Positions 1 through 64,000 of a stretch of 64,000 bases of DNA are shown in pieces. Under the pieces are notes generated by a model that was not told the origin of the DNA, ran no database searches, and saw only the letters and a list, made by a program, of their open reading frames with translations. Source of the stretch: Planktothrix rubescens CCAP 1459/22. GTDB taxonomy: Bacteria; Cyanobacteriota; Cyanobacteriia; Cyanobacteriales; Microcoleaceae. Location: positions 5,165,501-5,229,500 of the forward strand of contig LR882958.1 of the NCBI GenBank assembly GCA_904830895.1, read 5' to 3'. The translations under genes were made by a program, and so were the position numbers. Positions within the stretch are counted from its first letter, which is position 1. Each line of letters opens with the position of its first letter.

Positions 1-2
1 CC

Positions 3-137
3 TATCCGAATGTTGCTAAAGCGGGACTGAAATGGTGGGAACTCGATATGACTTGGTGGTCAATTTGGGTTTTAAAAACCGTTGGTTTGGCCCAGAAAGT
101 GGTCATGCCCCCGACTCAACGGGTAAAACAAGCCTAA
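3..137 (+). CDS. Fatty acid desaturase, C-terminal end (partial)
   Basis: The frame is open from the window edge and encodes 44 residues before TAA. The Trp-rich stretch WWELDMTWW followed by a GLA-containing helix resembles the C-terminus of acyl-lipid delta-9 desaturases (DesC type), integral membrane di-iron enzymes that introduce the first double bond into membrane acyl chains. The His boxes lie outside the window, so the regiospecificity cannot be read. It is followed by a hairpin terminator and then by a convergent rubrerythrin gene. Confidence 0.7.
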   Translation, partial: YPNVAKAGLKWWELDMTWWSIWVLKTVGLAQKVVMPPTQRVKQA

Positions 138-152
138 GAATAGGGAACAGGG

Positions 153-193
153 AACCCGCCCCCTAAGACAGTTGATCCGATGGGCGGGTTTTT
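153..193. terminator. Rho-independent terminator after the desaturase
   Basis: AACCCGCCC at 153-161 pairs with GGGCGGGTT at 182-190, and T residues follow on the plus strand. It lies between two convergent genes, so it may serve both, although the U-run favours the plus strand. Confidence 0.75.
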
Positions 194-216
194 CATTGTG
201 ATTTGGGGGAAACGGG

Positions 217-930
217 TTAGGCTGCGATCGCTTCTTCGTAAACCATAAAGCTCTTTTTGGTTACGCCACAAATCGGACAATGCCAATCTTCGGGAATGGC
301 TTCAAAGGCTGTTCCTGGGGCAATACCGGAATCAGGATCACCGACAACAGGATCGTAAATCATTGAACATTGGCGACAAATCCATTTTTGGGTTTGAGGA
401 TCGCCAGGAGCGGATTTGGCGGTCGCAGCCCCACCGTGTAGTGTGTTCATGGCTTCCGTATATTGGTCGGCGTGATGATGTTCAATCGGAACCAACAAGC
501 CAAAGTTAGAGGCGGCTTTGCGGAAAATTCCAGCGTGTTCCCGGGACTCAGCCTCTTGTTCTTCAAATTCACTCACCGCCTTCTGATCCCGATCAACTCG
601 GGCTTGGGCGGCAAATTCGGGGTACATGGTGGTGTATTCGTAGGTTTCTCCTTCAATGGCTAACTCCAAACACCGGGCGGCAATTTTTTTCTTTTCTTCG
701 TCGGATAGGGCATCGGGGTCAGCGACGACTAATTCAGGATGCAGGAGGCGGAAATGGGCGAAGGCGTGTTCTGTTTCTTGATTGGCGGTTTCTCGAAATA
801 GTTTGGACAAATCCCCCATCCCAAGTTTTTTTGTAACTTCTGCGAAAAATAGATATTTGCGATTGGCCATTGATTCTCCACCAAAGGCAGATTCAAGGTT
901 TTTGGCGGTTTCTGCGTTGGATAAGTCCAT
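217..930 (-). CDS. rbr: Rubrerythrin
   Basis: A 237-residue non-haem iron protein of oxidative-stress defence that reduces hydrogen peroxide. The N-terminal ferritin-like four-helix domain (about residues 1-140) carries the expected Glu/His ligands, including an ExxH near residue 53 and EHAG near 131. The C-terminal rubredoxin domain (about 180-237) has the iron-binding pairs CRQC and CPIC. The start at 930 is set by an AGGAG ribosome site 6 bases upstream. The gene is divergent from a PerR-type regulator, and the promoter between them has a sigma70-like -35/-10 overlapped by a PerR-like palindrome, so peroxide-inducible expression is likely. Length and domain order are normal. Confidence 0.95.
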
Positions 931-960
931 TGTGTCTCCTTTTATTGATCTGGCTATATC

Positions 961-991
961 TAAGAATAATTCTTAGCTTTAAATTTGTCAA
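961..991 (-). promoter_or_regulatory. Rubrerythrin promoter with overlapping PerR box
   Basis: On the minus strand TTGACA (986-991) and TATTCT (963-968) are separated by exactly 17 bases. The perfect 7-1-7 inverted repeat TAAGAATAATTCTTA at 961-975 covers the -10 element. Its architecture matches the Fur/PerR family operator (consensus TTATAATNATTATAA), and the neighbouring gene encodes such a regulator. Confidence 0.8.
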
Positions 992-1038
992 GGATAAGAA
1001 TAAGATTGATCTAAAGTTCAGTTACTTAAAATAAATGT

Positions 1039-1044
1039 TATGAT
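1039..1044 (+). promoter_or_regulatory. Probable -10 element of perR
   Basis: TATGAT lies 30 bases before the perR ATG, downstream of the shared operator region. No convincing -35 is visible. A second imperfect half-site like the PerR box (GATAAGAATAAG) lies near 993-1004, which fits autoregulation. Confidence 0.45.
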
Positions 1045-1073
1045 CTGTAAAGGAAGATTTAATATAGCAAGCC

Positions 1074-1496
1074 ATGGAAGGTCAGAATAAAACCACCGAG
1101 ATCAGCCAAAAGATGAAGCAAAAGGGGTTACGCATCACCCCCCAACGTTTTGCGGTTTATGCTAATCTCTTGTCTCGTTACGATCACCCGACAGTGGATG
1201 ATATTCTCACCGAGATTAATCGGGAACTTCCTATCGCTTCTAAAGCTAGTGTTTATAGTGCTTTGACGGTTTTGCGATCGGTGGGATTAGTCCGAGAGGT
1301 ACTGCTAGATGAAGGGGTAACTCGTTATGATGCCAAGGTGGAACCCCATCACCATTTTGTCTGTGAGTGTTGTGGGCAAATTCAGGATTTAGAGTGGGAT
1401 GTCCTGGGTGATTTGCCTCTTAACCCTTTACCCCCAGGGTTTCGGGTGAATGCCTATGAAATTACGGTTAAGGGCTGTTGCGATCGCTGTGATTGA
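1074..1496 (+). CDS. perR: Fur-family peroxide regulator PerR
   Basis: A 140-residue metal-dependent repressor of the Fur superfamily. The N-terminal winged helix (about residues 1-85) contains the recognition segment around KASVYSAL. It is followed by the regulatory HHHFVC metal site and the structural zinc pairs CECC and CCDRC near the C-terminus. PerR rather than Fur is inferred from the divergent rubrerythrin gene and the PerR-like palindrome between them. PerR senses peroxide by metal-catalysed oxidation of a His ligand. The start ATG is preceded by AGGAAG about 18 bases away, which is further than ideal. It is probably autoregulated. Confidence 0.85.
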   Translation: MEGQNKTTEISQKMKQKGLRITPQRFAVYANLLSRYDHPTVDDILTEINRELPIASKASVYSALTVLRSVGLVREVLLDEGVTRYDAKVEPHHHFVCECCGQIQDLEWDVLGDLPLNPLPPGFRVNAYEITVKGCCDRCD

Positions 1497-1591
1497 TGGG
1501 TAATGGGTAATAGGTAATGGGTAATAGGTTTTGGGTAATGGGTAATGGGTTTTGGGTAATGGGTTTTGGGTTTTGGGTAATGGGTTTTGGG
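1497..1591. repeat. Tandem G-rich repeats (TGGGTAATGGGTTTTGGG type)
   Basis: About 95 bases made of alternating TGGGTAA and TGGGTTTT units directly after the perR stop codon. The complementary pattern AACCCAAAACCC recurs at 47799-47840. It looks like the short tandem repeats common between cyanobacterial genes. Open frames across it are repeat translations. Confidence 0.8.
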
Positions 1592-1681
1592 GGGATGAAT
1601 CCTCTCTGTTGATCTTCTACGGAGTGATGGAATTGCTGAAGCTGGCATTCTGATCGGAACACTTGTTAGAATAGGGGAAAT

Positions 1682-1696
1682 GTTACGAAACGTAAC
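1682..1696. promoter_or_regulatory. Perfect palindrome abutting a start codon
   Basis: GTTACG-AAA-CGTAAC ends 2 bases before the ATG at 1699, where a ribosome site would normally lie. It could be an operator or an RNA hairpin that controls initiation of the small membrane protein. No regulator can be assigned. Confidence 0.45.
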
Positions 1697-1698
1697 TT

Positions 1699-1911
1699 AT
1701 GTTGATTCCTATTCTAATAATTGATGTGGCTCTGGTTGCTTGGTCATTACACTTAATGAAGCAAGCTGTGGAGTTCAAAGAATACTCCTTCATGCTGGCC
1801 GGGATCTTGGTTGCCTTGTCCGCCGCCGCTATGGGGTTAGTTTACTTCCTGATGGGATCTTGTATTGATCACTTCGCCCAAATGTCTCAGCACGCTTATT
1901 ATTACTTTTAG
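1699..1911 (+). CDS. Small two-helix membrane protein
   Basis: A 70-residue protein with two predicted transmembrane segments (about residues 3-19 and 31-53), joined by a short charged loop containing KEYSF, and an aromatic tail ending in YYYF. It has no recognised domain. The size and the Cys/His-containing C-terminus (SCIDHFAQ) resemble small conserved cyanobacterial membrane proteins, but I cannot name a function. No Shine-Dalgarno is visible because a perfect palindrome occupies that position. It is a single gene upstream of tRNA-Ala. Confidence 0.6.
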   Translation: MLIPILIIDVALVAWSLHLMKQAVEFKEYSFMLAGILVALSAAAMGLVYFLMGSCIDHFAQMSQHAYYYF

Positions 1912-2016
1912 TAGCCTTCGGAGCGTTGGGAATTCCGTTATCCTACACTCCGAAAAAAAGTTTTCACTGACTACTTGACAAAGCATTGGTTAAAAGACTA
2001 TATTGAAATAATGCAA

Positions 2017-2089
2017 GGGGTTATAGCTCAGTTGGTAGAGCACCGCAATGGCATTGCGGGGGTCAGCGGTTCGAGCCCGCTTAGCTCCA
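2017..2089 (+). tRNA. tRNA-Ala (GGC)
   Basis: A 73-base cloverleaf. The anticodon stem CCGCA/TGCGG encloses the loop ATGGCAT, giving anticodon GGC. The acceptor stem has the G3:U70 wobble, the identity element for alanyl-tRNA synthetase. The discriminator is A and CCA is not encoded. Confidence 0.97.
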
Positions 2090-2203
2090 TTTATAAACAG
2101 TGTCCAATGGATAGTAAATAGTAAAATAAAATATCAAACCTCCAGGTAGGAATCCTGAATAGGTTGTGATATTTTGTTGTATGGGTTTGGTTTCTACAGG
2201 TTT

Positions 2204-2866
2204 TTATCGACGAATATCCATTAAATTTGCATTAATCATTGTGGTATTTTCTAAAGTCGCTCCGGCTAAATCTGAAGCGGTTAAATTTGCACCCGTGAGA
2301 TTAGCGCCTGTTAAATCGGCATCGCGGAAATTAACACCACTGACATCAAATCCGTATAAACTGCCTTCTTTTAGCTTCACTTCACCTAAAGTAGCAACAG
2401 ATTGTTGAGTATTTCTGAGGTTAGCACCCGTTAAATCTGCACTCTCTAAATTTGCTCCAATCAGATTAGCATGACTCAAGTTAGCATGGTTTAAATTAGC
2501 AATTACTAAACCCGCTAAACTCAGGTTAGAATAGCTCAAATTAGATTGTTCTAAATTAGCCCCATGTAACTTAGCTGCAACTAGATCGGCACTTTCTAAA
2601 TTCGCTTCGGTCAATACAGCCCGATTAAAATTAACTTCATTCAGATTAGCACCCTGTAAATTAGCTCCTTTCAAGTTGGCATCTCGAAGATTAGCACCTT
2701 GAAGGTTCACACCTGCTAACTGAGCACCACTAAGGTCACACCCAGGGCAGTTTTTGGTTTCCAATAGCTGCTTGAGATGGGCGGGGTTCTCAGCCTGAGC
2801 GGGAACAGTTAAACCCAAGATCATCATCACTACTGTGGTGGCTACTGTTGCGAATTTCATACCCAC
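2204..2866 (-). CDS. Secreted pentapeptide-repeat protein
   Basis: 220 residues. An N-terminal signal peptide (about residues 1-25, ending in VPAQA) is followed by a short linker with CPGCDLSGA and then by A(N/D)LxX repeats almost to the C-terminus, which should fold as a right-handed quadrilateral beta-helix. The repeats are imperfect around residues 145-165 (QSVATLGEVKLKEGSL), probably a loop or kink. Its location should be periplasmic or lumenal. No catalytic residues are visible, and pentapeptide proteins of this type have no settled role in cyanobacteria. The start could be Met1 or Met3. It is monocistronic. Confidence 0.85.
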   Translation of the reverse strand: MGMKFATVATTVVMMILGLTVPAQAENPAHLKQLLETKNCPGCDLSGAQLAGVNLQGANLRDANLKGANLQGANLNEVNFNRAVLTEANLESADLVAAKLHGANLEQSNLSYSNLSLAGLVIANLNHANLSHANLIGANLESADLTGANLRNTQQSVATLGEVKLKEGSLYGFDVSGVNFRDADLTGANLTGANLTASDLAGATLENTTMINANLMDIRR

Positions 2867-3010
2867 ACCCTCAAAAAACTTTATCTTTTATATCATCTAT
2901 TATTATCGGGCATTGGGGTATGCGTGAAATCCCTGTTGTCTGTGATATTGTTTTGATCCCAGTGTGACGGAAATCACTGAGAAAAACCGTTACTGTTGAT
3001 ACAGTCCCCT

Positions 3011-4075
3011 CTAAACTACAAGCTTTCTGATTAAATCCCCTAATTGTTCTGCACTGTTGGTGATGGCAACGGAGGCGGTGGCTTGGGCCATTTTTTGTAA
3101 CTGTTGAGGTGATTGTAACAGATACAAAACTTTACTCGCTAACAGGTCTGCGGTCAAGTCCTTTTGTGGAAACATCCACGCCGCACCCGCCCCGGCAAAA
3201 ACCTTGGCATTATAGGTTTGATGATCTTCGGCGGCAAAGGGATAGGGAATTAAAATTGAGGGGGTGTGGGTAATGGCTAATTCCGTTAAGGTTCCTGCCC
3301 CTGCCCGACTCACGGCAAAAGTCGCCCGTTGAAACAGGGCTGCCATATCATTATAAAAAGGCATTTTAATATACTGAGGATGGTTTAACACCTCGACGTC
3401 GGGGTCATTATTTCCCGTTAAATGGACTACCCACGCCCCGGCTTCAAACCAAGTAGGAGCAGCCTCTCGGACTAATTTATTCACACTTACCGCCCCTTGA
3501 CTTCCCCCAACCACCACAATAACGGGAACCTCATCGGGGAGGAAAAAAGATAAGGGTGCAGAAGTCTGGAGAAAGTTGGGACGCACGGGGGTTCCGACTA
3601 CAACCGTATTAGTACGGGGAAGATAAGGAATAGCCGCTTCAAACCCTAAACCCACGGCATTACACCAGGGGCCAAAATTGCGAGTCACTTTTCCAGGTAA
3701 AGCATTAGACTCATGGAGAATTACGGGTAGACCGAGGGAACGAGCCGCAATAATAGCGGGTGCTGCAATATAGCCTCCGGTGGTGAATACCCCGCGAAAC
3801 TTACCTTTTTTCAGGAGATGGCGAACTTGCACCAGGGAACGGGCGAATTTGACTAAGATTTTTAGGGTTCCTAAACCCAGGCGTTGCTGGAAGCCTTCAA
3901 CGGAGATGGTATGGAGGGGATATTGGGACGGGACTAATTCTCGTTCGAGGCGATCGGGTACACCTAACCATTCTATCTCAAAATCAGACAGGTTTTCGGC
4001 GGTGGCGATCGCCGGAAATAAATGTCCACCTGTCCCACTGGCGGCAATGAGTAAGCGAATGGGTGTTTGACTCAA
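3011..4075 (-). CDS. murG: UDP-N-acetylglucosamine transferase MurG
   Basis: A 354-residue GT-B glycosyltransferase that adds GlcNAc from UDP-GlcNAc to lipid I, forming lipid II on the cytoplasmic face of the membrane. The N-terminal glycine-rich loop GTGGH (residues 14-18) binds the lipid-linked acceptor. The C-terminal Rossmann domain has the second G-loop GGSQGA and the donor-binding region SRAGAGTLTE. Length is typical of the family. It is not in a dcw cluster here: an unrelated NTF2-like gene is divergent. No promoter is evident in the 95-base gap. Confidence 0.96.
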   Translation of the reverse strand: MSQTPIRLLIAASGTGGHLFPAIATAENLSDFEIEWLGVPDRLERELVPSQYPLHTISVEGFQQRLGLGTLKILVKFARSLVQVRHLLKKGKFRGVFTTGGYIAAPAIIAARSLGLPVILHESNALPGKVTRNFGPWCNAVGLGFEAAIPYLPRTNTVVVGTPVRPNFLQTSAPLSFFLPDEVPVIVVVGGSQGAVSVNKLVREAAPTWFEAGAWVVHLTGNNDPDVEVLNHPQYIKMPFYNDMAALFQRATFAVSRAGAGTLTELAITHTPSILIPYPFAAEDHQTYNAKVFAGAGAAWMFPQKDLTADLLASKVLYLLQSPQQLQKMAQATASVAITNSAEQLGDLIRKLVV

Positions 4076-4170
4076 GTGTTCTCCCCTAGACTACGTTCAA
4101 CTTTGTGTTATGGCTTTTTAAGTTACCATAAAACTTACAGGAAATCGCTATTCTTAATTTTGAAAATCCA

Positions 4171-5013
4171 ATGACAATTTTTCCCATAGTTCAACGACAA
4201 TCTTTTCAGAACAGGTATGGTGTACAGATGCGCCATTTATGGGCAAAGCCATTATTTTATGTAGTTCTAGGAACCATACTTTGGGGAATGGGTACGGGGA
4301 TTTCCCTACGGGCGAATGCCGAAACCCCAGAAACAGCCCCCGCCAATGTCACTAATCTTTTAAATCAAATTGATGCCGCCGCTAATCGTCGAGACGTGGA
4401 AAAGGTAATGGGCTTTTATGGCTCTAATTTTACCAATTCTGATGGATTAGACTATCAAAGTTTGAGACAGGTTCTGAAAGAATTTTGGAATAGATATTCT
4501 CAACTTAATTATCGCACAGAATTACAATCTTGGCAACAAAATAGCGATATTTTAACCACAACAACTATTACGGAAATTACCGGAACTAAAAAAATTGATA
4601 ATCGCGAGTTTGCCTTAACTTCCACCATCACATCACAGCAACAAATTCAAGGGGAAAAAATTATTAAACAGGAGATTATAGCAGAAAAAAATCAACTAAC
4701 TTTAGGCAAGAAACCGCCAACGGTAGTTTTTAATCTCCCTGAACAAGTTAAAGCGGGTCAGGAATTTAATATTGATGCAATTGTTCAAGAACCTTTAGAG
4801 AATGATATTTTAATTGGAACCGCCATTACAGAACCCATTACCGCAGAAACCTATAATAATTCCGGTCTTTTACAATTAGAATTTTTACCCTCTGGCGGTA
4901 TTTTCAAAGTAGGTCAAGCTCCCGATATAGCCGGAAATAATTGGATTTCTGCTATTTTAATGCGTCAAGGAGGAGTAACCTTAATCACCCAACGCTTACG
5001 AGTAGTCAAATAA
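4171..5013 (+). CDS. Exported NTF2-like protein
   Basis: 280 residues. A hydrophobic segment at about residues 27-46 ends in LRANAET, a likely signal peptide. The segment containing NQIDAAANRRDVEKVM (about 60-150) reads as an NTF2/SnoaL-like alpha+beta barrel, a fold used for small-ligand binding or simple catalysis. The C-terminal 100 residues are beta-rich and look like an Ig-like module. The second ATG at 4228 (MRHLW) would give a more typical signal peptide than the annotated first ATG. No active-site residues can be assigned, so the function is unknown. Confidence 0.7.
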   Translation: MTIFPIVQRQSFQNRYGVQMRHLWAKPLFYVVLGTILWGMGTGISLRANAETPETAPANVTNLLNQIDAAANRRDVEKVMGFYGSNFTNSDGLDYQSLRQVLKEFWNRYSQLNYRTELQSWQQNSDILTTTTITEITGTKKIDNREFALTSTITSQQQIQGEKIIKQEIIAEKNQLTLGKKPPTVVFNLPEQVKAGQEFNIDAIVQEPLENDILIGTAITEPITAETYNNSGLLQLEFLPSGGIFKVGQAPDIAGNNWISAILMRQGGVTLITQRLRVVK

Positions 5014-5033
5014 TCAGTCATCAGTCATCATTT

Positions 5034-5094
5034 GTAGGGGCGGGTTCATCAAGATTTAGGTGATTAACAACAATCTAAAATAACCCGCCCGTAC
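5034..5094. repeat. Dispersed hairpin repeat (GTAGGGGCGGGTT type)
   Basis: GTAGGGGCGGGTT (5034-5046) pairs with AACCCGCCCGTAC (5082-5094). A related hairpin lies at 32494-32554. It could also terminate the upstream gene. Confidence 0.7.
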
Positions 5095-5115
5095 CAGTTA
5101 TCAGTTTATTACCCA

Positions 5116-5150
5116 ATTCGTAATTCGTAATTCCTAATTCGTAATTCGTA
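5116..5150. repeat. Heptamer tandem repeat (AATTCGT)n
   Basis: About five AATTCGT/AATTCCT units run right up to the next start codon. The same heptamer appears at 9430-9457. It is a short tandem repeat of the kind found between genes in filamentous cyanobacteria. Confidence 0.75.
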
Positions 5151-6122
5151 ATGATTCCTTTATTAGAGGTTAAAAATTTAGCCGTTAAGTTTTTTACCCT
5201 TGATGGGGTGGTTCATGCTGTGAATGGAATTTCCTATCAAGTCTATCCAGGGGAAACCCTAGGAATTGTTGGGGAGTCGGGGTCAGGAAAAAGTATTAGC
5301 GTCTTATCAATTTTAGGGTTAATTCCATCACCACCAGGGAAAATTACCCAAGGTGAAATTTTATTTGAAGGTAAAAATTTAATTAAATTCAATCCTCAAC
5401 AATTACAACAAATTCGGGGTCATGAAATTGCGATGGTTTTTCAAGACCCGATGACTTCTCTTAACCCGGTTTTAACTATTGGTAAACAACTTACAGAAGC
5501 ATTACAGATTCATATTAAATTAACATCAGAACAAGCTAAAAACCGAGCTATTAAACTATTGAAACAGGTGGGAATTTCCAATCCAGAAAAACGATTAAAA
5601 AACTATCCCCATGAATTTTCTGGAGGAATGCGTCAACGGGTAATGATTGCCATGGGTTTAGGATGTCAACCTAAATTATTAATCGCAGATGAACCCACTA
5701 CCGCCTTAGATGTAACTGTTCAAGCGCAGGTTGTAGAATTAGTTAAACAACTAAAAAATGCACAGGGAATGTCTGTCATTTGGATTACCCATGATTTAGC
5801 ATTATTAGCAGGATTAGCAGATAGAATTATAGTCATGTATGCGGGGCAAATTGTTGAACAAGCTACGGTGCATCAACTCTATAAAAACCCTCGTCATCCC
5901 TATACAATTGGACTATTAGAAAGTTTACCCCGACTGGATCAAATTCGTCAAGAACCGTTAAAAGCAATTGCTGGAATGCCACCCAGTTTAATAGATTATC
6001 CCCTAGGATGTCCCTTTGCTCCGCGATGTCGATTTGCGATTGAACATTGTTTTCAAGAAAACCCTAAATTAGAATTGATTGAAACCGAGCATCAAGTTGC
6101 TTGCTGGGTAAAACCAACTTAG
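5151..6122 (+). CDS. Oligopeptide/dipeptide ABC transporter ATPase (DppD/OppD type)
   Basis: A 323-residue ATP-binding subunit that powers peptide or related solute uptake at the cytoplasmic membrane. It has Walker A GESGSGKS (about 41-48), a Q-loop at VFQDP, signature SGGMRQR, Walker B LLIADEPTTALD and switch His in WITHDL. The C-terminal oligo_HPY extension has the Cys-rich segment GCPFAPRCRF, diagnostic of the Opp/Dpp group. No permease or binding protein lies nearby, so its partners are encoded elsewhere. The start is preceded by heptamer repeats and no clear ribosome site. Confidence 0.9.
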   Translation: MIPLLEVKNLAVKFFTLDGVVHAVNGISYQVYPGETLGIVGESGSGKSISVLSILGLIPSPPGKITQGEILFEGKNLIKFNPQQLQQIRGHEIAMVFQDPMTSLNPVLTIGKQLTEALQIHIKLTSEQAKNRAIKLLKQVGISNPEKRLKNYPHEFSGGMRQRVMIAMGLGCQPKLLIADEPTTALDVTVQAQVVELVKQLKNAQGMSVIWITHDLALLAGLADRIIVMYAGQIVEQATVHQLYKNPRHPYTIGLLESLPRLDQIRQEPLKAIAGMPPSLIDYPLGCPFAPRCRFAIEHCFQENPKLELIETEHQVACWVKPT

Positions 6123-6312
6123 GAATGGAAAACCAAGAACATTCGGTCTACTGTAGACGGGGATAGTGATTTTACCTTTGATGCCGTTAGGCGTTGATCA
6201 CAATAGAGCATCTGCTTTTCCCCCTACCTCCCCTGCGCCAAAAAAAATATTTTCCAAAAGGGGTTGCCAAATCCAGAAGGTTATGGTTATAATACAAAAG
6301 GAAGAAAAGCAA

Positions 6313-6386
<74 letters not shown>

Positions 6387-6455
6387 TTTTATAAGATAAT
6401 ATCATCTTTGTTTTTTGAAAGGGGACTTGTTGAAGGTATGGCAAGTTCCTGGTAC

Positions 6456-6473
6456 TGAGTCCTAAAGGACTCA
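6456..6473. repeat. Palindrome TGAGTCCTAAAGGACTCA
   Basis: A perfect 7-4-7 inverted repeat 20 bases upstream of pyrF. It looks like one of the dispersed short palindromes of filamentous cyanobacteria. A regulatory role for pyrF is possible but unsupported. Confidence 0.6.
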
Positions 6474-6492
6474 CTACAATTTATAATTGAAA

Positions 6493-7200
6493 ATGAACTT
6501 AGATAAAATTATTGTTCCCTTGGATGTTTCTAGTAAAGAAGATGCGATCGCCCTAGTTGAAAAACTGCATCAAGTTACATTCTGGAAAGTGGGTTTAGAA
6601 TTATTTGTTAGTTGTGGCCCAGAAATTTTAACCTTCCTCAAATCTCAAGAAAAACGCATTTTTCTGGATTTAAAATTTCATGATATTCCTAATACCGTTG
6701 CTGGAGCTTGTCGGTCTGCTTCCCGATATGGTGTGGATTTAATTACCCTTCATGCAACAGCCGGAAAAACAGCCATGAAAGCCGCACAAATGGCCGCAGA
6801 AGATGGCGCAAAGGAGGCGGGTTATCCCGTCCCCAAATTAATCGCTATTACCCTATTAACCAGTTTAAATTCTAGGGATTTAGCCTTTGATTTAAAAGTA
6901 CCTTTAGAGTTACCTGAATATGCTTTAAGTATGGCTTTATTAGCTCAAGAAAGTGGGTTGGTGGGGGCAGTTTGTTCTCCCCAGGAAGTCGCCCAACTCC
7001 GTCAAACCTGTGGGGATGAGTTTCTATTAGTTTGTCCGGGGGTACGTCCGGTTTGGGCAGATAAAGGCGATCAACAACGGACTTTTACCCCATCCGAAGC
7101 CCTGAAAGCCGGGGCGAATTACCTGGTTATTGGACGTCCGATCACCGCCTCTAATGATCCCGTTAAGGCCCTAGAACGTATTATTGAGGAAATTAGGTAA
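6493..7200 (+). CDS. pyrF: Orotidine 5'-phosphate decarboxylase
   Basis: Catalyses OMP to UMP, the last step of de novo pyrimidine synthesis. It is a cytosolic TIM-barrel dimer. The active-site motif LDLKFHDIP (about residues 57-65) holds the catalytic Lys/Asp network, and the phosphate-binding end has VCPGVRP and LVIGRPI. The length of about 235 residues is normal. An in-frame TTG lies two codons upstream, but the ATG at 6493 begins the conserved [11 protein letters not shown] and is the likelier start. The gene stands alone, downstream of tRNA-fMet and a palindrome. Confidence 0.97.
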
Positions 7201-7237
7201 GCTGTTGTTTATTGTCTAATTGTCCTTGATGATCAGA

Positions 7238-8191
7238 CTATTCTAGTGCTAACAATCCCGCACCATAAGCTGGTTCATGACGAGGAGATATAATATTAGC
7301 CCAAGGAGCGATCGCATTAATTTCAACTTCAAATTGATGGCGAAAATTAGCTAATCCTTGCCATACTCCTCCGGTCACTACAATTTCAAAGGATTCTGTT
7401 GGTTCAAATAAAGCATTAATGGCGACTTCCGTAGCTAAAGCTAATTCATTAACGGCATTTTTAATAATATTTTGAGCGACCGAATCACCCTCCGCCGCAA
7501 CTTGATCTATAATGGGCGCTAAACTAGCGATTTTTTTAACTCCCCATCCTTGACGGTAAATAATAGGAATTAATTCTTCAATGGAATTTAACTTTAAAGT
7601 GTCTTTAAATTTGGGAATTAGATTCGTATATTCTAGGCGACCATCATGGGAACGTAAGGCAGCTTTTAGCCCCTGAATCGCAATATCATAACCACTGCCT
7701 TCATCTCCTAAAATATAACCCCAACCGCCGACTCGTTTTGTGATTCCTTGACGATTTTTTCCGAATATATGGGAACCTGTTCCGGCAATTACAACTATAC
7801 CAACGGAGTGACCTAAACCTCCGACTAAAGCAATTACACTATCACCATTAATAATAATATTTTCTGGGGTTAATTTCCAGTCAATAGATAATTCTTGGTG
7901 AGTTTGAATTTCTTGGATCAAATTACGAATTAAATCAATATCTTCAGGACGCCCTACTCCTGCTAATCCTAAACTAATTCCTTGAATTGGAACTAACCCT
8001 TCTAAGGCTAAAAAACTCTGATCAACTGCTTGTTTAATCGCTGAAATAATGTTGATTTTAGCTGCATCAATTCCGACTGTTTGATAATTAGAGGGCCCGG
8101 CTTGTCCCCGTCCTAATATTTGACCTTCGGCATTCATTAACACACAAACTGTTTTAGAACCGCCGCCATCAATTCCTAAAACATGAATCAT
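7238..8191 (-). CDS. BadF/BadG-type sugar kinase (GlcNAc kinase-like)
   Basis: A 317-residue ASKHA-fold ATPase related to N-acetylglucosamine kinases and BadF/BadG. The phosphate-1 loop GIDGGGSKT is at residues 6-14. The second phosphate loop is IAGTGSHIFG, followed by the GWGYILGDEGSGYD substrate/ADP region typical of the GlcNAc-kinase group. The substrate could be an amino sugar from murein recycling, but this is inference. I place the start at MIHVLGIDGGG. The open frame runs 30 codons further upstream only because it enters a GC-rich repeat with no coding character. The neighbours do not help assign a role. Confidence 0.85.
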   Translation of the reverse strand: MIHVLGIDGGGSKTVCVLMNAEGQILGRGQAGPSNYQTVGIDAAKINIISAIKQAVDQSFLALEGLVPIQGISLGLAGVGRPEDIDLIRNLIQEIQTHQELSIDWKLTPENIIINGDSVIALVGGLGHSVGIVVIAGTGSHIFGKNRQGITKRVGGWGYILGDEGSGYDIAIQGLKAALRSHDGRLEYTNLIPKFKDTLKLNSIEELIPIIYRQGWGVKKIASLAPIIDQVAAEGDSVAQNIIKNAVNELALATEVAINALFEPTESFEIVVTGGVWQGLANFRHQFEVEINAIAPWANIISPRHEPAYGAGLLALE

Positions 8192-8220
8192 GAGAAGTTT
8201 GACAATTAAAATTATAGAGG

Positions 8221-8297
8221 GAACAGCCCCCGCCGTGCACGGGGGGCTAGGGGGGGAGGGAACACCGGAACACCGGAACACCGGAACAGGGGGGGAA
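8221..8297. repeat. GC-rich dispersed repeat
   Basis: Contains CAGCCCCCGCCGTGCACGGG, then a G-rich run and three ACCGGAAC units. An inverted relative lies at 61700-61760. Because it reads through in frame it artificially lengthens the neighbouring kinase frame. Confidence 0.75.
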
Positions 8298-8332
8298 AGA
8301 CTTTAACAGATAGATTTGCTGGATCGGTCTTT

Positions 8333-8375
8333 GTCAAAAATAATCCCCCTAAAATAATAATAATATTAGGGGGAA
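8333..8375 (-). terminator. Terminator of the S1-domain gene
   Basis: CCCCCTAA at 8345-8352 pairs with TTAGGGGG at 8366-8373. On the minus strand the stem is followed by ATTATTTTTG. It lies just after the stop codon of the S1 gene. Confidence 0.7.
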
Positions 8376-8383
8376 ATTTTAAA

Positions 8384-9268
8384 TTACAGAATAATTAACT
8401 TTTTAGCTCTTTCTGAACGAGCTTCGGCTGATTCCATCACTTCTGATAATTTCTCGACTACTTCACCTGGATAATTTTCTAATATTCGGGTAGAGAGGGA
8501 AATCCGATGGCGACCTTCATCTAAACTAATCACCATTGCTTTGATAAAGTTACCTACGGGGAAAAGGGTGGGTAAAGATTCAACATATTTTTGACTGACT
8601 TCTTTAATGTGAATTAATCCGGTCACTCCTTCAATATCCACAAACACGCCAAAGGGTTTAACTCCCATGACTTTTCCTTCCACCAGTTGACCGACTTCTA
8701 GTTGACTAAAACCGATGGATTGAGAGGCTAATCTTTGGGATAAAACAATTTTATTCCGTTCGGGATCTAATTCTAAAATACTAACACTTAAAGATTGATC
8801 AACTAAGGAGTCTAGGTCGTCTTTTTCTAAGAGATGCGATCGAGGAATAAATCCTCGTAAAGAATGAACTTCAACGGTCACACCTCCTCGATTTACTCCG
8901 GTCACTCTAGCTTGTAAAGATTGACCTCCATTTTGAGCGTCTAGGAGTTGATCCCAAATTTGTTTCATTTCTAATTGTCGGATGGAAAGTAAGATTTGAC
9001 CATCGGCATTTTGTTCTCTAATAATTAGAAAATCTCGCTCCTCTTTTAAGGGGAGAATTTCGGAAACATCCTCAACTTCTACAATTGAAATCTCTTTTTT
9101 AGGAATAAAACCAGGAGATTTAGCTCCTTTAATATCAATGTAAGCACCATCACTGGTATAGGATTCTACCTGACCCTTGACGATTTGCCCTTTATGTAAA
9201 TCATAATTCTGTTGATCTAGGGCTTTGGCAAAATCATCAAGAGAAAAGGACGGGTTTTTAGTAGCCAT
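8384..9268 (-). CDS. 30S ribosomal protein S1 homologue (three S1 domains)
   Basis: 294 residues with three OB-fold S1 RNA-binding repeats at about 25-95, 105-180 and 190-262. The last is the most canonical (GKVMGVKPFGVFVDIEG). It is far shorter than the six-domain S1 of E. coli but matches the shorter cyanobacterial paralogue (rps1b/nucleic-acid-binding protein type). It probably helps mRNA binding at the 30S subunit or acts as a general RNA-binding protein. It is monocistronic with its own terminator. Which of the cyanobacterial S1 paralogues it is cannot be fixed without an alignment. Confidence 0.9.
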   Translation of the reverse strand: MATKNPSFSLDDFAKALDQQNYDLHKGQIVKGQVESYTSDGAYIDIKGAKSPGFIPKKEISIVEVEDVSEILPLKEERDFLIIREQNADGQILLSIRQLEMKQIWDQLLDAQNGGQSLQARVTGVNRGGVTVEVHSLRGFIPRSHLLEKDDLDSLVDQSLSVSILELDPERNKIVLSQRLASQSIGFSQLEVGQLVEGKVMGVKPFGVFVDIEGVTGLIHIKEVSQKYVESLPTLFPVGNFIKAMVISLDEGRHRISLSTRILENYPGEVVEKLSEVMESAEARSERAKKLIIL

Positions 9269-9429
9269 AACAAAAAGTAAAGAAAAACAAAAATAAAGGT
9301 GTTAGGAACCTGCTTATAACGCTGCTCTCGTCTTCAACAACACTCCAATCTTCTGAGCATAACACAGTTAGAGGAGGTCGGGTGAATAAGGCGGACAGGG
9401 GAGGCGGAAGTAAAATATTCCCCATTCCC

Positions 9430-9457
9430 CATTCGTAATTCGTAATTCGTAATTCTC
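9430..9457. repeat. Heptamer tandem repeat (AATTCGT)n
   Basis: Short tandem copies of AATTCGT/CATTCGT run into the 3' end of the dienelactone hydrolase gene. It is the same unit as at 5116-5150. Confidence 0.7.
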
Positions 9458-10191
9458 TATAACTCCTGCTGAAAGATTTGTTTAACCTGTGTCCAGGCGT
9501 CTTGAGCAGCTTGGGGGTTGTAGGTGCTGCGTTGGTCGCAGAAGAAGCCGTGATCGGTTTTGTAGCGGAAAATTTGATGGGGAATTTGATGGTTTTGGAG
9601 TTCGGTTTCGATTTGATCTACTTGTTCGTTAGGAATTAGGGGATCTTCTGTGCCAAAAAAGCCATAGAGAACCCCTTGAATGTCTGCTGTACGGGTGATT
9701 GTTGGGGCTCCGCCACCGGGGGTCATAGTGGCAATCCCAGCCCCATAGAAACAGGCTGTGGCTTGGATATCGGGGAGGGTGGCGGCTAAATAGACGACGT
9801 GACCGCCAAAACAAAACCCAATGGTACCGAATTTGGGTTTTAGGTTGGGGAGGGTTTTTAAGTATTTGAGGGTGGCTTGAATATCGCTTAATAGTTCTGG
9901 GGCGGTAGTTTGATCTTTATATTTTCGTCCTAATTCTATATCCTCTGGAGTATAACCGACATCAAAACCCGGGGCAAAGCGTTGATAAATGGCGGGTGCG
10001 ATCGCAATATATCCTTCTTTGGCGATGCGTTCGGTCACATCTCTAATATGGGAATTAACCCCAAAAATTTCTTGAATCACAATCACGGCGGGAAATGGCC
10101 CTTCTCCCTGGGGTTGAGCGAGATAGGCGTCAATTTGTAAGTCCCCATTGGGAATCTGAACATTGGTGGTGTGTAGGGGTTGATTGATCAT
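9457..10191 (-). CDS. Dienelactone hydrolase family protein
   Basis: A 244-residue alpha/beta hydrolase. The nucleophile elbow GFCFGG gives a catalytic Cys, as in dienelactone hydrolase. The acid is in TEDPLIP and the His in DHGFFC near the C-terminus. The oxyanion region IVIQEIFGVN is canonical. Family members hydrolyse dienelactones in chloroaromatic breakdown, but most bacterial homologues have unknown substrates and no ring-cleavage genes lie nearby. It is a cytosolic, single gene; the 300-base gap upstream separates it from a divergent GntR regulator. Confidence 0.9.
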   Translation of the reverse strand: MINQPLHTTNVQIPNGDLQIDAYLAQPQGEGPFPAVIVIQEIFGVNSHIRDVTERIAKEGYIAIAPAIYQRFAPGFDVGYTPEDIELGRKYKDQTTAPELLSDIQATLKYLKTLPNLKPKFGTIGFCFGGHVVYLAATLPDIQATACFYGAGIATMTPGGGAPTITRTADIQGVLYGFFGTEDPLIPNEQVDQIETELQNHQIPHQIFRYKTDHGFFCDQRSTYNPQAAQDAWTQVKQIFQQEL

Positions 10192-10492
10192 TATCTTTTA
10201 ATCTGTTACGAATAACTCTCAACACTATACCGATATATCCCCAAATCGGGTAATATGCAAGATATCAAATGATTGCAATTGATAATGAATAAAATTAATC
10301 AAAACTTTCTGATACAAAACGGGTAAAACTTTAGAACTCGTTAAAAAAAACAAAAAGCCGATCAATAAATGGCACAATTAAAATTAAAGGGTGTAAAAAT
10401 TTTCAGGAGATAAATCCATATTTTTCTCAAACAGTAATGTCTGGGAAATAGACACTTAACCCATTTTTCTTTATTCCCTTGGAGATTTAATC
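10192..10492. other. Intergenic region between DLH and GntR genes
   Basis: About 300 AT-rich bases between divergent genes, presumably holding both promoters. I see no convincing operator, gene or RNA. Confidence 0.5.
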
Positions 10493-11476
10493 ATGGTTCG
10501 GTTTTATATTCAACCTGATAGCGATATTCCCGCCTCTAACCAACTATTTAATCAGATTAGATTTGCGATCGCCTCTCGAGAATTTCCCCCTGGACAACGT
10601 TTACCCAGCACTCGTCAACTGGCGATGGAAACGGGATTACACCGGAATACGATTAGCAAAGTTTATCGACAATTGGAAGATAATGGTTTAGTAGAAGCTC
10701 AGGCGGGATCGGGGATTTATGTGCGGGCTTTAGGTAATGAAAGTGGCTCTAGGTTAAACTCGCCGATTTTAGAAGATTATCCCCAAGCTAATAAAACTAT
10801 TCAACGAAGTTTGGATGAATTATTATCTCAAGGATGTACCCTGAATCAAGCCAGAGAAATGTTTCTTGGGGAAATTGATTGGCGATTACGGTGTAGTGCC
10901 CGGGTTTTAGTAACGGCTCCGGCTCAAGATATTGGGATTGGAGAATTAATGGCTCAGGAATTAGAAGAAGCCCTAAAAATTCCAGTACAATTAGTCCCGA
11001 TTGAACAGCTACCCGAATTATTAGAAAAAGTCCCATCGGGAACGGTGGTGACCAGTCGCTATTTTATTGGACAAGCCGAAGCCATTGCCGCCCCTAAGTC
11101 CGTGCGGGTGATTCCGATTGATATTCATAACTATGCGAAGGAAATTGAGTTGGTGCGGGATGCTCCCAAGGGGACTTATTTAGGAATTGTGAGTCTGAGT
11201 TCGGGGTTATTAAGGGCGACGGAAGTGATTATTCACAGCTTGCGGGGGGATGATATTTTGGTACTGACGGCTCAATTAAGCGATCCCTATAAGATTAATT
11301 CGATTATTCGCACGGCGCGGATTATTATTTGTGATCAAGCCAGTTATCCGGTGATCAAGAATTTGGTTCATACCAATCGAGAAGAATTGATTCGTCAACC
11401 TCAATTGGTCTGCTGTCCGAATTATATTGGTGCAGAATCAATTAATTTGCTCAAACGGGAGTTAGGTTTGAGTTAA
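10493..11476 (+). CDS. GntR-family transcriptional regulator
   Basis: 327 residues. The N-terminal GntR winged helix (about 1-75) is clear: GQRLPSTRQLAMETGLHRNT is the recognition helix-turn-helix, followed by the wing EAQAGSGIYV. The C-terminal 230 residues do not look like an aminotransferase (MocR) or a UTRA domain. They alternate beta strands and helices (LVTAPAQDIGIG, GTVVTSRYF) and may bind a ligand or be an effector domain restricted to cyanobacteria. The effector is unknown. It is divergent from the dienelactone hydrolase gene, a possible target. The next gene follows 55 bases later on the same strand. Confidence 0.88.
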   Translation: MVRFYIQPDSDIPASNQLFNQIRFAIASREFPPGQRLPSTRQLAMETGLHRNTISKVYRQLEDNGLVEAQAGSGIYVRALGNESGSRLNSPILEDYPQANKTIQRSLDELLSQGCTLNQAREMFLGEIDWRLRCSARVLVTAPAQDIGIGELMAQELEEALKIPVQLVPIEQLPELLEKVPSGTVVTSRYFIGQAEAIAAPKSVRVIPIDIHNYAKEIELVRDAPKGTYLGIVSLSSGLLRATEVIIHSLRGDDILVLTAQLSDPYKINSIIRTARIIICDQASYPVIKNLVHTNREELIRQPQLVCCPNYIGAESINLLKRELGLS

Positions 11477-11531
11477 AATTGAACATCTAAAATTTTAATG
11501 GTAGAATATCTCACTTACTAGGGAGAAAATT

Positions 11532-13022
11532 ATGAAAACAGCAGTTTTAGAACAAAAGCAAAAACAAGATATTAGCAAATCCTCCGAGGTAGAAGCTAAA
11601 AATCCTTTTTTAGAAGAAGAAACGGAAGAATATAATCCTTTTGATATTCAAGATATAGAGGCTTTAGAGGATATCAGTACATCGGTTGAGGAAGAAACTG
11701 ATATTGATGAACCATCTCCCCAAGAACCACCAATTCGTAAGGGATTAAATCTAGTTTTACTGGCTAAAATTGCTGCGGTTTTACTTGTGGTATTTGGATG
11801 TGTTTATACTGTAACTCGTCCCTGTGTGACGGGAGAATGTCAGGAAATAGATACCGCCAGAGATTTTAGTCAAAAATCTAAACAAATCATTGAAACCGTC
11901 AGTTCTTCTAAAGCTCCTATTTTGGCGTCAGAAGATTTACAATCGGGGATTAAACTCTTAGAAACCATTCCTTTTTGGTCGCCCCGTTATCCTGAATCCC
12001 AAGCTCTTTTATCGGTTTATCGTCAAGAATATAACGAATTAAATTCGGTAGTTAAATCCTTAAATGTGGCGGCAAAGGCTTCAGAAATGGGTCAAAATCC
12101 ACCCCATTCCGTAGAAGATTGGACGAAAATGCAATCTTTATGGGAAGAAGCGATCGCCCTTTTAGATCAAGTTCCTAATAGTAGTATTGTTTATCCCTTT
12201 GCTCAAGCCCGATGGCAACAATATCGTGCTAATTTAGGGGATGTGAGAAATCGCTTAAAATTAGAACGGGATGGGGAACAAATTTTAGCCACGGCGAAGA
12301 AAACCGCCCAAGTTGCAGAAGCCCGTCAAGGAGTAGCCAAATATGCCGAAAGTTGGCAACAGGTGTTTGAAACTTGGCAAACCGCAGCTAATACTTTATC
12401 GACTATTCCCTATGGGACAACGGCTTATCAATCAGCCCAGGTTTTATTAGCCCGGTATCAACCTAAAGTAGAATCGGCTCGCGATCGCAAAACCATTGAA
12501 CAAGTGGGTTTAGATGCTTATAATCAAGCGATTAGTAATTCTGAACAAGCCAAACTTTTAGAACAACGGGGTGCTTGGTCTGAGGCTGTTACCTATTGGA
12601 GTCGGGCGGTCAGTTACGGAAAACAAGTTCCGGTTAGTAGTTCCTATTCTGCGAAAATTAAGCCCCTTTTAACAACATTTAATGAGTCTTGGAAACGGGC
12701 AGATATTCAAAATCAGATTACATCTCGTTTGGAAAAAGCCCGTCAAGATTTAGGTAAATTATGCAGTGGAAATCCCAAGGTTTGTAACTATAGTGTAACT
12801 GAAAGTTTGATTACGGTTCGCTTAACCTCTGAATATGTCAATCAAATTCAATCTACGGCTAAAAATGCCGATCAAGCAGGGGATTCTAAAAAACGTTCCG
12901 AAGCTGAAAAGCACGTTCAAGTCCTCAAAGTTGCTTTAGAAACTATTAGTCAAAATGCCAAAATTTCCCTAGAAGTTTATGGGGCTAATAACGAAAAAAT
13001 TGCCACCCATGTTCCTTTATAA
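11532..13022 (+). CDS. Single-pass membrane protein with helical repeats
   Basis: 496 residues, function unknown. The N-terminal 65 residues are strongly acidic with two NPF motifs (NPFLEEE, NPFDIQD). One transmembrane helix spans about 72-93, followed by a Cys pair (RPCVTGEC). The rest is long-helical, with repeats of the type W..A..LL..IP....Y..AQ....Y around 150-300, resembling TPR-like or coiled-coil hairpins. It is likely a membrane-anchored scaffold with a large extracytoplasmic region. It follows the GntR gene by 55 bases, with AGGGAG ahead of the ATG, and may be co-transcribed with it. Confidence 0.75.
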   Translation: MKTAVLEQKQKQDISKSSEVEAKNPFLEEETEEYNPFDIQDIEALEDISTSVEEETDIDEPSPQEPPIRKGLNLVLLAKIAAVLLVVFGCVYTVTRPCVTGECQEIDTARDFSQKSKQIIETVSSSKAPILASEDLQSGIKLLETIPFWSPRYPESQALLSVYRQEYNELNSVVKSLNVAAKASEMGQNPPHSVEDWTKMQSLWEEAIALLDQVPNSSIVYPFAQARWQQYRANLGDVRNRLKLERDGEQILATAKKTAQVAEARQGVAKYAESWQQVFETWQTAANTLSTIPYGTTAYQSAQVLLARYQPKVESARDRKTIEQVGLDAYNQAISNSEQAKLLEQRGAWSEAVTYWSRAVSYGKQVPVSSSYSAKIKPLLTTFNESWKRADIQNQITSRLEKARQDLGKLCSGNPKVCNYSVTESLITVRLTSEYVNQIQSTAKNADQAGDSKKRSEAEKHVQVLKVALETISQNAKISLEVYGANNEKIATHVPL

Positions 13023-13043
13023 AAACTGCTAAGTAGTTAGGCT

Positions 13044-13178
13044 CATTGTTGTGCGTTGTTGTGCGTTGTTGCGCGTTGTTGCGCACGTTGTTGCGCACGT
13101 TGTTGCGCTTCAGCGCACGTTGTTGTGCTTCAGCGCCCCTAGAAAGAGCGCTAAAGCGCAACAACGGCAACAACGTTT
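13044..13178. repeat. GTTGTTGCGC tandem repeats with hairpin
   Basis: About 135 bases between convergent genes: repeated TTGTTGCGC/TTGTTGTGC units, then GCGCTTCAGCGC and a closing GCGCTAAAGCGCAACAAC. The right part pairs with the left repeats. A related GCGCTTAAGCGCAACAAC lies at 54470-54487. It probably terminates transcription from both sides. Confidence 0.75.
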
Positions 13179-15239
13179 TTAGGAATTAATCTGGAGAACT
13201 CGCTTTAAAAAAGCAAATTGATCGGCAATTTCCTCAATCACTTTATCCGTGGGTTTTCCGGCGCCATGTCCGGCTTTTGTTTCAATTCTGATTAATACTG
13301 GATTTTCCCCAATATGGTGTTCCTGTAAAGCAGAAGCAAACTTAAAACTATGGGCGGGAACCACTCGATCATCATGATCTCCTGTGGTAATTAAAGTAGC
13401 AGGATAGGCGGTTCCTGGCTTCAAATTATGCAGAGGAGAATAGGCGTATAAGGCTTGAAATTCTTCGGGATTTTCCGGCGAACCATAATCGGAACACCAG
13501 GCCCAACCAATAGTAAATTTATGGAAGCGGAGCATATCTAAAACCCCCACCGCAGGTAACACCGCCGCGAATAAATCCGGGCGTTGAATCATACAAGCTC
13601 CTACTAACAACCCACCATTACTTCCCCCCATAATTGCTAATTTTTCAGCCGAAGTATAGCGTTTTTCTATTAACCATTCGGCGGCACTAATAAAGTCATC
13701 AAAGACATTTTGTTTCTTGAGTTTTGTTCCGGCTTGATGCCAATTTTCTCCATATTCTCCCCCGCCTCGTAAATTGGCGATCGCATAAACACCACCCATT
13801 TCCAACCAGACTAAACGACTAATAGAAAACGAAGGCGTTAGGGAAATATTAAATCCCCCATATCCATATAATATTGTCGGGTTATTTCCATTCAATTCTA
13901 CCCCTTTTTTAGCAGTAATAAACATGGGAATTAAAGTACCATCTTTACTGGGATAAAAAATTTGTTGGGTTTCGTAATCATCGGGATTAAAGTCAACCTG
14001 AGCTTGACGATAAATTGTACTTTCTCCCGTAATCAGATTGTAGCGATAAATAGTATTAGGAGCGGTGAAACTGGTATAACTATAGAAGGTTTCCGTATCA
14101 TATCGCTTCCCCCCAAAACCTCCCACAGAACCAATTCCTGGTAATTCAATTTCCCGAACAAATGACCCATCTAAATTAAAGATTTTCATTTGAGTATGGG
14201 CATCTTTCAAATAATCGGCAATGAATTGATTATTTAAAATGTTAACTCCTTCTAGGGTTTCTGGAGCTTCGGGAATAATTTCGGTAGGAATTTTGGTATT
14301 AATATCAATGGCAATTACTCGACTTCGAGAAGCATCTAAATCCGTCGTAAACCAAAAGATATCTCCTTGATAATCAATAAAACTATAACTGGCTTCAAAC
14401 TCAGAAATTAGTTCTATAACCTCAGTATTGGGTTGAGTTAAATCTTGATAAAAAACCAAGTTTTTAGATTCAGTTCCCTTCCAAACAGAAATAATTAAAT
14501 ACTTACCATCTTCGGTAACAAATCCATTAAATCCCCATTCTTTATGATCAGGACGTTCATAAATTAAGGTATCTTCAGATTGGTCAGTTCCTAAATGATG
14601 GTAATAGAGTTTTTGAAAATAATTGATTTCTTCTAAAGGTTTTCCGTCCTGGGGTTGATCATAACGACTATAATAGAATCCTTGATGATCGTGTGTCCAA
14701 GATGCTCCCGAAAATTTAACCCATTTTAAATGATCCGATAAATCTTCTTTAGTATTAATATCTCTGACTTTCCATTCTTGCCAATCAGAACCGGAAGTTG
14801 ATAACCCGTAAGCGATTAAATTTCCATCTTCACTAATAGACATTCCTGATAGGGCAACTGTACCATCATCAGATAGGATATTTGGGTCTAATAAAACTTC
14901 AGGTTCGGCATCTAATGAGTCTAAAACATACAAAATACTTTGATTCTGGAGTCCATCATTTTTAAAATAAAAATAGCGATTTCCCTGCTTAAAAGGAATC
15001 CCATATTTTTCATAATCCCAAAGTTGAGTTAGGCGTTGTTTAATCGTTTCTTTGGCTGGAATTTGATTCAAATAACCGAATGTTACCGCGTTTTGGGCTT
15101 CAACCCATGAAGCGGTTTCTTCTGAGTCTAAATCTTCTAACCACCGATAGGGGTCAGCAACGGTGACGCCATGATAATTGTCAACTTGATCAGATTTCCG
15201 AGTTTGAGGATAGCTAAAGATTGAATTCTGTTCAGACAT
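13179..15239 (-). CDS. Prolyl oligopeptidase family serine peptidase
   Basis: A 686-residue cytosolic S9A peptidase that cleaves short peptides after proline. The N-terminal segment and beta-propeller (about 1-430) gate access. The C-terminal alpha/beta-hydrolase carries the triad: Ser in GGSNGG (about residue 540), Asp in DHDDRVVP (about 625) and His in AGHGAGKP (about 659). The start at MSEQNSIFSYP is chosen because it begins the family's N-terminus. The open frame extends 22 codons upstream with repetitive, non-conserved sequence. Length is typical. Convergent with the helical-repeat membrane protein. Confidence 0.95.
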   Translation of the reverse strand: MSEQNSIFSYPQTRKSDQVDNYHGVTVADPYRWLEDLDSEETASWVEAQNAVTFGYLNQIPAKETIKQRLTQLWDYEKYGIPFKQGNRYFYFKNDGLQNQSILYVLDSLDAEPEVLLDPNILSDDGTVALSGMSISEDGNLIAYGLSTSGSDWQEWKVRDINTKEDLSDHLKWVKFSGASWTHDHQGFYYSRYDQPQDGKPLEEINYFQKLYYHHLGTDQSEDTLIYERPDHKEWGFNGFVTEDGKYLIISVWKGTESKNLVFYQDLTQPNTEVIELISEFEASYSFIDYQGDIFWFTTDLDASRSRVIAIDINTKIPTEIIPEAPETLEGVNILNNQFIADYLKDAHTQMKIFNLDGSFVREIELPGIGSVGGFGGKRYDTETFYSYTSFTAPNTIYRYNLITGESTIYRQAQVDFNPDDYETQQIFYPSKDGTLIPMFITAKKGVELNGNNPTILYGYGGFNISLTPSFSISRLVWLEMGGVYAIANLRGGGEYGENWHQAGTKLKKQNVFDDFISAAEWLIEKRYTSAEKLAIMGGSNGGLLVGACMIQRPDLFAAVLPAVGVLDMLRFHKFTIGWAWCSDYGSPENPEEFQALYAYSPLHNLKPGTAYPATLITTGDHDDRVVPAHSFKFASALQEHHIGENPVLIRIETKAGHGAGKPTDKVIEEIADQFAFLKRVLQINS

Positions 15240-15433
15240 GGGGTTAAATAATAAGGGTTGAACTGTACTGTAGTGTACTGTAGGGTGAGAGCATCGCAGC
15301 GTCACGCACCACTTGACAGATGATTAAATTGAGATCATCGGCGAGTTTTGATAAATTATTTTGAGGTATTCTCGAACTCACCCCTACTGATTCTATTATA
15401 ATTGAAAAAGATCATTATGATGAAATTAAATTT

Positions 15434-16414
15434 ATGATCAATCAACAAATTACTTACAGTCGGGCTTATACCTTAGTTCCGACGTATGATTGTTTTAATC
15501 GCTGTAGTTATTGTAACTTTAGAACCGATATTGGTAAAAGTCCCTGGTTAACCTTAACAGAAGCCGAAAAAATTTTAAAATCACTTCAAAATCAAGGAAT
15601 TATTGAGATTTTAGTATTAAGTGGAGAAGTCCATCCCAATAGTTCTCAACGTTTGGCTTGGTTTAAACGGATTTATGAATTATGTGAATTAGCAATATCT
15701 TTAGGATTTTTACCCCATACCAATGTTGGGCCATTAAATTTCACGGAAATGACCCAATTAAAACAAGTGAATGTTTCTATGGGTTTAATGTTAGAACAAA
15801 TTAACCCCAAATTATTAGAAACCGTTCATCGTTATTCCCCTAGTAAAATCCCAGGACTGCGATTAAAACAGTTAGAATGGGCAGGAGAATTAAAAATACC
15901 ATTTACCACGGGTTTATTATTGGGAATTGGAGAAACCTCGACAGACTGGCGAGATACTTTAAATGCAATCACAATGATTCATAAACGATGGGGACATATT
16001 CAAGAAGTAATTTTACAACCCCATAGTTTAGGGAGTCAACAAAGCGATCCCAGAAACAGTTTTAATTTACAACAATTACCCGAATTTGTGGCGATCGCCC
16101 ATTCTATTTTACCTCCTGATATTACCTTACAAATACCCCCCAATTTAGTTACCCATCCTGATATTTTATTAGCCTGTTTGGAAGCCGGGGCGCGGGATCT
16201 CGGCGGAATCGGCCCCCGTGACGAAGTGAACCCCGACTATCCCCATCCCCATCAGCAGTCCTTACAGGAGATTCTAGCCCCCAATGGGTGGGAATTGGTG
16301 CGACGGCTGCCCGTTTATCCTCAGTACGATCCTTGGGTATTCCCTGACCTGCAAGGAGTTGTGACGGAATGGCGAAGAAAACTTGCTATTTCAGAAACAC
16401 CTGTGTTATATTAA
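15434..16414 (+). CDS. cofG: 7,8-didemethyl-8-hydroxy-5-deazariboflavin synthase subunit CofG
   Basis: A 326-residue radical SAM enzyme. CofG and CofH together join 5-amino-6-ribitylaminouracil and tyrosine to form F0, the deazaflavin chromophore. The 4Fe-4S motif CxxxCxxC is at Cys20, Cys24 and Cys27 (CFNRCSYC), with the GE loop VLSGEV. In cyanobacteria F0 mainly serves as antenna in certain photolyases, since full F420 synthesis is often absent (family knowledge, not shown here). cofH is not in this window. tRNA-Cys follows by 16 bases, so read-through is possible. Confidence 0.93.
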   Translation: MINQQITYSRAYTLVPTYDCFNRCSYCNFRTDIGKSPWLTLTEAEKILKSLQNQGIIEILVLSGEVHPNSSQRLAWFKRIYELCELAISLGFLPHTNVGPLNFTEMTQLKQVNVSMGLMLEQINPKLLETVHRYSPSKIPGLRLKQLEWAGELKIPFTTGLLLGIGETSTDWRDTLNAITMIHKRWGHIQEVILQPHSLGSQQSDPRNSFNLQQLPEFVAIAHSILPPDITLQIPPNLVTHPDILLACLEAGARDLGGIGPRDEVNPDYPHPHQQSLQEILAPNGWELVRRLPVYPQYDPWVFPDLQGVVTEWRRKLAISETPVLY

Positions 16415-16430
16415 ATAACTGCATGGTCGT

Positions 16431-16501
<71 letters not shown>

Positions 16502-16625
16502 TTAAAATAATCAATTTATGGGGTCTAGTCTTTCAGGATTTGATCCTTTATTTAGTTTGTTTGTTATGATCAAATATTATTACGGAACCTGCCCCTACAT
16601 TTTCTTGTTTCCCCCAAAATAACTT

Positions 16626-17846
16626 ATGTTAGATCTAACAAAATTGGCTCAACAAATGCAAGGCATGAGTCAACATATTAATCGAGAAGCAGAAGCATCC
16701 CGTAAACGCATTGAAATCGCTTTAAATTTAATTGAACAAGCGAAATTAAATGATGATCAGTTAATGCGGAACTATGAAGACTTTCAGGCGAAAATGATCT
16801 TTAAACCCGCTACTCCCTTAGAACCTTTAAGTTATTGTCCTGATATTAATGCACCTCCTTTAGCCCATACCGTTTTTGCCACGGATGGTTCCCAAATTGC
16901 GCCCAGTGCCCATGAAATTGCCTATTGTTATTTAATTAATATCGGGCGAGTAATTTTACATTATGGTCAAAGTCGTCATCCGATTTTAGATAGTATTCCT
17001 GAAATTTATTATCGCCCGGAAGACTTATATTTATCCCGCCAATGGGGAATTAAAACCGAAGAATGGATGGGATATCGTCGGGCCGTATCGGAAGCGATTA
17101 TTTTAGCAGAATCGGGGAATCAATTATTAGAAATTTCACCAAATCAACAGTTAACTGTTCCCACTTTAGCCTTAGTTGATGGCTCGTTAATCTATTGGTT
17201 TTTAGAACAATTACCCTCAGAAGCCAGAGATTTAATTTTATTACCAATTTTAGAATCTTGGGAACAGTTACGGTTAGCGGGTATTCCTTTATTTGGATAT
17301 GTCAGTGCTTCTCGTAGTAGTGAAAGTTTATCTTTTTTACGGTTACAATCCTGTCCCTTTGATCAACCCAATTGTTTACAACATTGTCCGGGGATAGGAG
17401 GTATAATTTCAACCGGAAGCGAGAAAAAAGCCCCTTGTCAAGTGTTTGAACCCCTGCGGGATACGGTATTATGGGAATCCCAATTAAAACCCGGTCAACG
17501 GAGTCCTTTTTGGCGTTCTAATTCATCAATTTTAGATTTATATGAACATCATCAAATCTATTTTTGTTATGTGAATATGGGTAGTGAAATCGCCCGTTTA
17601 GAAGTTCCGGCTTGGGTGGTAGAAAATTCTGACCAATTAGAGTTAGCATTAGGAATGGTGATGGCGCAAGTTCAAAAGGGATATGGTTATCCAGTAGTGT
17701 TAGCAGAAGCCCATAATCAAGCAGTGGTAAAAGGGGGCGATCGCACTCGATTTTTTACCATGTTAGAGCAAGAAATGATTAAAGCGGGATTAAGAAATGT
17801 GGGAATTTCTTATAAGGAAGCAAGAAAAAGAGGTAGTATTGCGTGA
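16626..17846 (+). CDS. NurA-domain nuclease
   Basis: 406 residues. The NurA core starts with the metal-binding FATDGSQI (Asp87) and continues through a second acidic cluster (VDGSLIYW) to a C-terminal GYPVVLAEAHNQA segment. NurA enzymes are RNase H-like 5'-3' nucleases. In archaea they work with the HerA translocase in end resection at double-strand breaks, while the bacterial role is less defined. No herA-like gene lies next to it here. The N-terminal 50 residues form a coiled coil. Length is usual for cyanobacterial homologues. Confidence 0.85.
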   Translation: MLDLTKLAQQMQGMSQHINREAEASRKRIEIALNLIEQAKLNDDQLMRNYEDFQAKMIFKPATPLEPLSYCPDINAPPLAHTVFATDGSQIAPSAHEIAYCYLINIGRVILHYGQSRHPILDSIPEIYYRPEDLYLSRQWGIKTEEWMGYRRAVSEAIILAESGNQLLEISPNQQLTVPTLALVDGSLIYWFLEQLPSEARDLILLPILESWEQLRLAGIPLFGYVSASRSSESLSFLRLQSCPFDQPNCLQHCPGIGGIISTGSEKKAPCQVFEPLRDTVLWESQLKPGQRSPFWRSNSSILDLYEHHQIYFCYVNMGSEIARLEVPAWVVENSDQLELALGMVMAQVQKGYGYPVVLAEAHNQAVVKGGDRTRFFTMLEQEMIKAGLRNVGISYKEARKRGSIA

Positions 17847-17859
17847 AATCAGTCATCAC

Positions 17860-17900
17860 TGTAGAGAGGTGCCATGGCGCGTCTATAGCACGTCTCTAGC
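17860..17900. repeat. Dispersed palindrome (GTAGAGACG...CGTCTCTAG type)
   Basis: GTAGAGAGGTGCCATGGCGC followed by CACGTCTCTAGC forms an imperfect hairpin. A relative with AGAGACGTGCC lies at 54421-54446. It lies just after the NurA stop codon. Confidence 0.65.
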
Positions 17901-17977
17901 AGTTATCAGAAAATACAATCAAAGAGTCCTGTGCGTCGTAGGTTGGCGTGCAGGACTTTTAGCCCTGTTTTCTTTAA

Positions 17978-18279
17978 ACCCCGAACCCCACAATTCATGT
18001 AGACAAAATTTACCGAACCAGAGAAAACCGAGCTTGGTGTAAAGAAAAAGGAATTAGAATGAGTGGCCCCCGTTAGGTAGACCACCAGGAATTAGTAGTA
18101 AAGCCACTAAGAAATAAGTATTAGAAGATGAAAAAATTAGGAATGCTATTGAGGGTAAATTTGGTCAAGGAAAAAGAAGATTTAGCCTCAATCGCATTAT
18201 GAATAAACTAGCTCATACTTCCGAAACGGCAATTACTATTACTTTTTTAGTCATGAATCTCTCTGTGATTCTTAGATAG
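17978..18279 (+). pseudogene. IS5-like transposase 3' remnant
   Basis: Translating in two frames gives the C-terminal third of a DDE transposase of the IS5 superfamily: YRTRENRAWCKEKGIRMSG, then (after a one-base deletion in a C-run near 18070) GRPP, an in-frame TAA, and RNAIEGKFGQGKRRF...FLVMNL before TAG. The start, catalytic core and inverted repeats are gone. It cannot make a transposase, but it shows past IS insertion at the left edge of the island. Confidence 0.85.
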
Positions 18280-18397
18280 ATTTTTTGGTCAATTTTTTTA
18301 TTCAATTACTTTTTTTGGGTAATTGATATTGCATGATTACCCTTCCCTTCAATATCAATGTTTTGAATTTAGCTTTAATCATCTATTGCTACCTGAT

Positions 18398-18430
18398 AAC
18401 AAAATTACGCAAATTCTCAAAATTTTTTTT
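18398..18430. repeat. AT-rich motif, copy 1 of 4
   Basis: AAAATTACGCAAATT followed by CTCAAAATTTTTTTT, ending three bases from the stop codon of the GrpE-like gene. Other copies are at 25569-25603, 26634-26664 and 32454-32488. Copies 1 and 3 also share the following ATTCATT. Confidence 0.8.
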
Positions 18431-18432
18431 AT

Positions 18433-18912
18433 TCATTCTAATTTAGAGGTAATCACCTCAATCGGACGCAATACTTTATCATTGACTCGAAATCCTTGAC
18501 GCACAACTTTTGTAATGGTTTGAGGTGAAAGATCCGGTTTAATTTCTCGATCAACAACTTTACAAACTTCAAAATCGGGCTGATTTCCCTCTAATTCAAT
18601 CGGTGTTACTTGTCGTTTTCCGAGAATATTTAATAATTTTTTCTGAACATTTCCTACCGATTTCGGTAAACGTTGAATAAACTGGGGACTAGGATCGGGA
18701 TTATTAGCCATATATTCCATTAAAAAGTCTAAAGCATCGACTACTTCTAATAATTCTAAAAATAATTCTTCATTAGCAGCTTGATTCTCAGAGTCTTGTT
18801 CGCGTAAAGTTTGTTTTAGTGAAACTTCTTGTCTGAGGAGAGTCCCGATTTTATTAAGGATGCGATCGAGGATTTCACTACTTATTAGATGATTCTCGGT
18901 TGGGTGATTCAT
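18433..18912 (-). CDS. GrpE-like nucleotide exchange factor
   Basis: 159 residues. The N-terminal half is a predicted long helix/coiled coil (about 10-90). The C-terminal half matches the GrpE beta-domain: VTPIELEGNQPDFEVCKVVD and the terminal VNDKVLRPIEVI, close to the GrpE ending GY.. .R.LRPA.V.V. GrpE releases ADP from Hsp70. This copy is divergent and lies last in an operon with a variant DnaK, so it probably serves that Hsp70 rather than the housekeeping one. 78 bases and a strong hairpin separate it from the J-like gene. Confidence 0.8.
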   Translation of the reverse strand: MNHPTENHLISSEILDRILNKIGTLLRQEVSLKQTLREQDSENQAANEELFLELLEVVDALDFLMEYMANNPDPSPQFIQRLPKSVGNVQKKLLNILGKRQVTPIELEGNQPDFEVCKVVDREIKPDLSPQTITKVVRQGFRVNDKVLRPIEVITSKLE

Positions 18913-18956
18913 AGTTATTCTATCCTAATTATTCATTGAAAAATTTTTAGTCTTCC

Positions 18957-18989
18957 AGAAACCGGATTTCTTCAAGAAATCCGGTTTCT
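18957..18989. repeat. Perfect 16-bp hairpin (AGAAACCGGATTTCTT)
   Basis: AGAAACCGGATTTCTT and its exact complement AAGAAATCCGGTTTCT are separated by one base. It lies between the J-like and GrpE-like genes. Single arms of this dispersed palindrome occur near 24914, 26533 and 58870. It might attenuate or process the operon transcript. Confidence 0.75.
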
Positions 18990-18990
18990 A

Positions 18991-19347
18991 TTAAAATAAC
19001 GTCGCTCCTAGCTTTTGATCGACTTCTGAAATTTGATTAATTTGCTGAATCATTGTGTCTAAATTATCAAATTCTGATATAAACTTGACTTGAGTTTCTG
19101 GAGTTTCTAACTCAGAAAAGTCAGTGCGTTTAAATCGTTGAATCGGGGGTAAAATCGGGCGAAGATAATCGGCTAAAATTCGTTCTTCCTGATTCATTAA
19201 AGTTTTTCTAGCCTTAGCAATAATATCAGGAGAATAGCTGCGTTTTTTCATGGCTAGAGTAAACGCTTTGGTTATTTCAGCATTGGAAGCACCCGGAGAT
19301 ACTTCTAATACATCATAAGGATTTGGATTAGATAATTGATGATCCAT
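18991..19347 (-). CDS. J-like protein lacking HPD
   Basis: 118 residues. The start NPYDVLEVSPGASNAEITKA is the helix I-II entry of a DnaJ domain. Where HPD should follow helix II the sequence reads KKRSYSPDIIAKA, so the tripeptide needed to stimulate Hsp70 ATPase is absent (SPD replaces HPD). The remainder (residues 65-118) is helical and unassigned. It could dock to the neighbouring Hsp70 without classical stimulation, or use SPD as a weak substitute. It lies 12 bases after the large TPR gene, within the operon. Confidence 0.7.
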   Translation of the reverse strand: MDHQLSNPNPYDVLEVSPGASNAEITKAFTLAMKKRSYSPDIIAKARKTLMNQEERILADYLRPILPPIQRFKRTDFSELETPETQVKFISEFDNLDTMIQQINQISEVDQKLGATLF

Positions 19348-19359
19348 GATTAAATCTTC

Positions 19360-22122
19360 CTAATAATAGATTCCTAACTGAGAGAAAATCGGTTGAAATG
19401 CAGGTTCATTGGGACAAAGTTGATAAGCAAATCGTGCCAGTTGCATAATTAGCTCGTGGGGTAATTGGCGACTTTCTGCACCCTTCATTAAAGCGATAAT
19501 GAACTGTTCAGCCAGGTAGCGACGAACGGGGTCATATTGACAAGATTTTGCTCGTCTAACAGCATCTTCATATCGATTTTGTTTCATCAACTTATGAATT
19601 TCATTGAATTCTTGACCGATCTGATAAATTTCTTTAATCTCTGATTCTTGGGGAAGTAGTTCATAAGCCCATCGACTAAAATTATATAAATCTTCAAAAC
19701 TTAAATTATGTTGATTAAATCCCTCAGCAAAAACTTCTAAGCAGATTTTACCAATTTGGAATTTAAGCTCGTTATTGTTGGAGTTTTTAGCCCGACTAAC
19801 AGCCTGCTCAAATTTACCATTTTTCCAAAGTTGATCGATTTCTTCTGCTACTGTTGTATATTCTATTCTATTGATTAAATCAATAATAATGGGATGATAA
19901 GCATCAATTTTTTGGAGTTCTTTGAGTTGTTGTAATGCCTGAGTAGAATTAATGGTTTTATTGACTAAGTTTTGACGAATTTTTTCCGTTTTATGTTCAA
20001 TTAAATAACTCCGAGATTCTTGACTGTTTAAAAGTTCATACCAAAATTCAGCAAAACTAAACTGTTCATCTATATTTGATATAACGTTCCTTTGGTTTTT
20101 ACATAATCTGTCAATTTGATTAAACCATTCAGAATTAGTTGGAAATTCATGTTTAACTAATTTCAACACAGAAACAGCTTGTTTCCAACGGTTTTGTTGG
20201 AGATAATAATAGCCTTCTGAATAGGATAAAAACCCCTGAGCAAAACGTTCTGCTTCTGTTTTAGGAGATATCCCAGAGGGTTTAATTTTGATAGCTCGTT
20301 CTAAATCTCCTTCAAAAGCCGCAGCCACCGCTATGCCAAAAGAACTATAAAGAGCTACCAAAATTTTAACTTCTAAAACCGATGAATTTGTAACGGTTGG
20401 AAGTTGCAATGTTTTTAAAGAACGTTGATGACGTTCATAACATTCTGGTAAGATAAAAAGAACATCAATGTTAGCGCTAAAGTTAGGAAACTTTTTAATT
20501 AATTGTAAAGCCAGGGTATCTCGACGGAAGCGATCGCGCCACTGTAAATACTCTTGAGGATGATCATCTTTAAGGGTATCAATAGAAGTTGATAGCAAAG
20601 ACTGTAAACGGGTAGAAACCTCTGAATAATTGACGGATTTACCTTGTAACCAAGAAAGATTTTTTAGGTTTAGGGATGGGTCAAGATTAAAGTTTGCTAA
20701 AGCTGTTGTACCTGCTATTAACCAATCTCCGCGTTTATTAGGATAGATTTGAGCTTGATAGTAACAAGCAATAACCCAATTATGCAAGGATTTAATATCA
20801 CAATTTTGAATCCATTGACTTTCTGTATTTTCAGCAATTTTTAACCAATCTTTTTCTTGCCAAATTTCAGACTCTAAACGAGGCTGAATATGGTCTTCTA
20901 AGTTGGATTTTACAATAGGATCAACACCATGTTTTTTGATGAAATTACTGCTACTAGACAGAGCTAATTTCAGTTTATTATTATTAACATATTCCTCAAT
21001 TTCTCTAATTTCTAACAAACGCTGACGTTGAGTAATATTTTGGAGAATTAGACGTTGCTCTTTAACTTGAGGATCAGCTAAAGATTGCCATTCTCGATCC
21101 GCTTGTTGCAAATTATTCTGCTTAAAATAGGCAAAACCTCGCAAGTAATTCGCCTGTTGTCCAGGGACTTTTTCTGAATAATGAATCACCTGATTCCAGT
21201 TTTCTGTTTTGAATGATAAAAGGCTTAACCGCATTCGAGCTTCTGTTAACTCTGGTAATAACATTAAAGCTTCTTGGTAGTGCGTATCTGCTTTTTTAAA
21301 ATCTCCCGATTTCTCAGCTAATAGTCCTTGATTAAATAATTTTTTACCCCGAATAACCCGACTTAATTGCCTAACTAATTCTTGTCCATCTGAACGATTA
21401 AATTGAGCTTGAGCCGGGTCTAATACAGCCAAAGCGTCCTTAAATTGACCTGCTTTTGCCATCGATCTAACTTTTTTTAAGGTTACTTCATATTGTTCTT
21501 CTTGCTTGACTTGAACAGAACTATTTTGAATTGCTGTTTGTAACTCATCAGTCACAAATAATTCCTGGGCTTGTGCAAAATAAGCTAAGGCTTGCTTAAA
21601 CTGTTTTTGTTTAGCTTGCTCTTGACCTGTGGCGAAAAAACTTTGAAATTGATGGCGACATTTAATTTCTTTTTGACAACGCTCAGTGGATTGAATTAAC
21701 TTCGGATCATCAATCAGATTTGTACATTTTTGATACAGTTGTACAACCTGTGATAAGACCGTAATATCCATAGGATTCTTTTGATCAGAGGCTTCAAGTT
21801 TCCTTGCAGAAGCTAAGGTTTTTTGAACCATTTTAACTTGACTATGCCATTTGTTAACCTGGGGTTTAAATTTTTCTAGTACATCTCCCATCGCCATATA
21901 TCTAAATCTTTGTTCAAAAAAAGTAGGCGATGATGGCCATTGAGCGATGACTTTTTTCCCAATTTGAACGGCTTTTAGGAGTTGCTTCCGTTGCGCTAAT
22001 GTTCTAGCTTGTTGAATATCTTTTTTAGATTGGGCTGCTTTTTGAAAAACCTCAACAACACCCACTCCAAAAATGATTAGGCTTAAATAATTAATCCAGT
22101 TTGAAATTGATTTCATGGACAA
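19360..22122 (-). CDS. Large membrane-anchored TPR protein
   Basis: 920 residues. A hydrophobic segment near residues 10-27 (WINYLSLIIFGVGVVEV) looks like a signal anchor. The rest is helical with tetratricopeptide-like repeats, clearest at about 165-190 and 275-350 (GDFKKADTHYQEALMLLPEL). The C-terminal 200 residues contain two similar blocks, (K)FEQAVSRAKN and YEDAVRRAKS, each followed by LE/FAEGF-type and PQE-type helices, suggesting internal duplication. It overlaps the upstream LysM gene by 10 bases, which implies translational coupling. A scaffold role in the Hsp70 module is inferred. Confidence 0.75.
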   Translation of the reverse strand: MSMKSISNWINYLSLIIFGVGVVEVFQKAAQSKKDIQQARTLAQRKQLLKAVQIGKKVIAQWPSSPTFFEQRFRYMAMGDVLEKFKPQVNKWHSQVKMVQKTLASARKLEASDQKNPMDITVLSQVVQLYQKCTNLIDDPKLIQSTERCQKEIKCRHQFQSFFATGQEQAKQKQFKQALAYFAQAQELFVTDELQTAIQNSSVQVKQEEQYEVTLKKVRSMAKAGQFKDALAVLDPAQAQFNRSDGQELVRQLSRVIRGKKLFNQGLLAEKSGDFKKADTHYQEALMLLPELTEARMRLSLLSFKTENWNQVIHYSEKVPGQQANYLRGFAYFKQNNLQQADREWQSLADPQVKEQRLILQNITQRQRLLEIREIEEYVNNNKLKLALSSSSNFIKKHGVDPIVKSNLEDHIQPRLESEIWQEKDWLKIAENTESQWIQNCDIKSLHNWVIACYYQAQIYPNKRGDWLIAGTTALANFNLDPSLNLKNLSWLQGKSVNYSEVSTRLQSLLSTSIDTLKDDHPQEYLQWRDRFRRDTLALQLIKKFPNFSANIDVLFILPECYERHQRSLKTLQLPTVTNSSVLEVKILVALYSSFGIAVAAAFEGDLERAIKIKPSGISPKTEAERFAQGFLSYSEGYYYLQQNRWKQAVSVLKLVKHEFPTNSEWFNQIDRLCKNQRNVISNIDEQFSFAEFWYELLNSQESRSYLIEHKTEKIRQNLVNKTINSTQALQQLKELQKIDAYHPIIIDLINRIEYTTVAEEIDQLWKNGKFEQAVSRAKNSNNNELKFQIGKICLEVFAEGFNQHNLSFEDLYNFSRWAYELLPQESEIKEIYQIGQEFNEIHKLMKQNRYEDAVRRAKSCQYDPVRRYLAEQFIIALMKGAESRQLPHELIMQLARFAYQLCPNEPAFQPIFSQLGIYY

Positions 22123-22658
22123 TTTTCCTCTAAATTAGGAACAAAAAAGACTTCTCCGATCTCAATCGAGCTTTCTCTGCCTTTAAGGGTTGGGTTAACT
22201 GCAACAATTTTTGAAAATAACTGACTGCTACCGTAAAATTGAGCAGCAATTTTATTCAGAGAATCTCCCCGTTTAACGGTGTAATAAAAACCCCCACAGG
22301 ATGATTGAGATCGAGTAGATTTTGCAGTAGATTTGATAGTAGGAGGCTTTAATTCGGGTAAAGGGGTGGTAGTAGTTGCTGTTGAGACTGGCGGAGATGG
22401 TTTAGTAGCAAATAGAGAGGTTCCCATTGCTCCTAAACCGAACCCTAAAACCAGAATTAAAATGGCTAAAATCACCAATTTTCCCGAAATATTGGGTTGA
22501 GTATTTAACGAATTTCCTGCGGGAATTACTATTGATTTTTCGTCAACTATAGGGAGTTCTTGTAGTTGGCGAATTAGAGATAAATCCGTTTCGCAATTCG
22601 GGCAAATATTGTCTTCTATTTCGGGGCGATCGCAAACTGGACAAGTTAATTTAATCAT
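22113..22658 (-). CDS. Zinc-ribbon, transmembrane, LysM protein
   Basis: 181 residues in three parts. An N-terminal zinc ribbon (CPVC at 6-9, CPNC at 19-22) is followed by a transmembrane helix (about 60-84). After a Pro/Thr-rich linker comes a C-terminal LysM domain (about 128-174; YTVKRGDSLNKIAAQFYG, then NP and a VFFVP end). LysM binds peptidoglycan-type glycans, so the protein may span from a cytoplasmic zinc ribbon to the periplasm. Its ATG overlaps the dnaK-like stop codon by one base (TAATG). The combination is unusual and suggests membrane tethering of the Hsp70 machine. Confidence 0.8.
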   Translation of the reverse strand: MIKLTCPVCDRPEIEDNICPNCETDLSLIRQLQELPIVDEKSIVIPAGNSLNTQPNISGKLVILAILILVLGFGLGAMGTSLFATKPSPPVSTATTTTPLPELKPPTIKSTAKSTRSQSSCGGFYYTVKRGDSLNKIAAQFYGSSQLFSKIVAVNPTLKGRESSIEIGEVFFVPNLEENCP

Positions 22659-24868
22659 TAGCGTGTTAATCCTGTAGCAATAGTTCCGGTGGGTAAATCC
22701 TGATCTAAATATTTCATAATATCAGGACGAAGTTCATCAAAAATACGATTGATTTCATATTCATTCCCCTGTTTTAAAGCACTAATTAGTTGGGAAAATT
22801 TACCTTCCATGACTCTAGCATGACTAGGATTAATCCGATAAGCTTGTGCAATTCCTTCACGAGTTAGACAGATTAACTTAACTGGATCTGGCAGGTTCTC
22901 ATACTCTCGTCTTGCATCTTCTGCTAGTTTTTGCAAGGCTGATTTATCATTACGTTCTAGGGCTTGATTTAAGTCTTGAACTAAGGTTTGTAATCGCTGT
23001 TTTTGGGCGGGATGAATTAAGGAATCACAAACCTCTAGGACAAACTCAAACATAGTTTGATAGAATTGAGCAGTATCTCGTTCTTCCGAGGCAAAATTCT
23101 CTAATTCTTTGAGTTTATTCTGAGCAGCTTCTAAGCGATCTGATTGAATCTGATCATTGTGATAAATTTGATTGGCTGACTTGATTACCTCTCCCGCAAT
23201 TTCATTGGCATTTTGCACACCCGTTTCTGTTAAATTAGCAGCCGCATTCAGTTCTTTAATTCTTTGTTCCACCTGTCGAGAGATTTCTTCATTTATCCCT
23301 CCGCGAGAGAAAGAACAACTCACTTTAACCTCTGGTTTGTTTTTGAGTGCAGCCATCATTTGTAAGGAGTTATTTTGTTCATCTAATTCGACCGTTACTA
23401 ACACTTCTGTTCCCCGTGGATAGGGTTGATCTAAGGCTAACCACATATCGCCAATGCGTTCATCTCGGTCAGTGTTATCTAAATCTTTTCTCACCAGATC
23501 GGGACTAAAAAATTTAAAATGAATTAAGCGTTGTCCGTCAGCTTCTGTTTTGAAATTATGGAATTTTTTAACCGGAAGAATCTCTCCTTGCGGAATAATT
23601 ATAAATCGAGGATCATCGACTAATTCAATACAATAATCACGGGAAACTGTTGTGACTTTTTCGGTTAATCCGGCTGCTACAATTGCCGCCCCTTCTGCAA
23701 CTGCATACATGGGATTAGGATGTACTAAAACTTGATTGATTGGGAAAGCTTCTCGAATTTTTTGTTGGACTATAGGAACCTGTGAGGAACCTCCAACTAA
23801 CAAAATTACATCAATTTGATCTAAAGGATAATCAGAATATTTGATCACATCATAGCAAATTTTAACGGAACGCTCAATTAAAGGTGTAATTAATTGCTCA
23901 AATTTTTGACGAGTAATGGTAACTTGAATGGGAACCGCCATTCCTAATTCATCTAATAGAGGTGTGGAAGTAATAATCTCGGCTGAAGGCTGACTACTGA
24001 GTTGAATTTTGGCTTTTTCCGCTTCAATTTTCAGTTCTCCTAATAAACGAACCCGTTGATAATGGGGCATTTTGGCAATTAATTGATCAAGATTATTTAA
24101 ACCTTCTTGACGGGCGACTTCTTGCTTAACAAATTCAATAATTGAGTGATCAAAATCATCTCCTCCTAACCATAAATCCCCGGCTTTCGCAGATTCAATA
24201 AATTGATTGCCCACCGCCGTCACAATTGAACAATCTAAAGTTCCACCCCCGAAGTCATAAACTAAAAGGGTTTTAACTTCATCAGAATTAGGACTATAAC
24301 TATAGGAAATAGCAGCAGCAGTGGGTTCGGGAAGCAGTTCTCGTAAACTTAATCCGGCTTTCCCAGAGGCGATTTGAGTTGCATATCTTTGTTTATCATT
24401 AAAATAGGCAGGAATAGTAACAACGGCTTGATTAATAATACTTTTCTGTCCGGTTTTAGCTTGGTGAGTTTGAGCATTTTGGACTAATTTTTTGAGAATT
24501 TCTGCCGCAATATCTTCAGGTTGATATTCTTTTCCCCCTAACCAAACGGAAAGACTATTATCTGTTCCTTGAGTGGATTTAGTAATTTTATAACCAAAGC
24601 GAGATAATTGTTCTTGAATAACCGGATCATTAAACCCTCGTCCGATGAGACGTTTAATCGAAATGATCACGTTTTCGGGATCGTTTTGCAATTGATTATA
24701 GGCACTATTTCCAACTTTAATTTTACCTTGATCTAAGGCGACGACAGAACGGGTTAATTTTCGATCTGGTGGGGTGTTATCCTCTGCCGTTACGACATCA
24801 GTATGGGCTAATTTAAAAGCTGCTACTGAGTTGGTTGTACCGAGATCAATTCCAACGATGTTACCCAT
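22658..24868 (-). CDS. Variant Hsp70 (DnaK-like)
   Basis: 736 residues. The ATPase domain (about 1-400) is well preserved: phosphate-1 GIDLGTTNS, IPAYFNDKQR, phosphate-2 VYDFGGGTLD, and the adenosine loop LLVGGSSQVP. The substrate-binding half diverges from DnaK. A short beta-region (about 410-540) is followed by about 190 charged helical residues, without the EEVD-like acidic tail. It heads an operon with zinc-ribbon/LysM, TPR, J-like and GrpE-like genes, so it probably forms a dedicated machine. Membrane or cell-envelope placement is inferred from the partners. The general cellular DnaK is expected elsewhere. Confidence 0.9.
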   Translation of the reverse strand: MGNIVGIDLGTTNSVAAFKLAHTDVVTAEDNTPPDRKLTRSVVALDQGKIKVGNSAYNQLQNDPENVIISIKRLIGRGFNDPVIQEQLSRFGYKITKSTQGTDNSLSVWLGGKEYQPEDIAAEILKKLVQNAQTHQAKTGQKSIINQAVVTIPAYFNDKQRYATQIASGKAGLSLRELLPEPTAAAISYSYSPNSDEVKTLLVYDFGGGTLDCSIVTAVGNQFIESAKAGDLWLGGDDFDHSIIEFVKQEVARQEGLNNLDQLIAKMPHYQRVRLLGELKIEAEKAKIQLSSQPSAEIITSTPLLDELGMAVPIQVTITRQKFEQLITPLIERSVKICYDVIKYSDYPLDQIDVILLVGGSSQVPIVQQKIREAFPINQVLVHPNPMYAVAEGAAIVAAGLTEKVTTVSRDYCIELVDDPRFIIIPQGEILPVKKFHNFKTEADGQRLIHFKFFSPDLVRKDLDNTDRDERIGDMWLALDQPYPRGTEVLVTVELDEQNNSLQMMAALKNKPEVKVSCSFSRGGINEEISRQVEQRIKELNAAANLTETGVQNANEIAGEVIKSANQIYHNDQIQSDRLEAAQNKLKELENFASEERDTAQFYQTMFEFVLEVCDSLIHPAQKQRLQTLVQDLNQALERNDKSALQKLAEDARREYENLPDPVKLICLTREGIAQAYRINPSHARVMEGKFSQLISALKQGNEYEINRIFDELRPDIMKYLDQDLPTGTIATGLTR

Positions 24869-24952
24869 GATGTTTGTCCTAATTTAATCTAATATTGATG
24901 ATTTGTTTGAGTGTAGAAACCAAGTTTCTTAGGGTTATGTTTAATTCATGTT

Positions 24953-25153
24953 TTACCCCCTACTTAACTCTGGAATTTTTTGGATTAGATACGCATTACT
25001 TCGCAATAGTTTTCGAGCGAGTTGTTGTTTTTGGATAAAGTTGGGTGATAAATTTTGAGATGAACCTCCTAAACCTAAACGGTAGATCACTTCTTTCGCC
25101 GCAATGGAGCGATAATCAAACCCCATTGAGTCGGCATAAAGGGCGCGGGAAGT
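24953..25153 (-). pseudogene. C-terminal gene fragment upstream of dnaK-like gene
   Basis: An open minus frame with no start ends in TAA at 24953. It reads SRALYADSMGFDYRSIAAKE, then VIYRLGLGGSSQN, then a basic helix. Its composition is coding-like, but I do not recognise the family. It stops being open exactly where the 450-bp direct duplication begins (25154), so the duplication apparently cut the gene. Confidence 0.5.
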
Positions 25154-25608
25154 ATCGCATCCATCATTTTTGAGTTATATCTTAGGAGTTTATACCTCAC
25201 ATATTGTTTTGTCAATCAGTGAAATTACGGAACTTTCGTTTCATATTTTTTTGAAGTTTAGGCTCAATCTACCCCTCGTTAGTCGAGCTATTTCACTAAA
25301 ATATGATCTCTAAAACCCAGAGATAATCGTGCTACCAGTCAGAATCTGATTCGTTTCCCTCCCACATCTCCCGTTCTGAATCTCTTTCTAATTCCCGATC
25401 TAAGGAGTTTTGTTCTCGGTGATCATCCATCGTAACTATCCTGAACATCCCGGTCGGAGTCATATTCGTGGTCGTTGTTGTCGTAACCGTCCTCACCTGG
25501 GCCAAAATTATCGTAATCCATAGTCAGAATCCCTTATGATCACTTCTACTGACCTATTGCAACCTGCGAACAAAATTACGCAAATTTTCAAAAAATTTTT
25601 TTTAGAGT
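25154..25608. repeat. 450-bp direct duplication, copy A
   Basis: Nearly identical to 32041-32492 in the same orientation, from ATCGCATCCATCAT to TTTAGAGT, with scattered substitutions and a 4-base insertion near 25422. It contains AT-rich motif copy 2 (25569-25603) and the broken copy of the acidic gene. The two copies bracket xisHI and the ubiquitin-like operon. No terminal inverted repeats or transposase are visible. Confidence 0.9.
25332..25521 (-). pseudogene. Frameshifted copy of the acidic 61-residue gene
   Basis: Same reading as 32221-32406 for the first 31 codons. A 4-base insertion then shifts the frame into a TGA, giving a 32-residue product. The rest of the ancestral frame, down to the DSDW ending, is still present. 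It is decayed relative to the intact copy. Confidence 0.85.
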
Positions 25609-25642
25609 TCTGGACTCAATGCTATGGTTCGTGTGATTTCTC

Positions 25643-25738
25643 GTTGCTAGGTTCTACCTAGCAATGCCCAATTGCAGGCTCCGCCTGCTATGATTCGGAG
25701 GCAGAGCCTCCTGTTAGCATTCCCTGGTAGAACCAGGG
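25643..25738. repeat. Cluster of short palindromes upstream of xisH
   Basis: Four successive hairpins: around GCTAGGTTCTACCTAGC, GCAGGCTCCGCCTGC (25674-25688), GGAGGCAGAGCCTCC (25697-25711) and CCCTGGTAGAACCAGGG (25722-25738). These are typical dispersed cyanobacterial palindromes. Confidence 0.8.
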
Positions 25739-25790
25739 AACAAGGGAACAATATCTGGTTTATAATTACACTGCAAGAAGGAGTAAAATC

Positions 25791-26207
25791 ATGCCTGCAA
25801 AGGATATCTACCATGATGCTGTTAAAATAGCCTTAGAAAAGGATGGCTGGACAATTACCAAAGATCCCCTAGTCCTGCAATGGGGGGCTAAGGATTTGTT
25901 TGTGGACTTAGGGGCTGAAAAATTACTTGCAGCCCAAAAAAATCATGAAAAAATTGCTGTTGAAATTAAAAGTTTTGTGGGTAGTTCCCAAGTTAATGAT
26001 TTAGAAAAAGCCGTAGGTCAGTATATTGTTTATCGAAATATTTTAGAAGAAATTGAAACTGACAGGGTTTTATATTTAGCAATTTCCCAAAAGGCGTTCC
26101 GAGATATTTTTATTGAACCGTTAGGTAGTCTAGTTTTAAGAAAAAATCAACTACATTTACTTGTTTTTAACCCTCAAAATCAGGAGGTTATACAATGGAT
26201 ACTTTAA
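25791..26207 (+). CDS. xisH: XisH family protein
   Basis: 138 residues, full length for XisH. The start MPAKDIYHDAVKIALEKDGW and the segment IAVEIKSFVG are typical. The fold is related to PD-(D/E)xK nucleases, with a D(x)n-ExK-like core (KDLFVDLGAE then VEIKS). XisH and XisI were named as factors needed for fdxN element excision in heterocystous Anabaena, but they occur widely in cyanobacteria without that element and look like a two-gene mobile or toxin-antitoxin-like unit (inference). AAGGAG precedes the ATG. xisI overlaps by 13 bases. Confidence 0.93.
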   Translation: MPAKDIYHDAVKIALEKDGWTITKDPLVLQWGAKDLFVDLGAEKLLAAQKNHEKIAVEIKSFVGSSQVNDLEKAVGQYIVYRNILEEIETDRVLYLAISQKAFRDIFIEPLGSLVLRKNQLHLLVFNPQNQEVIQWIL

Positions 26208-26530
26208 CAAAATACCAAACCATTATTTATCAAATTTTAAACGAATATGCTAAAATTCCCTATTCCTATGGAGAGCTAGAAAGGAGGTTTATTATTAGTG
26301 AGGACAAAAATAGTTATTTATTAATGACCCTAGGATGGCAAGGAGATCAACGAGTACATGGCTGCTTAATTCATTTAGAGATAAAAGATGATAAAATTTG
26401 GATTCAACGGGATGGAACAGAAGACGGTATTGCTGAAGAATTAGTTAAGGCTGGTATCTCTAAAGAAGATATTGTTTTAGCCTTTCAACCGCCAGAAATT
26501 CGCTCCTATACAGAATACGCTGTTAACTAA
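26195..26530 (+). CDS. xisI: XisI family protein
   Basis: 111 residues, full length. Typical XisI features are the N-terminal YQTIIYQILNEYAKIPYS, the central YLLMTLGWQGDQRVHGC, IWIQRDGTEDGIAEELV and the terminal FQPPEIRSYTEYAVN. It overlaps xisH by 13 bases, so the two are probably translated together. It is the only plus-strand unit inside the minus-strand island, consistent with separate acquisition. Confidence 0.93.
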   Translation: MDTLTKYQTIIYQILNEYAKIPYSYGELERRFIISEDKNSYLLMTLGWQGDQRVHGCLIHLEIKDDKIWIQRDGTEDGIAEELVKAGISKEDIVLAFQPPEIRSYTEYAVN

Positions 26531-26633
26531 TCAAGAAACCGTTATCAAGAAATCGGGTTTTTGAGTTAACCTAATACTAAGCCACTGGACAGCCCTAGCC
26601 TATACTCGACCAGGGGAAGCCCTGGAACAAATT

Positions 26634-26664
26634 AGAAAATTACGCAAATTCTCAAAAATTTTTT
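26634..26664. repeat. AT-rich motif, copy 3 of 4
   Basis: AAAATTACGCAAATTCTCAA followed by AAATTTTTT, 22 bases past the stop codon of the PIN-like gene, then ATTCATT as in copy 1. The position mirrors copy 1 after the GrpE-like gene: both are at the 3' end of a minus-strand operon. Confidence 0.8.
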
Positions 26665-26685
26665 ATTCATTGGAGATTATGAATT

Positions 26686-27384
26686 TCAAACAACATCTAT
26701 CCACTGAATATTATTAGGTTTTGGCGGCATTGGGATGTCTCGCCATTCAATAGAAGGTAAAGAATTATCTTGGGGAGATTCTGGTTCAGTTACAAGAAAT
26801 GGGATTTCAGGGATATTATTAATAGTTGATTCTCGGTTATTAGATTCTTGTTGAGTCATTTCTGGTACAGTTACTTCCTGTTGTACTGTTGACTCCTGTA
26901 AGGGTAAAAACAATTCAGGTTTAAACCAAGTTTCACCCCCAACAAATAATTCCTCTACAACCATTATTTCAATATTGAGGGAATGGCATTTTCTCCGTAG
27001 TTCTCGACTACTAGCCAGGAATACTATTTGAGATTCAAGGATTTCAGCAAGATGCAGTGAACTTAACAAATAACAATCTAATAAATTATTATTATCCAAA
27101 GGTATATTTAAGATATTCAACTGATCGCCATAATTTTTTTCATTGATGAAATAAATTATTCCATTATTAAGGTTTCTAAAAATTAAATCATTAGAATGGG
27201 CTTCCGCCTCCAAAACATCCAGTATTTGAGTAGCAGTTGTGGTTGCATTTGCAAAATTACCATTTTTGAGATAACTCAGTTGTGTATAAAGATATTTAGG
27301 TAAAACCATATCTTTGGAACTTTGAATAATAAGTTCGGGCTGACTCATACATAAATCTGGTTCGATACAGTAGAATTTTTTCAT
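26686..27384 (-). CDS. Degenerate PIN-like protein with disordered tail
   Basis: 232 residues. Residues about 1-150 resemble a PIN domain: an N-terminal strand (FYCIEPDLC), MVLPKYLYTQLSYLKNG like the VIP..V..EL..LK segment, then NNLLDCYLLSSLHLAE and IVFLASSRELRRKCHSLNI like the C-terminal half. The first catalytic Asp (usually DTN) is replaced by the IEPDL context, so nuclease activity is doubtful. Residues 155-232 are a Ser/Pro/Gln/Glu-rich tail ending with two short Trp motifs (IEWRD, Trp214; IQWID, Trp228). It is the last gene of the ubiquitin-like operon, 46 bases after the TPR gene. The PIN assignment is by pattern only. Confidence 0.55.
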   Translation of the reverse strand: MKKFYCIEPDLCMSQPELIIQSSKDMVLPKYLYTQLSYLKNGNFANATTTATQILDVLEAEAHSNDLIFRNLNNGIIYFINEKNYGDQLNILNIPLDNNNLLDCYLLSSLHLAEILESQIVFLASSRELRRKCHSLNIEIMVVEELFVGGETWFKPELFLPLQESTVQQEVTVPEMTQQESNNRESTINNIPEIPFLVTEPESPQDNSLPSIEWRDIPMPPKPNNIQWIDVV

Positions 27385-27430
27385 GTTGATCTCCTGGTTT
27401 TTATGGAATTAAAGATTCATCAACGCTTGA

Positions 27431-28957
27431 TTAGATTATTTGATTTTGTAAAGCATCTAGTTTAGCTCGAAGATAATCATTAGGATCAATATCTAAAGCT
27501 TTTTGATAATTTTCAATAGCTTTATTACTGTTTCCTAAAGCTTTATAAGCATAAGCTTGTTGAGCATAGGCTTGAGATAACCAGCTATTAGTATGAGTCT
27601 GCTTAAAACTAAGACTAATAAGACTAATAGCTTTATTACTATCTTCAAGAGCTTGTTGATATTTTCCTAATGACAGATGAGAAAAACATCGCTTAATATA
27701 AGCAGGAATATTACGAGGAGCAATACTGATAATTAGGGTACAATCTTCTACTGCTGGCTGATATTGACCTAATTGAATATAAGCATCTCTGCGCCAACTG
27801 TAAACCTGAATATCATTAGGGTTAAGGGTTAACGCTTTTGTAAATTGTTCAATAGCTTGCTGATATTTTTCTTGATTAATCAGAGTAATTCCCTGATTAA
27901 AATATTGCTCATATAAACGATTCTCAGTATTAGTTAAATTAGTTAGATGTTGATGAGCATTAACATGATATTGCTCAAATAAACGATTCTTAGCATTAGT
28001 TAGATGTTGATGAGCATTAACATGATTAGGGTTAAGTCTAATCGCTTCTTTACAGTCATCAACAGCTTGTTGATACTCTCCTAATTCCATCTGAGCCAAT
28101 GCTCGGTTATAATAAGCATTAGCATGATTAGGATTCAGCCTAATGGCTTGGTTAGAGTCATTAAGAGCTTGCTCATAATTTTTTAGAGAATTATAAGCAC
28201 TTGCTCGGCCAATATAAGCACTAGCATGATTAGGATTCAGCCTAATGGCTTGGTTGCAATCATTAATAACTTCCTGATACTTATTTAAAGAATAATAAAC
28301 CTTACTTCGCAAAACGTAAGCATTAGCATGATTAGGATTCAGCCTAATTGCTTGGTTAGAGTCATTAAGAGCTTGCTCATAATTTTTTAGAGAGTTATAA
28401 GAATAACTTCGCCAAACGTAAGCATCAGCATGATTAGGATTAAGGCTTAATGCTCTCGTAAATCTGTCAATAGCTTGCTCATAGTTTTCATGATTACAGG
28501 CTAAAATACCCTGATTATAATAGTCATCGAAAGACAGATGGTGGGGTAAAGTATAGGCTGTTATTTTATCATTTGTTTGGCATTGATCACATCTATTATT
28601 GATATATAGGTAACTGTCTTCATGATAGCCAAGTTGACAGCGAACACAAAGATAAATTGTTTCTCCAGGTTTAAATTCTTCTCGACTGACTAAATCTTTT
28701 TGTCCAATTAAGTTTCTCAACAGTTCATCAATATCAAAGAAGTGTTGACTTCCGCTTAAAAAATCGTTATCAACAATAGGATTTGATGTCTGTGATGATG
28801 ACAATGTTGTAGATGTGGGATCTTCTATCCAACTAATACCATGTCTATCTACAGTTGTAGAAGAAGACGAGCTTGTAGTATTGGGTTGATTTTGCATTTG
28901 AGAAGTAGACGACTCAGAGGAGGATCGTGAATTGTTAGAAGATGCCACATTATTCAA
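27431..28957 (-). CDS. Zinc-ribbon plus TPR protein of the Ub-like operon
   Basis: 508 residues. The N-terminal 75 residues are Ser/Thr-rich and disordered and contain ISWIED (Trp43). A metal-binding segment follows: CVRC, then H seven residues after its start, then CDQC about 20 residues on. From about 130 to the end there are nine or ten TPR units, several nearly identical (YEQALNDSNQAIRLNPNHA), indicating recent repeat expansion. Role unknown. A substrate adaptor or E3-like component is a reasonable guess given E1, E2, modifier and JAMM upstream. The start is TTG, overlapping the stop of the 46-residue gene; Met21 at 28897 is the alternative. Confidence 0.8.
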   Translation of the reverse strand: MNNVASSNNSRSSSESSTSQMQNQPNTTSSSSSTTVDRHGISWIEDPTSTTLSSSQTSNPIVDNDFLSGSQHFFDIDELLRNLIGQKDLVSREEFKPGETIYLCVRCQLGYHEDSYLYINNRCDQCQTNDKITAYTLPHHLSFDDYYNQGILACNHENYEQAIDRFTRALSLNPNHADAYVWRSYSYNSLKNYEQALNDSNQAIRLNPNHANAYVLRSKVYYSLNKYQEVINDCNQAIRLNPNHASAYIGRASAYNSLKNYEQALNDSNQAIRLNPNHANAYYNRALAQMELGEYQQAVDDCKEAIRLNPNHVNAHQHLTNAKNRLFEQYHVNAHQHLTNLTNTENRLYEQYFNQGITLINQEKYQQAIEQFTKALTLNPNDIQVYSWRRDAYIQLGQYQPAVEDCTLIISIAPRNIPAYIKRCFSHLSLGKYQQALEDSNKAISLISLSFKQTHTNSWLSQAYAQQAYAYKALGNSNKAIENYQKALDIDPNDYLRAKLDALQNQII

Positions 28958-29090
28958 AAGATAGAATCCAAAAGATTAAACCCAATGGAAGAACAATAAA
29001 CCAGAGGGGCGGAATTAATAAACACAAGAAAACTGAGCAGCCTATACAGCCACAATATCCTCCTGAGCTATCACTCTGTCTATTACTCAT
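28950..29090 (-). CDS. 46-residue Cys-rich membrane peptide
   Basis: A short frame filling the gap between the JAMM and TPR genes. It starts MSNRQSDSSGGYCGCIGC and continues as one very hydrophobic helix or hairpin (residues 19-44, rich in L, I, P, W, F), ending ILSFE. Three Cys in CGCIGC precede the membrane segment, suggesting metal binding or lipidation. The stop overlaps the start codon of the TPR gene, as expected for a real, coupled gene. No good Shine-Dalgarno is seen: AGGAG is about 30 bases upstream. No homologue is known to me. Confidence 0.6.
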   Translation of the reverse strand: MSNRQSDSSGGYCGCIGCSVFLCLLIPPLWFIVLPLGLIFWILSFE

Positions 29091-29130
29091 ACATCTATAA
29101 TCTATGGGATTTTGAAGTTGTGATCTCCTA

Positions 29131-29901
29131 TTAATTGGTATCCGATTTTAGGGCTTCTTGTCTCGTGTCTTGAGTCCTAAAAAAATTAGGTTCGACTTTT
29201 TGAGCTTTTTCCCCTAAAAAGTAACCAATTTTATTTTGTACTGGATCACAGACAATGGATAAACACCAAGGATGGGGGAAAAAAGAGCGTTGAGTCCGCA
29301 TATCTGTTCCCGACATAAAGACACCAATATTAGGGTGAGAATGATACCAGCCAATAATATTTGCTTCTGGATGAGTTGCTTTAGCGTGGTTCATAATTCC
29401 GACCCAAGAATCTGGTGTAAATTCTAAAGATGCTCCAGTTCCAATGGTTGCGGGTGCAGGTACAGCGGCTGTTACTTCCACATAAATCCCAAACGTAGGA
29501 TCAGTGTAAGCATTACCAAATAAAATTCCTCCCTGTTCAACCCTTAAGTTACTTTTTAAATGCTCTTTTAGCTTTTTTAGAGCATCTTCTAAGATATAAA
29601 CTTTAGGGTATTCTGGAGTAATATTGCGCTCTTGTATAAATTCTTGAATTGGCTTTTCTGTTGGTTTAAAAACATCCTCAGATTCTACCCATTCAATCAT
29701 CGATTGAGATTTAATTACCTCCTGTTTTTCTACACTATATTTATCTGGATTTGATTCATCCTGATCAAGCGCTTCTGGAATTGATTCATCTTGTCCTTGA
29801 GGCAAACCCAAGGTTTCTGAATCATTTTTTTTTGCCATCATAGCTTTTACAAAACCCCATATTTTCTCTGGTTTTTTAATGAAAGTTGTACCCCAGTTCA
29901 T
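29131..29901 (-). CDS. JAMM/JAB isopeptidase-like protein
   Basis: 256 residues. The JAB1/MPN domain (about 95-250) has the complete zinc site: Glu122 (VEQGGILFG), then HSHP with His187 and His189, Ser197 and Asp200 (HxH-x7-S-x2-D). Such enzymes cleave isopeptide or peptide bonds after ubiquitin-like modifiers, so this is the likely deconjugating or processing enzyme. The N-terminal 90 residues are acidic and disordered with the motif MIEWVE (Trp71), similar to motifs in the two downstream proteins. ATG overlaps the E2 stop as ATGA. Confidence 0.92.
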   Translation of the reverse strand: MNWGTTFIKKPEKIWGFVKAMMAKKNDSETLGLPQGQDESIPEALDQDESNPDKYSVEKQEVIKSQSMIEWVESEDVFKPTEKPIQEFIQERNITPEYPKVYILEDALKKLKEHLKSNLRVEQGGILFGNAYTDPTFGIYVEVTAAVPAPATIGTGASLEFTPDSWVGIMNHAKATHPEANIIGWYHSHPNIGVFMSGTDMRTQRSFFPHPWCLSIVCDPVQNKIGYFLGEKAQKVEPNFFRTQDTRQEALKSDTN

Positions 29902-30407
29902 AGATCATTCCAAACGATTTGAGCTTGTGGCTTTTTAGCACTTTTGAAGGTTTGATTATCCACCGGATAACGGTTAGGGTTCCGATTAGCCCAGTCTTTT
30001 GCATCACCATTAGCAGGACTATTCAAATTTAGAACGTCCTTGGAATACTGGATAATTTTGCCAATCCGAATCACTAATTCAGAAAGATTTTCTGCCATTG
30101 TCCAATAGGAACCCAGACAAACCCGTTGGTTTGTATAAACATTTGGGTGAAAAATAGGGGTTAAAAACTCAGCAGAAGGTGAATTTTTGGGATAGTCATT
30201 GCTGAGAGTAATTTTAACTCGATGATTTGTGCGGAAAACTGGATCATTACCTTGCAGTCGTTCAATTCCTTTGCATCGGTATTCAATCACATATTCATAG
30301 GCGGGTTTACCTTGGCTAGAAATTAAAGCAATCGTTCCACCTGAATTGGCAATCAGTTGTGAAACTTCATTAAAGTCATTTTCTAAGCGTGTTTCACGAA
30401 TTCCCAT
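29898..30407 (-). CDS. E2-like ubiquitin-conjugating enzyme
   Basis: 169 residues with a canonical UBC core: the strand segment YPKNSPSAEFLTPIFHPNV, the HPN tripeptide at 87-89 and the active-site Cys97 in VCLG, eight residues after HPN as in eukaryotic E2s. The C-terminal part is helical and ends with a positively charged tail. It would accept the modifier from the E1 as a thioester. Start ATG 30407 lies one base after the modifier's TGA. An in-frame TTG at 30413 is a less likely start. Presence of HPN is notable because many bacterial E2-like proteins lack it. Confidence 0.92.
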   Translation of the reverse strand: MGIRETRLENDFNEVSQLIANSGGTIALISSQGKPAYEYVIEYRCKGIERLQGNDPVFRTNHRVKITLSNDYPKNSPSAEFLTPIFHPNVYTNQRVCLGSYWTMAENLSELVIRIGKIIQYSKDVLNLNSPANGDAKDWANRNPNRYPVDNQTFKSAKKPQAQIVWNDL

Positions 30408-30409
30408 AA

Positions 30410-30664
30410 TCAACCTGCCTCTAAAATAGGGTAAACTTCAAGAACATCATTTTCCATAACCCCAACTGTTCCTAGTGTTGTTCCTGGATCAAGTTGTTGG
30501 CCTGTTCTTTCTACACGCACAGCGTAACTGGTTTTATTGGGAAGGTTCCAACGTTGTTGCGTAGCTTGAACCAGTTCTTCAACGCTGAGATTTTTAGGTA
30601 AAGTCACAGACGCTTTACGAGTTTGATCAGCCGAGCGAATTACTAAAGAAATTGAATCAGACAT
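30410..30664 (-). CDS. Ubiquitin-like modifier
   Basis: 84 residues with beta-grasp character: two N-terminal strands (ISLVIRSADQTRKASVTL), a helix (SVEELVQATQQRW), then strands ending GVMENDVLEVYPILEAG. The chain ends in a single exposed glycine (EAG), so activation by E1 needs no processing. The start at 30664 has AGGAG 6 bases upstream, overlapping the E1 stop. The frame extends upstream into the E1 gene but that part has no beta-grasp character. Position between E1 and E2 and the length fit a modifier rather than a ThiS/MoaD sulfur carrier. Confidence 0.88.
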   Translation of the reverse strand: MSDSISLVIRSADQTRKASVTLPKNLSVEELVQATQQRWNLPNKTSYAVRVERTGQQLDPGTTLGTVGVMENDVLEVYPILEAG

Positions 30665-30672
30665 ACTAACTC

Positions 30673-31830
30673 CTAAATTGGACAAAACTGAATTGCGATT
30701 TGACCTTTCGAGGTCTTGCAATGTAGTATCTCGTTCTCTGGTAGACATAATTCTCCCAAGGTTAAATTTTCTCCACATTCCTGTAGTGAAAAATTCTGAA
30801 TCACTTCAAAACTTCTTTCTTGGTGACACTTAGGACAAGCAAGTTTAGATTCAGAATATCGACTTAGAGGAAGATTAACGCGCTCTTGATAACCACATTC
30901 TGAATTCAAGCATTGCATTGTACTAATGATTTCTTTTCGCAATGAGAGAATCAGTTCTGTAAATCCAGATTCTTGAATCTGCCTAAGAATTTGTTGAACA
31001 GTCAGATTAGAATTATAACCAATCTGAACTTGAGGTTCAAGAGCTAAATCATGAGCAATACAAGTTTCTTGGCGTTGAATATTTACCTTAAATACCATCC
31101 AAGGATTTAAGCCTAAAAATACTTTTTCTCCAGGGTTGAGAAAACCAGGTTGTTGATGTAAATAAAGTAAGGCTTGCTGTACCTGCATAGCTCCAACAAT
31201 GGAAGCAATTGTGGCAGTGGTTGGCATGGCAGTTTCTGGAATATTCCGCTTCATTCCTTGGCAAGAATAACGTTGGTTGCGTCGTTCCCACATTGCATTA
31301 GAAATGCTGCATTCATAGCAAGCTGCCTCGGTTTTAGGGTCAAAAAAACTAACTTCTCCTTCCCCTACACCAAGACCACCATTAATCCAAGGAATTCCAG
31401 CGCGATAAGCCATTTGGTTGATGGCCCAGCGTGCATTTACACTATCTAAACAACCAATAATAATGTCATGTTTTCGGACATCTCCAATACTGAGATCAAA
31501 TTCCAAATCTCCGTAAATCGTTTGGATAGATAATTCGGGATTAATTTCTAAAGCTCGTTGACGTGCAACTTCGACTTTTGGCAATCCAACATCAGACTCT
31601 CGAAATAAAACAGAACGGGTCAGGTTGGTAATAGAAACAGTATCAAAGTCAATGATAGTTATATTACCAACACCAACAAGGGCTAGGTTTTTAAGAACTT
31701 CATTTCCTAATGCACCTGCTCCTGCAATTAAAACCTTTGCAGATTTTAATCGTTCTTGTTGCCACCAATCAATTAAATGGTGCCGATCATAACGGCTTTC
31801 AACTTCAGTTTCGATAACAAATGAATCCAT
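30673..31830 (-). CDS. E1-like activating enzyme (ThiF/MoeB fold)
   Basis: 385 residues. The adenylation domain has the nucleotide loop GAGALG (37-42), Asp61 for ribose and the Arg finger region NLTRSVLF. The stretch CYEC (171-174) with SC at 189-190 aligns with MoeB/ThiF zinc ligands and the following Cys, so Cys190 is the candidate catalytic Cys. A second Cys set in the C-terminal third (CLNSEC and CPKC, about 300-330) forms a zinc ribbon absent from simple ThiF. The start at 31830 begins the conserved region. An upstream TTG (31887) would add 19 residues. First gene of the operon, behind a good promoter. Confidence 0.93.
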   Translation of the reverse strand: MDSFVIETEVESRYDRHHLIDWWQQERLKSAKVLIAGAGALGNEVLKNLALVGVGNITIIDFDTVSITNLTRSVLFRESDVGLPKVEVARQRALEINPELSIQTIYGDLEFDLSIGDVRKHDIIIGCLDSVNARWAINQMAYRAGIPWINGGLGVGEGEVSFFDPKTEAACYECSISNAMWERRNQRYSCQGMKRNIPETAMPTTATIASIVGAMQVQQALLYLHQQPGFLNPGEKVFLGLNPWMVFKVNIQRQETCIAHDLALEPQVQIGYNSNLTVQQILRQIQESGFTELILSLRKEIISTMQCLNSECGYQERVNLPLSRYSESKLACPKCHQERSFEVIQNFSLQECGENLTLGELCLPENEILHCKTSKGQIAIQFCPI

Positions 31831-31896
31831 GAGAGCCAAGTTAGAGTTTATAGTCCCCCTAAAATAGAGGAATTTACCGAGTAGCAATGAATGGGG

Positions 31897-31925
31897 ATAT
31901 TAGAAAAAAATATTGATCCGCTCAA
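31897..31925 (-). promoter_or_regulatory. Promoter of the ubiquitin-like operon
   Basis: On the minus strand TTGAGC (31920-31925) and TAATAT (31897-31902) are separated by exactly 17 bases, about 70 bases before the E1 start. No operator palindrome is seen beside it. Confidence 0.6.
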
Positions 31926-32040
31926 TGCTTTTAATTTGGGTAATTTAAGGAGCTACTAATAATACAAATATCAGCGATGCTCTGATGAAATTGGTGTGAT
32001 CAAAGAAATAGATACTCAAAAATTAGGATGAATTAGGGCG

Positions 32041-32492
32041 ATCGCATCCATCATTTCTTGAGTTATATCTTAGGAGTTTATACCTCACATATTGTTTTGT
32101 CAATCAGTGAAATTACGGAACTTTCGTTTCAGATTTTTTTGAAGTTTAGGCTCCGTCTACCCCCTCGTTAGTCGAGCTATTTCACTAAAATATGATCTCT
32201 AAAACCCAGGGATAATGGTGCTACCAGTCAGAATCTGATTCGTTTCCCTCCCACATCTCCCGTTCTGAATCTCTTTCTAATTCCCGATCTAAGGAGTTTT
32301 GTTCTCGGTAATCATCGTAACTATCCTGAACATCTCGGTCGGAGTCATATTCGTGGTCGTTGTTGTCGTAACCGTCCTCACCTGGGCCAAAATTATCGTA
32401 ATCCATAGTCAGAATCCCTCATGATCACTTCTACTGACCTATTGTAACCTGCGAACAAAATTACGCAAATTTTCAAAAAACTTTTTTAGAGT
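32041..32492. repeat. 450-bp direct duplication, copy B
   Basis: Partner of 25154-25608 in the same orientation. It carries the intact acidic 61-residue gene and AT-rich motif copy 4 (32454-32488). It lies upstream of the E1 promoter, so together the copies bracket the Ub-like operon and xisHI. Confidence 0.9.
32221..32406 (-). CDS. Very acidic 61-residue protein
   Basis: Over half the residues are Asp, Glu, Asn or Ser, with Tyr spaced through the N-terminal half (MDYDNFGPGEDGYDNN) and a charged helical C-terminal half (LDRELERDSEREMW), ending SDSDW. It has no signal peptide, few hydrophobics and only Arg as basic residue; there is no Lys, so it cannot be a Lys-conjugated substrate. Predicted disordered. 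The frame survives here but is broken in copy A. GAGGG lies 10 bases before ATG. Function unknown; a role with the neighbouring operon is speculative. Confidence 0.6.
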   Translation of the reverse strand: MDYDNFGPGEDGYDNNDHEYDSDRDVQDSYDDYREQNSLDRELERDSEREMWEGNESDSDW

Positions 32493-32493
32493 A

Positions 32494-32554
32494 GTAGGGG
32501 CGAGTTCAGTCGAGTTGCTGTTAATTAGGAAAGATATTGTTGAACCCGCCCTTA
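32494..32554. repeat. Dispersed hairpin repeat (GTAGGGGCGAGTTCA type)
   Basis: GTAGGGGCGAGTTCA pairs imperfectly with TGAACCCGCCCTTA. It belongs to the same family as 5034-5094 and lies just after the arfB stop codon, where it may terminate transcription. Confidence 0.65.
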
Positions 32555-32564
32555 TAAACTTCTT

Positions 32565-32981
32565 TTACTCATCAATGACTTTTCCCCGCATGGTCTTCAA
32601 ATGTGAGTGCTTTGTTTTGCTATCCAGACGCCTTCTCTGAGAACTGCGAGTCGGTTTACTCGGTTTACGAGGTTTAGGAAGCGAAATCGCACTTTTAATT
32701 AAGTCTTGAAGTCGTTGTAAAGCTTCTTCCCGATTTTGTTCTTGACTACGGTATTCCTGTGCTTTGATAATAATTACCCCTTCTTTACTAATACGTTGAT
32801 CATTTAATGTTAATAGTCGCTGTTTGTAATATTCAGGTAATGAAGAAGCGGAGATATCAAAACGTAGGTGAATAGCTGTTGCTACCTTATTTACATTTTG
32901 CCCACCTGCTCCCTGAGAGCGAATTGCACTCATTTCAATTTCATGCTCTGGAAGGCTGAAAATGTTAGAAATTTTTAACAT
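32565..32981 (-). CDS. arfB: Peptidyl-tRNA hydrolase ArfB (ribosome rescue)
   Basis: 138 residues. The catalytic GGQ loop is at 26-28 ([12 protein letters not shown]), within a single release-factor domain-3 fold, and no stop-codon recognition domain is present. The C-terminus is a strongly basic tail ([16 protein letters not shown]) that in ArfB/YaeJ enters the empty mRNA channel. It hydrolyses peptidyl-tRNA on ribosomes stalled without a stop codon, as backup to tmRNA. Length is normal. It lies 34 bases downstream of an ABC ATPase gene and may be co-transcribed with it. Confidence 0.93.
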
Positions 32982-33015
32982 AATTGATTAATAATTTGAG
33001 GAAAAAATAGAAAAA

Positions 33016-34356
33016 TTAAGCACGGTAAGGGAGGATGGCTAAGTCTGTTTTTGGATCGAATAAATGAATTTTTTCCGGCGTTAGCGCTAACCAAATTTTT
33101 TCACCCTGTACAAATTCGGTTTCGGCGGGAATTCTGACTTGTAAGGAAAAAGGAAGATTATTTTCTCCAAATAGATGAACCCATAATAATGTTTCATGTC
33201 CTAATGCTTCCATTCTATCAACAATTACGGGTAAATTTTTAGTAGCTGGACAACTAACAATTAAGTGTTCTGGTCTAATTCCTAAGATTAATTTTTCTTC
33301 CTTTTGGCGAGGTAAAACCGTTTGCCAAATATCGGGTAAAGTTAAACGGAATTGGGGATGGGTAATTAATAAAGGGGCGATAAATTTAACCGGGATAAAA
33401 TTCATTGGAGGAGAGCCAATAAACTCGGCTACAAAGCGATTATTAGGACGATTATACAGTTCTAAAGGAGGAGCAACTTGTTGAATTCGTCCTTGATTCA
33501 TAACAGCAATTCGGGAACCCATAGTCATTGCTTCGACTTGATCATGGGTGACATAAATGGTGGTTGTGCCTAATTTTTTTTGTAATTCTACAATTTGGGC
33601 GCGGGTTTCGGTTCTTAATTTTGCATCTAAATTTGATAGGGGTTCATCCATTAAGAAAACCTGGGGATTTCTGGCCATGGCTCGACCTAATGCGACCCGT
33701 TGTTTTTGTCCGCCTGATAGTTGTTTGGGATATCGATCTAATAATGATTCAATTTGTAATAATTTGGCAACGGTTAAGACTCTTTCATCTACGGCTTTTT
33801 CTCGTTCTGAAAGATAGCGAAATGGGGAAGGAAGCGATCGCGTTATTCCTACAATAGCATCTTCTAACCATAAGGGAGCAAAGATTTGATAGTCTCCAAT
33901 TGTCAAGGATAATTGTTGATTAGAATGTAAATTAGAGTCTTTTCTGGGAATCATCAAAGGCTGTTTAGGTTCTGTTTCTCGATAGGAACGACGCAGCCCA
34001 AAAGCTAAGTTATCATAGACTTTTAAGTGAGGGTACAGAGCATAGTTTTGAAACACCATGGCAATATCTCGCGCCTTGGGGGGTAATTCATTAACTAATT
34101 TATCCCCGATATAAATATTACCGCCAGTAATCGTTTCTAAGCCTGCAATTAACCTTAATAGGGTACTTTTTCCACAACCTGACGGCCCCACTAATACCAT
34201 GAATTCCCCATCAAATATATTCAGATGCACCCGTTTTAAAATAGCTTGACGGGTCAGGGTTGACTCTTGAAGTTCCGATGATTCTGTTTCCTCGGAGGCG
34301 GTTTGACGACGAATGGGAAAACTTTTATAAATATTATCTAAAATAACTTCTGCCAT
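33016..34356 (-). CDS. Sugar-type ABC transporter ATPase (UgpC/MalK-like)
   Basis: 446 residues. Walker A GPSGCGKST, Q-loop VFQNYALYP, signature LSGGQKQR, Walker B FLMDEPLSNLDAKLR and switch His in VTHDQ are all intact. The C-terminal part (about 330-446) holds the TOBE/regulatory domain of the CUT1 group. Two insertions distinguish it from MalK: about 17 residues near 18-36 (SEETESSELQES) and about 65 residues between Q-loop and signature. One such ATPase often serves several sugar or polyol permeases. No permease is linked here. Confidence 0.9.
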   Translation of the reverse strand: MAEVILDNIYKSFPIRRQTASEETESSELQESTLTRQAILKRVHLNIFDGEFMVLVGPSGCGKSTLLRLIAGLETITGGNIYIGDKLVNELPPKARDIAMVFQNYALYPHLKVYDNLAFGLRRSYRETEPKQPLMIPRKDSNLHSNQQLSLTIGDYQIFAPLWLEDAIVGITRSLPSPFRYLSEREKAVDERVLTVAKLLQIESLLDRYPKQLSGGQKQRVALGRAMARNPQVFLMDEPLSNLDAKLRTETRAQIVELQKKLGTTTIYVTHDQVEAMTMGSRIAVMNQGRIQQVAPPLELYNRPNNRFVAEFIGSPPMNFIPVKFIAPLLITHPQFRLTLPDIWQTVLPRQKEEKLILGIRPEHLIVSCPATKNLPVIVDRMEALGHETLLWVHLFGENNLPFSLQVRIPAETEFVQGEKIWLALTPEKIHLFDPKTDLAILPYRA

Positions 34357-34390
34357 TTTAATTTTACCTAATTTTTTAGATCCCCCTAAA

Positions 34391-34409
34391 TCCCCCTTAA
34401 TAAGGGGGA
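34391..34409. repeat. Palindrome TCCCCCTTAATAAGGGGGA
   Basis: A perfect hairpin between the topoisomerase and ABC genes. The same family occurs inside the pbpC coding region near 57380. It may act as a terminator of the topoisomerase transcript. Confidence 0.7.
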
Positions 34410-34431
34410 CTTTGACTGTTAATTAAATACC

Positions 34432-36981
34432 CTAGGATTTGATCGAGATAATTCTCTCATCGGGTTTAAGTTTGAAAATGCGATCGCCTGTACTATCTTT
34501 TGTGGATAGATTAATTTGATCCGTGGGAACATGAATAATCCGATTATCACTGGTTAACAGATGGATTTGTTGTCGAGGTTTAGCCGGAGCAATTCCTACT
34601 AATATATCATTAGGAGATTTAAACTGGATCATGGAAATTCCGATCCCCCCTCGGTTACTTCCCCGCACTAATTCCATCGCAATTCGTTTAATATAACCCT
34701 GTTCTGTTACTAATAATAAACTGCCTTTAATTGATAGGGTAACACATCCGATTAAATGTTCTTTTTGTCGTAAGCGAGTGGCTTGGGAACCCTGGGCAAC
34801 TTTACCCATCGGAGGTAGTTGTTCATCATTAAGATCAAATCGTAAGAGTCGCCCCCCGGAAGTAGCCAAGACTACTTTTTCATCGGCATTAGAAAGGGTA
34901 GCAAAAGATAATTCATCGTCATCTTTTAGTTTAACAATGGTACTGCCTCGGTTGGTTAATTCCGCTAATTCTATTAGGGGTAAACGTTTAATTTTCCCCT
35001 GTTGAGTTAGGGTAATTAAATCGGTTTTATCGGGAAAAGCTGATAATAGAAATTGAGCAATCATTAAGTCTTGGGGATTAATTGATGTATCTTTATAGGC
35101 AGAAGGTGATAATAAGGTAATAATTGGTTTTCCCTTAGACCGATTATTACCCACAGGAATATCCGCTACACTTAAAGGATAAGCTTTTCCAGTTTTCAAT
35201 ACCATGACTAGATTTTGACTGGTTTTAGTATTGTGGGTTTGGGTGATAAAATCATCGGTTTCCTCAATATTAATAGCGGTCTTATTTTCAGTTTGATTCC
35301 GTTTGGAATCTGCGGTTTTGGGAGATACTCGCCGAATATAACCGCGATGGGTAATTTCAATTACGGTTTCTTCGTCCACCGGGGGTAAGGGTTGTAATAC
35401 ATCGGGAGGAGATGTCAGTTCTAATATCTTTTCTTTGGATTTTTTAGCGGTTTTATCCTCAGAGGTGATAGTAGTTTGACCTTGGGGATAAATAATTCGA
35501 GTGCGTCGTTCATCGCCATATTTTCGTTTGAGCGATCGCAATTCTTTCTTCAAGGATTTTAACAGTTCAGGACGTTCATCTAGTAACCGTCTTAACTGTT
35601 CAATATTAGTAGTTAATTGGGTAAATTCTTCCTGTAATTTTTGCCGTTCTAACCCGGTTAATCGACGCATAGGCATGGCTAAAATGGCATCGGATTGAAT
35701 ATCACTAAACCCTAATTGATTTTCTAAGGTTATTTTTGCTGTTGAACCATCGGGGGCATTTCTGAGAATTTCAATCAAACTATCTAAATTTTCTAAAGCT
35801 AGTAATAACCCTTCCACTAAATGACAACGCCGTTCGGCGGCTTCTAATTCATGGCGGTATTGACGGGTTAAAGTTTGTTCCCTAAATGATAGAAATTCTT
35901 GGAGAATTTGTTTTAAACTTAATTGTCGGGGTTGTCCATTCACGATCGCCAAAAAAATCGCCCCAAACTTGGTCATTAATTCCGTTTGCTGATAGAGATG
36001 ATGTAACACCACTTCGGGAGAAAATTCCCGTTTTAATTCAATTACAACTCGAATGCCTTCGCGATCACTTTCATCCCTAATATCAGAAATTCCCTCTAAT
36101 TTTCCCGCATTAACTAACCCGGCAATTTTTTCGATCCAAGCTGCTTTATTCACCTGAAATGGCAATTCCGTGACCACAATAGCATTTTTAGTCCGACGTT
36201 TTTGGGCGGTGGGAACTTCTTCCATTTTTGCCACACCCCGCACCACAATACTGCCTTTTCCGTGATGATAAGCTTCAGCAATTCCTTCGGTACTAATAAT
36301 TTCTCCCCCGGTGGGAAAATCCGGCCCAGGAATCAATTCGATTAATTTTTGTTCGGATAATTCAGGTTGATCAATTAAGGCAATTAGTCCATCGACTACT
36401 TCCCCTAAATTATGGGGGGGAATATTCGTCGCCATCCCAACAGCAATTCCCGAAGATCCATTTAACAATAAAAACGGCAGTTGGGCGGGTAAAACCGTGG
36501 GTTCCTGTTGAGAATTATCGAAATTACTAATAAAATTAACTGTAGCTTCCCCGACTTGGGAAAGTAACCCTTCATGGCCCACCGCAGCTAAACGGGTTTC
36601 GGTGTAACGCATCGCCGCTGGGGGGTCATTATCCACAGACCCGAAGTTGCCATGACCTGCTAATAATGGGTAACGACTAGAAAATTCCTGAACCAGTCTC
36701 ACCAAGGCATCATAAACCGATTGATCCCCGTGGGGGTGATATTTCCCTAACACATCCCCAACTACCCGCGCACATTTGCGGTAGGGACGGTCGGGAGTTA
36801 ACCCCAATTCGTGCATCGCGTACAAAATCCGACGATGTACGGGTTTTAACCCATCGCGAACATCGGGTAAAGCTCGGCCAACAATCACACTCATGGCATA
36901 TTCGAGGTACGATTGTTGCATCTCGGTATGAAGCGATGTGGTGATCACTTGCCCAGAAAAGAGGTTTAACTGTTTAGCCAT
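34432..36981 (-). CDS. gyrA: Type IIA topoisomerase subunit A (GyrA/ParC family)
   Basis: 849 residues. The winged-helix DNA-cleavage domain has the catalytic Tyr126 in [10 protein letters not shown] and the preceding [10 protein letters not shown], in which Gln87 occupies the position of E. coli GyrA Ser83. The tower and coiled coil follow, then a six-bladed C-terminal pinwheel (repeats such as [22 protein letters not shown]). The GyrA-box (QRRGGKG) needed for DNA wrapping is not present where expected; the segment reads KRNQTENKT. It is therefore perhaps the second, ParC-like A subunit many cyanobacteria carry. Both forms are commonly labelled gyrA. Confidence 0.92.
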
Positions 36982-37409
36982 GAGTTTAGTTGAGTCTACA
37001 GCGATAGGGTTCTGATCTTAGATTATGGCGTGATCGGTTGTTTCGATCACGGCTATCTAACAAAGCTCAGGGGATCTGGTTACTTTTTTGAGGATAACCA
37101 ATTGCGTTCAATTTGACTAAATTCGGTGGGACTAGACATTTTGCCGTTCTCTAAAACCCTGTGTATTGATTATAAGCTCTAGCTTTCAGGTTTCACATAT
37201 ACAGATTTTTGCCGATGTTTTTGCCGATCAGTTCAAAGGGAGATCAATTTCCGCAGCGTTTCTTAGACAAAGGTTTCTGGCATTTACTATCGGGCTATTA
37301 TTGTCAACCCGTTGAATGGGCGTGGTATGATAACCTTTCGGTACTGGAGAGTGAAAAATAGAGATATTTGGTAAATCTATTTGAATAGTATATCGGGTGG
37401 GAGACTCAG
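36982..37409. other. Intergenic region between gyrA and response regulator
   Basis: 430 bases between divergent genes. I see no gene, RNA or strong palindrome, only presumed promoters. GGTGGGAG lies close to the response regulator's ATG. Confidence 0.5.
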
Positions 37410-37811
37410 ATGAAGACCGTTCTGATTGTAGAAGACGATCAGGTTAATGCTCGTGTTTTTTCAAAAATCTTGACAAAACGGGGTGGATTAGCCGTTAAAC
37501 ACACGGAAAACGTGGAAGAAGTGCTGGAGATTGCTCGCACAGGGGAGGCGGACTTGATTTTGATGGATGTTTCCCTGGCGCGCAGTGTCTATCAGGGAAA
37601 GGCCGTTGATGGAATTAAAATTACCCAACTGCTCAAAGCTGACCCCAAAACCGCGAAACTGCCGATTATTTTGGTAACCGCCCATGCTATGGCCGGAGAT
37701 CGGGAGGATTTTCTGGCTCAAAGTGGAGCCGATGACTATATCTCTAAACCCGTGATTGATCATCAAAAGTTCGTGGATAAGATTAAATCCTTGATCCCTC
37801 CAGAGGAGTGA
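37410..37811 (+). CDS. Single-domain response regulator
   Basis: 133 residues forming only a receiver (REC) domain. The acidic pocket is EDD (8-10), the phospho-acceptor is Asp53 (LILMDVSL), Thr is in VTAH and Lys in SKPV. No output domain is present, so it acts through protein contacts, as CheY- or DivK-like regulators do. A histidine kinase with a CBS-like sensor lies 1 kb away on the other strand and is a possible but unproven partner. Confidence 0.92.
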   Translation: MKTVLIVEDDQVNARVFSKILTKRGGLAVKHTENVEEVLEIARTGEADLILMDVSLARSVYQGKAVDGIKITQLLKADPKTAKLPIILVTAHAMAGDREDFLAQSGADDYISKPVIDHQKFVDKIKSLIPPEE

Positions 37812-37879
37812 GCCGCCTTTTTTAACCATACCTGCGGCTGTGTACTCCTAAGATTTTGGGATGATCGAGATCCTTGAGA

Positions 37880-38758
37880 TTATGGACTAGGGGGCGTTGG
37901 TTGAGTATCTTTAACTTCAACTAGCACCTTTTGGATTTGGGGATTGGCTAGAAGTTTTTGGGTATCCTTGATTAAGCGATCGCCCCAAAGATTTTCTTTA
38001 AGATAATCAGAGTCGGCATAACGGCTATCCAGACGTAAAGCCGTTTCTCCTAAAGATAGGGCTTCTTGGGCTTGCCCTTTAGTGTACAGAGCAACGGCTA
38101 AAGCCAATAGGGGTTCAGCGGCTTTTGGATCGACCTTAATCGCCTGTCTCCATTTGCTGATGGCAATATCAATTTCTCCCTGTTCATACTTGACTAAGCC
38201 CACATTGTTAATGGCTGGCCAAAGACTACTTTCTTGGGCAAAGGCTTTCTCGTATTGTAAAATTGCTTCCTCTAATCGCCCCAACTTATAATAGGCATTG
38301 CCTAAATCAAATAACGCCCCCGGAACATTTGGGTCAAGTTTCAAGGCAGCTTCTAGGGATTGAACGGATTTTTGATAGTCGCCTTTTTTGAAGTAGGCTT
38401 CCCCTAAAATAAACTGCACCCCCGCTTCTTTGGGTGCTAAGTTCCTAGCTTTTTGCAGAAACTCAATCCCTTTATCGAGTTCTTCTAATTGTAGATATAA
38501 ACTGCCCAACAAGGCCCAGGCTTGGTAATTATCAGGAGCTAGTTGAGTGGCGAGTTCTGCCCTGGGTAAAGCTAATTGATATTGTTGAAATCGCGTTAAC
38601 TGAGCCGCTTCTTCGAGCAACCCTAATCCCGTTTGTTGGAGTTGTTCTGAGTCTAGGGTGGGGGTATAGGGAATCAGGGCTTGTCCCATGGCTGATTTAG
38701 CGACATTCCACAAACTGAGAGTAAGAATCACGGACAGAATCAGGGTTCGATTTCGCAC
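37880..38758 (-). CDS. Exported TPR protein
   Basis: 292 residues with an N-terminal signal sequence (about 1-25, ending AMGQA) and six or seven consecutive TPR units from about 40 to 245 (for example GDYQKSVQSLEAALKLDPNV). It is likely periplasmic or lumenal and mediates protein contacts. TPR proteins of this form take part in photosystem assembly or envelope functions in cyanobacteria, but nothing here fixes the partner. The kinase gene lies 71 bases upstream on the same strand, so an operon is possible. Confidence 0.85.
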   Translation of the reverse strand: MRNRTLILSVILTLSLWNVAKSAMGQALIPYTPTLDSEQLQQTGLGLLEEAAQLTRFQQYQLALPRAELATQLAPDNYQAWALLGSLYLQLEELDKGIEFLQKARNLAPKEAGVQFILGEAYFKKGDYQKSVQSLEAALKLDPNVPGALFDLGNAYYKLGRLEEAILQYEKAFAQESSLWPAINNVGLVKYEQGEIDIAISKWRQAIKVDPKAAEPLLALAVALYTKGQAQEALSLGETALRLDSRYADSDYLKENLWGDRLIKDTQKLLANPQIQKVLVEVKDTQPTPPSP

Positions 38759-38829
38759 AGTAAGAGTTAACCTAAATTTTTTAATATTTTGCGAGTTCTA
38801 TTGATCTTACACGAACTTGAGTCAATTGC

Positions 38830-40266
38830 TTAAATAAAGGGTAATAAAATCTCAAATTCCGTACCCATTCCTGGCTGCGATCGCAATTTTAATTGTCCGC
38901 CATGTTTGGCGGTGACAATATGATAACTCAGGGATAAACTGGTTTCTTTTTCAGTCCGTTTGAGATTAGAAAATGAATCTAGGATTTTTTGTTGTTCTTC
39001 GGGAGATAATCCAGGGCCATTATCGGCAATGGAAATTGAAACCCAACGTTTGGGAGTATCGAGGTTCTCAACTGGAGATGAGTCTAAACTGATCATCGCC
39101 GTTGTAATCACAATTTGTGGAGCTTTCCCTAACTCTAAACTTTGGGAAATACTATATTCATCCACCCAATCTTTTCTAACTAATTGATTGAGCAAGGCAT
39201 CAAAACCATGAATTAAAATATTGATAAATACTTGACTCAACTGTCCGACATAACAATTTACTGGAGGTAAACGACCGTAATTTTTAATTACTTTAATTTC
39301 TCGGTTAATTCGACTTTTCATTAATAGTAAAATACTATCCAAATGACTATGTAAATCCGCAGGTTTGGGATGAATTTCATCAATATGACAAAAATTTTGT
39401 AAACTGGTTGCTAATTTACTTAATCGTTCCGTACCACTTTTTATACTTGATAAAATCCGAGGAAAATCTTGGCGGAGAAAGTCAAATTCTATTTCTTCTT
39501 TCAGTTGTTCAATGGCCGGGAATTTCTGGGCATAATGGGATTCATAGGCATCTAAAAGTTCAATTAAACCATCACTATAGGTGATTAAATAGGTTAAATT
39601 TCCCCAAATAAATCCCACCGGATCTAAAATTTCATGGGCAACTCCATCAACTAATCTTCCTAAACTCGCCATTTTTTCACTTTGTAACAGTTGAACTTGA
39701 GTTCTTTCATAGCGAACTTGAGTTTCAATTCCTCGAATTTGCCAATAGGCAAGATTCAATTCATGACTGTTTAAAAGACGATAGGAAACCATCCAGGGAT
39801 AATCCTGAGAAGATAACCAATTTCCCTGTACCACAATCGGATCTATATATCCAGGGGCGGTTCGCTTCAATGACTGTTGATTTGCTGCTAGAATTGTAGT
39901 TTGTGCAGGTAATACTAATACCGGAGTTCTGACATAACTATAAAGCACATCTAGGGATTGATCTAAAAATAATTCTAACCCCTGGGGACGGAGAAAAAAT
40001 TCTAGGAGATCCCGTCGAGAAATCATCCCCAAAAACTCAGAAGTGGAGTTTTCTTTTTGGTCTACAATAATTACTCCGGGGAGTAAGGGATGTCTTTCAA
40101 ACTGTTGTACAAGGGTTCGTACACTCGAACCCAAAATTACTTGAAAATCATACAGGGGTAAATCTTCTAGGGTGGAGTCTAAACTTAAATCTCCTCCGGT
40201 TTGACTTTCCCATAAATAGGGTACAGATATGCTCGTCAAGGTACTTTTAGGTAGAATTAGCAACAC
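38830..40266 (-). CDS. Sensor histidine kinase with CBS-like N-terminus
   Basis: 478 residues, no clear transmembrane segment, so soluble. Residues about 30-140 look like a pair of CBS-type repeats (VRTLVQQFERHP, LLPGVIIVDQ, FLGMISRRDLLEF), followed by a spacer. The dimerisation helix has phospho-acceptor His211 in GVAHEILDP. The ATPase domain has the N-box region QVFINILIHGFDAL and G-box DNGPGLSPEE plus GMGTEFEILL. CBS domains often bind adenine nucleotides, so it may sense energy state (inference). Confidence 0.88.
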   Translation of the reverse strand: MLLILPKSTLTSISVPYLWESQTGGDLSLDSTLEDLPLYDFQVILGSSVRTLVQQFERHPLLPGVIIVDQKENSTSEFLGMISRRDLLEFFLRPQGLELFLDQSLDVLYSYVRTPVLVLPAQTTILAANQQSLKRTAPGYIDPIVVQGNWLSSQDYPWMVSYRLLNSHELNLAYWQIRGIETQVRYERTQVQLLQSEKMASLGRLVDGVAHEILDPVGFIWGNLTYLITYSDGLIELLDAYESHYAQKFPAIEQLKEEIEFDFLRQDFPRILSSIKSGTERLSKLATSLQNFCHIDEIHPKPADLHSHLDSILLLMKSRINREIKVIKNYGRLPPVNCYVGQLSQVFINILIHGFDALLNQLVRKDWVDEYSISQSLELGKAPQIVITTAMISLDSSPVENLDTPKRWVSISIADNGPGLSPEEQQKILDSFSNLKRTEKETSLSLSYHIVTAKHGGQLKLRSQPGMGTEFEILLPFI

Positions 40267-40330
40267 AGTTTCCTGTCCCTCAGACTAGCATTAAGATGTC
40301 AAAAATTAATCAAAAATTTATTAATTTTAA

Positions 40331-40402
40331 TTACCAGTGAGGGTTATCTTGTAATAACGCTTGAGCCGCATCCGCATCTAAAGGACGGGCGAAGAAATAA
40401 CC
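40331..40402 (-). pseudogene. C-terminal remnant of an EAL-domain gene
   Basis: Minus-strand codons read GYFFARPLDADAAQALL and then QDNPHW before TAA. This is the usual end of EAL (cyclic-di-GMP phosphodiesterase) proteins. The frame closes at 40403, exactly where IS200/IS605-type sequence begins, so the gene was cut by the insertion. The rest of the gene is not in this window. Confidence 0.75.
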
Positions 40403-40607
40403 CTAAATAACTTAGGGATGAATAACCTGTACCAAAATCATCAATACTTAGAGGAAGCCTACACTTCAAAAGCTAGTTTCTTAGAGGTTGACTCCCTACC
40501 CAAATACGGTGAAAAACCAACGGGGTGGAAAGCATCTGGAAACAGAATTAGATTAAACCAATTCTGTCCGCAGAATCTCAGCGTCTTCAGACCTGAGAGT
40601 GTCAACT
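40403..40607 (+). mobile_element. IS200/IS605 remnant with tnpB fragment
   Basis: The frame from 40418 includes EEAYTSKASFLEVDSLPKYG and EKPTGWKASG, the segment of TnpB between the RuvC Glu motif and the last Asp. The zinc finger and final RuvC motif are missing. The fragment runs directly into a right end: a hairpin around the CTTCAGACC loop (40577-40598) ending GTGTCAA, like that at 42555-42585. A CCCTAA..TTAGGG palindrome is at 40401-40417. It is a non-functional internal-deletion derivative. Confidence 0.8.
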
Positions 40608-40628
40608 ATATAAATCCTTGATGTGATT

Positions 40629-41396
40629 CTACGCCATCACCATTCCCCCATCCACATTAAACACTTGACCCGTAATATAAGCCGCCGCCGGGTCTGCTGC
40701 TAAAAACCGAATCATGCCCGCCACTTCTTCCGGTTGACCGTAACGACCCAAGGGAATAAATTTGAGAATTTCTTCCGTATTTTTTAACTCTTTGGTCATA
40801 TCCGTTGCAATAAATCCAGGCGCCACCGCATTCACCGTTATCCCGCGACTTGCTAATTCTTTTGCCACGGTTTTTGTAAATCCAATTACCCCCGCTTTTG
40901 CCGCACTATAATTAGCTTGACCAGGGTTGCCCATTTGTCCTGCAACGGAGGTAATATTAATAATTCGTCCTGACTTTTGTTTGAGCATTATTTTACTAGC
41001 CAGACGAGTACAAAGAAACACCCCGGTTAAATTCAAATCAATTACCGCTTGCCAGTCTTCTGGCTTCATTCTTATTAGTAAAGTATCACGAGTAATCCCG
41101 GCATTATTCACTAAAATATCAACTTTATTCCAGGTTTCTGTGACTTTGTTAAACAAGATATCAACTTGATCTGCCTTCGATACATCCGCCTGGAGTGCGA
41201 TCGCTTCACCGCCCGCTTGGGTAATTTCAGCCACCACTGCATCCGCCACCGTTGAAGAACTGGCATAATTAACCACAATCTTTGCGCCTTCGGCAGCTAA
41301 GGCTAAGGCCGCAGCGCGACCAATACCCCGCGACCCGCCCGTAATAATTGCTACTCGTCCATTTAAGTGTTGTAAATTTTCAGGTAAACGTTCCAT
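40629..41396 (-). CDS. fabG: 3-oxoacyl-ACP reductase FabG
   Basis: 255 residues from [12 protein letters not shown] classical short-chain dehydrogenase with the NADPH loop [12 protein letters not shown] motif, catalytic Ser in ITSVAGQMG and YxxxK in YSAAKAG. It reduces 3-oxoacyl-ACP to (R)-3-hydroxyacyl-ACP in fatty acid elongation; the FabG-typical C-terminus ([10 protein letters not shown]) is present. The open frame begins 18 codons earlier, but that part is not conserved in character. It is divergent from trxA across 120 bases and its 3' end abuts the tnpB remnant. Confidence 0.93.
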
Positions 41397-41516
41397 TTTG
41401 TAGTTTCTCCAACTATTATTCCCAAAACTCATCATCTCAGATTTGAGCAAATTCAGAGAAACCGAGTTGCTAAAGAATAGTTATAATTGAAGTACAAAAC
41501 TTTCAGCTTATGAACT

Positions 41517-41834
41517 ATGGCCGTTAAACAAACCTTTAATAACTTTCAAGAACTACTAACCAATTCCGATGTTCCGGTGTTAGTAGATTTTTACGCAACT
41601 TGGTGTGGCCCTTGCCAAATGATGACACCGATTTTAGAAGAAGTTAATCAAGAAATGAATCAACAAATCCAAATTGTGAAAATTGATAGTGATAAATACC
41701 CTGAACTGGCATCTCAATATAATATTATGGCCTTACCGACATTAATTTTATTTAAAAAAGGTCAACCCGTTGGTCGCCATGAAGGAGTATTGCGATCGCC
41801 TGAACTAATTAAATGGGTGTATGGTTTACTCTAA
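41517..41834 (+). CDS. trxA: Thioredoxin
   Basis: 105 residues with the dithiol active site WCGPC (Cys30, Cys33), the cis-Pro loop MALPTLILF and the closing Gly-rich turn. A general protein disulfide reductase linked to ferredoxin- or NADPH-thioredoxin reductase. Several paralogues exist in cyanobacteria; which m/x/y class this is cannot be settled by eye. TATAAT at 41482-41487 is a likely -10, 30 bases before ATG. Confidence 0.93.
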   Translation: MAVKQTFNNFQELLTNSDVPVLVDFYATWCGPCQMMTPILEEVNQEMNQQIQIVKIDSDKYPELASQYNIMALPTLILFKKGQPVGRHEGVLRSPELIKWVYGLL

Positions 41835-41843
41835 TTTGATTAA

Positions 41844-41868
41844 CCACAAAGACACAAAGACACAAAGG
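41844..41868. repeat. ACACAAAG repeat, left of GxxExxY gene
   Basis: AACCACAAAGACACAAAGAC repeats here and again at 42735-42785 (with inverted TGTCTTTGTGTTT copies), bracketing the GxxExxY pseudogene. Confidence 0.7.
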
Positions 41869-41869
41869 T

Positions 41870-42694
41870 TTAGAGGACAATGCGTTTGATTCCATCTTTG
41901 ATTAAAGGAACATTAAAATTAATCAGAAGTGCGAGTCGGTGTTGAGAAAGTTTGAGATAGGTAATTACTTGTGCCGTATGAACGGGTAAAAGAGTTTCGA
42001 CAGCCTTGACTTCGATAATAACAGATTCATTGACCAATAAATCAAGTCGAAAGCCCGCTTCTAACTTAATTTTATCGTAAATTATAGGTAGAACTAGCTG
42101 CCGATCAACCCTGAAACCTCGTTTAGTTAATTCATACTCCAAACAAACCTCATAAGAAAAAGATGGGAGAGTGGAAACTCAGTGTCTTCAGACCACCAGA
42201 GGAAACGCGACACAGGGGAATTTATTCCCATTGAAATATCAAAAAATGTGCTAGAATCAAAAACACATGAGTAAGAACAATAAATATCTGCGTGTTGAAG
42301 TATCCTAGTATCGGAGAAATCCCGGCTCCCCTGAAACAACGGTTAGATTTAATTCTAACGGCAGTATGACAAGCAAGGAGCAAGTAAAGGCAGGATATGG
42401 AGCGTACCGCAATTTGGCTTAGTGATATCTTCTGAAAGTGTTTTGATTCAAAAGTAAAAGTATCGGGAAGATCGGGTTTTTCGTCCGATCAACTCAGTAG
42501 ACGATATGCGGCAATCGTAGCGAGAATTAGATTAAACTAATCCTGTCCGCAGAATCGAGCGTGTCTTCAGACCTGAGAGTGTCAAAAACACTTTCTAATA
42601 AACCTGCACCTAAAGCAGAATGCACAGTAAAAGCAGCATCAACTATCTGCTTTGATACTTGATTCATCTGATCAGAAATTGCCTCTCTCTGCAT
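41870..42694 (-). pseudogene. GxxExxY protein gene split by an IS-derived element
   Basis: The 5' part (42588-42694) encodes MQREAISDQMNQVSKQ through GAGLLESV. The 3' part (41870-42155) encodes YEVCLEYELTKRGF through the end, including the PD-(D/E)xK-like core DLLVN...VIIEVKAVE. Removing 42156-42587 restores a single 130-residue frame across GLLESVY, which is exactly the family motif GxxExxY. The family is a small putative nuclease common in cyanobacteria, role unknown. As it stands neither half is a complete protein. Confidence 0.88.
42156..42587 (+). mobile_element. Non-autonomous IS200/IS605-type element
   Basis: About 430 bases without tnpA or tnpB. The left end GAAAAAGATGGGAGAGTGGA is shared with 56291 onward, and both copies follow TCATAA, so CATAA (or its end) is the likely target. 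The right end carries the CTTCAGACC-loop hairpin ending GTGTCAA as at 40577-40605. The interior has a 41-bp block (42286-42326) also found at 46948-46988. It inserted into a GxxExxY gene without target duplication, as IS200/IS605 transposition predicts. Confidence 0.85.
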
Positions 42695-42734
42695 CTTTTC
42701 TTCTTTGTGTTTTTGTGTCTTTGTGTTTTTATTG

Positions 42735-42785
42735 AACCACAAAGACACAAAGTTTTTCTTAGTGTCTTCGTGTCTTTGTGTTTCT
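42735..42785. repeat. ACACAAAG repeat, right of GxxExxY gene
   Basis: CCACAAAGACACAAAG followed by an inverted TGTCTTTGTGTTTC. Partner of 41844-41868. Confidence 0.7.
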
Positions 42786-42829
42786 AAATAATTCTGTCTT
42801 TGTCCTAACCACCAAGTACGACTGCTATA

Positions 42830-43042
42830 TTAGTCAATCTGAATTGATTGGGGGCCACCAGAATTTCCATTATTATTGTTAGAGTCCGAAGAACTCGATG
42901 CCGTAGTTCCGCCCTGTTTCTCGATCCAAGTTTTAATCGGATCATCGTTGAGGCTTAATTTTAATAAACCTGAGACAAACCCTCCCAAAAAGGCAATGGG
43001 TTCACGGGTTAATTCTTCTAAAATAGGTTTGAGTTCATCCAT
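42830..43042 (-). CDS. Small conserved cyanobacterial protein
   Basis: 70 residues. The N-terminal 45 (MDELKPILEELTREPIAFLG, then a helix FVSGLLKLSLNDDPIKTWIE) are well ordered and amphipathic, with a short hydrophobic stretch AFLGGFVSGLL. The C-terminal 25 are a Ser/Asn/Gly-rich tail. Length and style match a small hypothetical protein seen in many cyanobacteria, but no function is known to me. 79 bases upstream on the same strand is the end of the PBP1A gene, so it may be co-transcribed. Confidence 0.65.
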   Translation of the reverse strand: MDELKPILEELTREPIAFLGGFVSGLLKLSLNDDPIKTWIEKQGGTTASSSSDSNNNNGNSGGPQSIQID

Positions 43043-43121
43043 AATGAATCAAGATTCTCCTTAACTTGGCGATCGCAATAAATCCTCTTGAATTTTAGCG
43101 CGTTTAACAGAATTTGGCTGT

Positions 43122-45548
43122 TTAATAATTATTGGAACCTTCCGAATATCCACTTTCAGGAGAAGCACCCTCGGAATATCCCTCAGAAGATGTACTCTCG
43201 GAATATCCGCCAGAATATCCATCGCCATTACTGTAGGAATTACTATAGGAGTTATTATTTTCTGAATAACCACTATCATAATTTTCGGAATTGCTGGCGT
43301 AACTACCATCGTTATTAGCAGCTTGGGCTGGATCACCAGGATCACCATCTTCAATGGCTACTTTTGACCCGGTTTCTATACTATTGGGTTGATGGGCTTT
43401 GGCTTTAATACTGCCTTTTCGTCCTTCTAATTCAGGTAGTTTAGGGAACTTTTCAACTGGCATTCCCTCCACAACTTTCCGCATAAATTCCCCCCAACTA
43501 TAGGCGGCACTACTACTAGCGCCCCAAGTCGGATCATTATTATCATTCCCTAACCAAATTCCGGTTACGGCTTGGGGAATATAACCAATAAACCATAAAT
43601 CCCTGGCTTCTTCAGAGGTTCCGGTTTTACCCGCCACCTGTCGATCCGATAAAGCAGCCGGGCCTCCGGTTCCCGCATTCACTACCCCTTCTAACATCCA
43701 AGTAGTGATGGCGGCACTGTTTTTATCTAAAACGGGTTTGGGTTTAAATTTAGCTTGATAAATAATATTTCCCTGTTTATCTAAAACCCGACGAATGCCA
43801 TGGGCCGGAATATAACTGCCTTGATCTGCTAGGGTTCCGTAAGCATTGGTTAACTCTAATAAATTAACTTCATAGGCTCCTAATGCCATAGCATAGGTTG
43901 GCTTTAATGGTGATTTAATTCCCATATCTTTTGCCATTTTCATAGCGGGTTCAAACCCAACATCTACTAATACTTTAACCGCAATTACATTTACAGAACG
44001 GCTTAAAGCATCGGACATAGACATCCATCCAGAATGCTTATTCCCATAATTTCTAGGACGGTAGCCATCAACCTTATAGGGTTCATCTAAATAACTATCA
44101 TAGGGGGAAAAACCCGCCCCAATTGCTGTTGCATAAACTAATCCTTTAAAGGTTGATCCCGGTTGTCTTTGAGCTTGAGTAACACGATTAAATTCACTAT
44201 CTTTATATTGATATCCTCCCACCATGGCTTTAACTTCTCCGGTTTTTGGTTCTATGGAAACTAAGGCCGCTTGACCAAAATTTGAACCCGCACCATCAAT
44301 TTCTACCGCATCTTTAATAGTTTTTTCTGCTGCTTCTTGCCATTTCACATCTAAACTGGTTTCAACTGTTAACCCACCAGCTTCTATCACTTCTTTAGAA
44401 ACATATTGGGGGAGTTCTTTTAATACATAACTCGAAAAATAAGGAGCTTTAACTAATAAACGTTTAGGTTGACTGGGTTTAAGGGTCAGGGGTTCTTGTA
44501 TCGCCGATTCCGCTTCGGCTGCGGTAATTACCCCAGCATCCTGCATTCTTTGTAAAACAATATTGCGCCTTTTTTTGGCCGCTTCTGGATTTTCCAAAGG
44601 AGAATATTGACTCGGTGCGGGGGGTAAACCCGCTAACATTGCCATTTCCGACAAAGTTAATTCGTTCACGGGTTTACTAAAATAAACAGAAGCCGCATCC
44701 GCTACCCCGTAAGCACCCGAACCCAGATATACTAAATTCAAATAGCGTTCTAGGATATCATCTTTACTAATTTGATCTTCTATTTTCCAAGAAACCATAG
44801 CCTCTTTAAGTTTCCGAATCAGACTATGTTCTTGATTCAAATAAACAATTCTAGCTAACTGTTGGGTAATGGTACTTCCTCCTTCCACCACTCCCCCGGC
44901 TAATATATTAGAGCCAACGGCGCGAATAATTCCTTGATAGTCCACCCCATCATGGTCATAGAAACGAATATCTTCAGTGGAAATAAAAGCTTGCGCCAGT
45001 TTTTCAGGAATTTGTTTGAGGCGGAGTTTCTCCCTAGTTGCTGGCCCGGTTTGCATTAAAATATCACTGTTATTGGCCTTAATCGTAATTGTACCATCAC
45101 GATTAAAGGAGGCTATTCCACTAACGGAGACGGGGGGAAGACTTTGATCCACAAGATACCATTGCCAAGCACCATAACCCAAGGCTCCACCGCCCACACT
45201 GAGCACTCCAATTCCGATCCATACCTTCGGACGGCGATACCAACGTTTCCCCGCAGGATTTTCATGGGTGAAACCCTGACGCAGTTTAACCCATTTTGAA
45301 TTGATCCGATTCAGAGCCTGATGATACCAAGTTACAGCTTGGGGGTTTGACTCAGAAGCGGTTTCCGCAGAAACCTGATCGGGTTCTACTTCCGTCGTCA
45401 TCACGGGTGATGTCAAAACGGATTGGGTTGAAACCACCCCAGAAGTATTTTCCGGGTAGGTTTCTGACTCTAAGGAGTCCGTTTTGGTTATGGATGGTAA
45501 TTGAGATTCTTCCATTGGTTCGGACAAATGGTGGGTTGAGTTGAGCAT
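43122..45548 (-). CDS. Class A penicillin-binding protein (PBP1A)
   Basis: 808 residues. After a cytoplasmic N-terminus of about 120 residues and one transmembrane helix (about 128-147), the glycosyltransferase domain (about 190-360) has EDIRFYDHDGVD and GGSTITQQLARI. The transpeptidase domain has SxxK in PGSTFKG, SxN in SVN and KTGT. It polymerises and crosslinks peptidoglycan. The C-terminal 60 residues are an unusual Ser/Tyr/Gly/Asn tail with repeats of the GYSEG/SYSN type, probably a flexible periplasmic extension. Reverse-frame translations of this tail are not genes. Confidence 0.93.
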   Translation of the reverse strand: MLNSTHHLSEPMEESQLPSITKTDSLESETYPENTSGVVSTQSVLTSPVMTTEVEPDQVSAETASESNPQAVTWYHQALNRINSKWVKLRQGFTHENPAGKRWYRRPKVWIGIGVLSVGGGALGYGAWQWYLVDQSLPPVSVSGIASFNRDGTITIKANNSDILMQTGPATREKLRLKQIPEKLAQAFISTEDIRFYDHDGVDYQGIIRAVGSNILAGGVVEGGSTITQQLARIVYLNQEHSLIRKLKEAMVSWKIEDQISKDDILERYLNLVYLGSGAYGVADAASVYFSKPVNELTLSEMAMLAGLPPAPSQYSPLENPEAAKKRRNIVLQRMQDAGVITAAEAESAIQEPLTLKPSQPKRLLVKAPYFSSYVLKELPQYVSKEVIEAGGLTVETSLDVKWQEAAEKTIKDAVEIDGAGSNFGQAALVSIEPKTGEVKAMVGGYQYKDSEFNRVTQAQRQPGSTFKGLVYATAIGAGFSPYDSYLDEPYKVDGYRPRNYGNKHSGWMSMSDALSRSVNVIAVKVLVDVGFEPAMKMAKDMGIKSPLKPTYAMALGAYEVNLLELTNAYGTLADQGSYIPAHGIRRVLDKQGNIIYQAKFKPKPVLDKNSAAITTWMLEGVVNAGTGGPAALSDRQVAGKTGTSEEARDLWFIGYIPQAVTGIWLGNDNNDPTWGASSSAAYSWGEFMRKVVEGMPVEKFPKLPELEGRKGSIKAKAHQPNSIETGSKVAIEDGDPGDPAQAANNDGSYASNSENYDSGYSENNNSYSNSYSNGDGYSGGYSESTSSEGYSEGASPESGYSEGSNNY

Positions 45549-45624
45549 TCGATAGTATATTCTAGGATAGCCCAGGGTAGGGCCAACTTTCCTGAATAGT
45601 TAGCAGTCGAATCGGTGATCTCGC

Positions 45625-45650
45625 CAAAAATCAAGGTTTTTTCCTTGATC
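45625..45650 (-). terminator. Terminator of chlG
   Basis: On the minus strand ATCAAGG, AAAAAA, CCTTGAT, then TTTT. It lies 45 bases after the chlG stop codon and before the PBP1A start. Confidence 0.8.
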
Positions 45651-45694
45651 CCCGGCTTCACACCAGGGTAAGGAACAGGCGGTTTGATCGGAAA

Positions 45695-46708
45695 TTAACC
45701 TACAATCGCCGCATGACCTATAGCTAAACCCACAACTAGCATTCCTAAAACTAGAAACGGTTGGGCGCTTGCTTGATATTTAACATCATTTTCTACAGGA
45801 TTGCGTAGAAAATACATATCTTGGAAGGTGATTTGGGGAATAATCATCAGTAAAAGCACCGTAGCATATAGGTTTTGCTTGATACTAACTAAATAAACCG
45901 CCATCCCCGCTTGGAAAATATCAATCATTAAAACACAAATCCAAGCCGCCGTCGTGATCCCAAACATCACTGGCAGGGATTGTAACCCCAATTGGCGATC
46001 GCCTTCCACACTTTTAAAGTCATTAACAATGGCAATTCCTAACCCAGCTAAACTATAAAATAGGGTTAATACCATCAAGGTCGGGGTGAGTTCTCCAAAT
46101 AACGCATGACCCGCCCACCAAGGTAAAGCAATATAACTCGCCCCTAGTGCGTAATTTCCTAACCAGCCATTTTGCTTGAGTTTGAGGGGAGGCGCAGAAT
46201 AAATATAGGAGACAAACGCCCCACCGAGACATAAAACCGTAATTATGGGAAATTCATGGCCAGCCCAGGTATCTAACAGGTAGGAAATCCCAATTCCTAA
46301 GCCTAACAATAGTAAAATTTGGGTGACAACTTGGGGAATGGAAATCACCCCGGAAGGGATCGGACGATAGGGCTCATTAATGGCGTCCAATTCCCGATCG
46401 TAAAAATCATTCATGGTCTGGGTGTAACCCGTCATTAATGGCCCAGACATTAACATACAAGTCACCACCTTTAACACATCTTCCACTGACCAACTAAAAT
46501 GTCCCGATGAAGCCGCACCACAAACCACCCCCCAAATTAAAGGTATCCAGGTGATCGGTTTCATCAATTGGAGGCGAATTTTCCAGATAGATGTTTCTCC
46601 CGATGACGCCCCTTTCATCCCTAAAAGTTGTCGGGTTTTAGCACTGCGCTCTGAATTCGCTTCTTTTGTTAATTCTTCTGAAGGTTGAGACGATGGAGTA
46701 TCCGACAT
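45695..46708 (-). CDS. chlG: Chlorophyll synthase ChlG
   Basis: 337 residues from MSDTPSSQPSEE. A polytopic UbiA-superfamily prenyltransferase with the first Asp-rich motif NDFYDRELD and the second NDFKSVEGDRQLG, about eight or nine membrane helices. It esterifies (bacterio)chlorophyllide a with geranylgeranyl or phytyl diphosphate, the last step of chlorophyll synthesis, in the thylakoid membrane. The open frame extends 21 codons upstream, but the Met at 46708 gives the family's N-terminus. psb28 lies 0.7 kb away divergently, with IS remnants in between. Confidence 0.96.
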   Translation of the reverse strand: MSDTPSSQPSEELTKEANSERSAKTRQLLGMKGASSGETSIWKIRLQLMKPITWIPLIWGVVCGAASSGHFSWSVEDVLKVVTCMLMSGPLMTGYTQTMNDFYDRELDAINEPYRPIPSGVISIPQVVTQILLLLGLGIGISYLLDTWAGHEFPIITVLCLGGAFVSYIYSAPPLKLKQNGWLGNYALGASYIALPWWAGHALFGELTPTLMVLTLFYSLAGLGIAIVNDFKSVEGDRQLGLQSLPVMFGITTAAWICVLMIDIFQAGMAVYLVSIKQNLYATVLLLMIIPQITFQDMYFLRNPVENDVKYQASAQPFLVLGMLVVGLAIGHAAIVG

Positions 46709-46829
46709 GATCCTTTGTACGTTTGTGTTTTGAGTATCTGCAATACAAAAGTTAACATGAATCAGTAGCAAACTAGATTTTTAATCAATAGCAAAGTTGG
46801 GTTTTTATTAATTTCACCAAAAAACGAGC

Positions 46830-47235
46830 GAGAAGCCCCTGGCTTTAGACATGGGGAGGAAAGTGGCTGCGGTTTCAACCGCCTTCAATATTTCCTGATC
46901 TAACTGATTGAAAAGTTGAGTTAGAATAGATCGTAAGTAAAACAACCATCTGCGTGTTGAAACACTCTAGTATCGGAGAAATCCCGGCACAGTGAGCCAC
47001 CACACTCCTTGAGGAGTAGTAAGCCTGTATAACTGACAAGTAATGGCAGAGTGTGAAGCGTACCTATCTGGCGTTGTGATGGTCTATGAAAACAAACACA
47101 ATTTAAAAGTAAGCGCAATTGCAATATCTTTTATAAGGGTAGTTGTTTTGAGCGTGTAGAGGTGATTTGATAGCGCCTTTGAGAGTTTTCGGATTCATTC
47201 AAGAATCCCCGTGGCTTCAGCCCTGGGGAGTATCA
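46830..47235. mobile_element. IS200/IS605-type remnant between chlG and psb28
   Basis: Left hairpin CCCCTGGCTTTAGACATGGGG (46836-46856) and GCGGTTTCAACCGC (46869-46882). Right hairpin around CCCCGTGGCTTCAGCCCTGGGG (47208-47229), ending GTATCAA, the same layout as the other right ends. The interior contains the 41-bp block shared with 42286-42326. There is no tnpA or tnpB frame. Confidence 0.75.
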
Positions 47236-47343
47236 AACGGAATTGGTATTACGGCTATTTTAGCTCCCTTGTCGGTTTTTGGCCTTTTGAGACGGGGCTA
47301 TCAACTCCCTGATTTGATGGTTTCGTTGATGCTCCTATTATGA
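47236..47343 (+). pseudogene. C-terminal fragment of an unidentified membrane protein
   Basis: An open frame without start, immediately downstream of the IS right end, encoding about 35 residues: GIGITAILAPLSVFGLLRRG, then YQLPDLMVSLMLLL and TGA. Hydrophobic with an RRGYQLP loop. It looks like the tail of a gene removed or split by the element. The family is not recognised. Confidence 0.45.
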
Positions 47344-47390
47344 GAGAATGAGACGTTAACTCCTAACGGAAAAAGGTTTAACAAAACAAT

Positions 47391-47729
47391 ATGGTAGCTA
47401 AAATTCAGTTTTCAAGAGGGATTGATGAAGATGTAATTCCTGATGTTCGCTTAACTCGTTCACGGGATGAGAGTCAAGGAACAGCAAAATTTTATTTTCT
47501 CAATCCTAAAGCCTTAGCGGATGATTCCACCCAGGAAATTACAGGAATGTACATGATTGATGATGATGGGGAAATTGTCACTCGAGAGGTTAACGCTAAA
47601 TTTATTAATGGAAAACCTACGGAAATTGAGGCAATTCATTTAATGAAATCTCCTGAAGAATGGGAGCGTTTTATGTTGTTTATGGAACGTTATGCGAAAG
47701 CCAAAGGATTAGAATTTAGTAAATCCTAA
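47391..47729 (+). CDS. psb28: Photosystem II assembly factor Psb28
   Basis: 112 residues, full length. The start [20 protein letters not shown] and the C-terminal helix [19 protein letters not shown] are diagnostic. Psb28 binds the cytoplasmic side of assembling photosystem II near CP47 and is absent from mature complexes. It has been linked to chlorophyll-protein assembly, which makes the divergent chlG interesting. AAGG sits near the ATG. Short repeats follow. Confidence 0.97.
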
Positions 47730-47842
47730 TTCAGTCATCAGTTATCAGTTATCAGTTATCAGTCATCAGTATAAGAGTTAATTGATTAAATCAATTAACC
47801 AAAACCCAAAACCCAAAACCCAAAACCCATTACCCATCACCT
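47730..47842. repeat. Heptamer repeats (CAGTTAT/CAGTCAT) and AACCCAAA repeats
   Basis: Several CAGTTAT and CAGTCAT units from 47732 to 47770, then four AACCCAAA-type units (47799-47832), ending at the moaB start codon. The heptamers recur at 5014, 61592-61900 and 63412-63566. Confidence 0.8.
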
Positions 47843-47843
47843 T

Positions 47844-48344
47844 ATGAATTCAACCGTCCCCCATCCCGATCATTCCGAATTTCGGGTTAGTTGTGCGGTG
47901 ATTACGGTCAGTGATACTCGCACCCCAGAAACCGATAAAAGTGGTCAACTCATTCACCAATTCCTACAAAATGCTGGGTATCCAATTATCGATTATCAAA
48001 TTATTAAAGATGAACCGCAAGAGATTACAGAACTCTTAAAAAAACTCTGTCAAATTTCTGAACTGGATGCTTGTATTTTTAATGGAGGAACTGGAATTGC
48101 GCCCAGAGATACGACCTATGATGCTCTGGAACAATTATTAGAAAAAACTTTACCTGGATTTGGAGAAATTTTTAGAGCTTTGAGTTATCATGAAATAGGG
48201 TCAAGAGCGATCGCTTCCAGGGCTGTAGCTGGAGTTTATCAAGGAAAATTAGTCTTTTCAATTCCTGGGTCTTCTAATGCAGTAAAATTGGCAATGGAAA
48301 AATTAATCATACCTGAATTAGCCCATTTAGTTAAATTATCATAG
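47844..48344 (+). CDS. moaB: Molybdenum cofactor biosynthesis protein MoaB/MogA
   Basis: 166 residues of the MoaB/Mog fold. It has VSDTRTPETDKSG (substrate loop), the GGTGIAPRDTTYD signature and a C-terminal FSIPGSSNAVKLAM. It adenylates molybdopterin ahead of molybdate insertion (MogA role); the exact role of bacterial MoaB is debated. The repeats end at its ATG and no Shine-Dalgarno is clear. It is followed after 69 bases by a SPOR-domain gene. Confidence 0.92.
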   Translation: MNSTVPHPDHSEFRVSCAVITVSDTRTPETDKSGQLIHQFLQNAGYPIIDYQIIKDEPQEITELLKKLCQISELDACIFNGGTGIAPRDTTYDALEQLLEKTLPGFGEIFRALSYHEIGSRAIASRAVAGVYQGKLVFSIPGSSNAVKLAMEKLIIPELAHLVKLS

Positions 48345-48413
48345 AATGGATAAACTCACATTGAATGGTGAGACTTAGATAAGTTTAATCAAGTTTTGTA
48401 TAGCAGTTTAACT

Positions 48414-49679
48414 ATGAGTCAAACATCTGAGATCAAGTCCCCTCAACCCTCACAGCCAGAATTAAAACCCCAACTCAAAGCGGTTTTAGGTTATTTGGAT
48501 GTGCAACTCGAATCAGAATTAACCCGTTATCGGCGTCATCGACGACGCACAAAACAAACCACAACCGACCCCAGTGGACAAACCAACCCGCAGTTTCAAC
48601 AAGCGACTGATGTTGTAACTGTAGCCATGAATGACACCGCAGCATCGGAGGGAAAGCTGTTTGAGCCCCAAACTCAACCTTCGGGTTGGGAAACCGTAGT
48701 TCCAGCAAAATCTGCACCTTTGGCCATTGCGGCTCAACCGTCATCGACAACACCTCCTCAAACCAATGGGGCTGAACCTGCGGTCAGTTTTAGCTTAAAG
48801 TCACCCGTCCCAACTGCGACTTCATCGGATGGATATTTAGAATCGACAGAAGCCCTAATTAAAAGTATAGAAGAACGGCGCCCTAACCCCCAGGAAAACC
48901 GGGGTTTGATGGCCAGTCTCTTAACGCCCCTGGGCATTGCTTCAATGTTTATGTTTTTGTTATCCTGTACCGCCTTAAGCTATGTAATCTCGTCTCCCTC
49001 TGGTCGTACTAGCTTGGGTTTGGATCGGTTTTTTCCTACTCCAACGGCTAACCATGCTCCTGCTACCCCCCCAACCCTAGCCACAACAGAAACATCTCTC
49101 CCTCCGACGGACTCCCTCTCCCCTAATTTAGCGGCCAAGGAATTTGTTAACTTGGATTTGGATACCTTGAGCCATATTAATCCGAATCAGAATCCGGTTC
49201 CGCTCCCTTCTGTCCCTGCCCAATTACCCCCAAGTCCAGCCACAACCTTACCTGCACCCTCAAATAACCTAACATCCCCGAATGATCCGGGTTTGAATAA
49301 TCTGACTCAGGAATTATTACCCAAAAAACCTGTAACTCCTGCTGTTACACCTCCTCCAGTGTCGGGACAGGGAACCAATGCCTCAACGGTTCAACCCGGG
49401 GGCGGTGCAGTTCCTAGAGTTGCGACGGCGGCGAGTCCGGCTAGACCGACTGAACCGATAAAATCCGGGGACGGATATTATTATGTTGTGCTGGATTATA
49501 GTGGCGATCGCTCCTTTGAACAGGCGAAAGAAGTGGTTCCTGATGCTTATATTGCGGAGTTCAAAACGGGTAAAAAAATTCAATTGGGTGCTTTAACCGA
49601 CGCCGCCGGGGCTAAACGCCTACGGGATCAGTTGCAAGTTCAAGGGATTGCGGCCTATTACGATGTTCCTAAGCCTTAA
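48414..49679 (+). CDS. SPOR-like membrane protein with Pro-rich linker
   Basis: 421 residues from [12 protein letters not shown] 170-residue cytoplasmic part starts with [20 protein letters not shown] and a basic [10 protein letters not shown]. One transmembrane helix follows (about 172-195), then a long Pro/Thr/Ser-rich linker. The last 70 residues ([20 protein letters not shown], then a beta-strand GAYI-type end) resemble a SPOR domain, which binds denuded septal peptidoglycan. Likely a cell-envelope protein. Its stop codon overlaps by 4 bases (TTAA) with the stop of the convergent chemoreceptor gene. Confidence 0.78.
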
Positions 49680-51280
49680 CTTACCCCTAATTGTTTCAGA
49701 TTATGGGCTGCATTTTTTAGCTCTTGGGTTTCCAATTTAGTTTGGCTAATTCCAATAACTGTTTGTTGAGCGCCGTTGTTAATAGAATTCATCGCCGATA
49801 TCACTTCTTCAATGGCAAGAACTTGTTGTTTTGAAGTTAAATAAATTTGTTGGGAACTTAAAGAAACTTGATCCATTGCTACGGTAACTTTACTAAAAAT
49901 TGCGGTGGTTTCTTCGGTAATTTTTAAATTTTGCTGGACGGTATGTTTGCCATCGACCGCCGCGATCACTGTACTTTTCACTGCTTTTTCAATTTGATCA
50001 ATTAATTGATTAATTTTTTGGGCAGATTTATGGGTTTGGTCGGCGAGTTTACGAATTTCTAAAGCCACAACATTAAACCCTAAACCATGCTCTCCTGCTC
50101 TCACAGCTTCAATCGAGGCATTCAGGGCTAACATATTAGTTTGATTGGCAATATCACCGACTAGGTTGCTAATACTATTAATTTGTTGGGCTTGTTCATT
50201 CAGCGTCATAATTTGGCTAGAAATTTCACTCACTTTTTGGTCTAAAGTTACCATCCCTGACATGGTTTTAGAAACAGCATTAGCCCCATCCTGAGATAAA
50301 TTCAAGACTTGTTTAGCAATTTGGGCTGCGGTTTCAGCTTGTTGGGTTGCTTGACGAGAAGTTTTCCCTAATTCATCCATTGTGGTTGTGGTTTGATTCA
50401 CAGATGCCGCTTGTAAAGCTATGATTTTTTCCTGTTCTTCAATGGTAGCCGCAATTTCGGAGGAGGAGTTGACAACGGTATTAACTAATCCTTTCAAACT
50501 TTGACTTATGGGGCGGGCGATCGCTATACTTAAAATAATCCCTAAACTTAGGGCTATTAAAGGCCCAAATATCATAGCTAAAACGCTAAAGTTTTGACTG
50601 TTTTCAATGGTTTTATCTGCTTGAATTTTAGATGATTCTGCTATATGTTGATTTTCTTGAATCACTTTTGCTAAACTTTGAGATGTGGCGTATAAAATAG
50701 GTTGATTAATAGAGCGATCTTGAATATTTAATTTTGATAAAAATAGAGATGCTTGGCGGGCTATTTGCATTTCTGGGGAATTTTGTTGACCTGTTTTCCA
50801 TAATTTAATTTGAGTTTGATAGGGGTATATAACTCCAATTTTTTGAAATTCATTATAAAGATTCATAAAAACTTTTTGTTGTTTTTTCCATTGCTGCCAT
50901 CTTAACTTAAATTGCTTCCACAGTTGATCTTCTTTCTCTGTCCGAGGCAGTTTTTCATATTCTAAAAAACCCGTATTGATTAAATTAAAATTTTCTTGAA
51001 TTTGTGCCAGAGTAATTTCCCTATTGTCACCTCCTATACAGTTATTTAAAAGACAAGATTGTTTAGAATCAATATTTCTTAATCCTTGATCAATCTTTGC
51101 TAAACCCAAAATTGAAGGTAATCTGACTACGCTAATTTCATTGAGTTCCTGGCTTAAATTTAATGTTACTTGCCATCCCAGAAAGGCAACAAAAAATACA
51201 ATTAATCCCATTAAAATAAAGGCATTAATCATTTTTAATTGTAACTCACCTTGTTTAAAAAATTTAATTATTTTTTTCAT
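49676..51280 (-). CDS. Methyl-accepting chemotaxis protein
   Basis: 534 residues. Transmembrane helices at about 18-38 and 228-250 flank a helical periplasmic sensor with a disulfide-capable pair ([10 protein letters not shown]). The cytoplasmic part has a short HAMP-like linker and a full signalling hairpin with the trimer-contact tip [19 protein letters not shown] and EIRKLADQT. It would control phototaxis or chemotaxis through CheA. It overlaps the upstream binding-lipoprotein gene by 17 bases, so the sensor may read that protein's ligand (inference). Confidence 0.93.
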
Positions 51281-52319
51281 GATTCATTGTCCTTAAATTC
51301 GATTGGTTTTTATTGAAGTTATAAACAAAACTAGCATCAAAAATTTGTTCTATATTAACAGATTTTGTCAGCAATTTATTTTTTTGTAAAAACTGATATA
51401 TTTTGTCGGCTGCATAGGGTAAAGAGGTAAAATTTTCTCCCCTTTCAAAAGCAGTTAAATTTTCTGATAAGCCTTTTATGGGAATTTTGGACTGATAATC
51501 TTTTAGATCTTGAACAGTTAACCCAGCAGTATAACCAATAATTTGCCGAGATAAATCTGGATTTTTTTGAATAAATTCAACGGTATCAAACCAAGTATTG
51601 ACGAGAGCTTGCACGACTTGAGGATGGGTTTCCATAAATTTACGAGTTACCACTAAATGATCAGAAACAGCCCCAGGGAAATCTTGAGATGTTAATATGA
51701 TTTGACTTCCAGAACGATTCATAGCTTGCTTAGAAAAAGGAATATAGGTGCTGATAGCATCCACTTCTTCCTCAACAAAAAGGGCAACATTAGTGATTAA
51801 ATCCTGATTAACCGCTTGAATATCCGATAGCTTTAATCCATACTTTTCTAAGGCTAGTAGGAGTAAAAAACTCCCCACAGATCCCGATTCAAAAGCAACT
51901 TTTTTCCCTTTAAATTCCCGAATAGTCTGAATTCCTGGTGCGGCAATAATTTGATCACCTCCCGTAGACCAATCTGTTAGAGCTACAATCACTTGATCAA
52001 CTTGTGAATTTGTCCCCATAATATAAATTGTGTCATACAAAGTCTGGCAATTTGCATCTAACTGCCCCGATGCCAAGTTAGTTAATCCAGTGGTATAATC
52101 AGAAAATTGTAAGTCAACATCCAGATTGTTTTTCTTGAAAATTTCTTGCTCGTAAGCAATTTGCCAAACGGCACATCCGGGCCAATTATTAAAACCCAGG
52201 CGCAGAGTAGAAGCAGGGCTTGATGTTTTTAAGTCGGGCTGTAATACTTGACAGCTTACGATCAAAAATAAACCGATTAAAGCTATACTGAAATAAATTA
52301 AATATTGACGTTGTTTCAT
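51264..52319 (-). CDS. Substrate-binding lipoprotein (NMT1/SsuA-like)
   Basis: 351 residues. An N-terminal hydrophobic segment ends in a lipobox LIVSC (Cys23). The rest is a type-2 periplasmic binding fold: [20 protein letters not shown], the SGQLDA turn, [16 protein letters not shown] and [11 protein letters not shown]. Family relatives bind nitrate, sulfonates, taurine or thiamine precursors; the pocket cannot be read by eye. No permease or ATPase is adjacent. It overlaps the chemoreceptor gene by 17 bases and probably delivers ligand to it. Confidence 0.88.
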
Positions 52320-52605
52320 GGTTTTACTGATATTTCATAAATAAAATAGATAAAACTTTTACTGACAACTATTATATCTAAATCAAGAATAATCCCCGAA
52401 AACTTAATATTTTTATCATCAATGAGATTGTTAATGTTTATGATCGACTTCTAATGTTGAGTTCCCCGTCTATGGAGTTCGGGCTAAATTTTGTGGCTTT
52501 TTGCTCAAAAATACTACCCATACGATCGCAGATGCGTTACAATTATTAATAGATTGGAACAATATTGACAATTTTCCAAAAATTCAGCTTACTTAGACCT
52601 AACTT

Positions 52606-54396
52606 ATGTCTCTCCCCATTCGCAACGTAGCAATTATTGCCCACGTCGATCACGGCAAAACGACCCTTGTGGACGCACTTCTCAGACAATCTGGCATTTT
52701 CCGTGAAGGGGAAGAGGTTCCAGATTGCGTTATGGACTCTAATGATATTGAACGGGAACGTGGGATCACGATTTTATCTAAAAATACCGCAGTTCGCTAT
52801 AAAGAGACCGTTATTAATATTATCGACACCCCTGGTCACGCCGACTTTGGGGGCGAAGTCGAACGGGTATTAGGAATGGTGGACGGTTGTATTTTAATCG
52901 TCGATGCCAACGAAGGGCCCATGCCCCAAACCCGGTTTGTGTTGAAAAAAGCTTTGGAAAAAGGACTGCGCCCGATTGTCGTGATTAATAAAATTGACCG
53001 TCATCGCGCCAGCCCCCACACCGCCGTTGATAAAGTCTTAGATTTATTCTTAGAACTCGGCGCCGATGACGACCAATGTGAATTCCCCTATCTATTTGCT
53101 TCGGGTTTAGGTGGCTTTGCCAAGCGCACCCTAGAGGATGAAAGCTCGGATATGCAGCCGATGTTTGAGTATATCCTCGAATATGTTCCGCCCCCAGTGG
53201 GAAACCCGGAAAAATCCTTGCAAATGCAGGTCACAACCCTTGATTATTCTGAATATGTGGGGCGAATTGTGATTGGAAAAATCCATAATGGCGTGATTAA
53301 AACCGGACAACTAGCCTCATTAATTAAGGAAGATGGCAGTATTGTTAAAAGCAAAATCTCTAAATTAATGGGATTTGAAGGCTTAAAACGGATTGAACTG
53401 CAAGAAGCATCGGCGGGAAATATTGTGGCGGTGGCTGGGTTTAGTGATGCCAATATTGGCGAAACTATTACCTGTCCCAACGACCCCCAAGCCTTACCAT
53501 TAATTAAAGTCGATGAACCGACCTTACAAATGACTTTCTCGGTGAATGACTCGCCCTTTGCTGGACAGGAAGGCAAGTTAGTGACTTCGCGGCAAGTGCG
53601 CGATCGCTTAATGCGAGAATTAGAAACTAACGTCGCCCTGCGGGTGGAAGAAACCGACTCCCCCGATAAGTTCTTGGTATCGGGACGGGGGGAACTGCAC
53701 CTAGGGATTTTGATTGAAAATATGCGTCGGGAAGGTTACGAATTCCAGGTATCCCAACCCCAGGTAATTTACCGCGAAGTCAATAGCCAACCCTATGAAC
53801 CCTTTGAATATCTGGTGTTAGATGTGCCTGAAGATGGCGTGGGTAGCTGTATTGAACGCTTGGGTCAACGGCGGGCAGAAATGCAGGATATGTTAGTTGG
53901 TGGTAATGGCCGAACTCAGTTAGATTTTGTTGTGCCTGCCCGGGGTTTAATTGGGTTCCGAGGGGAATTCATGCGGATGACTCGCGGGGAAGGGATTATG
54001 AACCATAGTTTCCTAGAATATCGCGCCCTATCTGGGGATATTGAAGCCCGTCGGAATGGGGTGTTGATTTCCTTTGAGGAAGGGGTGAGTACCTTCTATG
54101 CGATGAAAAACGCTGAAGACCGAGGGGTATTTTTTATTACGCCTGGGACTAAGGTGTACAGAGGTATGATTGTGGGTGAAAACAACCGTCCCCAAGATTT
54201 GGAACTGAATATCTGTAAAACCAAACAATTGACTAACCATCGGGCGGCCGGGGCGGATGAACTGGTGCAGTTACAAGCCCCTATGGAGATGAGTTTGGAA
54301 CGGGCGTTGGAATATATTGGCCATGATGAATTGGTGGAAGTTACTCCCCAGTCTATTCGTCTACGCAAACTCAGTAAGAAGTTAGTTAAACGTTAA
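52606..54396 (+). CDS. typA: Ribosome-associated GTPase TypA/BipA
   Basis: 596 residues. GTPase motifs are GHVDHGKTT, the RGITI switch [11 protein letters not shown] and NKID. Domains II, III and V and the TypA-specific C-terminal domain follow ([18 protein letters not shown] region). It binds ribosomes and supports 50S assembly and stress or cold adaptation. Length is normal and the TAT-type -10 region upstream is AT-rich. A hairpin follows 25 bases after the stop. Confidence 0.97.
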
Positions 54397-54420
54397 TCTT
54401 GTCTTAACCTCGTTAAAATG

Positions 54421-54446
54421 AAGAGACGTGCCACGGCGCGTCTCTT
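54421..54446 (+). terminator. Hairpin after typA
   Basis: AAGAGACGTGCC and GGCGCGTCTCTT form a 12-bp stem with one wobble and a two-base loop. A poor T-tract follows, so it may be the dispersed GAGACG palindrome (compare 17860-17900) acting as a 3' end. Confidence 0.5.
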
Positions 54447-54469
54447 ATTGCTTGGAAGGGAAGACAGAT

Positions 54470-54487
54470 TGCGCTTAAGCGCAACAA
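54470..54487. repeat. GCGCTTAAGCGCAACAAC repeat
   Basis: Self-complementary GCGCTTAAGCGC plus AACAAC, related to the array at 13044-13178. Confidence 0.65.
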
Positions 54488-54512
54488 CTATATACTTTTT
54501 TCTTAAATATGT

Positions 54513-54518
54513 TATAAT
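54513..54518 (+). promoter_or_regulatory. -10 element upstream of the riboswitch
   Basis: A perfect TATAAT about 60 bases before the riboswitch. A -35 is not clear. This fits a leader transcript starting near 54525. Confidence 0.5.
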
Positions 54519-54575
54519 ACCGATAACAAAAATCAATCTTAACCGTTCATCTCCCCCAAATGCTCAATTAAGAGG

Positions 54576-54633
54576 GATGCGTTCAGGCGTTTGAGGAAGA
54601 CGGAAGTAGGGAATTTTCCCGAAGGAACGCACA
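54576..54633 (+). promoter_or_regulatory. Glutamine riboswitch (Downstream-peptide/glnA motif)
   Basis: TGCGTTC (54578-54584) pairs with GAACGCA (54625-54631). Inside are the conserved GACGGAAGTAGG at 54599-54610 and CGAAGGAACGC at 54620-54630, the core of glutamine-I riboswitches. It lies 34 bases before a short reading frame, the arrangement that gave the Downstream-peptide motif its name. In cyanobacteria this class controls nitrogen genes, including a glutamine synthetase inactivating factor. Confidence 0.88.
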
Positions 54634-54667
54634 AAACTCTTTTACCTTGAATTAAGGGTTTGTGGCG

Positions 54668-54874
54668 ATGTTAGTACCTTCTTTGTTTTCTTTAGCAGTT
54701 TCCGTTGTTGCAGTCTTGTTCAGTTTGAGTACCAATGAAGAAATAGTTCAAGTCATGGCTAGGGGAGTTGCTGCTATCAGTTTGGTAGTTAGTTTAGTGT
54801 TAGCACCTTGGTTAATGTTGCTGATTTTATCAGTCCCCGTTATCGGTGCTAAATTGGTCAAAAATGCTGGATAA
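54668..54874 (+). CDS. Downstream peptide: 68-residue membrane protein
   Basis: Two hydrophobic helices (about residues 2-20 and 33-60) joined by a short acidic loop (STNEEIVQVMARG), ending GAKLVKNAG. Met at 54668 is the usual start, but a GTG two codons earlier (54662) has the better-placed AAGG. It lies directly after a glutamine riboswitch, so expression should follow the glutamine level. It is not similar to known glutamine synthetase inactivating factors (which are soluble and basic), so its role in nitrogen control is open. Confidence 0.75.
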   Translation: MLVPSLFSLAVSVVAVLFSLSTNEEIVQVMARGVAAISLVVSLVLAPWLMLLILSVPVIGAKLVKNAG

Positions 54875-54940
54875 ATACCAAAAATCCCTGTTTGGTTTTC
54901 AGGGTGCAAAAATCCACAGCCAACTCAATATTAATCTATT

Positions 54941-54986
54941 ATACCCCGCATCATTACCCAGTAACCAACGCGGGGTTTTTATTTTT
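54941..54986 (+). terminator. Rho-independent terminator of the peptide gene
   Basis: CCCCGC (54944-54949) pairs with GCGGGG (54970-54975), followed by TTTTTATTTTT. Confidence 0.85.
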
Positions 54987-55009
54987 CTGTTCCCCATTCC
55001 CGATCACGG

Positions 55010-55075
55010 ATTTAAGCGGATTAACACAGATGAAAATCCGTGAAATCCGTGAAATCCTCTTAAATCCGTGATCCC
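55010..55075. repeat. AATCCGTG repeats
   Basis: Repeated AATCCGTGAAATCCGTG and inverted CACGGATTTAAG copies between the terminator and the bciB 3' end. Dispersed low-complexity repeat; no gene. Confidence 0.65.
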
Positions 55076-55082
55076 TGTTCCC

Positions 55083-56288
55083 TCAAGAATTAGGAAGATT
55101 ATATTGTTCAACAATTTGTTTAGCAAAATCAGGAACATGAGTATCTAATTTCTCAGGATAATTTCGTTTAACATACAAATAATTCCGAGTAAAGTGAGAA
55201 TCTATCGAAAAACGGGCATATTCTAACCCTCTAGGGCCGATTTTATCAATCACTACTCCCATTAATTTTGCTGCCCACATCGGTAAGGTGACTGCTTTAT
55301 CGTATGCGGGAATACTTTGCTGCACGGCTGGTTTCCGATTTCCTTGGGTAATTACAGGTTGAGTATCAATTAAATCTTCCACTAAGTCTAACATTTCCTG
55401 TCCGGTTTGATTTCTAACTACAATCCATTGCCAGCCAAAAGTTGCCCCCATATATCCCACAACTAAATCCGCCAAAGAGTTAACATAATCAAAACAACTC
55501 AAACAAGATGGGGCAAAAATATCCTTTAATTCCTTAGTATTTAACCCAAAAAATGGCACGGTTTCAGTAGAGCCATCCTCATGTTTAAAGTGAACTCGAA
55601 AATCCTGCATAAATTCATAATAAACAACAGTATCAGGGGATTTACTGGTGGTTTCCAGAAATTTTTGTAAACCTGCTCGGGTAACATTATCCACGCAGGG
55701 AGTTCCCAAAACATAAAGTTTTTCTAATCCTAATTCCTTCTCAACTGCCCTTAATGCTTGGATTTGACAGCCCACCCCAATCACTAATAACCGCTTCATT
55801 TTCGACTGTTCAATTTGTTCTAATACCGATAAATTTGGGGATAATGTAGGTTTATTAACCTTAGCTGCTAAAATTTCTTCTGGAGTTCTAGCAATCACGG
55901 GTTGAGGTTGAAAACGATCTTCTTTGCTATTCTGAACACAAACCACACCTTCCACTAACCCACGGTTAAGCATTTCAATAGCAATGGTACTTACAATTCC
56001 CGTCCATTGGGCGCCCTCGATAGGTTCTTTTTTTCGAGCTTGCATCATATCTTGATGCACCCCAAAATAGACATCATCCCAATTATCTAAATTGCGGCGA
56101 CGTCCATGAGCTTCTGTTTCTAATTCGGCAATTTGTTGATTCAGAAACGCACAGGCTTCTTTAACATAATGAATATAATAGGTATCGCACAGACCGCACT
56201 CGCTACAGAGTTCTTTCGCCGGGCGACGACTACCGGGTTTCATACCTTTAGCTTTGAGATGTTTGGCGGGCTCTTGTAGTGAAGTCAT
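55083..56288 (-). CDS. bciB: Divinyl (proto)chlorophyllide 8-vinyl reductase BciB type
   Basis: 401 residues of the FrhB family. Iron-sulfur ligands are CSECGLC near the N-terminus (about 25-31), GTPCVDN and CLSCFDY. This family includes the ferredoxin-dependent 8-vinyl reductase of cyanobacteria (slr1923 type, which converts divinyl to monovinyl chlorophyllide) and hydroxymethyl-chlorophyll reductase; length and neighbour style fit the former. I place the start at MTSLQEPAKHL. Directly upstream lies an IS200/IS605-type end, so the original 5' region is gone. An in-frame GTG at 56342 inside the element would add 18 residues. Confidence 0.88.
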   Translation of the reverse strand: MTSLQEPAKHLKAKGMKPGSRRPAKELCSECGLCDTYYIHYVKEACAFLNQQIAELETEAHGRRRNLDNWDDVYFGVHQDMMQARKKEPIEGAQWTGIVSTIAIEMLNRGLVEGVVCVQNSKEDRFQPQPVIARTPEEILAAKVNKPTLSPNLSVLEQIEQSKMKRLLVIGVGCQIQALRAVEKELGLEKLYVLGTPCVDNVTRAGLQKFLETTSKSPDTVVYYEFMQDFRVHFKHEDGSTETVPFFGLNTKELKDIFAPSCLSCFDYVNSLADLVVGYMGATFGWQWIVVRNQTGQEMLDLVEDLIDTQPVITQGNRKPAVQQSIPAYDKAVTLPMWAAKLMGVVIDKIGPRGLEYARFSIDSHFTRNYLYVKRNYPEKLDTHVPDFAKQIVEQYNLPNS

Positions 56289-56290
56289 AA

Positions 56291-56505
56291 GAAAAGGGTG
56301 GGAGTGTGGAAACTCAGTGTCTTCAGACCTGAGAGGAAACACGACACAGGGGAATTTATTCCCCTTGAAATATTAGTTTACCAAATGGTGCGGATCTTCA
56401 ATATATTTTTTAACAGTTTCACTGTAGTTGATTACCATAAAGATGTCAACAAAGTCTTGATGGTCGAGTCAATGACTAAAACAATTAAAAAAATGGGAGT
56501 GTAGC
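56291..56505. mobile_element. Truncated IS200/IS605-type left end
   Basis: The first 75 bases match the element at 42156 onward closely (GAAAAGGGTGGGAGTGTGGA, the CTTCAGACC loop, GACACAGGGGAATTTATTCC). Both follow TCATAA. No right end is seen; after about 56370 the sequence is unrelated and then joins coding sequence of pbpC. The first base lies two bases upstream of the bciB ATG. Confidence 0.75.
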
Positions 56506-56570
56506 AAATTTTACATTGTTTTCGCCATCGGGCAATCCGAACTATTTTAGTCCTATTTTGTTTAGGGGGA

Positions 56571-58871
56571 ATGGTACGATTATTTCCCTATTTTATTCCT
56601 ATTCATGCAGCAGATATTCAACAAAAAGATGTAGCTTTTGAATTTAGCGATCGCAATAATTTACCATTAGGAACAATTTTAAGTTCCGATCAAAATCATA
56701 CTGCAATTGTGCCTTTAAGTCAAGTTTCACCCCATTTTATTCAAGGAATTATTGCCGCCGAAGATAAACGCTATTATCAACATGGGGCGGTTGATTCCGT
56801 TGCCCTGATTCGTTCTATTTTAGAAGCCTTTCAAGCCAAGAAAATTGTTAGCGGTGCGTCTACTATTACCATGCAATTAGCGAGATTATTAGAACCCGCA
56901 CCTCGAACATTGTCAAATAAATTTGGCGAAATTTGGTTATCTTGGCGACTCACCGCCGGAATGAATCAACAGGAAATATTAGAAAATTATATTAATCGTT
57001 TACCAATGGGAGGTAATTTATATGGCGTTGAAGCAGCAGCAAAAACCTATTTTAATACTTCTGCATCGGAGTTGAATTTAGCCCAAGCAAGTCTATTAGC
57101 CGCCCTTCCCAATGACCCCACAGACCTAAATCCTTATTATAATTTATCCTCCTTAAAAAAACGTCAAAATTATGTATTAAAAAGAATGGTTGAAGATGGA
57201 TATATTACCACTATTCAAGCGGAACGCGCCTATGAAGAAAAGTTACAATTCCAACCCCAACAACAAGGAATTATCGCCGCCCCCCATTTTCTATTTTGGC
57301 TAACCGAAAAGTTAACAAATTCCATCCCCCCTTCCCCGATTAATCAGGGGAGTATTTATCCAGAAATAACCCCTAATTCTCCCCCCATTAATAAGGGAGG
57401 GCTGGGGGGGGTCAGAGAGTCAACCTATAAAATTAAAACCACAATAGATCGCCCGTTACAACAATTTATTGAAGCCCAAATTCAACAAATTATTATCAGT
57501 TTAAAAGATCATAATGTTCATCATGCTGCGGCTTTAGTTATTGATAATCATACCGGGGAAGTATTGGCTTATGTGGGTTCTCCCGATTATTTTAATACCG
57601 ATAAATTCGGGCGAAATGATGGTGTTCAAGCCTTACGACAACCCGGATCAACCTTAAAACCATTTTTATATGAATTAGCCTTATCAAAAGCCATTATTAA
57701 ACCCCATACAATATTAGCAGATGTTCCTAGTTATTACGCAATTCCAGGGGCAAAACTCTACAGTCCAACGGACTACAGCGAAACATTTTTAGGCCCGGTG
57801 CGGGTACGGGTAGCGTTGGCAAACTCTTTAAATGTTCCCGCAGTCAAAGTATTAGAAAAAGTCACTGTTACCGTATTTTTAGAACGATTAAAACAATTAG
57901 GATTTCAACATTTAACTCATACTCCTGATTATTATGGTTTAGGATTAACTTTAGGGAGTGGAGAAGTCAGTTTATGGGAATTAGCCCAGGCTTATTTAAT
58001 TATGGCAAATCAAGGTAAAATAATCACACCTAATGTGATCATAAATCAAGCTAGAAATATCAAAAATTCTGCACTTTCTATTGATGCTCCTGTCACTTGG
58101 CAATTAATCACAAATATGTTAAGTGATGCCCATGCAAGATCCCATTCTTTTGGGATTGATTCTGTCTTGAATTTACCCTTTCCAGTTGCAGTTAAAACCG
58201 GAACTTCTTCCAATTATCGAGATACTTGGACAGTGGGTTTTACCACAGATTATACCGTAGCAACTTGGGTAGGAAATTTTGACGGTCAAGGTATGGAAAA
58301 TGTATCTGGAGTGACGGGTGCTGCACCATTATGGAATCGAATTTTATTGCATTTACACGAAACAAAAGAACCTGCTAATTTTCCCGCCCCAGAAGGGTTA
58401 ATTCAGTTACCGATTTGTGCAACTACCGGGTTACGTCCGACCAAAGATTGTTCCGGTGGAATAGTATTAGAATATTTTGATCCCAAAGCTATCGCCGAAT
58501 ATGAGAAAAAATCTCCTAAATCAGTTTTAAATTCCGAATATAATGAATGGTTATCTCGACAATCTCATCCTCAATTAACCCAAAATCAGTTAAAAATTAT
58601 TTCTCCTCAAGTTAATGATTATTTTGTGATTAATTCAGAAAAAACTGCTAAATTAGAATTTAAAATTACTGGTAATTCTCAACAGTCGGTGGAATGGTGG
58701 TTAAATGGAGAAAAATTAAATTCTCAGTCTGATAATTCTCTGTTTTGGCAATTACAACCTGGACAATGGACATTAACAGTTAAACAAGGTACTCAACAGG
58801 ATAGTGTTCAATTTCAAGTGCAAAAAGCCGATAAAAAACCCTATCGTCGGGGTTTCTCGGTTGTAAATTAG
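56571..58871 (+). CDS. pbpC: Penicillin-binding protein 1C (PbpC), 5'-truncated
   Basis: 766 residues from the first ATG. The glycosyltransferase domain has AAEDKRYYQHGAVD and GASTITMQLARLLEP, the transpeptidase has SxxK in PGSTLKP, SxN in ANSLN and KTGT, and a C-terminal BiPBP_C-type domain (SPQVNDYFVI) marks PbpC. Codons upstream of the ATG remain open back to 56505 and read FRHRAIRTILVLFCLGG, the expected membrane anchor, but contain no ATG, GTG or TTG start before an in-frame TAG at 56502. The IS remnant has probably removed the true start, leaving a protein without most of its anchor. Confidence 0.85.
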   Translation: MVRLFPYFIPIHAADIQQKDVAFEFSDRNNLPLGTILSSDQNHTAIVPLSQVSPHFIQGIIAAEDKRYYQHGAVDSVALIRSILEAFQAKKIVSGASTITMQLARLLEPAPRTLSNKFGEIWLSWRLTAGMNQQEILENYINRLPMGGNLYGVEAAAKTYFNTSASELNLAQASLLAALPNDPTDLNPYYNLSSLKKRQNYVLKRMVEDGYITTIQAERAYEEKLQFQPQQQGIIAAPHFLFWLTEKLTNSIPPSPINQGSIYPEITPNSPPINKGGLGGVRESTYKIKTTIDRPLQQFIEAQIQQIIISLKDHNVHHAAALVIDNHTGEVLAYVGSPDYFNTDKFGRNDGVQALRQPGSTLKPFLYELALSKAIIKPHTILADVPSYYAIPGAKLYSPTDYSETFLGPVRVRVALANSLNVPAVKVLEKVTVTVFLERLKQLGFQHLTHTPDYYGLGLTLGSGEVSLWELAQAYLIMANQGKIITPNVIINQARNIKNSALSIDAPVTWQLITNMLSDAHARSHSFGIDSVLNLPFPVAVKTGTSSNYRDTWTVGFTTDYTVATWVGNFDGQGMENVSGVTGAAPLWNRILLHLHETKEPANFPAPEGLIQLPICATTGLRPTKDCSGGIVLEYFDPKAIAEYEKKSPKSVLNSEYNEWLSRQSHPQLTQNQLKIISPQVNDYFVINSEKTAKLEFKITGNSQQSVEWWLNGEKLNSQSDNSLFWQLQPGQWTLTVKQGTQQDSVQFQVQKADKKPYRRGFSVVN
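57322..57420. repeat. Intergenic-type repeat inside pbpC coding region
   Basis: The stretch encodes PPSPINQGS...PPINKGGLGG and is built from CCCCCATTAATAAGGGAGGG-like palindromes, the family seen between genes at 34391-34409. It keeps the frame, adding about 33 residues between the two catalytic domains. Confidence 0.75.
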
Positions 58872-58897
58872 AAACCGGGTTTCTGTTTCCAAATCCT

Positions 58898-61591
58898 TTA
58901 TTTTTCAATAGCAGGTCGAACTAAAATAACTGTACATTGACAGTTTTTAGCGATCGCTTCTGGAATATTACCTTGAATTGCTTGTCGTAACATTCCCTCT
59001 CGACTTGCCCCTAATACAATCACATCACATTGATCTTTATCCGCTAAATCAATCACCGCTTCTGATACGGAATTAGAACAAACATTACTAAAAATTACCT
59101 CCGTATTTAAACGATGACTTAAATTTTCCGAATCTTGGTTAAAATCTCTAATTTCCTCTGTAGAAATCATACTTTTAACTACTCTAAAAAGACAAATTTT
59201 TGGAGACAAACTTAACTTAATTAATGCAGGTAAAAGCTGCACCGAAACTGAATTTTCCAGGGTGTCCCTAACGGGAACTAACCAACGATGCCAAGCCGAA
59301 ACCGGGCAAGTATTAGGATCGGAATTAGTATTAGTTTGAGGGTCGTGAGGCGTTTGATTTTGACCCCATTTTATCAACATAACTTGGCAGGGAACTAGAC
59401 GAATAACCGCATCCATCACATTGCCAAAAATCCGATCTGGTGCTGATATATCCCCATGCCAACCCATTAATAATAAATCAATATGTTCCTCTTGAGTTGT
59501 TTCTAAAATCGCTTGGGCAACATCATGGGCAACTCGAATTTGAGTATGAACAGAAATCTTTAAATTCTGTCCTAAACGTTCCGCTTGTTGTAATAAACGC
59601 CGACTTTTTGTTAATCGAACAGAGGTTTCTGAAGGAGAGTTACTATAGGGAATAGTAATCACTGTGATACATTCTAATTCATAATTGCGTTCCTGGGCGA
59701 TCGCCACGGCAACTTTTAATAATGCCGGGGCAGTTTGGGGGTTATATAATGATACTAATAAACGCCCATTTCCGGTTTGTGGCCCCCTAGTTTGATAGGC
59801 AATATAAGAAGATTCATGATGTCGCCCGACTTGGGTTGTTTCCCCATTAATTTGCCCTAATTCCGCTCGAATAATATCACTGCGAGTAATAATTCCCACT
59901 AAATGATGATGTTCTATAACGGGTAAACGACTTAATTTATAATGACCTAATAAATATAAAACATGAGTTAAATTATCATCGGGATTAACAGTAATTGGTT
60001 GAGTAGTCATTAACTGATTAATCGGAGTATGATTAGGTAATTGACGATTACTAATTTGGGCTAAATCCGTTTGGGTAATAATTCCGACTAATTTGCCATT
60101 TTCAACTACAGGAAATCCGCGATGATGGGATTTTGCAAAGGCTTCAATCACCTGTTCTAAAGTCAAATTACCTGCTAAGGTTTCGACATTTCTTTGCATA
60201 ACATTAGCTGCGCGTAAATTCTCCAATGCCCCATCAATTGGGTGATCGGATTTGAGTTCAATTCCACTCAATTTTAATAACTGATCATAGAGAGATTCAG
60301 GATCGATTTTTTCCGCAATTAAATATGCTACAATAGAAGAAATCATTAACGGTAAAACTAACCCGAAATCCGTTGTAATTTCAAACACAATTACAACAGC
60401 CGTCATCGGTGTTCGCGCCACAGCACAGAAAAAAGCCCCCATTCCCGCAAAGGCAAAAATAGTGGGTTGGTCAATTCCTAACATTAATTCGGATTCCCAG
60501 GTTCCGACTAAATGACCTAACGCCGAACCCAATACTAAAGAAGGGGCAAATAGTCCCCCAGGTGCGCCGGAACTGGCTGCAATTATAGTTAGAATAAAAT
60601 GAGCCGTAAATACTAAAGCACTGGTTTCCCAAGACAATTCCCCACTTAAAATTAATTGCCTAATTCCGGTATTATTCCTAAAGGAAAGGGGTAATAATGA
60701 TACGATTAAACCTGATAATAACCCGGCAACTGCCATGCGCTGAGGTAATCCCCAACGTAATACTCGGCGGTTAAATTTTGACCCGGAAATAATACTCCGA
60801 CTAAAAATTGCTCCTAAAACTCCCGCTAAAATTCCTAATAGAATAAATAACGGAATTTCTCTGGCATAAAGTAATCGATCATGTACGGTTTCTAATATAA
60901 TAGTTTTTGTGGCGCTATCACTAAATTCTTGACCCCCTAATAAACGGGAAACCACCGCACCAATAAAAGAGGCAATAATCGCCGGGCCGAGGGTAATTCC
61001 TGACACATCATGCAGCAGTTCTTCTACTACAAATAACACCCCGGCAATCGGAGCATTAAATCCAGCGGCTAATCCGGCGGCGGCACCACAAGCGATTAAT
61101 TGACGTCGATAATTCGGAGAAGTGGGAACCCAACGACTAATCCAAGCAGCTAAAGCGGCACCAATTTGGACAGTCGGCCCCTGACGTCCTAAAGTTAACC
61201 CAGAACCCATCGTAAACATCGTGCCAATAAGTTTAGCAAATGCCACTCGAAAGTCAAGGGAAATCGGTTCTCCCGCCAATGCTGCTTTTACTTGTGGAAT
61301 CCCACTTCCGGCGGTTTCTGGTGCTAATCTTTCTACTAAAAAACCCGTTAATAAACCCCCAATTAATCCAATGATGGGAAGCAATATCCAAGCGGGAATC
61401 GCAGAATTTAATGATGTGGAAATTCGTAAAGAACCTAACCAACCCGCACCTTCTTTTAATATAAATGCGGCTAAACCGGAGACTAAACCAATTAAACCCG
61501 CTTCAATAATGGCAAAACGTTTCGGGGTCGTGGGTGATAAAATTTTGGAGAACAGAACAGAAACTTCTCTGGAGATAGAGATGCGCCACAT
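58898..61591 (-). CDS. ClC-type chloride channel with CBS and Usp domains
   Basis: 897 residues. The ClC membrane domain (about 25-430) has the chloride motifs GSGIP (95-99) and GRQGPTVQ (135-142), where the third residue is Gln137 instead of the gating Glu of E. coli ClC (GREGP). Two CBS repeats follow (about 445-575; VMQRNVETLAGNLT, LMTTQPITV), then two universal stress protein domains (about 605-740 and 765-895). CBS and Usp domains usually bind adenine nucleotides, so transport may respond to energy state. Loss of the Glu suggests a channel or uncoupled carrier rather than a proton exchanger (inference). Confidence 0.92.
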   Translation of the reverse strand: MWRISISREVSVLFSKILSPTTPKRFAIIEAGLIGLVSGLAAFILKEGAGWLGSLRISTSLNSAIPAWILLPIIGLIGGLLTGFLVERLAPETAGSGIPQVKAALAGEPISLDFRVAFAKLIGTMFTMGSGLTLGRQGPTVQIGAALAAWISRWVPTSPNYRRQLIACGAAAGLAAGFNAPIAGVLFVVEELLHDVSGITLGPAIIASFIGAVVSRLLGGQEFSDSATKTIILETVHDRLLYAREIPLFILLGILAGVLGAIFSRSIISGSKFNRRVLRWGLPQRMAVAGLLSGLIVSLLPLSFRNNTGIRQLILSGELSWETSALVFTAHFILTIIAASSGAPGGLFAPSLVLGSALGHLVGTWESELMLGIDQPTIFAFAGMGAFFCAVARTPMTAVVIVFEITTDFGLVLPLMISSIVAYLIAEKIDPESLYDQLLKLSGIELKSDHPIDGALENLRAANVMQRNVETLAGNLTLEQVIEAFAKSHHRGFPVVENGKLVGIITQTDLAQISNRQLPNHTPINQLMTTQPITVNPDDNLTHVLYLLGHYKLSRLPVIEHHHLVGIITRSDIIRAELGQINGETTQVGRHHESSYIAYQTRGPQTGNGRLLVSLYNPQTAPALLKVAVAIAQERNYELECITVITIPYSNSPSETSVRLTKSRRLLQQAERLGQNLKISVHTQIRVAHDVAQAILETTQEEHIDLLLMGWHGDISAPDRIFGNVMDAVIRLVPCQVMLIKWGQNQTPHDPQTNTNSDPNTCPVSAWHRWLVPVRDTLENSVSVQLLPALIKLSLSPKICLFRVVKSMISTEEIRDFNQDSENLSHRLNTEVIFSNVCSNSVSEAVIDLADKDQCDVIVLGASREGMLRQAIQGNIPEAIAKNCQCTVILVRPAIEK

Positions 61592-61893
61592 AATCAGTCA
61601 TCAGTTAACAGTCATCAGTTAACAGTGTAAGAGGTATAGCAACCGCCAAGGCAGTTAGGACACCAGACGGATATTGGAACCCAGACGGTGAAGTATTTTC
61701 CCCCGGTGTTCCCTCCCTCCCTAGCCCCCCGTGCACGGCAGGTTGGGGGGCTGTTCCCTGCTATATCAGTCAACAGTCAACAGTTATCAGTGTAAGAGGT
61801 ATCAGTCATCAGTTAACAGTAAAGAGTTCATTGTTAATACTTGTAGGCTGAAAACAGTTAACTGTAAACTTCTTAACTGATAACTGTTAACTG
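61592..61893. repeat. Repeat-rich intergenic region
   Basis: Heptamers CAGTCAT/CAGTTAA (61592-61625 and 61766-61893) flank a GC-rich segment at 61700-61760 that is an inverted relative of 8221-8297 (shared GTGCACGG core, GGTGTTCCCTCCCTCCCTAG). No gene. Confidence 0.8.
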
Positions 61894-63411
61894 TTAACTG
61901 ATGACTGATTTAACGACCCGTTGAATCACATCATCAATTGTTAAATTGTCCGTTTGAATTTCCATCGCATCAGCGGCTTTTCTCAAGGGTGAAATAACTC
62001 GATTACTGTCAAGCCGATCGCGCTCGGCAATATCCTGTTCTAATTGTTCCTGAGTAATTTCCGTTTTCCCTTGACTATGCAGTTCTAATAATCTCCGTTT
62101 TGCCCGCTCTTGTACAGATGCAGTTAGGAAAATTTTTAATTCGGCATCGGGGAATACTGTTGTGCCAATATCCCTACCTTCAGCAACAATTCCACCTTGA
62201 TTCCCAAACGCCTGTTGCTGTTTAACCAAAGCCTGACGCACAGCCCATTGAGCCGCGATCGCCGATACCTGAGCCGTCACTTCCAAGGATCGAATCGCTT
62301 CAGTCACATCCTGACCATTAATCAGGGTTCTGGGTTGTTCTCTGTCGGGGATCAATTCAATCCGACATTGACTGACAATTTCAGCTATAGCAACTTCATC
62401 CTCCACCGCAATTCCAGACTGTAACACCAACCAAGTCACGGCCCGATACATCGCCCCGGTATCTAAATATAACAATCCCAAAGCCTGGGCAATTTTGCGG
62501 GTAACGGTAGATTTCCCGGCTCCGGCTGGGCCATCAATGGCAATAATCGGTTGACGACGGTGCAGAATCAGATTATCAATTAAACGAGTTTGTCCCACAC
62601 GAGCCGCGATCGCTAATAACCCCTTGGTTTCCACTGTAGCTAAGGGAATTAAAGTTTGGGGTTCCACTAAATCAATATATTCTACCTGTACCTCCGGTTC
62701 CGTCTCCAATTCAGTTTGGACAAAGGTTTTAATCTCCGTAGCAGAATTACAACCTTTGTGGAAATGTTCTTGTCCGCGACGTAGAGCCCGATATAAAACC
62801 GTTGCTTGTTGTTGTTCTGATAAAGTTAAATATTGATTCCGAGAACTATAGGCCAATCCCGACGACTCCCGCACAATTGGACAGGAAATAATCTCAATTG
62901 GCAAATTCAAATCCTGAACTAGACCTTGAATAATCGCCACCTGTTGGGCATCTTTTTGTCCAAAATAGGCCCGATCCGGTTGAACTAAATTCAATAATTT
63001 CGTCACAACCGTCGCCACCCCTGGAAAATGTCCGGGGCGAGATTTCCCGCACAACCCCGTGATCAGGGATGCTGGAGGAATCACCATCGTCTGCACCGAG
63101 GATTGATACATCTCCTCTACCGACGGAGCAAATATAACATCAACTCCGGCCTGTTCACACTGCTGCAAATCCGTTTCTAACCGCCTAGGATAGTTTTGGA
63201 AATCCTCATTCGGCCCAAATTGCAGAGGATTCACAAAAATACTCACCACCACCAAACCATTTTCGGCTTTAGCCCGTTGAATTAAGCTCAGATGTCCCAA
63301 ATGTAAGCCCCCCATTGTAGGCACTAGACCCACAAAATTTAGGGGATTTTGAGTTCGGTAGGAACGCAGATAACACCGCAGAGCAGCAACGCTAGTCAAC
63401 AGACGAACCAT
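61894..63411 (-). CDS. panC-cmk: Bifunctional pantoate-beta-alanine ligase / cytidylate kinase
   Basis: 505 residues. PanC (about 1-275) has the nucleotidyl motif TMGGLHLGH and GKSRPGHFPGV, and makes pantothenate from pantoate and beta-alanine. CMK (about 285-505) has the P-loop DGPAGAGKST, the TGAMYR acceptor motif and GRDIGT, and phosphorylates CMP or dCMP. The fusion is standard in cyanobacteria and joins coenzyme A synthesis with pyrimidine nucleotide metabolism in one polypeptide. Flanked by heptamer repeats on both sides. Length is normal. Confidence 0.97.
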   Translation of the reverse strand: MVRLLTSVAALRCYLRSYRTQNPLNFVGLVPTMGGLHLGHLSLIQRAKAENGLVVVSIFVNPLQFGPNEDFQNYPRRLETDLQQCEQAGVDVIFAPSVEEMYQSSVQTMVIPPASLITGLCGKSRPGHFPGVATVVTKLLNLVQPDRAYFGQKDAQQVAIIQGLVQDLNLPIEIISCPIVRESSGLAYSSRNQYLTLSEQQQATVLYRALRRGQEHFHKGCNSATEIKTFVQTELETEPEVQVEYIDLVEPQTLIPLATVETKGLLAIAARVGQTRLIDNLILHRRQPIIAIDGPAGAGKSTVTRKIAQALGLLYLDTGAMYRAVTWLVLQSGIAVEDEVAIAEIVSQCRIELIPDREQPRTLINGQDVTEAIRSLEVTAQVSAIAAQWAVRQALVKQQQAFGNQGGIVAEGRDIGTTVFPDAELKIFLTASVQERAKRRLLELHSQGKTEITQEQLEQDIAERDRLDSNRVISPLRKAADAMEIQTDNLTIDDVIQRVVKSVIS

Positions 63412-63567
63412 AAATCAGTTATCAGTTATCAGTTATCAGTTATCAGTTTAAGAGTTATCAGTGCAAGAGTTGATTGTTAATATTTGTTAACTAAAAACTG
63501 TTAACTGATGACTGTTAACTAAAAACTGTTAACTGATGACTGTTAACTGTTAACTGATGACTGATTA
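63412..63567. repeat. Heptamer tandem repeats (CAGTTAT, TGTTAAC)
   Basis: CAGTTAT units at 63417-63445 and then ACTGTTAACTGATG units to 63560, giving inverted and direct copies. Not a CRISPR array: there are no unique spacers. Confidence 0.85.
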
Positions 63568-64000
63568 CTAATTAGCAGTCAATACATCAATTTGCACGGG
63601 AGCAACTCCACTACCAATCATCCCAATTGCTTGAGCCGCTCCTTTAGATAAATCAAGTACACGACCTCCGGCATAGGGGCCACGATCATTAATCCGCACC
63701 ACAACGGATTGGCCGTTATCTTTATTTGTGACTCGCACCGTCGTCCCAAAGGGTAAAGAGGGATGGGCTGCGGTTAAATCGTATTGGTTAAAGGTTTCTC
63801 CATTAGCCGTTAAGTTTCCATCAAAGCCAGGGCCATACCAAGAAGCCCAACCCTCAATCCGTCGAAACAAAAATCCCGTCGCTACGTCTGGAATCGAAAG
63901 TTTAGGTTGACCTTCAATAGTATTCAAAGGAGGAGCATTCCCAATTTGGCGTCTGAGTCTATTTGTGGCTTGTAGGGCATCCGTTGCCGTGTCATTGGTG
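63568..64000 (-). CDS. rlpA: RlpA-like lytic transglycosylase (partial, open at right edge)
   Basis: The frame is open to the end of the window, about 143 residues read here. The C-terminal double-psi beta-barrel (about the last 90 residues) has [12 protein letters not shown], the GTTVRVTN strand and [16 protein letters not shown] with the catalytic Asp of RlpA. In Pseudomonas RlpA cleaves naked glycan strands at septa. The upstream part in view ([17 protein letters not shown]) is a helical linker. The N-terminal signal and any start codon lie outside the window. Confidence 0.9.

Follow-up and report, generated by a model that had tools for sequence, protein, structure and literature searches.

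The minus strand of the window (the whole stretch of 64,000 nucleotides from Planktothrix rubescens CCAP 1459/22 analysed here) carries, between positions 29131 and 31830, the genes of an E1-like activating enzyme, a ubiquitin-like modifier, an E2 conjugating enzyme and a JAMM protein (Table 1). Their reading as a ubiquitin-like conjugation-type operon is well supported at the sequence level. The same four genes had been claimed in an earlier note on this DNA, and all are present in this strand with Pfam ThiF, UQ_con and JAB matches. The range given at that time began at 28950, which falls within the next gene, and the overlaps of 0 to 8 bases were roughly right only: 8 bases lie between E1 and modifier, 2 bases between modifier and the ATG of E2, and E2 and JAMM share a 4-base ATGA overlap. 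An 8-base overlap does exist beyond the quartet, between a small membrane-segment frame and the TPR gene, which starts with TTG.

Table 1. Positions of the operon genes, motifs and neighbouring features in the window.
Feature	Position	Strand	Match or basis
HSP70 gene	22658-24868		Pfam 5.3e-97
Left direct repeat	25167..25602	.	families D3-D5
Conserved downstream protein, ends in two W motifs	26686..27384	-	no Pfam match
W motif 2, downstream protein, IQWIDV	26692..26709	-	
W motif 1, downstream protein, IEWRDI	26734..26751	-	
RING-like + TPR protein, candidate E3	27431..28957	-	Pfam TPR_1 6.9e-60; half-RING domain
Half-RING core, D..S replacing first Cys pair, then C-x2-C-x4-YH-x2-S...C-x2-C	28580..28696	-	alignment A2
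W motif, RING-TPR linker, ISWIED, loose form only	28820..28837	-	
Small frame, hydrophobic membrane-type segment	28950..29090	-	overlaps next start by 8 bases, other frame
JAMM/JAB metalloprotease, 256 aa	29131..29901	-	Pfam JAB 3.8e-9
W motif, JAMM N-terminal tail, IEWVES	29680..29697	-	
E2 conjugating enzyme, 169 aa, His87-Pro88-Asn89 + Cys97	29898..30407	-	Pfam UQ_con 4.8e-12
W motif, E2 C-terminus, IVWNDL	29901..29918	-	
Ubiquitin-like modifier, 84 aa, ends ...LEAG	30410..30664	-	family profile vs mono-ubiquitin
E1-like activating enzyme, 385 aa	30673..31830	-	Pfam ThiF 2.1e-55
Right direct repeat	32055..32487	.	families D3-D5
Release-factor-type (RF-1 domain) gene	32565-32981		

The active-site residues named previously for the E1 (GAGALG and Cys190), the E2 (HPN and Cys97) and the JAMM protein (His187, His189, Ser197 and Asp200) were all found, and they are nearly invariant in relatives. 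The E1 has a single ThiF-type adenylation domain (Pfam, stretch 23-227). Its candidate catalytic residue Cys190, conserved in 31 of 32 sequences with a truncated frame as the exception, is accompanied by Cys171/Cys174...Cys257 and, in the C-terminal region, by two further Cys pairs, C307/C312 and C332/C335. Searched against the PDB, the E1 family profile matched UBA7 at 2.7e-46 and MoeB at 2.3e-40 (E values from two stretches summed), and the window E1 scores far under the cut-offs of the NCBIfam ThiF/MoeB models. H87, P88 and C97 of the E2 are conserved in 34/34 sequences and N89 in 31/34, and the family profile matches UBE2B at 7.9e-15. The JAMM protein, a candidate deconjugase and modifier-maturation protease, has Glu122 in addition to the residues named above; E122, H187, H189 and D200 are conserved in all 32 JAMMs and S197 in 31.

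The modifier also bears out its earlier description as an 84-residue protein with a terminal Gly, the last two residues being Ala-Gly. Its family profile aligns with mono-ubiquitin over nearly the full length (E 2.3e-4 to 1.6e-3 among the matches listed), and judged by sequence it qualifies as a member of the ubiquitin family with a C-terminal Gly. The single sequence gives a weak ubiquitin-type Pfam match to Rad60-SLD (4.3e-4) and one to YukD (1.6e-3), both under cut-off. The final Gly is conserved in 25 of 26 aligned modifiers, as Ala-Gly in 24 and Gly-Gly in one, and tails of 1-12 residues follow it in 10.

The order E1-modifier-E2-JAMM is kept in 29 of the 34 loci from a scan of species genomes, which range over several phyla from cyanobacteria to Vibrio and Chloroflexota. 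Three arrangements are represented by several rows in the E1 tree, and each of them makes up one side of a 100/100 branch; eight rows that belong to no arrangement are not counted here. Between the window and the 57-77% identical homologues of locus L028, dN/dS of the four genes was 0.06-0.17; as dS is saturated (1.7-3.2), only the direction of these ratios is safe. Together with the probable ligase described below, the genes seem to make up a complete miniature ubiquitin system, an arrangement that is rare in bacteria.

The neighbouring protein had been described as a zinc-ribbon TPR protein. Its TPR part stands, whereas the supposed zinc ribbon is probably a degenerate RING: zinc ribbons of E1 and E2 from the same operons fail to align over the full core with Prok-RING_1-type sequences, and the domain of the TPR protein does align. 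Prok-RING_1 is the Pfam family matched by most half-RINGs (8/21, best 1.5e-4, all under cut-off). The window half-RING stays below its cut-off as well (E 3e-3, 17.9 bits vs 29.1) and alone matches DUF7630 slightly better (2.6e-3). Comparison of the half-RING profile with a Prok-RING_1-type sequence profile (set A6, two members above and four below cut-off) gave Prob 81% and E 1.2e-5, and the controls were weaker (Prob 1.3%, 31% and 8.9%). A profile search of the PDB returned weak zinc-finger and PHD matches (best 0.0074), which do not settle the fold. Across 146 genomes there are 15 Prok-RING_1-type matches, three of them beside a quartet.

Only one zinc site is left in the half-RING. In the 21-row alignment the first-site ligands are replaced by D, S/T/D and S, and the second site, C-x2-[CH]...C-x2-C, is kept in 18 rows; the Tychonema-type rows (L044, L046, L051) keep the last Cys alone of the second pair. 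Of the 30 quartet-type loci, 22 have the half-RING gene next to the four core genes. Seven loci gave no match and an eighth (L042) one at E 0.09; L036, cut by a contig end, and the degraded L033 are among the loci without a match, and five Porticoccaceae/Cellvibrionales loci appear to be devoid of the gene. We regard the RING-TPR protein as a candidate E3. Since the neighbour probably carries a degenerate RING, the operon can be called complete with better support than the earlier note had for that word. In the relative L026, the counterpart of the small membrane-segment frame shares its reading frame with the RING-TPR gene. By eye, the RING protein is membrane-anchored in several relatives.

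Operon proteins have a tail motif in common, phi-x-W-x-[DEN]-phi, which was spotted by eye before being counted. In its strict form and within 70 residues of an end, it occurs in 13/22 E2, 10/22 JAMM, 6/20 RING and 6/6 downstream proteins and in 2/4 J-domain proteins, compared with 5/188 control flanking frames; under the same definition neither E1 nor modifier has it (0/22 each). A looser form is seen in 7/22 E1 proteins, mostly at fixed places within the fold, and in 12/188 controls. The whole window holds five matches, four of them in operon genes. In an eight-member alignment of the downstream protein, W214, I226 and W228 are invariant; the label PIN-like, previously attached to this protein, was supported neither by Pfam and NCBIfam nor by the search with a homologue.

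The segment is mobile. It is flanked by direct repeats of about 436 bp, 96.6% identical across the whole repeat, it has a plasmid copy and a viral-contig copy, and a syntenic site without the segment exists. XisH/XisI genes lie within the segment. The acidic neighbours reported earlier turned out to be two copies of one small frame within the flanking repeats and, given this location, are probably outside the machinery. The E2 had one match in 72,556 plasmid records, none in 50,697 phage records and one locus in IMG/VR by a peptide-pattern scan. The viral-contig copy adjoins portal, restriction, holin and endolysin genes, and two relatives (two loci inspected) sit among defence genes (QatABCD; HEC-04, PDC-S28 and type I R). 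PADLOC reported no defence system for eight nearby window genes; seven had no defence gene match, and the eighth, an ABC-transporter ATPase, matches ATPase models.

With moderate confidence we favour a mobile, self-contained ubiquitin-like conjugation system with a half-RING E3, W-motif docking and a probable role against phages or between elements. The parts, their catalytic residues and order, the motif and the mobility can be read from the sequence, whereas the chemistry and the E3, docking and defence roles are inferred. The E1 would adenylate the modifier at its C-terminal Gly and hold it as a thioester on Cys190, from where it would pass to Cys97 of the E2. The half-RING of the TPR protein, acting as E3, would bring the charged E2 to targets held by the TPRs, and the modifier would become linked to target amines. 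The JAMM protein may both trim tailed precursors and take the modifier off again. For the W motifs, which sit in tails of the E2, JAMM, RING and downstream proteins, a docking role is proposed: all might bind a single common partner, with the modifier and the E1, neither of which has the strict motif, as the likeliest choices. Such a system would probably act in anti-phage defence or inter-element conflict. A bolder reading combines a full bacterial E1-E2-E3-modifier-deconjugase pathway with a W-motif reader grammar, a one-zinc U-box-like RING-TPR E3 and mobile or viral defence; taken together these claims are tentative and rather doubtful. If they hold, the W motif, in the form phi-x-W-x-[DE]-phi, would play in bacteria the part that SUMO-interacting or LIR motifs play elsewhere.

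The same enzymes might serve protein quality control, the modifier marking misfolded or stalled proteins via TPR, J-domain and Hsp70-type partners. Such a role would suit the J-domain family found in seven loci (one member tested, Pfam DnaJ 3.6e-8), whose gene directly precedes E1 in the five placed (L037, L038, L047, L054, L055), the CHIP-like RING plus TPR layout of the E3 candidate, and the HSP70 and RF-1 domain genes near the operon. Yet the stretches of the latter two genes are also found in synteny in a relative that lacks the operon, which places both genes outside the unit and led us to reject HSP70 as an operon partner, and cyanobacterial loci contain no member of the J-domain family. 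The E2 is moreover patchy in the genus, being found in 3 of 10 genomes and absent from one genome labelled as the same species, which fits an accessory role. Quality control seems unlikely.

An addiction or element-stability module without direct anti-phage action would agree with the flanking repeats and the plasmid and viral-contig copies, and addiction or protection is proposed for related operons in the part of Iyer 2006 available to us (PMC1779556). We consider it quite improbable in view of the two relatives among known defence genes, and no toxin-antidote pair was recognised. Another reading makes the modifier a sulfur carrier for a cofactor and leaves only side roles to the E2-like and JAMM proteins; it would explain the kinship of the E1 to MoeB/ThiF, and JAMM proteins also process sulfur carriers. 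Against it stand a true E2 with invariant catalytic His and Cys, the lack of a fused rhodanese, and a separate E1-like gene elsewhere in the genome, by eye MoeB plus rhodanese, which together render cofactor sulfur transfer very improbable. Furthermore, searches of the unit with Pfam and NCBIfam revealed neither cofactor genes nor a rhodanese or ThiS/MoaD partner, and the profile of the modifier matches ubiquitin.

Ubiquitin-like pathways of bacteria are relevant to the origin of eukaryotic ubiquitination. The present family offers a compact single-domain E1, a eukaryote-type E2 with HPN and Cys, a modifier profile matching ubiquitin and a candidate E3; therefore five small genes would be enough to test a minimal E1-E2-E3 pathway. 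Through the W motif that the parts have in common, a docking code can be probed at once and at little cost, and whether the system takes part in phage conflict can be tested directly on the copies from the viral contig and the defence islands.

Bil systems had been named as known relatives. Like BilABCD, the window operon unites E1, E2, Ubl and JAMM, and a defence setting is shared, but we rejected the Bil reading, since the Bil-type features described in the accessible part of PMC11354881 are missing. BilD comprises inactive and active adenylation domains with an inserted Cys domain, whereas the window E1 has one ThiF stretch; BilB has a CEHH active site and no HPN, whereas the window E2 has HPN, with T, A and E at +6, +8 and +13 from Cys97; and BilA has two Ubl domains, whereas the modifier has one. 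Iyer type 6d shares sporadic spread and separate Ubl, JAB, E1-like and E2-like genes, but in the portion of PMC1779556 at hand its E2 is described as lacking the conserved active-site His, which is kept here as His87, and type 6d operons also encode a further alpha-helical protein and carry a JAB-N domain; this reading was rejected as well. Bub operons (Ye 2026, Gong 2025, cited in PMC13373217) are likewise bacterial and ubiquitination-like, with links to immune pathways, a likeness that goes by the cited description only; by eye, no Bub-type CapW, CapH/P or CapK/S genes were recognised beside the window operon. Iyer types 6a-6c and CBASS Cap2/Cap3 (E2-E1 fusion, MBL and nucleotidyltransferase partners) were discarded as the window genes are separate, as was type 6e, whose poly-Ubl, inactive E2 and JAB-E1 fusion do not occur in the quartet. 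PADLOC gave only partial E1 and JAB matches, with the window E2 at E 0.034 and no full-length component match; its best E1-E2 matches span only the middle-to-late part of those models.

Prokaryotic E1-E2-RING-JAB-Ubl operons were reportedly predicted by Burroughs, Iyer and Aravind in 2011. FtsH-type vWA-MoxR ternary conflict systems include a related Ubl system, according to the available section of PMC7159879. As far as those descriptions extend, the window unit resembles both in encoding an E1, an E2, a Ubl and a JAB protein together with a candidate prokaryotic E3 of the RING type and in its YukD/ubiquitin-type Ubl, and differs in that the Ubl is separate, with no fusion to E2 or EAD1, and that no FtsH, vWA or caspase gene was seen in the unit. 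Further differences are the loss of one zinc site from the RING, its fusion to TPRs in the window, and a W motif common to the parts.

Compared with eukaryotic systems, the bacterial operon setting, the single compact E1 and the degenerate one-zinc RING set the window apart. At the sequence level, its E1, E2 and modifier are similar to UBA5/UBA1, UBE2A/B and ubiquitin, respectively. Eukaryotic CHIP joins a RING/U-box-type domain to TPRs, and the E3 candidate of the window, RING-like with TPRs, is built in the same way.

By every sequence test run, the quartet on the minus strand is a conjugation system, in agreement with the earlier note. Its four genes are spaced by +8, +2 and −4 bases; E1, E2 and JAMM matched ThiF (2.1e-55), UQ_con (4.8e-12) and JAB (3.8e-9) in Pfam, and every catalytic residue that had been named is present in the window proteins. 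Across related loci (L-numbers), H87, P88 and C97 of E2 are kept in 34/34 and N89 in 31/34, and JAMM retains E122, H187, H189 and D200 in 32/32 and S197 in 31/32. C190 of E1 is found in 31 of 32 loci, the exception being a truncated frame; together with Cys171, Cys174 and Cys257 it is invariant in a 24-row alignment. The active Cys of UBA5 and ThiF sits in a loop corresponding to that before the conserved PTT of E1. We place Cys190 in this loop, probably near its UBA5 counterpart, in an alignment that is gapped at Cys190 itself. The genome holds a single copy each of the quartet-type E2, the modifier and the half-RING described below; one further E1-like gene reads, by eye, as MoeB carrying a rhodanese domain.

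Features of the operon and its surroundings, in window positions
Feature	Start	End	Strand
E1	30673	31830	−
Modifier	30410	30664	−
E2	29898	30407	−
JAMM	29131	29901	−
Hydrophobic segment, separate frame	28950	29090	
RING-TPR protein	27431	28957	−
Downstream protein	26686	27384	−
XisH and XisI genes	25791	26530	+
Acidic small frame, copy 1	25332	25505	
Acidic small frame, copy 2	32221	32406	
Remnant of 550-aa gene	24953	25126	
First block collinear with operon-less relative	20973	25158	
Second block collinear with operon-less relative	31881	37117	
Limits of the short non-collinear stretch in the second block	34375	34429	

The window modifier alone reached Rad60-SLD (4.3e-4) and YukD (1.6e-3) in Pfam, both below cut-off. 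A profile of 26 modifiers aligned to mono-ubiquitin chains over positions 5-82 of 83, with E-values of 2.3e-4 to 1.6e-3, and to polyubiquitin with 4.8e-37, a value raised by the repeats (both among the matches listed, 60 of 323). Of the 26 modifiers, 25 retain the Gly that ends the folded part, as Ala-Gly in 24 and Gly-Gly in one (L042); only L033 is without it. Tails of 1-12 residues extend beyond this Gly in 10 of the 25 and would have to be trimmed.

Of 386 genomes sampled from the phylum, 13, our own among them, carry a quartet-type E2 gene. Scanning species genomes with an E2 profile gave 34 loci. Among the hosts are Planktothrix, Argonema, Okeania, Scytonematopsis, Halothece and Tychonema; further loci came from Vibrio, Photobacterium, Cupriavidus, Sphingobium, Porticoccaceae, Desulfobacterales, Chloroflexota and others. 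All four genes stand in the order E1-modifier-E2-JAMM in 29/34, among them L036, where a contig end cuts E1. Of the other five, L056 has E2 only, the Frankia locus L057 has only E2 and JAMM, and no modifier was found in L058 and L059, also from Frankia. The fifth, the Hormoscilla locus L033, is a degraded copy with a shortened E1, no JAMM found and a modifier lacking the final Gly. Loci that share a gene arrangement group together in the E1 tree: each of the three arrangements represented by at least two rows makes up one side of a 100/100 branch, a reading that leaves eight rows of no arrangement uncounted in a tree whose deep forks are weak and where several long branches meet. A small J-domain gene (L037:6372-6629 and counterparts) directly precedes E1 in L037, L038, L047, L054 and L055; its family is present in seven loci.

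A fifth part adjoins the quartet. The neighbour described earlier as a zinc-ribbon TPR protein does carry TPRs (Pfam), whereas its Cys-rich stretch instead resembles Prok-RING_1. This stretch recurs in a quartet-adjacent gene of other branches, lying downstream of the quartet in most cyanobacteria and upstream of E1 in proteobacteria, L035 and lineage f30. In the 21-row alignment D13, C29 and C51 are invariant, and the pattern is D-x2-[ST/D]...C-x2-[CH]-x4-[YF]-H-x2-S...C-x2-C; L044, L046, L051 and L054 deviate from it. Prok-RING_1 proteins read C-x2-C...C-x2-C-x4-HH-x2-CW and the quartet-associated sequences D-x2-[DT]...C-x2-C-x4-YH-x2-SW. As judged from these alignments, the domain appears to be a half-RING, its predicted first zinc site exchanged for polar residues and the second kept.

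Prok-RING_1 is the Pfam family matched by most rows (8/21, best 1.5e-4, all under cut-off). Taken by itself, the window row scores slightly better with DUF7630 (2.6e-3) than with Prok-RING_1 (3e-3). Profile-profile comparison of the half-RINGs with six Prok-RING_1-type sequences, two above and four below the Pfam cut-off, gave Prob 81% and E 1.2e-5 over 47 columns. All three zinc-ribbon controls were weaker: against the same set the E1 ribbon reached 1.3% and the E2 ribbon 31% (27 columns), and half-RING against E2 ribbon 8.9%. Among 15 Prok-RING_1 matches in 146 genomes, three (L084, L085, L088) adjoin a quartet; a fourth of half-RING type, L089, comes from a genome in which the quartet runs up to a contig end, and lies there on a different contig. 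A model derived from the alignment matched strongly in 22/30 loci (L026-L055), which is a count and not a test, most of those loci having contributed to the model; L042 was weak (0.09), and no match was obtained with it in L033, L036 (contig end), L043, L045, L049, L050 and L053.

In the window the half-RING is followed by TPRs (Pfam), and CHIP has a similar layout of RING-like domain and TPRs. The half-RING points to a likely E3 role, for which the protein is a candidate. By eye, the half-RING protein starts with a hydrophobic segment in L026, L028, Okeania, Argonema and the proteobacterial loci read. L026 has segment and RING-TPR in one frame; in the window, and likewise in L027/L014 (one genome), the segment forms a separate frame that runs 8 bases past the start of the TPR frame. 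The split may reflect translational coupling, frameshifting or decay.

The inserted segment, which also contains genes for XisH (Pfam 4.8e-56) and XisI (5.6e-46), is bounded by direct repeats of 436 and 433 bp that share 96.6% identity. Each repeat contains one copy of an acidic small frame with the C-terminus ...NESDSDW, and the frame also occurs in several operon-less genomes of the genus. E2 is carried by 3/10 genomes of the genus, our own included, and one labelled as the same species lacks it. In an operon-less relative about 1.5 kb separates the first two collinear blocks; this stretch belongs to a 550-aa gene, full-length in that genome and reduced to one end in the window. Locus L074, on a mobilizable plasmid of Crinalium epipsammum, comprises E1, two small genes, E2, JAMM and a T4SS coupling-type gene. 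L020, L042 and L074 make up a sub-type in which JAMM is immediately followed by a VirD4-type coupling gene (the first two by eye, L074 annotated).

A viral contig from IMG/VR (L094, IMGVR_UViG_2521172724_000002) also bears a complete operon, with half-RING, E1, modifier, E2 and JAMM. One flank has portal-type, UmuD-type and DNA-polymerase genes; restriction, methylase, holin and endolysin genes make up the opposite flank. PADLOC was applied to the flanks of two of the 34 loci, picked for their promising look and hence giving no rate: in Photobacterium a full QatABCD lies past the operon, after one other gene and ~2 kb, and in Cupriavidus the operon has as neighbours HEC-04, PDC-S28, type I restriction and a weak match of ZorA type. 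Among eight nearby window genes PADLOC reported no defence system, an ABC-transporter ATPase matching ATPase models only. Taken over all loci, the genomic setting makes a role in defence likely. Within the open-licence literature, as far as its text was available, we recognised no paper describing the quartet operon; related operons are described (PMC1779556, PMC11354881, PMC13373217, PMC7159879).

A recurring tail motif, [ILVM]-x-W-x-[DEN], was first spotted by eye. Its strict form, with a following [ILVMFPS] and within 70 residues of an end, was picked after seeing the data; even so, the parts differ strongly from one another. Counting covered 22 of the 34 loci, leaving out near copies and odd loci (L027, L031, L033, L038, L044, L045, L048, L050, L056-L059). 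The strict form occurs in E2 (13/22), JAMM (10/22), RING (6/20), the downstream protein (6/6) and the J-domain proteins (2/4, the four caught by string search), as against 0/22 for E1, 0/22 for the modifier and 5/188 control flanking frames. A looser form gave E1 7/22, mostly at fixed sites inside the fold, and controls 12/188. The whole window has five strict matches in 48 long frames, four of them in operon genes. Two motifs close the chain of the downstream protein, with W214, I226 and W228 invariant in 8/8, even where a protein-kinase domain (Pfam 1.6e-30) is inserted before both (L032:10557-11966). Since E1 and the modifier are the two parts without the motif, the receptor is likely to be one of these two. 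LIR peptides (W-x-x-L) bind ATG8-type modifiers, and it is these peptides that the W motif resembles.
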